From Jiulongibacter sp. (GTDB lineage Bacteria; Bacteroidota; Bacteroidia; Cytophagales; Spirosomataceae), in assembly GCA_024645245.1 (NCBI GenBank), contig JAHEBN010000026.1, positions 1 through 32,855 of the forward strand: DNA of 32,855 nt, in the 5' to 3' direction. The number at the start of each line of letters is the position of its first letter. Position 1 is the stretch's first letter. Shown one piece after another: positions 1-32,855 of this stretch. The position numbers were made by a program, and so were the translations under genes. Under the pieces are notes generated by a model. The model saw only the letters and a list, made by a program, of their open reading frames with translations, had not been told where the DNA came from and ran no database searches.

Positions 1-1
1 T

Positions 2-772
2 GAAAAAAAGCCTTTTCAAAAAAATGAACAGCCGGATTCTATCTCTGCTTACACAAAGACAAATCTGAAGAATTATTTTCCTGCTACCGACACGGAATTT
101 GAAACTGTAGTGAAGTTTGAAAACACTTCTGTTTTTTATGGTCAAAAAGCAGCACTTTCAGATATAAATTGGGAGGTAAAAAAAGGAGAAAGTTGGGCTT
201 TGCTCGGGCCTAATGGCTCAGGTAAAAGTACTTTACTCAGCATGATTATGGCCGATAACCCCCAGGCATATCAAAACAAAATGTGGCTTTTTGATAGAAG
301 ACGTGGAAGTGGTGAAAGTATTTGGGATATTAAAAAGCGAATTGGGTTTGTTTCTCCAGAATTGCATTTATTTTTCAGCAAACAAATTCCGGTTTGGAAA
401 GTGGTGGCTTCGGGCCTTTTTGATTCAGCGGGTCTTTTCCAAAAGCTTTCTTCTGATCAAAATTGTCGTGTTTTCGAAATGCTCGAATTGTTTGAAATTG
501 CCAATTTAAAAGACAGAATGATTGCTGAATTGTCTTTGGGAGAGCAAAGAACTGCCTTTTTGGCCAGAGCTCTGGTAAAAAATTCTCCGCTGCTTTTGTT
601 AGATGAAGCTTGTCAGAACCTGGACTATAACCACATGGTGTATTTTCGGGAAATGATCAATGAAATTGTAAGTAGAACGGGTAAAACCCTGATTTATGTT
701 ACGCACAACCAAGAAGAGATCCCGACATGTGTGAATAATGTATTTAGGTTGAATGAGGGCAGGCGGGTTTAA
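2..772 (+). CDS. Tandem ABC ATPase (ModF-like), C-terminal half, partial
   Basis: The reading frame is open from base 2 of the window, so the gene begins upstream. The GTG at 110 is an internal valine and not a convincing start. The visible part is one complete nucleotide-binding domain preceded by a linker of about 36 residues. Counting from the GTG, Walker A is GPNGSGKST (33-41). The signature is LSLGE instead of LSGGQ, Walker B is LLLLDEA, and the switch histidine lies in VTHNQEE. A degenerate signature and a preceding linker fit two-domain soluble ATPases of the ModF/PhrA type. These have no permease partner in the operon, and none is visible here. Function is therefore uncertain: molybdate-related by name only. 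The gene stands alone, with a convergent small gene 13 bases after its stop. Confidence 0.8.
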   Translation, partial: EKKPFQKNEQPDSISAYTKTNLKNYFPATDTEFETVVKFENTSVFYGQKAALSDINWEVKKGESWALLGPNGSGKSTLLSMIMADNPQAYQNKMWLFDRRRGSGESIWDIKKRIGFVSPELHLFFSKQIPVWKVVASGLFDSAGLFQKLSSDQNCRVFEMLELFEIANLKDRMIAELSLGEQRTAFLARALVKNSPLLLLDEACQNLDYNHMVYFREMINEIVSRTGKTLIYVTHNQEEIPTCVNNVFRLNEGRRV

Positions 773-785
773 TACTTAGAACTTT

Positions 786-995
786 TCAGGCATATCTCCT
801 TTCTGTCCTAATCCTTCTCTCCATTCTTCTGAACCGGGTTGCATTTTTACCATCCAGCCGTGATGCCACTGCCCACATGGCAGCAGGTATCCAGCCCAAA
901 ATAGTGATTTGAAGAAAAAAACATAGAATACCGGCCAATATTCGTCCTCTTAAAAAGAAAGACAACCAAGGCACCAAAACTGCGATTAGTAACAT
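786..995 (-). CDS. YqaE/Pmp3-family small membrane protein
   Basis: A 69-residue protein with two hydrophobic segments (about 1-13 and 18-43) joined by a short RGR turn, then a basic tail rich in Arg. The arrangement, with a central segment LQITILGWIPAAMWAV, matches the Pmp3/YqaE family. That family consists of two-helix plasma-membrane proteolipids linked in other organisms to membrane potential and stress, but the molecular role is unclear. The Arg-rich tail of about 20 residues is longer than in the shortest family members but is seen in Bacteroidota relatives. It converges on the ABC ATPase gene and has an AT-rich upstream region. The family call rests on recall of sequence pattern only. 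Confidence 0.65.
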   Translation of the reverse strand: MLLIAVLVPWLSFFLRGRILAGILCFFLQITILGWIPAAMWAVASRLDGKNATRFRRMERRIRTERRYA

Positions 996-1107
996 AGCTT
1001 TTTTATAATTTAATAGTCAAATTTTAATTAAATTATTTTAAGTAGCTAATAGAATTTTATGAACGGCTTATATAATATCTCAAGACAGAATAATTATGAA
1101 TTTAAAC

Positions 1108-1165
1108 TCAAAAACCACTGATTTAGTAACTTTTAATTGCTTACAAAATCACTAAATCAGTGGTT
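1108..1165 (-). terminator. Long-stem intrinsic terminator of the M43 protease gene
   Basis: A perfect 15-bp inverted repeat (1113-1127 AACCACTGATTTAGT with 1151-1165) separated by 23 bases. On the minus strand it is followed by a run of five T. It lies 14 bases past the stop of the minus-strand protease gene, the expected place for its terminator. Confidence 0.65.
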
Positions 1166-1178
1166 AGGAATCATATCA

Positions 1179-2195
1179 TTAAGGTAAAACAATTGACTCC
1201 CTAACTCCACCCGAGGCGAATAAAGCACGAGAGCGATCAACCTGTCCGTTTGTAAACATATACATACAAGGATCATCTGTATAATCCATGTAATTCATAG
1301 TCATATTTGTACCGCTGCACTTAACAAGCGGGAAAGTTGGGCAGCCATAGTTTGGCGAATCAGATAAAGGTGTATCCGTTACGAAATCATCGACTCCGCA
1401 ACCTCCATCTCCCCATATATGTCGTAAATTTAGCCAGTGACCCACCTCATGCGTTGCAGTACGGCCCAGATTGTAAGGTGCATTGGCAGCTCCTGAAAGT
1501 CCAAAATAATTTGGGTCAATTACAACTCCATCTGTTGCAGTAGAACCTCCAGGAAATTGTGCATAGCCTAAAATACCGCCGCCAATAACGCAAGACCACA
1601 TGTTTAGGTATTTTGATGGATCACTTGGGTCTATTCCTCCTTGTTTAGATTTTTTCATGGCGTCTCGGGTTCCCCAAGATGACTTATTGCTTGACTTGCG
1701 AATAATATTGGCAAGTGTAAAATGTACACTCATGGTGCCAACTGCATTTTGAAAAAAAGAAGGCACTGAATTAATATCGCTATTTTGAGCAGCAAAATCA
1801 GCATTTAAAACATCAATTTGTGATTGTATTTGAGTATCAGAAATGTTTTCAGCAGCGTTTGAATACAAAACATTTACCACAACAGGTATTTCAATTGTTC
1901 CAGAGTAAGGTGTTCCATCTCCTCCCGTTCCGCCACCACCGCCGCCCGGTTTGCCCTTTCCATTAATTACTTTAAGTGAATGAGCCTCAATGGCAGCCAT
2001 GCGATTTGCCAATCCCGGATTTTCCTTTAATTGTCTCTCTAAAACTTTCATTGTTTCGCATGTTCTGCCATTTACAACAGTTTGTGCCAGAAACTCATTT
2101 TCAGGTACCGCAGAATCCATTTCAGTTTTAACAGAGCATGCCGTTAAAATGGATAAACCTGTTACCGTGAAGATAACCTTGTAGATGTTTTTCAT
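1179..2195 (-). CDS. M43 (cytophagalysin-type) zinc metalloprotease lipoprotein
   Basis: A 338-residue secreted protease. An N-terminal lipoprotein signal ends at the lipobox LTAC (Cys20). A short propeptide-like region (about 35-75) is followed by a Gly-rich linker (83-93). The catalytic domain carries HEVGHWLNLRH: zinc ligands His249, His253 and His259, general base Glu250, with Asn in place of Gly as is usual for the pappalysin/cytophagalysin family M43. The Met-turn is in MNYMDY near the C-terminus, with conserved Cys in the loops around it. No C-terminal type IX sorting domain follows, so the enzyme is predicted to be membrane-anchored, either periplasmic or at the surface, and not released. 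It is monocistronic, with a long hairpin terminator downstream. The substrate is unknown. Confidence 0.9.
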   Translation of the reverse strand: MKNIYKVIFTVTGLSILTACSVKTEMDSAVPENEFLAQTVVNGRTCETMKVLERQLKENPGLANRMAAIEAHSLKVINGKGKPGGGGGGTGGDGTPYSGTIEIPVVVNVLYSNAAENISDTQIQSQIDVLNADFAAQNSDINSVPSFFQNAVGTMSVHFTLANIIRKSSNKSSWGTRDAMKKSKQGGIDPSDPSKYLNMWSCVIGGGILGYAQFPGGSTATDGVVIDPNYFGLSGAANAPYNLGRTATHEVGHWLNLRHIWGDGGCGVDDFVTDTPLSDSPNYGCPTFPLVKCSGTNMTMNYMDYTDDPCMYMFTNGQVDRSRALFASGGVRESIVLP

Positions 2196-2344
2196 AAAAA
2201 ATATTTTAGTTTATTGATTAAGAATCAATGAAGTAAATTTTAATTTTCCAAAAAAGCAATTTTACAATTACAAATTTTTATTTTGGAATCGGTCAATAAG
2301 ATTAATCTTCTGTTTTCCTATTAGAGTAATGATTGTAGAATTTA

Positions 2345-2352
2345 TACTTTTG
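2345..2352 (+). promoter_or_regulatory. Candidate -7 element of the gcvT promoter
   Basis: TACTTTTG matches the Bacteroidota -7 form TAnnTTTG exactly and lies 24 bases before the gcvT ATG. No convincing -33 TTTG is seen at the expected distance, so this is a partial match. I saw no glycine-riboswitch-like structure in the 181-base intergenic region. Confidence 0.45.
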
Positions 2353-2376
2353 TAATTATTAAAAAAAACCTAAATA

Positions 2377-3471
2377 ATGTCCGTAAAAAATATTCCACTT
2401 AAATCATTACACGAAAAAATAGGCGGTAAAATGATTCCTTTTGCAGGTTTTAATATGCCAGTGCGTTATAGTTCTGATATCGAAGAGCATATGGCTGTAC
2501 GTGAAAGTGTGGGTGTATTTGATGTAAGCCACATGGGAGAATTTTACCTTAATGGACCAGGCGTTTTGGATCTTATACAAAAGGTTTCTGCAAATGATGC
2601 ATCCGTTTTGTACAATGGAAAAATTCAGTACAGCTACCTGCCAAATGAAACCGGAGGTGTGGTGGATGATTTATTGGTTTATCGCATAGATGAAGACGAA
2701 TACATGTTGGTAGTGAATGCTTCCAATATTGAAAAGGACTGGAATCACATCCAGAAATACAATACGGAAGGTGTAGAGATGATCAACATGTCGGATGAGC
2801 TGTGCCTGTTTGCAGTGCAGGGACCCAAGGCTGTTGATACTTTGCAAAAACTGACAAATATACCTCTTAAAAATGTGGAGTATTATACTTTCACCAAAGG
2901 TGATTTTGCTGGAGTGCCCAACGTATTTTTATCTGCAACTGGCTACACCGGTGCGGGTGGATTTGAATTATATGTACCCAATCAACATGCCGAAGAAGTT
3001 TGGAACAGAATTTTTGAAGCAGGCGAAGAATTTGACATTAAACCGATTGGCTTAGGAGCCAGAGATACCCTAAGATTGGAAATGGGATATTGTTTGTACG
3101 GAAACGACATTACCGACGAAACCTCACCACTTGAAGCAGGATTGGGATGGGTAACTAAATTTACCAAGCCTTTTGTCAATTCAGAGAAGCTACAAAAAGA
3201 AAAGAACGAAGGTATCAAAAGGAAATTAGTGGGCCTTGAAATGATAGACCGGGGCATACCAAGGTCACATTATGAAATATGCGATGAGGATGGAAATCAA
3301 ATCGGAGAAATTACTTCGGGAACCATGTCGCCATTAATGAAAAAGGGAATCGCGATCGGTTATGTGGAAAAAGCATATTCCAAACCAGGCACGGCGATTT
3401 ATGTAAAAGTAAGAGAAAAATTACTTAAAGCCGAAGTGGTAAAAATGCCATTTGTAAAGGCGGGCGTGTAA
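2377..3471 (+). CDS. gcvT: Glycine cleavage system T protein (aminomethyltransferase)
   Basis: A 364-residue protein of the normal T-protein length. It transfers the methylene group from the aminomethyl-lipoyl arm of H protein to tetrahydrofolate, releasing ammonia. Family-typical stretches are visible in order: the N-terminal substrate loop FDVSHMGEF, the folate-site region VVDDLLVYR with the conserved Asp pair, FAVQGPKA, TGYTGAGGFE, and GARDTLRLEMGYCLYGND followed by SPLEAGLGW. The C-terminal barrel contains GEITSGTMSPLMKKGIAIGYV. The gene is monocistronic here. gcvH and gcvP are not in the window, while the L-protein gene lpdA lies about 24 kb away. Start at the ATG 24 bases after a -7 element. 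Confidence 0.96.
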   Translation: MSVKNIPLKSLHEKIGGKMIPFAGFNMPVRYSSDIEEHMAVRESVGVFDVSHMGEFYLNGPGVLDLIQKVSANDASVLYNGKIQYSYLPNETGGVVDDLLVYRIDEDEYMLVVNASNIEKDWNHIQKYNTEGVEMINMSDELCLFAVQGPKAVDTLQKLTNIPLKNVEYYTFTKGDFAGVPNVFLSATGYTGAGGFELYVPNQHAEEVWNRIFEAGEEFDIKPIGLGARDTLRLEMGYCLYGNDITDETSPLEAGLGWVTKFTKPFVNSEKLQKEKNEGIKRKLVGLEMIDRGIPRSHYEICDEDGNQIGEITSGTMSPLMKKGIAIGYVEKAYSKPGTAIYVKVREKLLKAEVVKMPFVKAGV

Positions 3472-3497
3472 AAATTTGACCTTGATTTTTAAAAATT

Positions 3498-3530
3498 AAG
3501 ATATATAGTAATACTACATATCTTCTTTTT
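3498..3530. terminator. Shared terminator between convergent gcvT and MarR genes
   Basis: AAGATAT (3498-3504) pairs with ATATCTT (3518-3524), with TAG/CTA pairs inside. It is followed on the plus strand by CTTTTT and on the minus strand by a T-rich stretch. It fills the 59-base gap between the two converging genes and can serve both. Confidence 0.6.
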
Positions 3531-4166
3531 CTATGACGTTCTAACCCGACTTGTAAGTAACTGATAAGCTTCATCCATTGTCGTATTTTTAACGTTTTTG
3601 AAGTGTTGTTTGTGGAATTGAGCCAATTTTTCGAGAATGCCGATTAAAACATATTTTTCCGATTCTTTCAGTTTATCGAAAGCCATTTCACCTACCTGTT
3701 CCATTTTCGGCAAGCTCATTTGTATGAATTGAATTCCTTCTGGAGTTATTCTCAGGCGTTTCGATCTTTTATCATTAGCATCCGGAAATTCAGTAACGAG
3801 CTTATTTTTAATAAGCCTCTTGATTACATCAATGCCTGAAGGAAATTCGGATATCATTTCATAGATCAATTCACTTTTGGTAGGTTCTCCCATTATTACC
3901 AATTGCATCAAATATACCCAATCTTCCACATTGTTTAAAGGCAATCCCGATAATGCCATTTTAGAATAATGAGAGGCATAACGCGAAAGCTTTCCTGTTA
4001 AACTTGCAAGTTTGGCATTTAGCGAAACGGCACTTTTCTCCAAAGTAGTATCCTTCAACAATAACTGTTTTTCTAAATAGTGAACACAAAAATTTTCCAG
4101 TTCACCATCTGGGTTTTCCTCTTCAAATTCTGCCCAAAGATTTACAAGTCTTACTACTTTATTCAT
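3531..4166 (-). CDS. MarR-family transcriptional regulator
   Basis: A 211-residue protein, longer than a typical MarR (about 145) because of an N-terminal helical extension of about 60 residues. The winged helix-turn-helix lies at about 90-155. Its recognition region is GEPTKSELIYEMISEFPSG and its wing is NDKRSKRLRITPEG, carrying the Asp/Arg pattern usual for MarR wings. C-terminal helices would form the dimer. It is transcribed divergently from the exporter operon with 135 bases between the start codons, the classical layout for local repression relieved by the exported compound. A candidate operator lies just before the first exporter gene. The effector is unknown. Confidence 0.82.
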   Translation of the reverse strand: MNKVVRLVNLWAEFEEENPDGELENFCVHYLEKQLLLKDTTLEKSAVSLNAKLASLTGKLSRYASHYSKMALSGLPLNNVEDWVYLMQLVIMGEPTKSELIYEMISEFPSGIDVIKRLIKNKLVTEFPDANDKRSKRLRITPEGIQFIQMSLPKMEQVGEMAFDKLKESEKYVLIGILEKLAQFHKQHFKNVKNTTMDEAYQLLTSRVRTS

Positions 4167-4273
4167 TTTTATTAAAAGAATTCATTTTTAACAAGTACTT
4201 TGTTTTCATAATTAAAACTAAAAATAGTGCACGAAAATTCTCTAATTTTTAAAACTATTTAAAATTATTTATG

Positions 4274-4298
4274 TTTATTAATATGTATTCATAATAAA
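4274..4298. promoter_or_regulatory. Candidate operator (AT-rich palindrome) before exporter operon
   Basis: TTTATTA (4274-4280) and TAATAAA (4292-4298) form a perfect 7-bp inverted repeat around an 11-base centre, ending three bases before the ATG of the ABC ATPase gene. The position between divergent MarR and exporter genes makes it a candidate MarR site. AT-rich palindromes are common by chance in such DNA. Confidence 0.4.
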
Positions 4299-4301
4299 TA
4301 C

Positions 4302-4991
4302 ATGATAGCAGAACTTAAAAATGTAAGTAAGGTTTACAAAACCGGCGATCAAACTATTACAGCTTTACAGCCAACCAACGTAAAAATTAACGAGGGTGAG
4401 TTGGTACTGATAATCGGGCCATCCGGCTCAGGAAAAACTACACTCTTATCTTTAATTGGATGTGTTATTTACCCAAGTAAAGGTGATTTATATGTTGACG
4501 GAAATCATGTAAATGAAATGAGTGAAAAAAATCTGGCGAAACTCCGGAGAGAAAACATTGGTTTTGTATTTCAAAATTTTAACCTGCTGGCACCACTCAA
4601 TTCCTTTGAAAATGTAGCCATGCCGCTTCAGCTTTTGGGAATTGAAAATAGTGAGGTGAAAATAAGAGCTACCAATGCCTTGAAAATGGTGGATATGTGG
4701 GATCGAGCCAAAAGTCTGCCAAAACAACTTTCGGGAGGTCAACAGCAGCGGGTTGCGATAGCCCGTGCTTTGGTTAGTAATCCAAAAATTATTCTTTGCG
4801 ATGAACCTACTGCTTCACTGGATAAGTCGTCGCTGGATGTGGTGATGAATGAACTCAGAACCCTGGCCCATTCGGGTAAGGCAGTGGCTGTAGTAACGCA
4901 CGATCCCAGGCTTAAAAAGTTTGCAGATCGAATTTTGGAAGTAGAAAATGGTTTTGTGAAGGATATAAAAAATGAAAATTTTAACGAATAA
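4302..4991 (+). CDS. ABC exporter ATP-binding protein (DevA/LolD/MacB type)
   Basis: A 229-residue nucleotide-binding subunit. Walker A is GPSGSGKTT (39-47), the Q-loop is FVFQNFNLL, the signature is LSGGQQQR, Walker B is IILCDEPTASLD and the switch histidine is in VTHD. The short length, the IGCVIYPSKG segment and the SGGQQQR signature place it in the LolD/MacB/DevA class that powers tripartite export through a FtsX-like permease. The 3' end overlaps the start region of the adaptor gene, so the genes are translationally linked. The proposed ATG follows a palindrome by three bases, so repression at this point would block both transcription start and translation of the operon. Confidence 0.92.
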   Translation: MIAELKNVSKVYKTGDQTITALQPTNVKINEGELVLIIGPSGSGKTTLLSLIGCVIYPSKGDLYVDGNHVNEMSEKNLAKLRRENIGFVFQNFNLLAPLNSFENVAMPLQLLGIENSEVKIRATNALKMVDMWDRAKSLPKQLSGGQQQRVAIARALVSNPKIILCDEPTASLDKSSLDVVMNELRTLAHSGKAVAVVTHDPRLKKFADRILEVENGFVKDIKNENFNE

Positions 4992-4998
4992 AATAATT

Positions 4999-5961
4999 AT
5001 GTATTTGTTCAAAAATCAATTGCTCTTTTTGTCTCTTTTTGCTTTGGTTTTTACCGCATGTGAAAATAAAAGCAAGAAGGCTGAATTAGAAAAGCAGGAT
5101 TCTCTGTCAATGGCCAAGCCATGGGCAATTAATGAAGTAATGGGCATAGCCATTATTGAACCTGTAGAAAGAATTACCAATTTGGCTGCAAACAGCAGTG
5201 GCATTATTAAAGAAGTTTACGCCCAATCTGGTCAATTGGTGAAATCCGGTGAGATTCTGTTAAAAATTGATTCAGATCTGGATAATGTGGAGGTACAGCA
5301 GGCTCAAAGCAAGGTTTTAACTCAAAAACAAGCAATCGAGGCGGCAACAGCAAATATTCAAATTCTTAAATCGCAACTCAACAAAGCAAACAGTGATTTA
5401 AGTAGAGATCAAGCCCTCTACGATGGGAAAGCATTAACCTCAAAAGAACTGGAAAATACCAAATACACCGTTATTAATCTTCAGAAACAGATCGATGCAC
5501 AAGTGGCTTCCTTAGATCAACAGAAGGCAAAGCTCAATGAAATAAATACGGATATAAAATATTACCGAACCTCCCTCGATCAAAAAATAGTGCGTTCACC
5601 GTCAGACGGAACCTTGTTATCATTTGATGTAAAAAAAGGAGAATATCTCAGCCCAAATCAAACGATTGCTGAATTTGCCCCTACCGGTCCTTTGATGGCT
5701 TTGACCGAAATTGATGAGATTTTTGCAACAAAAGTAAAGGTTGGTCAGAAAGCAAACATAAAAAATCAAGGAAGCGAAGAAGTGATTGCCACAGGAACAG
5801 TCATACTTACTTCTCCATATTTAAGGAAAAAATCGCTTTTTTCTGAAAATACCGATAATCTGGAAGACCGACGCGTGCGGGAGGTTAGAGTTGAACTGGA
5901 CGATGCCAGCAATGTTTTGATAGGCTCCAGAGTGGAATGCTGGATAGATGTAAAAAAATGA
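4999..5961 (+). CDS. HlyD/DevB-like adaptor lipoprotein of ABC exporter
   Basis: Periplasmic adaptor that bridges the inner-membrane ABC permease and a TolC-like channel. I chose the ATG at 4999 over one at 4972. The later start gives a normal 20-residue lipoprotein signal ending FTAC, whereas the earlier one adds nine residues and overlaps the ATPase gene by 20 bases. Both remain possible. In order: an N-terminal beta/lipoyl half (NSSGIIKEVYAQSGQLVKSGEILLKI), a long coiled-coil hairpin (about residues 90-190), the second lipoyl half (IVRSPSDGTLLSFDVKKGEYL), then a beta-barrel domain (LTEIDEIFATKVKVGQKA). This arrangement matches DevB-type adaptors. It lies between the ATPase and permease genes. 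Confidence 0.88.
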   Translation: MYLFKNQLLFLSLFALVFTACENKSKKAELEKQDSLSMAKPWAINEVMGIAIIEPVERITNLAANSSGIIKEVYAQSGQLVKSGEILLKIDSDLDNVEVQQAQSKVLTQKQAIEAATANIQILKSQLNKANSDLSRDQALYDGKALTSKELENTKYTVINLQKQIDAQVASLDQQKAKLNEINTDIKYYRTSLDQKIVRSPSDGTLLSFDVKKGEYLSPNQTIAEFAPTGPLMALTEIDEIFATKVKVGQKANIKNQGSEEVIATGTVILTSPYLRKKSLFSENTDNLEDRRVREVRVELDDASNVLIGSRVECWIDVKK

Positions 5962-5968
5962 TTTTAAC

Positions 5969-7084
5969 ATGTTAAAAACCGCCTTCAGATTTTTACTTTT
6001 TGATAAAGCCAAGACCTTCGGTGCCTTGTTCGGTATTATAATATCCACTTTTTTGGTTGGGCAAAATGTCGGAATTTTTATTTTCCTCAGTAATGCAATG
6101 AAAGCCATCGTAGCTAATAATCAAGGATATATCTGGGTGATTGACAATAAAACACAAAATGCTACGCAACTTTCTGCCCTGGATATGAGGATTAACAGAA
6201 CGATTAAGAGTATGCCGGGTGTTGAAAATTCGTATCCGCTGGTTGTTTCCGCTGGTGCAGCAAAATTTTCAAATGGGAAAACAAGCGGACTGACTTTAAT
6301 AGGCATACAAGCACCTGAATTTGCCGGGATTTGGAATTTATACACAGCAAAAAAAATGGATTTACTTCCCGATGGGGCTGTTTTCACAGAATTTTTCGAT
6401 TCAAAAACCCTGGGTGGTCTTAAGCCTGGTGACTATTTCGAAATAAATGGCAAAAAAGTCTATAATGCCGGTCTTACCCGAGGAGTACGTGGTTTCGCAG
6501 GAATTTATGGATTTACAACAATTGAAAGAGCCAGGTATTTGACCAATTACTCTGTTAATAATGCCAATGCGTTTTTGGTGAAGTGGAAAAAAGGGTCTGA
6601 TAAGGCATTAATTATAAATGAAATAAATAAAACAATCCCTGGCATAAAGGCATGGGATGCTGTCGATTTGGCTCAGGCAACTTTGAAAGAAGTTCTTAAA
6701 ACAAATGGCATTGCTGCTTCATTTGGCAGTTTGATTGGCTTTGCCATCATTTCCGGCTTTGTAATTATTGGTTTGACACTCTATTCTTCTGCCGTAGACC
6801 GGATAAAGGATTACGGAACTTTAAAAGCAATTGGAGCTACCAACTCCTACATTACATGGCTCATAATTCTACAGGCAGCTTTAGTTGCTTTGCTTGGTTT
6901 TATAATTGGTAGACTAATGGTACAAGGTTTCAAAATGGGAATCGCCAACTCCGGTACTATTTTTCAATTTCCATTTTATGTAGAAGTTGCCTTATTTATT
7001 GTAATTCTAATGATTTCAATAGGAGGAAGTCTGTTTGCTGTACGAAAAATAAACGCTCTGGAACCTGCGGCAGTTTTCCGTTAA
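5969..7084 (+). CDS. DevC-like ABC exporter permease (FtsX/MacB fold)
   Basis: A 371-residue four-helix permease. The first membrane segment (about 18-42, FGALFGIIISTFLVGQNVGIFIFL) is followed by a large periplasmic domain (about 45-245). Three further segments lie at about 255-278, 292-315 and 338-360, the usual order of the FtsX/MacB superfamily. The N-terminus (LLFDKAKTFGALFGI) and overall length resemble cyanobacterial DevC more than MacB, whose ATPase is fused. It starts eight bases after the adaptor stop and is followed directly by the TolC-like gene, giving a complete export complex in one transcript. The cargo is not indicated by the neighbours. Confidence 0.87.
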   Translation: MLKTAFRFLLFDKAKTFGALFGIIISTFLVGQNVGIFIFLSNAMKAIVANNQGYIWVIDNKTQNATQLSALDMRINRTIKSMPGVENSYPLVVSAGAAKFSNGKTSGLTLIGIQAPEFAGIWNLYTAKKMDLLPDGAVFTEFFDSKTLGGLKPGDYFEINGKKVYNAGLTRGVRGFAGIYGFTTIERARYLTNYSVNNANAFLVKWKKGSDKALIINEINKTIPGIKAWDAVDLAQATLKEVLKTNGIAASFGSLIGFAIISGFVIIGLTLYSSAVDRIKDYGTLKAIGATNSYITWLIILQAALVALLGFIIGRLMVQGFKMGIANSGTIFQFPFYVEVALFIVILMISIGGSLFAVRKINALEPAAVFR

Positions 7085-7095
7085 TATAATTGAAA

Positions 7096-8462
7096 ATGAA
7101 AGAGAAAATTAATCTGATTTATTCTAATAGATTGCTTAAATCAAATTTGAAAGCAATTGCGTTTTTTGTGTTTGGTGTTTTTACGATTATCCCTATTTCG
7201 GCTTTTTCACAGTCATATAGCCTCAATGAAGCAATAGATTTAGGGCTCAAAAACCGATTGGAAATTAAAAATCAAAGCTTGCAAATTGATATTGCCAATG
7301 GCTTAAATGATAAAATAAGAGCACAATGGAAACCCAAAATAAGTGCCCAGGCCGATCTGCGTTGGAATACTCAATTACAAACCACCGTTTTGCCTTTTGA
7401 TATTACAGGTAAAAATGCCGATGGTACATCTACTGTCAAATTTGGTACACCTTTTAATAATTCACTTGGCTTGCAGCTAGACCAGAAAATTTTGATCCAA
7501 ACAAAAAAATTGATTTGAAAATCAATGAAAATGAAAAATCAAGGCAATTAGTAACATTGGAACAGTTGGCGGCTGAAATAAAAGAACAAATTACCACTGC
7601 TTATTACACGGCCATTTTAAATAAAGAAAAAATAAAATTAAGCCAAGATGCTTTAGACAGAGCCAAAGTTTCAGAAGAAGAGGCAGAGGTACAATATAAA
7701 AATGGCACTTTATTACAAAATGACTTGGACAGATTTAGGTTAGATTCTAAAAATGCTTTGCTTTCCCACCAAAGAAACATACAGGAATTGGATATATCAT
7801 TAGCAAACTTGAAATACCTGATGAATATTCAGTCGGATGAGGAATTTCACCTTTCTGACAATTTAATTGACATTGAACTACAAAGTCAAATTAATCTTTC
7901 GCCTGATTTTGATAACATCCCGGAGCTTAAAATAGAGCAAACCAATACCGTGCTGTATGAATTAAATCAGAAAAAGGCTTTAGCAGTTAATAAACCTACT
8001 ATTTCTGCTTACGGAAATTATTCAGTTCTACAGCTAAATAATCAATTTAATCCCTTTTCTACGGGTACCTGGTTTCCGTATAATTATTTGGGAGTAAAAT
8101 TCTCCATTCCTATATATGATGGGAAACTTGCTCAGACAGATGTACGAGAAAACAAAATACAGCGTCAAATCAGTACTAATCGACAACAAATACTTCTGTC
8201 CGAATATGAATATCAGTCTTATTCAGCAATGCAAAAAATGACTCAGGTCAAAATCGATAAAGAACAAGCTGAAGGAAACATAGCCCTGGCACGTCAGATT
8301 TATGAAACGGATAAATTCCGTTTTGAAAAAGGAGTAATAACTTATAATGATCTTAAAACTACAGAAAACACGCTTCAGCAGTCAGAACTAAATCTATATA
8401 CGGCGATTTATAATTACTTACTTGCCGATTTACAATACAGAAAGGCTTCCGCAAAATTCTGA
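7096..8462 (+). pseudogene. TolC-like outer-membrane efflux protein, split by a frameshift
   Basis: Two reading frames together make one TolC-family channel. The 5' part (7096-7518) encodes a signal peptide ending AFSQ and the first periplasmic helix (YSLNEAIDLGLKNRLEIKN). The 3' part (open to 8462) carries the rest: helices with EQITTAYYTAILNKEKI, the second repeat, and LPYNYLGVKFSIPIYDG-like strands. The ATG at 7096 is preferred over TTG at 7090. In the 5' frame the junction reads DQKILIQTKKLI-stop. In the 3' frame it reads FDPNKKIDLKINE, so adding one T to the run at 7490-7493 restores DQKIFDPNKKIDLKINE. The break is either a sequencing error, a true inactivating mutation, or a -1 shift on the A7 run at 7503-7509. 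It is the last gene of the exporter operon. Confidence 0.8.
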
Positions 8463-8493
8463 TATCATTTGAATTATTGGTTTTTTGAAAATA

Positions 8494-8507
8494 GTATGCT
8501 TGCATAC
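8494..8507. promoter_or_regulatory. Perfect palindrome overlapping the acyl-CoA dehydrogenase promoter
   Basis: GTATGC-TT-GCATAC is a perfect 6-bp inverted repeat. Its centre supplies the TTG of the likely -33 box. A third half-site GCATAC occurs at 8532-8537, exactly 30 bases after the right arm, just past the -7 box. The arrangement fits an operator for a dimeric repressor. Confidence 0.5.
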
Positions 8508-8530
8508 CATTTGTTTATCTTTTAATTTTG
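8500..8530 (+). promoter_or_regulatory. Promoter of the acyl-CoA dehydrogenase gene
   Basis: TTG (8500-8502), 20 bases, then TAATTTTG (8523-8530), an exact TAnnTTTG. The start codon follows 26 bases after the -7 box. Confidence 0.6.
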
Positions 8531-8556
8531 AGCATACTTCAAAAACAAATTAAAGC

Positions 8557-9705
8557 ATGCAAGGAATTAATTTCAACCTTACAGAAGAGCAAGCGTCTGT
8601 TCGTGATGCTGCCCGTGATTTTGCTCAAAGCGAATTAGCTCATGATGCCATAGATAGAGATATTCATTCTCATTTTCCGGAGAAGCAGGTTAAAATGATG
8701 GGTGAGCTTGGTTTTTTAGGTATGATGGTTGCACCGGAATACGGCGGTGGAGGAATGGATACGATTTCATACGTTTTGGCGATGGAAGAAATAGCGAAAG
8801 TGGATGCTTCAGCGGCGGTAATTATGTCCGTAAATAACTCGCTCGTATGTTATGGTTTAGAAGCGTATGGCTCTTCGGAGCAAAAAGAACAGTACCTGAA
8901 ACCTCTGGCAACAGGCCAAAAGTTAGGCTGTTTTTGCCTTTCGGAGCCCGAAGCAGGTTCTGATGCCACTTCGCAAAAAACCATAGCAATCGACAATGGA
9001 GACTATTATTTGGTAAATGGCACAAAAAATTGGATTACAAATGGCGGATCTTCAAATATTGCTTTGGTGATTGCTCAAACTCACCCCGAAAAAGCTCACA
9101 AAGGAATAAACTGCCTGATCATTGAAAAAGGAACCGAAGGTTTTATAGTAGGGAAAAAAGAAGATAAAATGGGTATACGCTCATCAGATACGCATTCACT
9201 GATGTTTTCGGATGTGAAGGTGGCTATGGAAAATCGGATTGGAGAAGATGGTTTTGGGTTCAAATTTGCCATGAGCACTTTGAATGGTGGTCGAATTGGA
9301 ATAGCGGCTCAAGCCTTGGGTATTGCTTCCGGAGCCTATGAAAGATCAGTGAAATATGCAAAAGAGAGAAAAGCCTTTGGAGTAAGTATTTCTAATCATC
9401 AGGCGATTCAATTTAAATTAGCTGATATGCGTATGCGTATTGAGGCTGCCAGATTTTTAATTTATAAAGCTGCCTTGGAAAAGGATGAGGGCAAAAGTTA
9501 TGTGGAATCGGCTGCAATGGCCAAAGTTTATGCCTCTGAAGTAGCAATGTGGGTCACAACCCAGGCTGTGCAAATTCATGGAGGATACGGTTATGTTCGT
9601 GAATTTGAGGTCGAAAGAATGATGCGTGATGCAAAAATCACCGAAATTTACGAAGGGACTTCAGAAATACAGAGATTAATTATAGCCAGAGAGATTTTAA
9701 AATAA
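8557..9705 (+). CDS. Acyl-CoA dehydrogenase (short/medium-chain type)
   Basis: A 382-residue flavoenzyme of standard length that oxidises acyl-CoA to trans-2-enoyl-CoA, passing electrons to ETF. Features in order: an N-terminal helical domain from FNLTEEQASVRDAARDFA; the middle beta domain with CLSEPEAGSDA and the FAD/substrate strand YLVNGTKNWITNGG; and the C-terminal helical domain with RKAFGVSISNHQAIQFKLADM, QIHGGYGYVREFEVERMMRDAKI and IYEGTSEIQR. The Glu in YEGTSE is the catalytic base position of butyryl- and medium-chain dehydrogenases. Chain-length preference cannot be told from sequence alone. It is monocistronic, with its own promoter and an overlapping palindrome, so probably under acyl-CoA-responsive control (inference). 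Confidence 0.94.
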   Translation: MQGINFNLTEEQASVRDAARDFAQSELAHDAIDRDIHSHFPEKQVKMMGELGFLGMMVAPEYGGGGMDTISYVLAMEEIAKVDASAAVIMSVNNSLVCYGLEAYGSSEQKEQYLKPLATGQKLGCFCLSEPEAGSDATSQKTIAIDNGDYYLVNGTKNWITNGGSSNIALVIAQTHPEKAHKGINCLIIEKGTEGFIVGKKEDKMGIRSSDTHSLMFSDVKVAMENRIGEDGFGFKFAMSTLNGGRIGIAAQALGIASGAYERSVKYAKERKAFGVSISNHQAIQFKLADMRMRIEAARFLIYKAALEKDEGKSYVESAAMAKVYASEVAMWVTTQAVQIHGGYGYVREFEVERMMRDAKITEIYEGTSEIQRLIIAREILK

Positions 9706-9853
9706 TTGTATTTTTCATAGGTTCATAGAAAATCACTTTTTGAGGCTTTTTTATGTTTGCGATCCCCATTCTAGGATTTTTACCAATTAATAAAGAACTT
9801 AAAACTTCCTTAATACTTGCAAAAATTAAACTTTTTCAAGAAAAGAGACTCAT

Positions 9854-9877
9854 TTTATTTATATTCGTATAAATAAA
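9854..9877. promoter_or_regulatory. Perfect AT palindrome with TTCG centre upstream of AraC gene
   Basis: TTTATTTATA (9854-9863) and TATAAATAAA (9868-9877) are perfect 10-bp arms around TTCG. With one bulged T the pairing extends to CATT/AATG. It ends 24 bases before the -33 box of the AraC-gene promoter, so it may be an upstream operator. It could also act as a weak hairpin ending the dehydrogenase transcript. Confidence 0.4.
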
Positions 9878-9901
9878 TGAACATGTATTCCTATTTTTCA
9901 G

Positions 9902-9932
9902 TTTTGAGATACAAAGAATATTATTAGTTTTG
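9902..9932 (+). promoter_or_regulatory. Promoter of the AraC-family gene
   Basis: TTTTG (9902-9906), 18 bases, then TAGTTTTG (9925-9932). Both boxes match the Bacteroidota consensus, one of the best matches in the window. Transcription should begin near 9939, giving a leader of about 70 bases. Confidence 0.7.
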
Positions 9933-9937
9933 TACAA

Positions 9938-9957
9938 TACCGCTTACAAATGCGGTA
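9938..9957 (+). promoter_or_regulatory. Inverted repeat at the expected 5' end of the AraC-gene mRNA
   Basis: TACCGC (9938-9943) and GCGGTA (9952-9957) pair around eight bases. The left arm sits at the predicted transcription start, so it is either an operator (autoregulation) or a 5'-terminal mRNA hairpin. Confidence 0.45.
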
Positions 9958-10011
9958 CTTTTATCAAAAGTGGATAAAAAATTGGTTGTTGATTAATTTT
10001 AGAATCATGCT

Positions 10012-10935
10012 ATGGAAGATTACAATAAAATAATTGAATCACTAGGAGTTAAATTTGCAAAAGCCCGACACATAAATATTTTGCAGCCTATTCGTATAAA
10101 AAATATATACGATGTAGAAAATCAGATTTTGGTTTTATACGACGGGGATGTTAAGTTGGATGGTATAGATGAAAAGGTGGAGCCGGGAGATTTACTTTTT
10201 ATTCCTGGTGGAAAGGCCACTACAATCACTTATGGTTCAGGCGAACCTAAATTGATATCCTATGAGGAGTTTATGACCCGTAGAGAGCAGTATTTTGATG
10301 CCATGACCGATCCTACCGAAATAGGGAAAGTTAGAAATTCATTTGGCTTGGTAGCTTTTGAAGCAAAAGTCTTCGATTCGGTAAACTTCTTTACTTCACT
10401 CGATATTCCTCCATTCTTTATTAAGCACAATACGCGTTTATCTGGTTTGATAAAAGATATACTCATTGAAGACTTTACCGATGAGGCTGGTAGAGGAAGA
10501 GTCATAATGAATAAAACGGAGGAAATTGTTATTGAAATTATCCGCTTTATTCTTAGAAATAAAATGTTTGTTGAGCAATTGGCAACAAACAGCACTTATT
10601 TCAAAGATCCTCGATTAATTGATATTTTTGCTTACATTAAAGATAATCTGGAAGGTGATTTGTCAAATAAACAATTGGCTAATGTGGCCAATGTTTCTGA
10701 AGATTATGTTGGGCAGTATTTCAAAATGTTAACAGGAATTAACCCTCAGGACTATATCGAATACCAACGCATGGAAGCAGCGGTGACCTTATTACGTACT
10801 TCTAAAAAGAGCATTAGGGCCATCGGTGCAGAAGTTGGATATAAAGATACTGCTTATTTCTGTCGTCGATTTAAGATGATGTTTGGTATACCGGCTGGAA
10901 AAATGAGAAGAAGAGAGTCGCTTCTGATTAATTAA
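10012..10935 (+). CDS. AraC-family transcriptional regulator with N-terminal cupin
   Basis: A 307-residue regulator. The N-terminal part (about 30-80) looks like a cupin sensor, with YDGDVKLDGIDEKVEPGDLLFIPGG as the barrel hairpin. The C-terminal two-helix-turn-helix DNA-binding domain (about 200-300) has DLSNKQLANVANVSEDYVGQ as the first motif and SIRAIGAEVGYKDTAYFCRRFK as the second, ending FGIPAGKMRR as usual for the family. Residues 80-190 form a helical linker with no clear match. Downstream genes are tRNAs on the other strand, so the targets are not local except possibly itself. A leader inverted repeat and strong promoter suggest a well-expressed, possibly autoregulated gene. The ligand is unknown. 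Confidence 0.88.
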   Translation: MEDYNKIIESLGVKFAKARHINILQPIRIKNIYDVENQILVLYDGDVKLDGIDEKVEPGDLLFIPGGKATTITYGSGEPKLISYEEFMTRREQYFDAMTDPTEIGKVRNSFGLVAFEAKVFDSVNFFTSLDIPPFFIKHNTRLSGLIKDILIEDFTDEAGRGRVIMNKTEEIVIEIIRFILRNKMFVEQLATNSTYFKDPRLIDIFAYIKDNLEGDLSNKQLANVANVSEDYVGQYFKMLTGINPQDYIEYQRMEAAVTLLRTSKKSIRAIGAEVGYKDTAYFCRRFKMMFGIPAGKMRRRESLLIN

Positions 10936-10961
10936 AATTCTACAAAGAAATTTCAGTAATG

Positions 10962-10989
10962 GAGCCTTCAAGTTAGGGCTCTTTTTTTT
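10962..10989 (+). terminator. Intrinsic terminator of the AraC-family gene
   Basis: GAGCC (10962-10966) pairs with GGCTC (10977-10981), plus a T-G pair inside, followed by eight T. It lies 27 bases after the stop codon. Confidence 0.75.
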
Positions 10990-11014
10990 GGGTAAACTTT
11001 CGGATTTTGCTAAT

Positions 11015-11047
11015 AAAAAAGCCGTAAAATTAATTTTTACGGCTTTT
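11015..11047. terminator. Strong terminator directly after tRNA-Leu
   Basis: GCCGTAAAA (11021-11029) and TTTTACGGC (11035-11043) are perfect arms flanked by A and T runs. On the minus strand the hairpin begins two bases after the tRNA discriminator base. It is symmetric, so it may also back up the AraC-gene terminator. Confidence 0.85.
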
Positions 11048-11048
11048 G

Positions 11049-11134
11049 TACCGGGGACGGGAATCGAACCCGTACGAGCGTTTCGGCTCACAGGATTTTA
11101 AGTCCTGCGTGTCTACCAGTTCCACCACCCCGGC
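11049..11134 (-). tRNA. tRNA-Leu (anticodon TAA)
   Basis: An 86-base cloverleaf with a long variable arm, as expected for a class II tRNA. The acceptor GCCGGGG pairs with CCCCGGT (G-T at the first pair), the discriminator is A, the T arm is ACGGG/CCCGT with TTCGATT, and the anticodon loop is CTTAAAA giving TAA. The 3' CCA is not encoded. It is the second tRNA of a two-tRNA minus-strand unit. Confidence 0.95.
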
Positions 11135-11151
11135 GGCTCGGTGCCTTTGTG

Positions 11152-11178
11152 AAAAAAAAAGCCCCTCAAACGGGAGCT
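11152..11178 (-). terminator. Hairpin plus T-run between tRNA-Gly and tRNA-Leu
   Basis: On the minus strand AGCTCC pairs with GGGGCT (one G-T pair) around seven bases and is followed by a nine-base T run. It would terminate part or all of the tRNA-Gly transcript before tRNA-Leu. Confidence 0.6.
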
Positions 11179-11187
11179 AAATTTTCG

Positions 11188-11260
11188 AGCAGAAGACGGG
11201 TCTCGAACCCGCGACCTTAACCTTGGCAAGGTTACGCTCTACCAACTGAGCTACTTCTGC
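11188..11260 (-). tRNA. tRNA-Gly (anticodon GCC)
   Basis: A 73-base cloverleaf. The acceptor GCAGAAG pairs with CTTCTGC, the discriminator is T, the D arm is GCTCAGTTGGTAGAGC, the anticodon loop is TTGCCAA giving GCC, and the T arm is GCGGGTTCGAGACCCGT. The CCA end is not encoded. Confidence 0.96.
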
Positions 11261-11275
11261 TTGCAAATGTGGGTG

Positions 11276-11305
11276 CAAAGATAATTCTTCGCTTTAATTT
11301 GTCAA
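11276..11305 (-). promoter_or_regulatory. Promoter of the tRNA-Gly/tRNA-Leu unit
   Basis: Read on the minus strand: TTG (11305-11303), 19 bases, then TATCTTTG (11283-11276), an exact TAnnTTTG. It lies 15 bases before the tRNA-Gly 5' end. Confidence 0.7.
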
Positions 11306-11347
11306 TACTTTTTCAATAAAAATTATTCATTTCCTTTCAATCAGATG

Positions 11348-11355
11348 TACTTTTG
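11348..11355 (+). promoter_or_regulatory. -7 element of the hisIE promoter
   Basis: TACTTTTG is an exact TAnnTTTG. It covers the possible TTG start at 11353, which therefore cannot be the real start. Transcription would begin near 11362, leaving a leader of only about 6-12 bases. A clear -33 box is not seen. Confidence 0.55.
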
Positions 11356-11367
11356 CAACTTATAGAA

Positions 11368-11976
11368 ATGGATATGGAAAGAAAACCGGATTTTTCAAAA
11401 AGTGCAGATGGCTTATTACCAGTCATTATTCAGGATTATACCAGTAATAAAGTGCTGATGTTGGGGTACATGAATGAGGAGGCGTTTTTTAAAACAAAAA
11501 ATGAAAAAAAGGTTACTTTTTTCAGTAGAAGTAAGCAAAGACTCTGGACAAAAGGTGAAACTTCACAAAATTTCCTCCATGTCAAAGAAGTTTTGATCGA
11601 CTGCGACGCGGATACCATACTCATAAAAGCAAATCCGGATGGTCCTACTTGCCACACAGGCGACGACACTTGCTGGCAAGAAAGCAATGACAGTAAAACA
11701 GCCTTTATTGATTATTTGAAGAACCTGATAAAGGATAGAAAAAGCAATCCAACGGATAAGTCTTATACAAGTAGCCTTTTTGCGAAAGGAATTAATAAAA
11801 TAGCCCAAAAAGTGGGCGAAGAGGCGGTCGAAATTGTAATCGAAGCCAAAGATGACAATAAAGATTTATTTCTTGGAGAAGCAGCCGATCTACTTTTTCA
11901 CTATCTTGTGTTACTCGAAGCAAAAAACTTCGATCTTAATGAAGTAATTGAAGTATTAATAAAAAGACACAAATGA
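11368..11976 (+). CDS. hisIE: Bifunctional phosphoribosyl-AMP cyclohydrolase / phosphoribosyl-ATP pyrophosphatase
   Basis: Catalyses steps two and three of histidine synthesis. I place the start at ATG 11368 (202 residues; ATG 11374 also possible), because the longer TTG start lies inside the -7 promoter element. The HisI half comes first, with LGYMNEEAF, FFSRSKQRLWTKGETS and the metal-binding DCDAD plus GPTCHTGDDTCW. The HisE half follows from about residue 115, a helical pyrophosphohydrolase with KVGEEAVEIVIEAK and EAADLLFHYLVLL. Fusion of I and E is common in Bacteroidota. Other his genes are not in the window. It overlaps the next gene by four bases (ATGA), so three genes are co-translated. 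Confidence 0.95.
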   Translation: MDMERKPDFSKSADGLLPVIIQDYTSNKVLMLGYMNEEAFFKTKNEKKVTFFSRSKQRLWTKGETSQNFLHVKEVLIDCDADTILIKANPDGPTCHTGDDTCWQESNDSKTAFIDYLKNLIKDRKSNPTDKSYTSSLFAKGINKIAQKVGEEAVEIVIEAKDDNKDLFLGEAADLLFHYLVLLEAKNFDLNEVIEVLIKRHK

Positions 11977-12311
11977 TAAATTACATAATACGGCTTATTT
12001 TAGTAGGAATTGTGGTATACTTAATACCTAATTACCTGGTCGGAATTGCGGTAAGAGATATTCAAACCGCCATTTTGGTAGCGTTTGTAATGAGTATTCT
12101 GAATACTTTTATTAAGCCAGTATTGCAATTACTCTCGCTTCCCATTACTATACTTACGCTAGGCCTATTTTATTTCGTAATTAATGTGGTAATTGTTTAT
12201 ATCTGTCATTCTTTAGTGCCGGGTTTTAGCGTTTCCGGATTTTTAGCTCCACTAATTTTTAGTATTGTTCTTTCGTTGGTAAATGGAATTATTGGCAGCT
12301 TTCAAAAATGA
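11973..12311 (+). CDS. Phage-holin-family (PF04020-type) four-helix membrane protein
   Basis: A 112-residue protein almost wholly made of four membrane segments (about 5-22, 31-50, 55-82 and 87-108). The pattern NTFIKPVLQLLSLPITILTLGLFYFVIN is the hallmark of the widespread superfamily IV holin family, also called YvlD. Despite the name, most chromosomal members are not from phages. In some bacteria the family is tied to envelope stress, but its role is unclear. It overlaps hisIE upstream and the lipoprotein gene downstream by four bases each (ATGA), which implies translational coupling instead of functional kinship with histidine synthesis. Confidence 0.85.
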   Translation: MINYIIRLILVGIVVYLIPNYLVGIAVRDIQTAILVAFVMSILNTFIKPVLQLLSLPITILTLGLFYFVINVVIVYICHSLVPGFSVSGFLAPLIFSIVLSLVNGIIGSFQK

Positions 12312-12694
12312 AATTATTACCCCTTTTATCCATTTTAATCACATTAATCGCCAGTTCTTGCGGTACCGAGAGAATCAAAATGCCCAATGTAAATCTGGAA
12401 GCTTTTAAAGCCGACAGAGGGGGTTGTAAAGAAATTCGTACTGAAGAAATCGATAACTTGAAAACAGAGAAAGATAGCCTTCTGGGAAAAAGTGAAAATG
12501 CTATTATCGAATATTTGGGTCGATACGATAAACAAATGCTTGACGAGCGAAACACAAAAATCTTTATATATTACCTCGAAAAAGGAGACCAATGCAATAA
12601 TCCTGCAATAGTTTCTGACGTAAAAACAATGGCTGTTTGGTTTAATGCCACAAAATTAGTTCGGGAAATTACTTTTCAGCAGGGTCTACCTTAA
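12308..12694 (+). CDS. Small lipoprotein of unknown function, possibly BamE/SmpA-like
   Basis: A 128-residue protein with a lipoprotein signal ending IASSC (Cys18). The mature part contains LLGKSENAIIEYLGRYDK followed by a strand KIFIYYLEKG. This helix-then-strand order with a Leu-Gly turn recalls the BamE/SmpA fold, whose members carry a similar L-G-x-P-D turn; here Pro is replaced by Tyr. Two Cys (in GGCKE and DQCNN) could form a disulfide. It is the last of three overlapping genes and ends only five bases from the convergent glycosyltransferase gene. The fold suggestion is inference; a function is not assignable. Confidence 0.7.
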   Translation: MKLLPLLSILITLIASSCGTERIKMPNVNLEAFKADRGGCKEIRTEEIDNLKTEKDSLLGKSENAIIEYLGRYDKQMLDERNTKIFIYYLEKGDQCNNPAIVSDVKTMAVWFNATKLVREITFQQGLP

Positions 12695-12699
12695 TGTTC

Positions 12700-14160
12700 T
12701 TAAATGGAAGATTTTGAATGTTTAATGGTTTGGATTGAAACCAGAAAATAACCCAGAGAAACCATAAAATGAAAGGGTAACATACCGTAATAAGCCCTTT
12801 GAAAATCTACAAAAAGCATTGCGGCAAAAAATGCCCCAATTAAAAGCTCCAGCCAGGTAAATAAACCAACTTTAGAAAATGCATATTTATTAGTTTTCCA
12901 AGTTTCACCTTTGCTCATCAAGTTGAATTTTGGTGTACGCACAAAGGGCGTTTTACGGCCAATAAGCCCTTCAATTACAGCAATACTATTGTGTAATGAT
13001 AAGCCCATCATAAATACTAAGAATTCAAAAAATCGAATGGTAAACAACAAGAACGATTTGCTTTTTTGACGGAAAGCCAGCCAATAAAAACTACCTAAAA
13101 TCAGCCAATTAATTTGAAAGATGGTTGTTAGATTTACTATCCGGTGATATTTAGAGAAAATAAATGGATTAAAAACTAATGGGACACTGAAAATGGCTAA
13201 TGCCACAACAGCCAAAAATATGGAACTATTGAGTAAGTGATAAATTCCCTGAATTTTACTGGAAAACTTCATATTCCCAGATTTCAAAACCTTCATCGCA
13301 TTTTTACGGAAACATTCGGCACCGCCTTTCATCCAGCGGTATTGTTGCGATTTTATGGCAGGCATGCTAACCGGTAATTCGGCTGGAGATACCAAATCTT
13401 TTAAATAAATAAATTGCCAGCCTTTTAACTGTGCCCGATAGCTTAAATCCAGGTCTTCGGTAAGGGTGTCTGGAGACCATCCACCGGCATCGTAAATGGT
13501 TTTTTTACGCCAGATACCCCCCGTACCATTAAAATTTATAAAATGTTGCCCACTAGACCTGCCGGTTTGCTCGATAAAAAAATGAGCATCTAAACCGAAT
13601 GCCTGCAATTGAGTGAGTAGGGAATAATCTTCGTTAATATGCCCCCAGCGGGATTGAATTACCCCTACTTTATCATTTAGAAAATAGGGCAAAGTATTTT
13701 GGAGAAAATCAGGTTCGGGAATAAAATCGGCATCAAAAATAGCTATGAATTCTCCTTTGCATCGATCCATTCCATATTGCAGTGCACCAGCCTTGAACCC
13801 CTCTCTGGATGCTCTTCTTATCAACTGGATGTCGTATCCTTTATTTTGATACTCTCTGATTTTTTTCTCCAGAATTTGAGTTGTTTCATCGGTTGAGTCA
13901 TCCAAAACTTGTATTTCAAGAAACTCTTTAGGATAATTCAATTTGACAATAGAATCAATTAACCTTTCACATACATACAATTCATTGTAAACAGGTAGTT
14001 GAACCGTAACAAAAGGTGATTGGTCAAATGCCTTAGTAGCGAATGATTTTAACCTTTCTTTATATTTAAAATGTTGAATTATAAGGCTTAATTGCATTAA
14101 GCAATAAGCAAAAATTATTGTAAGGGGTATTAAGTATAAAATCAGCCAGATCAAGTTCAT
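12700..14160 (-). CDS. Processive family 2 glycosyltransferase (cellulose-synthase-like)
   Basis: A 486-residue membrane glycosyltransferase. One N-terminal membrane helix (about 3-28) is followed by the GT-A catalytic domain with all four hallmarks: DDSTDE (Asp87/88), DAD (143-145), TED (234-236) and QQYRW (272-276). Several C-terminal membrane helices follow, from about residue 310 to the end. The QxxRW motif marks processive or ceramide-glucosyltransferase-like enzymes. No PilZ domain and no BcsB or other cellulose genes are nearby, so cellulose itself is unlikely; a glycolipid or matrix polysaccharide is more plausible. It shares one base with the upstream glycosyltransferase (TAATG junction), so the two act in one operon. 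The sugar donor is unknown. Confidence 0.9.
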   Translation of the reverse strand: MNLIWLILYLIPLTIIFAYCLMQLSLIIQHFKYKERLKSFATKAFDQSPFVTVQLPVYNELYVCERLIDSIVKLNYPKEFLEIQVLDDSTDETTQILEKKIREYQNKGYDIQLIRRASREGFKAGALQYGMDRCKGEFIAIFDADFIPEPDFLQNTLPYFLNDKVGVIQSRWGHINEDYSLLTQLQAFGLDAHFFIEQTGRSSGQHFINFNGTGGIWRKKTIYDAGGWSPDTLTEDLDLSYRAQLKGWQFIYLKDLVSPAELPVSMPAIKSQQYRWMKGGAECFRKNAMKVLKSGNMKFSSKIQGIYHLLNSSIFLAVVALAIFSVPLVFNPFIFSKYHRIVNLTTIFQINWLILGSFYWLAFRQKSKSFLLFTIRFFEFLVFMMGLSLHNSIAVIEGLIGRKTPFVRTPKFNLMSKGETWKTNKYAFSKVGLFTWLELLIGAFFAAMLFVDFQRAYYGMLPFHFMVSLGYFLVSIQTIKHSKSSI

Positions 14161-14849
14161 TATTTGATAAATGCATATTTAAATATCCATGTCAGAATTT
14201 TATATCCTGCCATAAAAGTTCCCTGTATTGTTCCGGAAACTTTTGAAAAACCTATTCTCTGACGGTAAGATACCGGTATTTCTTTTATTCTCAATTTTTT
14301 TCGGATTGCCTTTAATTGCATTTCTACAGTCCAACCATAGGTTTTGTCCTGCATTTGAAGTGCCATGAGTGAAGAATATCTTATTGCCCTGAAAGGACCC
14401 AGATCTGTATATTTTTGTCCAAAAATGTGTTTAATAAGTGTTGTCGCCAACCAATTTCCAAAAAGTTGCTGAGGCGTCATTGATCCTTGTTCTCTTTGGC
14501 CTAATGCCCTGCTTCCAATCACAAAATCACATTGATTATCTTTAATTGGTTTTACTAATGACCCCATTTCCTTAGGAAAATCAGAATAATCGGCATCCAG
14601 AAATACTACTATTTTCGGATTTTTAGTTTTCAGGTATTCCATCCCTTTCAAACAAGCATATCCATAGCCTTGTCGATTTTCTTCGAGTACGGTTGCACCT
14701 GCTTTTTGAGCTACCTGCGAAGTTTGATCACTTGAATTGTTATTAACAACAATAATTTCTGTGACAAAATCAGGTATTTCCCCAATAACTTTATCAACAG
14801 AAAGAGCTTCATTAAAAGCAGGAATTATTACGTAAACAGAATCTTTCAA
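14160..14849 (-). CDS. Family 2 glycosyltransferase (dolichyl-phosphate-mannose-synthase-like)
   Basis: A 229-residue enzyme lacking membrane helices except a weak C-terminal hydrophobic stretch. The GT-A fold begins YVIIPAFNEALSVDKVIGEIP. The first Asp-containing loop is VVNNNSSDQT and the DxD motif is LDADYSD (Asp85/Asp87). A DLGPFRAIR segment and MQLKAIRKKLRIKEIPVSYRQRIGFSKVSGT match DPM1-like synthases that load sugars on polyprenyl phosphate. The start is TTG: no ATG exists between the in-frame upstream stop (near 14886) and this codon, and protein homology begins immediately after it. It is translationally linked to the processive transferase downstream, so it may supply or modify the same glycan or lipid. 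Confidence 0.88.
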   Translation of the reverse strand: MKDSVYVIIPAFNEALSVDKVIGEIPDFVTEIIVVNNNSSDQTSQVAQKAGATVLEENRQGYGYACLKGMEYLKTKNPKIVVFLDADYSDFPKEMGSLVKPIKDNQCDFVIGSRALGQREQGSMTPQQLFGNWLATTLIKHIFGQKYTDLGPFRAIRYSSLMALQMQDKTYGWTVEMQLKAIRKKLRIKEIPVSYRQRIGFSKVSGTIQGTFMAGYKILTWIFKYAFIK

Positions 14850-14904
14850 AAAAGATATTTTTGCAGCAAGATAGCCTGATTTAAGCTAAATACGTAAAAA
14901 TGTT

Positions 14905-15957
14905 TTAAGGAGTTTTAGGCGTATATTCTTTACAATAGTTATCGTAAAGTTCTGTGGCTTTTACCTGGTTCAAAAGCTTCAGCTGGAAATAATCTCCGCA
15001 GGCATCATCTATTTTTTTTACCATAACATAAGAGGCTGCCCTTTTATATAAGGCGTCTACCTGAAATGGATCTTTTTCTATTGCTTTTGTAAAATAATAA
15101 ATTGCCGATTTATAGTTTCTTTCATCAAAATAATAGTCGCCGTAATTGGCAAATTCGGAAGCCTGAGATTTGTCCAATAGCTGCTGATCTTTGGTCGTTG
15201 TTTCTTCGGTCCAGCCTAAATTGTAATTGAATTCTACTTCGCAATTTACTTTTTCTCCACCATAATTAGCAGGTTTCCATTTTCCTTTTGTCTTAAGAAC
15301 CGCCTTTATAAGTTTGTCATCGTATTTTTGATTAGAACTGGCAATTACTCTTAAACCCTCTATTTCTCCTGTCTTGGTAATTATAAATCGGACAACAAAG
15401 CCCCCTTTTTTATATTCAGGGTAGGCAAAATTTGTATAGATATAATCCATAGCAGATTGTTGGCTGTTTATAAATTTAGGATTCACAATATCACCAAATC
15501 TTTTGTAGACCTTTTCTCCATTTTTTGCCAGATAATATTCTGGAGAAACGGTAAGATCGTAAGTTGGCTTGAAAATCATTTTAATTTTTATCGGAACTAT
15601 ATCGGCTTGCATTTTAACCTGAGTTAATTCCATTATTGGCTTTTCTAAACTCGTAATTTGTAAATGTGTACCCATAAATTCAATTACTCCATTCACAATT
15701 TTGTACCGATGTATACTATTTACACCATTAAAGCCGATCAGTAAACTGTCGGCATTAATAAAATTTAGAATATAGGAAGATTGTGTAGTGGAAGGATCAT
15801 AAATAGTACTTCCATCCGCCAGCGTAATTTTATCTTTTATCCATTCTCCTTTTATATCTTCAGGTTTTATTTCCTTAAAATAGTTTTCCTGGGAGTAAGA
15901 AAATGAGGTTTTTAAGGTTAAACTAAGGATGAAAGCACCAACTAATAATTTGTTCAT
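14905..15957 (-). CDS. TonB C-terminal-domain protein with TPR repeats
   Basis: A 350-residue secreted protein. It has a signal peptide (about 1-22, ending SFSYSQE), an unassigned beta-rich region (25-170), then a TonB C-terminal domain (about 180-250). In that domain FVVRFIITKTGEIEGLRVIASS and KTKGKWKPANYGG match the usual GEV...KWKPA pattern. Two TPR units follow (about 268-335, including YKSAIYYFTKAIEKDPFQVDALYKRA). It lacks the N-terminal membrane anchor and Pro-rich spacer of true TonB, so it is a periplasmic protein using the domain for binding, not energy transfer. The stop of the S41 peptidase gene directly abuts its ATG (TAAATG), so the pair is co-translated. Confidence 0.82.
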   Translation of the reverse strand: MNKLLVGAFILSLTLKTSFSYSQENYFKEIKPEDIKGEWIKDKITLADGSTIYDPSTTQSSYILNFINADSLLIGFNGVNSIHRYKIVNGVIEFMGTHLQITSLEKPIMELTQVKMQADIVPIKIKMIFKPTYDLTVSPEYYLAKNGEKVYKRFGDIVNPKFINSQQSAMDYIYTNFAYPEYKKGGFVVRFIITKTGEIEGLRVIASSNQKYDDKLIKAVLKTKGKWKPANYGGEKVNCEVEFNYNLGWTEETTTKDQQLLDKSQASEFANYGDYYFDERNYKSAIYYFTKAIEKDPFQVDALYKRAASYVMVKKIDDACGDYFQLKLLNQVKATELYDNYCKEYTPKTP

Positions 15958-17415
15958 TTATCGATTTAAGTATTTTTGAGTGAAACCTACCCAATCCGCT
16001 TCTCTTTTCGGTACTTTAACGTCTGGAGTGATACCCTTATTATCTATCGGATTATCCGGAAGTCTGGAACTTTTGGCAATGCCAAATGCCAGACGCCATC
16101 CGAAATGTGGTAAACCCCAATCACGTACTTCAATATAATCTGCCAAACCTTTTGTTTTTTGACCGATTACTATTGTTTTAGAGCTTTGTTTAGCTTCTAG
16201 AACTACGCTTTCTGCTGTACTTGCCGTGTATTCATTTACTAAAATAGCAACTTTTTTCGGATTTTGCATGTCAGAAATATATTGGAATACTTTATCGGGC
16301 CCTTGAATATCTGATCCAATATTGTTTTTCATTTCTGAAATTACCTTTGTAAGTTTAGGTTCCAATAATCTCCTGTATTTTGGGAATTCTCTTACCGATT
16401 CTAATTCATGATTAAGTAAGACAACATTCTCTTCAGTTGACCTGAAAATTCCACCTTTGCGAACAATCGGTTGTTTATCAGAGATGTATGGATAAAGAGG
16501 AGCAAGAGCATTTTCATCACCACCCGGATTATTTCTTAAATCGATTATCAGGTTTTCAGAAGAAACCAACAGATTGCGATTTTTTGAAACCATTTCCTGA
16601 ACCACATCAGCGGCATCCAATTGAGTAAATGGGGGCAGAGTCATTAAAACAGTATTATTACTGATCTTTTCAACGCGATATTTTGGGATTCTTGAAATCA
16701 GGTCTTCGTTTGTGACCTTTTCCATATTTTGTGGATAGACCTTTTGAAATTTATATACCTGATCTATCACCAAAAAATCTTTTACTTGTCGGGAAAATGT
16801 TTCAAGTTTTGTAAAATCGGCATACAAATAGTCGGTATCAAATTTTCCAGGTGAGGTTTCTTTAAGTTCAAATTTTTCTCTGCCCAGTTTCCAGAGCTCA
16901 TCTTTGCCTTCCAATAAATAGGCGGTAAATTTCTTTTTCCTTTTATTTGTTTTTACGATACCCACTTTATAGGCTCCATCTTCACTTACCCATACCCCTT
17001 CAATGTCGTTTTTAAAAGGATTGGAATCCAAAGATTTCTTAAATGCCTGCTCTCCTGACCATTTCTCAACGGCTACCTTATTGGCTCTTTTCACCAAGTC
17101 TGCTTTCGGCTCTGGCTTTACATATGGGTTTTCAATATTAATAAACAGATGGCCATCTTCGAAAAAGCTTAGCCACTTGTTCATCAAGAAATAACACTGA
17201 TCAGCCTCCGTAATTTCTGCGGCCGCTGTTCTCGTACTGGCTGTTAATTCGTCAAATTTGACCTGATTTTTAGGAGTGATCTTATCACTCCAACCGGCAT
17301 AATTTCTTTCAATTTTTCGGTAGGATTCTTCAAAATTTCTTAAGCAAGGGCTTATTTGTTGAGCCTGTGACATTAAGCTTTGAAGTAGAAGTACAAGAAT
17401 AATTTGATTTCTCAT
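15958..17415 (-). CDS. S41 (tail-specific-protease-like) peptidase
   Basis: A 485-residue secreted serine protease. A signal peptide (1-19, ending SQAQQ) precedes a helical N-terminal domain and a lipocalin-like insert (about 135-215). The S41 core lies at about 250-480. LIIDLRNNPGGDENALAPL is the typical strand and oxyanion region. VNEYTASTAES carries the nucleophile (Ser399), and VIGQKTKGLADY carries the Lys region expected in the Ser-Lys dyad. No PDZ domain is evident between them, unlike Prc/CtpA, so substrate selection must differ. It is first in a two-gene unit with the TonB-C/TPR protein. Substrates are unknown. Confidence 0.85.
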   Translation of the reverse strand: MRNQIILVLLLQSLMSQAQQISPCLRNFEESYRKIERNYAGWSDKITPKNQVKFDELTASTRTAAAEITEADQCYFLMNKWLSFFEDGHLFINIENPYVKPEPKADLVKRANKVAVEKWSGEQAFKKSLDSNPFKNDIEGVWVSEDGAYKVGIVKTNKRKKKFTAYLLEGKDELWKLGREKFELKETSPGKFDTDYLYADFTKLETFSRQVKDFLVIDQVYKFQKVYPQNMEKVTNEDLISRIPKYRVEKISNNTVLMTLPPFTQLDAADVVQEMVSKNRNLLVSSENLIIDLRNNPGGDENALAPLYPYISDKQPIVRKGGIFRSTEENVVLLNHELESVREFPKYRRLLEPKLTKVISEMKNNIGSDIQGPDKVFQYISDMQNPKKVAILVNEYTASTAESVVLEAKQSSKTIVIGQKTKGLADYIEVRDWGLPHFGWRLAFGIAKSSRLPDNPIDNKGITPDVKVPKREADWVGFTQKYLNR

Positions 17416-17521
17416 TAGTTACACGTTTAAGTTCTTTGTCTAATGATAATCTAATATCGTGCCAAAAATTATTGAACGGTAACGAATGGGTTTAGCTCTA
17501 ATAATAAATTATGTCAAAAAA

Positions 17522-18721
17522 TCATTCTCCCGGCAATTCCAGGTACTGAATGGGAGAAATGGCATTACCTGCAATGCCTTTAATACTGCCGTACATATCG
17601 ATTGTATTACCTATGACTTTTTCAATTTGCACCTCTCGTTCTTTCCATATACGTTGCATGGCTCTTTTTTCTTTGTCCAGCTCTTCTTTCAAGCTTGTAA
17701 AACCTTCCACAATGGCTTCAATTTGCTGGCGAAACTGATTACTGGTAAGAAAACTATATAAAAGACTCATTTTATCTGTACGATTTTCTTGTACAGATCT
17801 TACCTGACGTGTTTTGATTAAAATTTCACGTAATACATATACGAGGCTTTTCATTTCGTGAAAACCGCAAATCCATACTCCATCTTTTTCTCCAAACCGT
17901 TCCATATCTTTGGGCATTGTTTGTGTTACCAAAACAGCAATTTCTGCACCAACCTGGCGTTGATCATCTTTTAATTTTTCTATCCAATCGCCGCCAAAAT
18001 TCTGTGTTCTTTTACTTTCAAAAATTATTTTCCCACACTCCTGACCGTATTCATTAATGACAGTTTGAATGGCATCGGCCCCTCTTATTCCTTTTTTTAT
18101 TTCCTCTATTTTATCGTAAATAAAGGTTTGCCCTAAAATAGATTCGATCTCCAGCTCTTGTATTTCACCCTGTAGTTGCATAGATCCCTGCTCAGCTTTA
18201 CGCTTCATTTCATTGATCATATTCACCTGGTTTTCGAGTTTTTTCTCGTATTCTTTCTTTACGAGTTCAAATTCCTGATCCTTTCTTTTCGCGGCAGCCT
18301 CTTCTATAGCTTGGGCTTTTTCCAAAAGCTCCTTTTCTAGTTTTATTTTTAATTGTTCCTGATTAAATTTTAACTCATTTTCTCTTTTCAAAAGCTCTAA
18401 TTCCTTTTTTTGGGCTTCCAAAATCATTTGTTGTTTGAGCTTATTATCTTCTTCTAAAGCTTTTAGCACAACCGCATTTTTTTCATCCGACCTTTTTTGA
18501 GCCTCGGTTTGTGCTATGGCCCACATTTTCTTTTTTTCTTCCTGTTCAAATTTTAGTTTTTCTTCCTGAAGCTGTTTTTTGTATGCCTCCATTTGTTCGG
18601 CAACCCGCTTTTCCTGATCGGCCATGCTTTTCTTGAGCTCAATTTCCATGTGTTTTTGAAGAGCTTCGCCGGCATCGAATTGAAAACCGCAATTGGGACA
18701 AGTTGTGAGGTTATTTTTCAC
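17522..18721 (-). CDS. DUF2130 coiled-coil protein with a putative PD-(D/E)xK core
   Basis: A 399-residue protein. It begins with a Cys pair CPNCG (Cys8, Cys11) like half of a zinc knuckle, followed by a long charged coiled coil (about 22-185) and then the DUF2130 domain (about 185-370). Within that domain I see the order expected of a restriction-like nuclease: acidic helix residues (EIQELEIES, near 190-193), Asp216 in GADAIQT, a strand KIIFESKRT giving Glu235-x-Lys237, then DDQRQVGAEIAVLVT. The start is GTG, overlapping the stop of the upstream gene by 11 bases, so the two are translationally coupled. The layout of coiled coil plus nuclease core resembles RmuC. The nuclease assignment is inference; the DUF2130 call is firmer. 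Confidence 0.82.
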   Translation of the reverse strand: MKNNLTTCPNCGFQFDAGEALQKHMEIELKKSMADQEKRVAEQMEAYKKQLQEEKLKFEQEEKKKMWAIAQTEAQKRSDEKNAVVLKALEEDNKLKQQMILEAQKKELELLKRENELKFNQEQLKIKLEKELLEKAQAIEEAAAKRKDQEFELVKKEYEKKLENQVNMINEMKRKAEQGSMQLQGEIQELEIESILGQTFIYDKIEEIKKGIRGADAIQTVINEYGQECGKIIFESKRTQNFGGDWIEKLKDDQRQVGAEIAVLVTQTMPKDMERFGEKDGVWICGFHEMKSLVYVLREILIKTRQVRSVQENRTDKMSLLYSFLTSNQFRQQIEAIVEGFTSLKEELDKEKRAMQRIWKEREVQIEKVIGNTIDMYGSIKGIAGNAISPIQYLELPGE

Positions 18722-19280
18722 GTATTAAAATTTTTCTTAGATGAAATAAAAGTGCCAAAGCTATTAAGGTAAATGCAAAATAATGCAATTTTGAAGGTTC
18801 TGAACCTGGAAATGAGCCTGAAATACGCGACAGTAGTGTTACAATAAAAATCAGGCTCAGGTAAAAGAAATAAATTGAATCCATCCACTTAGGCGGTTTA
18901 CCACTTTTCAACCAATAAGGATAAACTAAGATCAATAAATAGCCAAGAAATCCACCTGCAAGCTTAAATGGAATAAGGTCTACCTGATTTATGTATACAT
19001 TGGCTGCCAGAAATCCAAAATGGATAAAATGAAGAATGGCAAAAATGCCGGTTAATCCAACAAAAATTTCTTTAAATTCAGTACGTCGGATATTCCAATT
19101 TATGGTACTTAAAATGAATAAACCGGTAAAAAAGAAAAGAGATAGTCTCCCGCTGTATCGGGCACTTAAGCGAAAAGTTTCCTTAATTTCTCCGGTAATA
19201 ATCCAAGAGAAAAGTAAAATAAGTACTTCGGCCAAAATACCAAACAGCAAGAGTCTGTTCAATTCTTTTTTTTTATTCAT
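18711..19280 (-). CDS. Multi-pass membrane protein, possibly ferric-reductase-like
   Basis: A 189-residue protein with about six membrane helices. I chose ATG 19280 over an in-frame ATG at 19316, which would add 12 residues and overlap the FAH gene by 44 bases instead of 8. Histidines sit inside predicted helices (ILHFIHFGFLA near the middle, KLHYFAF and LFHLRK near the end). RLSARYSGRLSLFFFTGLF resembles the second helix of ferric-reductase/MsrQ-like haem b proteins. This is a weak resemblance and no family can be assigned with confidence. It overlaps the FAH gene upstream and the DUF2130 gene downstream, so it is co-expressed with both. Confidence 0.6.
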   Translation of the reverse strand: MNKKKELNRLLLFGILAEVLILLFSWIITGEIKETFRLSARYSGRLSLFFFTGLFILSTINWNIRRTEFKEIFVGLTGIFAILHFIHFGFLAANVYINQVDLIPFKLAGGFLGYLLILVYPYWLKSGKPPKWMDSIYFFYLSLIFIVTLLSRISGSFPGSEPSKLHYFAFTLIALALLFHLRKILIREK

Positions 19281-20127
19281 AGCACAAGGCAGTTTGCTTT
19301 TGTGCTCCCAATCCATCTATTCCCAATTCCACCACATCACCCGCTTTTAAAAACAGGGGTGGTTTCATTCCCAAACCCACGCCGGCAGGTGTACCGGTAG
19401 AAATCACATCACCGGGAAGCAAAGTCATAAATTGACTCAAATAAGATATAACTTCATCGATGTAGAAAATCATATCATCCGTGTTGGAATCCTGAATTAC
19501 TTTTCCATTCAGACTAAGCCAAAGCCTTAAGCCATGCGGATTTGGGATTTCATCTTTTGTGGCCATATACGGTCCAAGAGGAGCAAAAGTATCGTTTGAT
19601 TTTCCTTTCACCCATTGCCCGCCACGCTCCAGTTGGAATTCACGCTCGCTATAGTCATTGTGCAGGCAATAGCCTGCCACGTAATCGTATGCCTCTTCTT
19701 TGGTTACATAAGAAGCCTTTTTGCCAATTACTACTGCCAATTCCACTTCCCAATCCGTTTTTTTCGAATTTCTAGGAATTATTACGTTATCATTAGGGCC
19801 ACAGATAGCGGACGTGGCTTTAAAGAAAACCACAGGTTCTATCGGAGCTGCCATGCCCGACTCTTCTGCATGTTTGGCATAATTGAGGCCTATACAAATA
19901 ATTTTAGATGGCCGTGCCACACAGGAAGCCAATCTTTCATCATCTGATACTTCCGGGCAGGCATTTTGATTGTTTCCGAGCCAATTTGTTAAATCAGCTA
20001 TGCCGTTATTTGCGAAAAACTGCTCATTAAAGTCCTGACCAAATGCCGAAACGTCTATTTTTTTCCCTTCTGTCGTGATTACGCCTGGTTTTTCACTGCC
20101 CTCGTTTCCAAATCTGAATAATTTCAT
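19273..20127 (-). CDS. FAH-family hydrolase, probable 2,4-diketo-3-deoxy-L-fuconate hydrolase
   Basis: A 284-residue protein of the fumarylacetoacetate hydrolase superfamily. The N-terminal region (KLFRFGNEGSEKPGVITTEG) matches the sugar-acid branch of the family. The catalytic domain shows CIGLNYAKHAEESG, the metal-binding WEVELAVVIGK, a Lys-rich loop QWVKGKSNDTFAPLGPY and the TGTPAGVG closing motif. Metal ligands are expected to be the Glu of the HAEE and WEVE stretches and an Asp further on. With the SDR gene 30 bases upstream, the pair fits the last two reactions of non-phosphorylative L-fucose or L-rhamnose breakdown, giving pyruvate and L-lactate. The exact substrate is inferred from context; acylpyruvate hydrolysis is the alternative. 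Confidence 0.82.
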   Translation of the reverse strand: MKLFRFGNEGSEKPGVITTEGKKIDVSAFGQDFNEQFFANNGIADLTNWLGNNQNACPEVSDDERLASCVARPSKIICIGLNYAKHAEESGMAAPIEPVVFFKATSAICGPNDNVIIPRNSKKTDWEVELAVVIGKKASYVTKEEAYDYVAGYCLHNDYSEREFQLERGGQWVKGKSNDTFAPLGPYMATKDEIPNPHGLRLWLSLNGKVIQDSNTDDMIFYIDEVISYLSQFMTLLPGDVISTGTPAGVGLGMKPPLFLKAGDVVELGIDGLGAQKQTALCYE

Positions 20128-20157
20128 TTCTTATATTAATTATGAATGGTTGAATAT

Positions 20158-20934
20158 TTATGGTGTATTAAGTTTTACAAACCCGCCGTCTATCGCGTAG
20201 TCGGAGCCGGTAATGAATGCTGCCTCTTCCGAAGCCAGAAAAACAGCTAATGCGGCAACTTCGGATGATTTTGCCATTCTACCAATCGGCTGACTTTTAG
20301 AAAGGGCTTCAAACATTTCTTCCTGATTGTCCGGATACTTGGTTTTAAGGTAGCCGTCAACAAACGGGGTATGTACCCGAGCAGGCGAGATGCTATTGCA
20401 GCGAATATTATCCTTAATAAAATCCTTGGCTACCTGCATGGTCATGGTTAAAATGGCACCTTTAGAGGTAGAATAAGCAAATCTTTCCGGTATACCCACG
20501 GAAGCAGCAACGGAAGCCATGTTAATTATAATTCCACCTCCATTTGCTTTGAAATGCGGAATAATGCAATGTATGCAGTTATAAACTCCTTTAATGTTTA
20601 CATTATAAATTCGATCAAAATCTTCTTCCGTGGTGGTTTCGGCTGTACCAATATGTGCTACGCCGGCATTATTTACCAAAATATTTATGGGCTTAACCGC
20701 ATTTATTTTATCCAGGTGTTTTTTTACATCCGCTTGTTTTGCCACATCCACTCTATGAATGTATGCCTGTCCACCAGCAGCAATAATCAGATCGGCCTCT
20801 CGTTCTGCCTGATCCATATTTAACTCGAAAATATGAACAATGGCTCCTTGTTTAGCAAAAGATCGTGAAATCTCGAGTCCGATACCGCTTGCACCACCCG
20901 TAACAACGGCAACTTTTTTGTCTAATCTGAACAT
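20158..20934 (-). CDS. SDR-family oxidoreductase, probable 2-keto-3-deoxy-L-fuconate dehydrogenase
   Basis: A 258-residue classical short-chain dehydrogenase. It has the cofactor motif TGGASGIG (near 13-20), an acidic residue after the second strand (FELN) favouring NAD over NADP, NNAG near 88-91, the catalytic Ser in NMASVAAS, and YSTSK as the Tyr/Lys pair. The segment SPARVHTPFVDGYL follows, and the C-terminus ends FITGSDYAIDGGF. It is the first gene of a four-gene minus-strand operon and is followed after 30 bases by the FAH hydrolase. Together they suggest oxidation of a 3-deoxy-2-keto sugar acid before hydrolytic cleavage. The upstream dehydratase and aldose dehydrogenase are not in the window, so the pathway call is inference. 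Confidence 0.85.
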   Translation of the reverse strand: MFRLDKKVAVVTGGASGIGLEISRSFAKQGAIVHIFELNMDQAEREADLIIAAGGQAYIHRVDVAKQADVKKHLDKINAVKPINILVNNAGVAHIGTAETTTEEDFDRIYNVNIKGVYNCIHCIIPHFKANGGGIIINMASVAASVGIPERFAYSTSKGAILTMTMQVAKDFIKDNIRCNSISPARVHTPFVDGYLKTKYPDNQEEMFEALSKSQPIGRMAKSSEVAALAVFLASEEAAFITGSDYAIDGGFVKLNTP

Positions 20935-21055
20935 GAATAGTAGGGTAAATTGTAAGACTCAAATTTAAGTGTGATCATTGGCTAAAAAAAATTTAATGCT
21001 ACTCAATTGTAGGTGAACAACTTGATAAACTGACTTATTTAATTTTCGAATAAAG

Positions 21056-21087
21056 TTTGATCAATTGGTATCATCTAACTAAATTTG
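21056..21087 (+). promoter_or_regulatory. Promoter of tRNA-His
   Basis: TTTG (21056-21059), 20 bases, then TAAATTTG (21080-21087), exact matches to both boxes. It lies 15 bases before the tRNA 5' end. Confidence 0.75.
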
Positions 21088-21103
21088 CACTCCCAAATAA
21101 ATG

Positions 21104-21177
21104 GAGGTTGTAGCTCAGTTGGTTAGAGCACTGGTTTGTGGTGCCGGGGGTCGTGGGTTCGAGCCCCATCAGCCTCC
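21104..21177 (+). tRNA. tRNA-His (anticodon GTG)
   Basis: A 74-base cloverleaf. The acceptor GAGGTTG pairs with CAGCCTC (one T-G pair), the anticodon loop is TTGTGGT giving GTG, and the T arm is GTGGGTTCGAGCCCCAT. A G precedes position 1 at 21103 and the discriminator is C, together giving the G(-1):C73 pair that marks tRNA-His. The CCA end is not encoded. Its 3' half and terminator are repeated downstream in decayed form. Confidence 0.96.
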
Positions 21178-21186
21178 CCCATTTTT

Positions 21187-21217
21187 AAAGACGATTCGAG
21201 AGAGTCGTCTTTTTTTT
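21187..21217 (+). terminator. tRNA-His terminator with GAGA tetraloop (copy T1)
   Basis: The stem spans 21190-21209 (8 bp, closing C-G) with a GAGA loop. It is extended by AAA/TTT pairing to 11 bp and followed by a T run to 21217. It lies 9 bases after the tRNA. Confidence 0.88.
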
Positions 21218-21221
21218 GTAC

Positions 21222-21251
21222 CCCTCCCCAACCCCCCTCCATTGGGGAGGG
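21222..21251. repeat. REP-like GC-rich palindrome
   Basis: CCCTCCCCAA (21222-21231) and TTGGGGAGGG (21242-21251) are perfect 10-bp arms around ten bases. A diverged copy lies at 21447-21480 (CCCTCC ... GGAGGG). The GC-rich arms stand out from the surrounding DNA. Confidence 0.7.
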
Positions 21252-21346
21252 ACTTATAATTTAGTTGAAATATATAATTTTAGTTGCAGGGGTCGTGGTT
21301 TTGAGTCGGATCGCCGCATCGCAAATCAGCCTCTCCCATTTTTAAA

Positions 21347-21374
21347 GTCGATTCGCGAGAGTCGTCTTTTTTTT
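21347..21374 (+). terminator. Terminator copy T2 with GCGA tetraloop
   Basis: Same 20-base frame as T1, with one T-T mismatch in the second pair of the stem and a GCGA loop, followed by eight T. It would still be able to act as a backup terminator. Confidence 0.65.
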
Positions 21375-21607
21375 AACCTTTTCTATCAAAGAAGTATTAA
21401 AACTTAAACTATCCATCTAAATCGATCCTGATTCGAGAGAGAGTCATCCCTCCACATCCCTACTCCCGTTGAAGGAGGGACTAATTATGTCGAAGAATTA
21501 TTTATTTTTTGTAGTGCAATGGGTTGTGGGTTTGTGTCGGATTGCGAATCGTCCATCAGCCGCCTCATTTATAGAGTCGATACGCAATAGTCATCTTTTT
21601 TTAGCTC

Positions 21608-21873
21608 TTTTTTATCAAATAATTAATTTTAGTTTGCGGCAACATTTATCGTATTATTATGGCGTCCGGATTGTTTTTAGAAACAATGGGGCTCGAATAT
21701 ACTTGTAACCAAATCCTTAAGGAGTCTAGTCCATTTTAATTTATTCCCATTTAAAGCTTTCAATCGAAATAAAATTGGCTCAAACCAATAATCCCCGTTA
21801 AAATCCATTTATCAAATTGAAAATCAGATATTCAAACACTCTGCCTAGCTTTTGTCTCTGATTAATACATATT
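21608..21873. other. Intergenic DNA with no recognised feature
   Basis: 266 AT-rich bases between the tRNA-derived repeats and the next gene. Short open frames here and across the repeats follow no family and are not called. TAGCTTTTG at 21846-21854 is a near match (one base too long) to a -7 box for the oxidoreductase gene. Confidence 0.5.
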
Positions 21874-22974
21874 ATGCCAGATAGAAGAAATTTTATAAAA
21901 AATGTAGGCTTGGGAATTGGTGCTTTGGGTTTGAGTAATGTTTTTGCAAATAGTCCAGAATTAGATATTCCAAAAGATAAAAAATTAAAAGTAGCACTTG
22001 TGGGACTGGGTAGATATGCCTCTTACCTGGCAGAAGGAATTGCTGTTTCGAAATATTGCGAGGTAACCGCAATCGTAACCGGTACGCCTGCCAAAGAAGA
22101 TATTTGGAGAAAGGAATATGCAATTCCGGCAGGCAATATCTATAATTATCAGAACTTCGATGAGATTGCAAAAAATATAGAGGTAGACGTAATCTATATT
22201 GTTCTTCCAAATGCCATGCACAAAGAATACGCCATAAGAGCAGCACGGGCAGGAAAACACGTTATAGTAGAAAAACCCATGGCCACCACAGCCGCTGATG
22301 CTATGGAAATAATTGATGCTTGTAAGAAAGCGAATGTTCAGTTGGCTGTGGGCTATCGTTTGCATTTCGAGCCCTACAATATGGAGATGAAAAGATTGGG
22401 ACAGGAAAAAATTCTTGGCCAGGTACGGCATGTTCAGGCTTCTTTGGGCTATAGAACAATTCCAGACCTTAACGATTGGCATCTTAAAAAGTCACTCTCG
22501 GGTGGCGGGGCTTTACAGAATTTAGGAGTTTATTGCATTCAGGCAGCCAGATATATCACAGGGGAAGAACCAGTTTCTGTCACGGCACAATTTGGCCCCA
22601 ACGAGCATTTAGCAGAATATAAAGAAGTGGAAGAATCTATTCACTGGCAAATGGAATTTCCATCAGGAGCGGTAGCAACCTGCAGCAGTAGTTATAATTA
22701 TGGAATTGACCGACTTTATGCAGCGGCCGATGATGGTTTCTTTGAATTGTCACCTGCCATAAGTTACGGACCATTTCGTGGAAGAAGCAGCAATGGCGAA
22801 ATGGATTTTCCCCAAATCAATCAGCAACAAACACAAATGGATGAATTAGCCAAATTCCTATTAAATAATAAGCCATATCCGGAGCATATCAGCGGTATAG
22901 AGGGGTACAAGGATATGAAGGTTATAGATGCTGTTTACAAAGCAGCTGAAAGTGGAAAACGGGAAAGTGTTTAA
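21874..22974 (+). CDS. Gfo/Idh/MocA-family oxidoreductase with Tat-like signal
   Basis: A 366-residue NAD(P)-dependent sugar oxidoreductase. The N-terminus carries a twin-arginine-like signal (DRRNFIKNVGLGIGALGLSN), suggesting folded export to the periplasm with its cofactor, as in glucose-fructose oxidoreductase. The Rossmann domain begins KVALVGLGRYAS, with the conserved VIVEKPMATT (catalytic-site Lys) and VGYRLHFEPY. The C-terminal alpha/beta domain has GGGALQNLGVYCIQAARYITGEEP, which contains the usual Gly-rich turn and the Tyr position. The ending near YPEHISGIEGYKDMKVIDAVYKAAESG is typical of the GFOR-like branch. The substrate is unknown. It stands alone after the tRNA-His repeats and converges with the TPR gene. 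Confidence 0.88.
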   Translation: MPDRRNFIKNVGLGIGALGLSNVFANSPELDIPKDKKLKVALVGLGRYASYLAEGIAVSKYCEVTAIVTGTPAKEDIWRKEYAIPAGNIYNYQNFDEIAKNIEVDVIYIVLPNAMHKEYAIRAARAGKHVIVEKPMATTAADAMEIIDACKKANVQLAVGYRLHFEPYNMEMKRLGQEKILGQVRHVQASLGYRTIPDLNDWHLKKSLSGGGALQNLGVYCIQAARYITGEEPVSVTAQFGPNEHLAEYKEVEESIHWQMEFPSGAVATCSSSYNYGIDRLYAAADDGFFELSPAISYGPFRGRSSNGEMDFPQINQQQTQMDELAKFLLNNKPYPEHISGIEGYKDMKVIDAVYKAAESGKRESV

Positions 22975-23054
22975 TTGATTACCGCGTTAAAAATTTGCAT
23001 TCTGAGAAGTCAGCAAAAAACGCAGAAATAAAGTTAAGGGTTCAAATCATTATA

Positions 23055-23945
23055 TCAGGGCTTACGAAAAATTCCCATAGGATCGGCCTTAATTGCCAGA
23101 AGTGCATCCAGCACGTCGGTGCTTACTCCATTAGGATCTATTTCATAACCGCGGTGAAAGGCCATCCAGGCTTCATTAATTTTATTATCGGCTATATTGG
23201 CTAAAGAGAGTTGCATGTAAGAATTGGTAAATTCGGGGGCGATAAGTATGGCTTTATCTAATAGTTCGTAAGCAGTACTTAAGTCTACAGGTTTTTTGCC
23301 ATCAATAAAGCTTTTAATATGTACCGCTGCCAGATCAACCATCAAGGTAACATTCTGAAAATTATCTTTTTCCAATCCTTCCTGCATTAATTCTTCGGCT
23401 AATTGAAAATTCTCATTTTGATAGGCAATTACTCCTAGCCCCCAATATGTATCAACATTTTGATTATTTAATAACCAGGCAAGATTGAATCGATTTGTAG
23501 CCAGGTCCTTACTTCCTTCCGAAAGATAATCCCAACCCATTTTTCCAAAGAAGTCGGAGGCCTCATTTCTACTTTTGAAATTACGATCACAGTCTTTAAA
23601 AAACTCTAAATCAGAGCGTTGTTGTTCTATCGTTCTTTCATATCCACCAAACAATGGCAAAGAGTAAATATCAATATTTTCAGTTATTGGTGATTTGGTC
23701 ACAACTACCACCTCATGGTCGCCAGCTAAAATATCAGTATCAAAACCTTTTAGTTTTTTAATATTATTATTATTAGAGGTCTTTTCTGGAGCAGGTACAG
23801 AGATAGTGGTTGAACTATGCAATGCCGACCCTTTTTGTAACACAGACGATTTCAGTATCGGCTGTTGTGCAAAAATCTGGCTTACAAAAATTGTTAGCAA
23901 ACTAAATAATCCCCCTTTCAACATAGTGATTTTGTTGGAAAACAT
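23055..23945 (-). CDS. Secreted TPR-repeat protein of unknown function
   Basis: A 296-residue protein. A signal peptide (about 1-27, ending SQIFAQQ; a second ATG seven codons in is an alternative start) is followed by a low-complexity region with Asn repeats (about 40-65). At least three TPR-like helical pairs lie at about 120-275, including AYQNENFQLAEELMQEGLEKD, AYELLDKAILIAPEFTNSYMQLS and AWMAFHRGYEIDPN. No catalytic domain is seen. It is predicted to be periplasmic and to serve as a protein-binding scaffold. It is on the same strand as the helicase gene 75 bases upstream, so it may be part of a three-gene transcript. Confidence 0.72.
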   Translation of the reverse strand: MFSNKITMLKGGLFSLLTIFVSQIFAQQPILKSSVLQKGSALHSSTTISVPAPEKTSNNNNIKKLKGFDTDILAGDHEVVVVTKSPITENIDIYSLPLFGGYERTIEQQRSDLEFFKDCDRNFKSRNEASDFFGKMGWDYLSEGSKDLATNRFNLAWLLNNQNVDTYWGLGVIAYQNENFQLAEELMQEGLEKDNFQNVTLMVDLAAVHIKSFIDGKKPVDLSTAYELLDKAILIAPEFTNSYMQLSLANIADNKINEAWMAFHRGYEIDPNGVSTDVLDALLAIKADPMGIFRKP

Positions 23946-24019
23946 CAGTTATTATAACGTTTCAAGTAAATATAAATTGGTTAGAATTTAATTATTTACT
24001 TCTAAACATCGTGCCAGAT

Positions 24020-25321
24020 CTAACGTCGTTTCTTACTTTTTATTTTTTTAGGGGCGGGTTTAAATAGGTTTTTAGCTTTTTTTTCATGAAAGGCTCCTTG
24101 AAATTCTGGATTTTCTTTCTTTCGTTGCTCATCAATTTCTCTAAGCATCAGTTGACTTTCTTCAAACGGTGTATCTATTATTTCAACACCTTCCGGTAAA
24201 TCAATTTGTGGAATCTTCGTTTTGATAATTCCTTCAATTCGTGCTATGTGATAAACTTCAGCCGGGGTCATAAATGTAATTGCCTCTCCGGTTCTTAAGG
24301 CCCGGCCTGTTCGCCCTATTCGGTGTACATAATCCTCATAAATAATTGGTACGTCAAAATTAACTACATGACTTACGGAAAGTATATCTAAACCTCTTGC
24401 GGCAACGTCTGTGGCTACCAAAATCCGGATATTTCCCTCACTAAATGAATTAATGGCATTTATCCTTGTGTTCTGACCTTTGTTTGCATGTATTACTCGA
24501 ATGTTTTCTTTACCAACAACTTTTCTTTCCAGGTATTTATATACATTATCAGCAACAGTTTTAGTGCGGGTAAATACAATCACCCGCGACATTTCTTCCT
24601 GGGTTTTTATCAAAAAACCGAGGAGATTTATTTTTGACTGAAAATTCGGGACAGCATAAAGTTTTTGCTCTACCGTTTCAGCTGTCATATTTTCTGGACT
24701 AACTTCTATTCTAAGAGGGGCTTCTAAAAATTCGGATGAAAGCCTCTCTACTTTCTCCGGGAATGTGGCCGAAAACAATAAATTCTTTCTTTTTCGTGGT
24801 ATAACTTCCAATATTTTACGGATTTGGGGCATAAAACCCATATCCATCATTTTATCGGCTTCATCCAACACCATATATTGGATTTGACGAGTCATAATTT
24901 CACCTCTTAAATACAAATCTAAAAACCGACCTGGTGTAGCCACCAAAATATCCAGTCCCTTCTGGATCTTTTCTATTTGTGTTTTAGGACCCAGCCCCCC
25001 GTAAATTGAGATGTGCCTCAGGTCCGTATATTTACCTAAATCGGTAATTGCGGTGTCAATCTGCATAGCTAGCTCACGGGTAGGAGCCAGTATGAGACAT
25101 CGGATTGAATTACCCTGAGCATACTTAATTTTCATAAGTAAAGGAAGCAGGTAAGCCGCTGTTTTGCCGGTACCGGTTTGTGCAATACCTAAAACATCGT
25201 GCCCTTGCAAAATTAATGGAATGGCCTTTTCTTGTATAGGGGTGGGTTCAGTATAACCAATATCAACTATCGCGTTTATAAGCTGCTTATTGAGATCAAA
25301 TATTTCAAATGATTTGGACAT
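24020..25321 (-). CDS. DEAD-box RNA helicase (RhlE type)
   Basis: A 433-residue helicase. All core motifs are visible in order: the Q motif EPTPIQEKAIP, motif I AQTGTGKT, Ia PTRELA, GG and TPGR, motif II DEAD, motif III SAT, IV VIVFTRTK, V VATDVAARGLD and VI HRIGRTGRA. A basic C-terminal tail (about 400-433, ending KKIKSKKRR) follows, as in RhlE-type proteins that remodel ribosomal RNA or mRNA structure, often in the cold. The gene's ATG directly follows the stop of the large membrane protein gene (TAAATG), giving translational coupling between two seemingly unrelated proteins. Confidence 0.93.
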   Translation of the reverse strand: MSKSFEIFDLNKQLINAIVDIGYTEPTPIQEKAIPLILQGHDVLGIAQTGTGKTAAYLLPLLMKIKYAQGNSIRCLILAPTRELAMQIDTAITDLGKYTDLRHISIYGGLGPKTQIEKIQKGLDILVATPGRFLDLYLRGEIMTRQIQYMVLDEADKMMDMGFMPQIRKILEVIPRKRKNLLFSATFPEKVERLSSEFLEAPLRIEVSPENMTAETVEQKLYAVPNFQSKINLLGFLIKTQEEMSRVIVFTRTKTVADNVYKYLERKVVGKENIRVIHANKGQNTRINAINSFSEGNIRILVATDVAARGLDILSVSHVVNFDVPIIYEDYVHRIGRTGRALRTGEAITFMTPAEVYHIARIEGIIKTKIPQIDLPEGVEIIDTPFEESQLMLREIDEQRKKENPEFQGAFHEKKAKNLFKPAPKKIKSKKRR

Positions 25322-27256
25322 TTATTTTAGTTTTTCAAATACATATTCAAATTCATTTTGAAAGGCATTTGGATGTTGCGACCAAAATAGAATGGTCTTT
25401 ATTTTTGTAAGCTTTTTTCTGGAATAAAATTTCAAAAAATCCTCTTCATCATTAATTTTTCCAGAGATGAAAATTCCTCCTTTTAGAATTGGTGGTGGTA
25501 TACGGAAGGCTGCAGATGTTCCATCTTCGTACTCAACAGTACATTTGAGATAAGCAGGCTGAAACAGCAATCGTGCTATTTTACCCATAAAACTATAGTG
25601 AATATCCGCTTTAAGATATAAGATGGAATCTTCGGGAATGGAAATTTTTTCGTCTAGTTGTGTTTTTTTATTAAGAATGTTTTCAAAGAACAAAGGCTGT
25701 ATTAAACTACGTTTTTCAAAAAGAAACAAATTCTCTTCAGGCATTCTTAATGTGTCTATCAACTCGTAATTTTTGTATAATGAAATATAGGCGTTTTTGT
25801 CAACCCAGAAAGCGTTTTGATACCTGAATTCATGGATGTTGGCCAGTACCAGATCGGGAGCCTTGGGCGATGTATATCTTTCTCCATTTTTATTTGCCAA
25901 CCAATCACTGTTTGCCTGATAAGTTTGGATTACCGGACGTGGTTTATAGTAAAGCTGATTGAAATACAGATATGAAATTTCTTGTGGTAATATGTCAATA
26001 CTTCTATTGCCTATTTTTTCATTAATTTCAGTTGGAAAAAGCCTGATCTTATTAATCTCTTTTTGATTAAAATTTTCTGAATAATCATAATTTAAGAGCT
26101 TTTTGAAATATCTGGTGGGGTTCCTATACTGAATTAGTTTAATTAAATTTTTATACCCACCATTTTTGAGTTCTGTATTTATTTCATTTGGAAAGTAAAA
26201 CCTTACAAAACTATCCGGATCGTATGAAGTAAATGACAAACGTATAATTTGTGTAGCGATTAATTGAATCAAAAGTACGTAAGTAACCAGCCTTGTATCT
26301 GTTTGAGCCCGGTTTTCAAATAAATAAATCAAAACAGCAAGCATGGGCATAAATAGGAAAAATCCAAAAACATTATAATGCCCAGTGGCCGTGTGCGATT
26401 GCTTAAAGCATAAAAACCAGGCCATGGCTATTAGCAGATAAAGAAAAAAGTTCTCGGGAAAATAACTGAGGTTTTTGAAAATATGACTCAGCACAACCAA
26501 AACGATTAAGAATTCAAAACCCAGTAAAACAAAAAGCTCTTTTTTGCTAAGAATTTGATCGGCCATTGCGTCCTGATAGGCATCAATAATTTTTAAGCTC
26601 GCTTGTAAGTATTCGGGAATGGCTACATGTAGTTGAGTGGCTAAAATTGTGGTAATAGCCAAAAGTAAGATAAGGGTAATCAAAACTGTACGCCAGGTAA
26701 GTATTTTAAAGAAACCAAAATAGATGACAGTTGCACTTAATAATCCATAGGCTATAAGGCTAAGATTTACCTTTATAAAAAATATAAGTACTGCAATCGT
26801 TATAACAATTAATAAGGGAATAGTCTGTCGGCTGGACCTAATATAGAGTAACCAAAAAATTAAAAGATAAAACAAGGTAAAAGAGGCGTCGGCAAAAAAG
26901 CCCCAGGGAAGAGTAATAACAATTGATAGTATTGCCGCTAAAATCCAACTTTTTCCTAATTTATGAAAGCATAGCTTAATAATAAAAAGATAATTCAAAA
27001 GAATGAAACTATGAAAAAAAAACAGAAACCATGGAGAAACAGTGCTTGGCAAAACAAGTGTATTCAGATATCCCAAGGGGCCGTAATTAAATATAAAATC
27101 CTTTCCGAACACAAAATTTCCATCTACAGCCATTGCCAATGACTCATGCCAGGAGGGGTCAATTCCTAGTCCGGGAATAACTGCAGGTAAATTATTACTA
27201 AAATACAGTAAGCAGAAAACAATGTAAAAGAGGGTTTTCAGTACGTTCTGTTTCAC
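25322..27256 (-). CDS. Large multi-pass membrane protein, possible GT-C-type glycosyltransferase
   Basis: A 644-residue protein I cannot assign to a named family. About ten to twelve membrane segments fill the first 340 residues. A soluble C-terminal region (about 345-644) follows, rich in aromatic and charged residues. Near the N-terminus, GLGIDPSWHESLAMAVDG and FIFNYGPLGYLNT form the first loop; an acidic residue there followed by a YGPLG motif is seen in polytopic proteins related to GT-C glycosyltransferases that use lipid-linked sugars. This suggests an envelope glycan role, but the catalytic residues cannot be confirmed. Its stop abuts the start of the helicase gene. Confidence 0.6.
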   Translation of the reverse strand: MKQNVLKTLFYIVFCLLYFSNNLPAVIPGLGIDPSWHESLAMAVDGNFVFGKDFIFNYGPLGYLNTLVLPSTVSPWFLFFFHSFILLNYLFIIKLCFHKLGKSWILAAILSIVITLPWGFFADASFTLFYLLIFWLLYIRSSRQTIPLLIVITIAVLIFFIKVNLSLIAYGLLSATVIYFGFFKILTWRTVLITLILLLAITTILATQLHVAIPEYLQASLKIIDAYQDAMADQILSKKELFVLLGFEFLIVLVVLSHIFKNLSYFPENFFLYLLIAMAWFLCFKQSHTATGHYNVFGFFLFMPMLAVLIYLFENRAQTDTRLVTYVLLIQLIATQIIRLSFTSYDPDSFVRFYFPNEINTELKNGGYKNLIKLIQYRNPTRYFKKLLNYDYSENFNQKEINKIRLFPTEINEKIGNRSIDILPQEISYLYFNQLYYKPRPVIQTYQANSDWLANKNGERYTSPKAPDLVLANIHEFRYQNAFWVDKNAYISLYKNYELIDTLRMPEENLFLFEKRSLIQPLFFENILNKKTQLDEKISIPEDSILYLKADIHYSFMGKIARLLFQPAYLKCTVEYEDGTSAAFRIPPPILKGGIFISGKINDEEDFLKFYSRKKLTKIKTILFWSQHPNAFQNEFEYVFEKLK

Positions 27257-27281
27257 GTGTGAAAAATAATGTTTAAATAAT

Positions 27282-27313
27282 AAACCCTGATTAAACCGGA
27301 GTCATCAGGGTTT
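27282..27313. terminator. Terminator downstream of lpdA
   Basis: AAACCCTGAT (27282-27291) and ATCAGGGTTT (27304-27313) are perfect 10-bp arms around 12 bases. On the minus strand it follows the lpdA stop by 25 bases and ends in a short T-rich stretch. Confidence 0.65.
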
Positions 27314-27338
27314 TAATTTACAAAGAATATTCTAATGA

Positions 27339-28730
27339 TTACAAATGTATCACTTCATCGTATGCAGCAGCGGCGGCTTCCATAATAGCCTCAGACATCG
27401 TTGGGTGGGGGTGAACCGACTTCACAATTTCCATCCCAGTGGTTTCCAGTTTACGTGCTACCACAATCTCAGCAATCATTTCGGTAACATTGGATCCTAT
27501 CATATGACAGCCCAATAATTCCCCGTATTTAGCATCAAAAATGATTTTTACAAATCCTTCAGGTACTCCACCAGCTTTTGCTTTTCCGGAAGCAGAAAAA
27601 GGAAACTTACCAACTTTTATTTCGTATCCGGCTTCTTTTGCCTTGGCTTCTGTATACCCAACTGAAGCGATTTCAGGAGTACAATAGGTACATCCTGGAA
27701 TGTTATTGTAATCCAAGGGTTGCGGATGATGTCCGGCCAGCTTTTCCACACAAATAATACCTTCGGCAGAAGCCACATGAGCCAGAGCCTGTCCGGGAGT
27801 TACATCGCCAATGGCAAAATAGCCCGGCATATTGGTTTCATAGAAATCGTTAACCAGTATTTTGCCACGATCTGTTGCAATACCTACATCTTCCAAACCG
27901 ATATTTTCAATATTGGCAGCAATTCCCGCTGCGGATAATACCAATTCGGTTTCAATTACAATCTCGCCATCCTTTGTTTTTACGGTTGACTTGCAGTTTT
28001 TACCACTGATATCTACCTTTTCCACAGAAGCATTGGTGTATATTTCAATACCCTGCTTCTTGTAATTTTTGGCCAATTCTTTCGAAACTTCTTCATCTTC
28101 TACAGGAACGATCCTTGGCATAAATTCTACTATCGTAACCTTGGTGCCCATACTGGCATATACATAGGCAAACTCTACACCTATTGCTCCGGATCCGATT
28201 ACGAGGAGGCTCTCCGGCTGTTTTTCCAGGCTCATTGCCTTGCGGTATTCAATTACTTTTTTTCCATCTATGGGCACATTAGGAAGTTCGCGTGCTCTTG
28301 CTCCGGTGGCTATTATGATATATTTTCCTTCAACAATAGATTTTGTACCATCAGTTGCAGTTACTTCAACCTTTTTACCTGTTTGAATTTTTCCGTAACC
28401 GTTTATAACATCTATTTTATTTTTCTTCATCAAAAACTGCACGCCTTTGCTCATTCCATCGGCTACGCCTCTTGATCTTTGAATCACTGCATTGAAATCT
28501 GCCTCTGCACTACTCACTTTTATGCCGTAGTCAGAAGCATGTTGTATATAATTAAATACTTGTGCCGATTTTAAAAGTGCTTTGGTAGGTATACAGCCCC
28601 AATTCAGGCAAATTCCACCCAGATTTTCTTTTTCAATTACAGCTACTTTCATACCAAGCTGTGAAGCTCTGATTGCTGTAACATAACCCCCCGGGCCAGA
28701 ACCCAGAATTACCACATCGTACTGTGCCAT
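27339..28730 (-). CDS. lpdA: Dihydrolipoyl dehydrogenase (E3 / glycine-cleavage L protein)
   Basis: A 463-residue FAD flavoprotein that reoxidises dihydrolipoyl groups of 2-oxoacid dehydrogenases and glycine-cleavage H protein, making NADH. It has an N-terminal FAD fold GSGPGGYVTAIRASQLG and a redox-active disulfide in GGICLNWGCIPTK (Cys41, Cys46). A second dinucleotide fold is VIGSGAIGVEFAYVYASMG. The ATG at 28730 gives the standard N-terminus. The C-terminal interface domain carries the His-Glu pair in HPHPTMSEAIMEA. It is monocistronic here, with an exact -7 box about 28 bases upstream and a hairpin terminator. No E1/E2 genes are adjacent. Confidence 0.96.
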   Translation of the reverse strand: MAQYDVVILGSGPGGYVTAIRASQLGMKVAVIEKENLGGICLNWGCIPTKALLKSAQVFNYIQHASDYGIKVSSAEADFNAVIQRSRGVADGMSKGVQFLMKKNKIDVINGYGKIQTGKKVEVTATDGTKSIVEGKYIIIATGARARELPNVPIDGKKVIEYRKAMSLEKQPESLLVIGSGAIGVEFAYVYASMGTKVTIVEFMPRIVPVEDEEVSKELAKNYKKQGIEIYTNASVEKVDISGKNCKSTVKTKDGEIVIETELVLSAAGIAANIENIGLEDVGIATDRGKILVNDFYETNMPGYFAIGDVTPGQALAHVASAEGIICVEKLAGHHPQPLDYNNIPGCTYCTPEIASVGYTEAKAKEAGYEIKVGKFPFSASGKAKAGGVPEGFVKIIFDAKYGELLGCHMIGSNVTEMIAEIVVARKLETTGMEIVKSVHPHPTMSEAIMEAAAAAYDEVIHL

Positions 28731-28758
28731 AAAGTATTTGTTTTGCTTTAATTTGCCG

Positions 28759-28766
28759 CAAAATTA
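28759..28766 (-). promoter_or_regulatory. -7 element of the lpdA promoter
   Basis: On the minus strand TAATTTTG (28766-28759) is an exact TAnnTTTG, 28 bases before the ATG. No clear -33 box is seen. Confidence 0.5.
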
Positions 28767-28963
28767 ATGAATTTTCGTCATAAAAGGATAGGCATTTGGA
28801 TTAAGCTTTTCATTAAATATGTATTCCTGTTCCGGCATTTCATCCTAATCATGGTTATCTCCTATAATTTGTGATTAATATCCGACTTGATAATATTTAG
28901 GTGTTTCTTTGATATTTAATTTTTAATAATTAGTATTATCTATTCAACCTTAAAATAACTTAA

Positions 28964-31084
28964 ATGAGGCATGTAATTCTTTTATTGTCAGCTGCTTTAT
29001 TATTCAATGCCTGCAATCAAAAAAAAGAGACCGATTATTCAAAATGGACGAATTTCGGTGGTACGAAAGATGCAGCCCGGTATTCTTCTCTTACTCAGAT
29101 AAATGCAAATAATGTAGATCAACTAAAAGTGGCCTGGGAATATCATTGCGGTGATTCAAGTTCCCGCTCTCAAATTCAATGTCAGCCAATAGTAGTCGAC
29201 GGACTTTTGTATGGCACCACGCCTAAGCTTCATTTGTTTGCACTCGATGCCGCTTCAGGAAAGGAAATTTGGAGGTTTGATCCTTTTCAAGTTTTAGGTG
29301 GAGAAAACTCCTGGGCGGGTACCAATCGCGGAGTGACTTATTTTGAAGATAAGGCTTACAAACGGATACTATTTTGTGCGGGTAATTTCCTGATTTCGGT
29401 CGATGCGAAAACCGGCCTGCCGGATACTACATTTGGTGATAATGGCAAAGTGGATTTGCAGAAAGGTTTAACTGATAATCCAGACGAACAATTCTTAATT
29501 ACTTCAAATACACCTGGAATTATATACAAAGACAAAATTATTCTTGGGATGAGACTTTCTGAAGGTTTAGACGCCGCTCCGGGACATATACGTGCCTACA
29601 ACGTAAAAACCGGCAAGATGGATTGGATTTTTCATACCATTCCAAAGAAAGGCGAGGCTGGTTACGAAACATGGGATCCAAAATACATTGATAAAATAGG
29701 TGGAGCCAATAATTGGTCGGGCCTTTCGCTTGATGAAGAAAGTGGCATTGTTTACGTACCTACCGGATCTGCTACTTATGATTTTTATGGAGGATTCAGG
29801 CAAGGAGATAATTTGTATGCAAATACTTTGTTGGCATTGGATGCTGCAACGGGTAAGCGAATCTGGCATTTTCAAACTACCCATCACGATGTTTGGGATC
29901 GGGATTTACCTACTAATCCTAATTTGGTGAAGGTAAAAAAAGACGGAAAGACTATTGATGCGGTAGCTCAAATAAGTAAGCAGGGCTTTGTTTATCTGTT
30001 TAACAGACTTACAGGCGAACCCATTTATCCGATCGAAGAAAAACCTATTCCCCAGTCGAATATGCCGGGTGAAAAAACAGCTATGACTCAGCCAATTCCT
30101 GGTTTGCCGGAAGCATATATGCGGCAACATTTAGAAGAAAAGGATTTTTTAAATCTTACTCCTGATCTTAAAAAAGAAGTAGATGCGGTTGTTAAAAATT
30201 ACAATTATGGCAATATGTGGCTTTCACCTTCCCTGGAAAAAGGAATAATTCTTTTTCCCGGTTTTGACGGTGGTGGAGAGTGGGGGGGGGCCTCTTACGA
30301 TCCGGAAAGTAACTGGTTATATGTTAATGCCAATGAAATGCCTTGGCTTATTGATATGGTGAAAAATGAAACCGCAGAGAAAAAAGGACCTATGACGGGA
30401 GCTCAGCTTTATACAAATAATTGTGCAAATTGTCATGGATCAGATCGCAAAGGAAATCCACCAGCCTTCCCAAACCTTACTGAGGTGGGTAAAAAATACA
30501 GTGAAAAGCAAATTGCTTCCCTATTAAAGACCGGAAAAGGAGGGATGCCTTCTTTCAGACATTTATCGGAAACAGAAAGGGCATCAATTGTTTCCTTTTT
30601 AAACGGGAAAGTTGAAAATGGTATTAAGGAGGAAATGGAAGGTGGCAAGGAAAAGTTAATCACACCCTATGTAATGAAGGGTTACAAAAGATTTTTAACC
30701 AAAGACGGATATCCCGGAATTAATCCTCCGTGGGGAACGCTGAATGCCATTGATTTAAATACCGGTAAAATAGTGTGGAAGTCGGTTCTGGGGGAATTTC
30801 CTGAACTTACCGCAATGGGTATTCCACTTACCGGGCGTGAAAATTATGGTGGACCAGTTACTACAGCGGGGGGATTGATTTTTATTGGGGCTACCGAGGA
30901 TGAAATGTTCCGTGTTTTTGATAAAAGAACAGGAAAAGTGCTTTGGCAAACCAAACTGCCGGCTTCTGGACATGCCACACCAGCCGTATATGAAGCTAAT
31001 GGTAAACAGTATGTGGTAATTGCTTGTGGGGGTGGAAAAGGTAGCAAATCAGGTGATTCCTATGTGGCGTTTGCTTTGCCTTGA
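28964..31084 (+). CDS. PQQ-dependent dehydrogenase with internal cytochrome c domain (lipoprotein)
   Basis: A 706-residue quinoprotein. A lipoprotein signal ends LLFNAC (Cys17) and is followed by NQKKETD, an acidic/Lys stretch reminiscent of Bacteroidota surface-export signals (inference). The beta-propeller has recurring blade motifs such as LFALDAASGKEIWRF, LLALDAATGKRIWHF, LNAIDLNTGKIVWKS and FRVFDKRTGKVLWQT. Between the last blades sits a c-type cytochrome with CANCH (487-491) and a likely Met ligand in GKGGMPSF. The haem domain is thus inserted at about 465-560 and not appended. It oxidises an alcohol or sugar and passes electrons from PQQ to haem. The substrate is not predictable. PQQ synthesis genes are not in the window. 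Confidence 0.9.
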   Translation: MRHVILLLSAALLFNACNQKKETDYSKWTNFGGTKDAARYSSLTQINANNVDQLKVAWEYHCGDSSSRSQIQCQPIVVDGLLYGTTPKLHLFALDAASGKEIWRFDPFQVLGGENSWAGTNRGVTYFEDKAYKRILFCAGNFLISVDAKTGLPDTTFGDNGKVDLQKGLTDNPDEQFLITSNTPGIIYKDKIILGMRLSEGLDAAPGHIRAYNVKTGKMDWIFHTIPKKGEAGYETWDPKYIDKIGGANNWSGLSLDEESGIVYVPTGSATYDFYGGFRQGDNLYANTLLALDAATGKRIWHFQTTHHDVWDRDLPTNPNLVKVKKDGKTIDAVAQISKQGFVYLFNRLTGEPIYPIEEKPIPQSNMPGEKTAMTQPIPGLPEAYMRQHLEEKDFLNLTPDLKKEVDAVVKNYNYGNMWLSPSLEKGIILFPGFDGGGEWGGASYDPESNWLYVNANEMPWLIDMVKNETAEKKGPMTGAQLYTNNCANCHGSDRKGNPPAFPNLTEVGKKYSEKQIASLLKTGKGGMPSFRHLSETERASIVSFLNGKVENGIKEEMEGGKEKLITPYVMKGYKRFLTKDGYPGINPPWGTLNAIDLNTGKIVWKSVLGEFPELTAMGIPLTGRENYGGPVTTAGGLIFIGATEDEMFRVFDKRTGKVLWQTKLPASGHATPAVYEANGKQYVVIACGGGKGSKSGDSYVAFALP

Positions 31085-31113
31085 CTTTATTCTAGCGGGT
31101 GTGGATCATAAAT

Positions 31114-31143
31114 AAAAAAGGAGCTCGTAAGAGCTCCTTTTTT
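31114..31143. terminator. Bidirectional terminator between PQQ dehydrogenase and tsf
   Basis: GGAGCTC (31120-31126) pairs with GAGCTCC (31131-31137) around GTAA, flanked by six A and six T. It serves both converging genes. Confidence 0.9.
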
Positions 31144-31160
31144 ATTATCACCAGGTGAAA

Positions 31161-31994
31161 TTACGCGATTTGTACGCGTACAAATGAAGCAACTTTCAAA
31201 CCTTTTTGTGTTTTTTCCAAAAGATCGGAAATAGTGATTGATGGATCTTTTACGAATTGTTGGTTAAGTAAGGTATTCTCTTTGTAGAATTTACCCAATT
31301 TACCCATAGCAATTTTCTCCAACATAGCTTCAGGCTTTCCTTCCTGACGAGCCTGCTCTTTTCCAATTTCGATTTCTTTTTCAACCACAGTAGGGTCAAC
31401 ATCGTCTTTATCCAAACCAACCGGCTTCATCGCTACTATTTGCATTGCGATATCGCGACCTACTTCGTTTACGTTAGTACCGTCTACATTTACAAATGAT
31501 ACCACTGCAGCAGCTTTGTTATTTGAGTGAATATAGGCTACAACCTGCTCACCTTCCACATTATGGTAGTCCGATATAACAAGCTTTTCTCCGATTTTTC
31601 CTACAAATTCTGTAATCGCTTCAGTAATTGGTGTACCATTTTCTAAACTAAGACCGGCTAAAGTCTCTTTATCTTTTGCATGGTGCTTTACACCTGCTTG
31701 TAATATTGAATTGGCCAGAGTAATAAAATCTGCAACCTTTGAAACCGGCTCAGTTTCACAAGCAAAAGCAAGTATTTTGGCTGATTTGCCGCTGTCACTT
31801 ACGTCTACCAGTACTACACCTTCTGATGTTTCATTGTCTGCTCTTTTGGCAGCTACTTTTTGTCCTGCTTTACGTAGGATCTCTACTGCTTTTTCAAAAT
31901 CTCCTTCGGCTTCGGTCAGGGCTTTCTTACAGTCCATCATTCCTGCTCCGGTTTGTTGACGTAATTTATTTACGTCTGCAGCTGTAATATTCAT
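31161..31994 (-). CDS. tsf: Translation elongation factor Ts
   Basis: A 277-residue nucleotide-exchange factor for EF-Tu. I set the start at ATG 31994. The frame stays open upstream to 32150, but the extra 52 residues cross the rpsB stop region and have no match to the family, whereas MNITAADVNKLRQQTGAGMMDCKKALTEAEGD is the canonical N-terminus (UBA-like domain). Further on, the core has KAGQKVAAKRADNETSEG and FACETEPVSKVADF, containing the conserved interaction region with EF-Tu. Two dimerisation subdomains are present, and the C-terminal module ends EKTQKGLKVASFVRVQIA. It follows rpsB with a strong hairpin between, so expression of the two can differ. Confidence 0.96.
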   Translation of the reverse strand: MNITAADVNKLRQQTGAGMMDCKKALTEAEGDFEKAVEILRKAGQKVAAKRADNETSEGVVLVDVSDSGKSAKILAFACETEPVSKVADFITLANSILQAGVKHHAKDKETLAGLSLENGTPITEAITEFVGKIGEKLVISDYHNVEGEQVVAYIHSNNKAAAVVSFVNVDGTNVNEVGRDIAMQIVAMKPVGLDKDDVDPTVVEKEIEIGKEQARQEGKPEAMLEKIAMGKLGKFYKENTLLNQQFVKDPSITISDLLEKTQKGLKVASFVRVQIA

Positions 31995-32022
31995 CTTGTT
32001 TTGTTTTTTTATTTTTAAATTT

Positions 32023-32054
32023 AAAAAGAACAGCCCAAAGCAAGGCTTCGGGCT
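32023..32054 (-). terminator. Hairpin plus T-run between rpsB and tsf
   Basis: On the minus strand AGCCCGAAGC pairs with GCTTTGGGCT (10 bp, one G-T pair) around a CTT loop, followed by GTTCTTTTT. This has the form of an intrinsic terminator or attenuator, 38 bases before the tsf start. Confidence 0.7.
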
Positions 32055-32079
32055 ATTCAAAATATAAGTTATATTTTTA

Positions 32080-32855
32080 TTAAGCCTCGGCCTCGTCTTT
32101 ATTTTCAGACTCTTCAGTAGCTTCTGGTTCGGCGGCAGGAGCTTCTTCAACTACCGATGTTTCTTCTACAACCGGAGCTGTTTCAACAACCTCTGCAACT
32201 GCTTCTACCTCAGCAATAACTTCTTCTGCTGGGGCTTCTTCTACCAGAGCAGCTATTTCTTCAGCAACCTCTGCTACTGGTGCAGCTTCTTCAGATGTAT
32301 CTTCAGCTTTTGGAGTTGTTCTGGTTCTTTTTCTCTTTCCGCCGGTTTCTGAATCGTCGTCGCTGGCAGCGGCTACAGGAGCTTCTTCAACAGCCTTGCC
32401 CATATCCATTGCTCTTTTTGCATTTTCGATCTCTTCTTGCTCGGCAGTTTCTTTATCAGATTTACGCTCCAGAATTCCTTCTTCAATTGCCTTTCCAATG
32501 GCCAAAGTAATCAAAGATATAGATTTGTAAGCATCATCATTAGCAGGGATTACGTAATCCACTTCTTCCGGGTTGGAGTTGGTATCAACCATGGCAACCA
32601 CTGGTATACCTAAACGGTGGGCCTCAGAGATAGCCAGGTGCTCACGCTTGATATCTACCACAAAAAGAGCAGCAGGGATTCGTGACATATCTGCAACACC
32701 CCCAAGTAATCTTTCCAATTTAATTCGATCTCTGTTTAGCATCAAACGCTCCCTTTTCGCAAGGTTACCGGCTGTTTGCTCATCACTTAGCATACGCTCG
32801 ATATTGTTCATTTTTTTCAATGACTTACGAATCGTAGAGAAGTTTGTAAGCATAC
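32080..32855 (-). CDS. rpsB: 30S ribosomal protein S2 with long acidic C-terminal tail, partial
   Basis: The gene enters from beyond the right edge; the first visible codons ([19 protein letters not shown]) correspond to about residue 105 of S2, so the Met at 32853 is internal. The visible core includes [54 protein letters not shown] and [15 protein letters not shown], all typical S2. After about 130 visible residues the core ends, and a tail of about 125 residues follows. It is made mostly of Glu, Ala and Val, with a basic patch GGKRKRTRT in its first part. This tail is absent from E. coli S2. tsf follows downstream. Confidence 0.95.

Follow-up and report, generated by a model that had tools for sequence, protein, structure and literature searches.

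The window analysed here, a stretch of 32,855 nucleotides from Jiulongibacter sp., contains an intact tRNA-His(GTG) gene at 21103..21181 on the plus strand, which was called by ARAGORN and matched by Rfam RF00005 with 59.2 bits at 21104-21177. This parent gene is followed by its intrinsic terminator T1, AAAGACGATTCGAGAGAGTCGTCTTTTTTTT (21183..21217, plus strand), which was recognised from its sequence and from the orthologous terminator AAGGCGATTCGCAAGAGTCGCC in the genome G232. Next comes a GC-rich palindrome, CCCCTCCCCAACCCCCCTCCATTGGGGAGGG (21220..21252, no strand assigned), which was found by sequence and begins the spacer between the copies; its core, CCNTTGGGGAGGG, occurs a single time in the window genome (G000, a 4.55 Mb assembly in 315 contigs). 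Copy 2 of the tRNA end (21284..21374, plus strand) is composed of the tRNA-His variable region and the 5' side of the T-arm, an insert, the 3' strand of the acceptor stem, and the terminator. Farther downstream lie a possible terminator remnant that opens the second repeat unit (21429..21446, plus strand), a second, degenerate GC-rich palindrome identified by repeat search and alignment (21450..21480, no strand assigned), and copy 3 (21509..21603, plus strand), which comprises a decayed 3' portion of tRNA-His, the insert and the terminator. Both copies were delimited by the repeat search and the shuffle test.

The original prediction held that the 3' half of the tRNA and the terminator recur twice downstream, and the alignments bear this out. 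The 50-nt block that comprises the acceptor 3' strand and the terminator (21168-21217) returns at 21325-21374 with 94% identity and at 21554-21603 with 64% identity (ungapped), and the T-arm block 21136-21170 returns at 21278-21312 (71%) and 21509-21543 (69%). The best downstream match to the tRNA-His end scores 77.9 bits, against a maximum of 29.2 bits when the 1200 bases after tRNA-His were dinucleotide-shuffled 1000 times, and copy 3 still scores 40.1 bits in the same test when copy 2 is masked; both copies are far above chance. When copies 2 and 3 are compared with each other and with their surroundings included, they are 74.7% identical across 154 nt, with a score of 89.7 bits where the best shuffle reached 25.6, and this likeness takes in palindrome and spacer as well as insert and terminator. 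This implies that a second event duplicated a whole unit of approximately 230 bp, of which the palindrome and AT-rich spacer that had been noticed ahead of each copy are indeed a part. As for the predicted fourth element at 21429-21446, a 12-nt match, GATTCGAGAGAG, is present and fits its place in the repeat unit, but its score of 22.9 bits lies within the shuffle range, and it is plausible from its position only.

Decay is evident in the window copies, as one of the proposed explanations (a decayed tRNA array) would have it. ARAGORN and Rfam call the parent gene alone, and the copies thus do not qualify as able to fold as tRNAs. At the gathering cut-off and at E<=1, Rfam yielded nothing beyond tRNA and chance matches. 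In an alignment read by eye, terminators T2 and T3 share a stem mismatch (GTCGA against TCGTC), which suggests that they are relaxed rather than selected. The best reading of the window copies is that they are decaying remnants.

The insertion shared by copies 2 and 3, which had been noted as beginning TCGGAT and as absent from the tRNA, is confirmed at 21306-21324 and 21537-21554, and it turns out to be a dispersed, covarying mini-hairpin. Its consensus reads GYGGT and then a hairpin with a 4-bp stem, NCGR-CNNY-YCGN, 16-17 bp in all. In copy 2, the insert TCGGATCGCCGCATCGCAA (21306..21324, minus strand) lies between the T-loop sequence TTTGAG and ATCAGCC and has one mismatch to GYGGTNCGRCNNYYCGN; the reverse complement of 21306-21322 reads GCGAT-GCGG-CGAT-CCGA, and its place and orientation match those of TCGGAGTGCCGCACCACCT in the tRNA-His copies of G232. 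In copy 3, the insert TCGGATTGCGAATCGTCC (21537..21554, minus strand) aligns to that of copy 2 with a gap. Because both window inserts are decayed, they are assigned mainly by their position and by comparison with G232. If the hairpin is truly inserted, the tRNA loops provide clean pairs of parent and copy in which insertion events would be readable base by base. For tRNA-His of an Emticicia MAG, the parent has GGGTCGTGG-G-TTCGAGCCCC and the copy has GGGTCGTGG-ACGGTGCGACGTTTCGC-TTCGAGCCCC, and in parent-copy comparisons the insert takes the place of one to three G bases ahead of the loop. Most copies have such an insert, placed in the T-loop or, in the case of tRNA-Thr, in the D-loop.

The outer stem pair of the hairpin covaries strongly. 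The search pattern left both outer-pair bases free, and the outer pair is Watson-Crick in 63 of 79 distinct instances compared to 25.9 expected (C-G 31, G-C 16 and T-A 15), with p<1e-4, a value that overstates independence because the instances are partly related by descent; after collapsing by hairpin and 6-nt flank, the count is 51 of 65, against 22.6 expected. For the inner pair, 76 of the 79 instances are canonical, compared to 57.9 expected. The idea that the ACCA-like end of the reverse-complement insert came from a mature-CCA tRNA 3' end was considered and dropped because the stem covaries, and an IS91-like GTTC target was dropped because the tetranucleotide ahead of the insert varies. 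Copies at tRNA-Pro and tRNA-Asn of the window genome and at tRNA-Arg(ACG) of G232 carry inserts of other kinds. A further mini-insert, AACAACGTGTTCCG, is found on the acceptor side of tRNA-His in the Emticicia MAG (L252 1-520, minus strand), and some mini-inserts are tandem; a tRNA-Asp copy in G170 (L259 131-350) holds four copies of the mini-insert CCCAACCAGGCGTT. In some copies in G232 (L127) and G021 (L004), two inverted hairpins surround the T-loop or the acceptor and form a larger, imperfect, REPIN-like palindrome.

Repeats downstream of tRNA-His are present in several related genera, so the refuting condition that relatives would lack them did not hold. Partial copies of tRNA-His were also found in G021, G169, G170, G174 and G232 and in two MAGs. 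Copy number differs even between close relatives in genus group g22: Lacihabitans sp. LS3-19 (G021) carries a pair of 139-bp units, almost identical to each other, after tRNA-His, Emticicia sp. CRIBPO (G170) has three units at a spacing of 179 bp, G169 has two units and G174 has one, and G168, G167 and G173 have no copies at tRNA-His. G232, a single-contig genome from a third genus (g49), has two at a spacing of 261 bp. When GTDB r220 was scanned with GGTGCGACNNNTCGCTTCGANYCC, 11 contigs matched, eight of them from Lacihabitans, Emticicia, Runella and one Cytophagaceae MAG; the other three are actinobacterial and were taken as chance matches. The 5' extent of the copies is highly variable, and the copies of any one genome match the tRNA and terminator of that same genome, which implies that the arrays form repeatedly or that the copies convert with the parent.

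The phenomenon is by no means confined to tRNA-His, and an explanation limited to that locus was rejected because copies lie at other tRNA loci and at 5S rRNA loci. In Lacihabitans, Emticicia, Runella and g49 (G232), copies are located beside tRNA-His, Val, Asp, Glu, Met and Arg and beside 5S rRNA, and most downstream copies end with the terminator of the parent gene. Arrays were found at tRNA-Val, Met, Glu and Arg(ACG) in G232; at tRNA-Glu, Pro and Asn in the window genome; at tRNA-Asp in Emticicia C21 and Runella zeae; at 5S rRNA in G168, G169 and G173; and at the 3' end of one protein gene in G021. In the Runella group, three g47 genomes, G178 (L327), G181 (L325) and G184 (L326), have up to five 75-bp units directly ahead of the intact tRNA-Thr(CGT), each made of a 5' portion of the tRNA whose D-loop holds the insert; the Runella zeae contig belongs to one other g47 genome. 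In a survey of 64 tRNAs with 100 shuffles each, a downstream match above all shuffles was obtained for 8 of 35 tRNAs in G232 and 4 of 29 in the window genome (fewer than one expected), although some of these positives, for example Gln and Leu of G232, are short matches and not certain. An array follows tRNA-Arg(CCT) in G168, and a related array is found in G169. At the latter, a minus-strand frame (G169:C8, L051) begins close to a 3' fragment of tRNA-Arg; its N-terminus, MATTKLKLRPDKSNRTGDLAIY, is tyrosine-recombinase-like, and the frame is probably an integrated element at the tRNA-Arg array.

The hairpin also occurs outside RNA genes. Genome-wide counts were obtained by pattern searches; a first loose motif, TGGTGCGRCATC, with one mismatch allowed gave only about a twofold excess over the control and was replaced by the structured pattern. 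Among 390 genomes of the order, exact GCGGTNCGACGTTTCG has 75 matches in families f1 and f4, namely 41 in f1 (21 of 79 genomes) and 34 in f4 (4 of 13 genomes, 26 of the matches in G339), whereas the reversed-pattern control has one match in both families together. In approximately 300 other genomes of the order, there are 2 matches compared to 11 for the control, so the hairpin is nearly restricted to the two families. Outside RNA genes, it is found in or beside G-rich intergenic palindromes and also after GTCACCCTGAGCCTGTCGAAG. In G339 (L310-L319), it lies at the centre of a dispersed repeat that is roughly 100 bp long, has TAGAGTTTATGAATAA as terminal inverted repeats and is present in at least 10 near-identical copies. 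This repeat resembles a MITE family, with the hairpin nested inside it; elsewhere the hairpin stands alone without terminal repeats. The dispersal marks the hairpin as an independent DNA repeat, and its presence in both orientations fits a DNA element better than a single RNA function.

Based on the results presented above, we incline, with slightly better than even confidence, toward a combination of local partial duplication with a dispersed mini-hairpin repeat, the window copies being decaying, 5'-truncated and tandem. The tRNA-His end and its terminator may have been copied in tandem, with 5' truncation, by local partial duplication, and the hairpin would be a very small repetitive DNA element of the host bacterial family that is located in the T-loops of the copies; it could have entered either before or after the duplication. 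It may have spread as a single-strand DNA structure that favours stem-loop sites, and the copies that carry it would then expand and contract through replication slippage or unequal recombination, while selection would preserve one intact gene beside them and the copies themselves would be non-functional by-products. Several observations sit less comfortably with the dispersed-hairpin explanation: no mobility enzyme was tied to the hairpin, some copies hold inserts of other kinds, the window inserts are decayed, and the insert keeps to the T-loop or D-loop, or their immediate neighbourhood, with a striking regularity that a random palindrome-seeking repeat would not obviously predict. A more far-reaching proposal, which we consider possible but regard with some doubt, is that a previously undescribed process in Spirosomataceae and a related family writes the 16-17 nt hairpin GYGGT-NCGR-CNNY-YCGN into stem-loop sites, especially the loops of duplicated tRNA and 5S genes, so that hairpin-marked partial copies form repeatedly beside essential RNA genes. 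If true, this hairpin would be among the smallest mobile or templated-insertion units in bacteria, and if it is truly inserted rather than locally generated, the way in which a 16-bp sequence could spread through a family of bacteria becomes a question of mechanism. No description of the insert sequences or of the array layout was found in the open-access literature.

In E. coli, the tandem repeats that follow the tRNA gene of the tyrT locus hold the last bases of that gene, and the rtT RNA is derived from them. The suggested resemblance of the window to tyrT is correct as to layout only, with tandem repeats of the 3' end and terminator downstream of a tRNA gene; specificity for tRNA-His or for 3' ends did not survive, as copies occur at several tRNAs, at 5S rRNA, at one protein-gene 3' end and, as 5' parts, upstream of tRNA-Thr. 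A further difference from tyrT is the shared hairpin inside the copies. A corresponding role, in which the copies would be small RNA genes that yield a half-tRNA with an extended T-arm through T1 read-through or tRNA 3' processing and act as sponges or decoys, appears unlikely. The terminators that close most downstream units, the covarying stems and the recurrence of arrays at the same genes in several genera would all suit it, but the insert is found in either orientation and also away from RNA genes, the 5' ends of the copies differ greatly, and close relatives lack arrays. Moreover, T2 and T3 share a stem mismatch and decay with the rest of their copies, and no Bacteroidota-type promoter was seen by eye ahead of the window copies.

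Another rival reading, which would make the hairpin a REP/REPIN moved by a RAYT (Y1 tyrosine transposase; Y1_Tnp, PF01797) and the arrays BIME-like amplifications, is likewise improbable. The hairpin resembles REP, BIME and REPIN sequences as a short palindromic extragenic repeat with a G-rich head (GTGG or GCGG, then the hairpin), inverted A(+)/B(-) pairs in G021 and G232, and tandem amplification, and most of these genomes have Y1_Tnp genes. Compared to the REP pattern of a GTRG-type head in an extragenic, multicopy repeat, it has a GYGGT head and up to 26 exact copies in one genome; however, it is only 16-17 bp long with a stem of just 4 bp, and it is located in the tRNA loops of pseudo-copies. 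No linked RAYT was found: the motif is absent within approximately 1.5 kb of every Y1_Tnp locus read, where the flanks hold other palindromes, and G326, with six exact hairpin copies, gave no match to Y1_Tnp. The repetitive hairpin-forming elements found in sponge mitochondria (PMC2800124), like double-hairpin elements, are short hairpins that repeatedly invade intergenic regions by an unknown mechanism; in contrast to these, the present hairpin is bacterial, has one conserved loop and head, and prefers RNA-gene copies. REP/REPIN sequences and the sponge mitochondrial elements are the nearest in kind.

Serial integration scars, which had been offered as another explanation, would make the copies attachment-site remnants of elements integrated at tRNA 3' ends, and we regard this as very unlikely. 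The T-loop is often the start of the shared part, and the tyrosine-recombinase-like frame, whose N-terminus was read by eye, adjoins the tRNA-Arg array in G169, but the end of that element has no hairpin, and the seven flanking genes tested in the window have no integrase domain in Pfam. In addition, the tRNA sequence extends upstream of the insert, and the idea leaves the insert unexplained; the insert is also present at 5S rRNA, at the protein-gene 3' end and in tRNA-Thr D-loops. Retroposition, in which a 5'-truncated cDNA made from the primary transcript and holding its 3' end and terminator inserts beside the gene, would account for copies that are truncated within the tRNA and stop after the terminator, but it is extremely unlikely, given that the units carry DNA past the terminator, that the tRNA-Thr upstream copies have no 3' end, and that the insert is again unexplained. 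Tandem duplication with a dispersed hairpin remains our preferred reading, and tRNA-adjacent repeats in these genomes do not in themselves count as evidence of integrated islands or of rtT-like RNAs.

The hairpin arrays may also cause assembly breaks at tRNA and 5S loci. In the window genome, contigs end next to tRNA-Val (C2:38-112, L224) and inside a hairpin-bearing RNA-gene copy (end of C206, L140), which suggests that the arrays break short-read assemblies.
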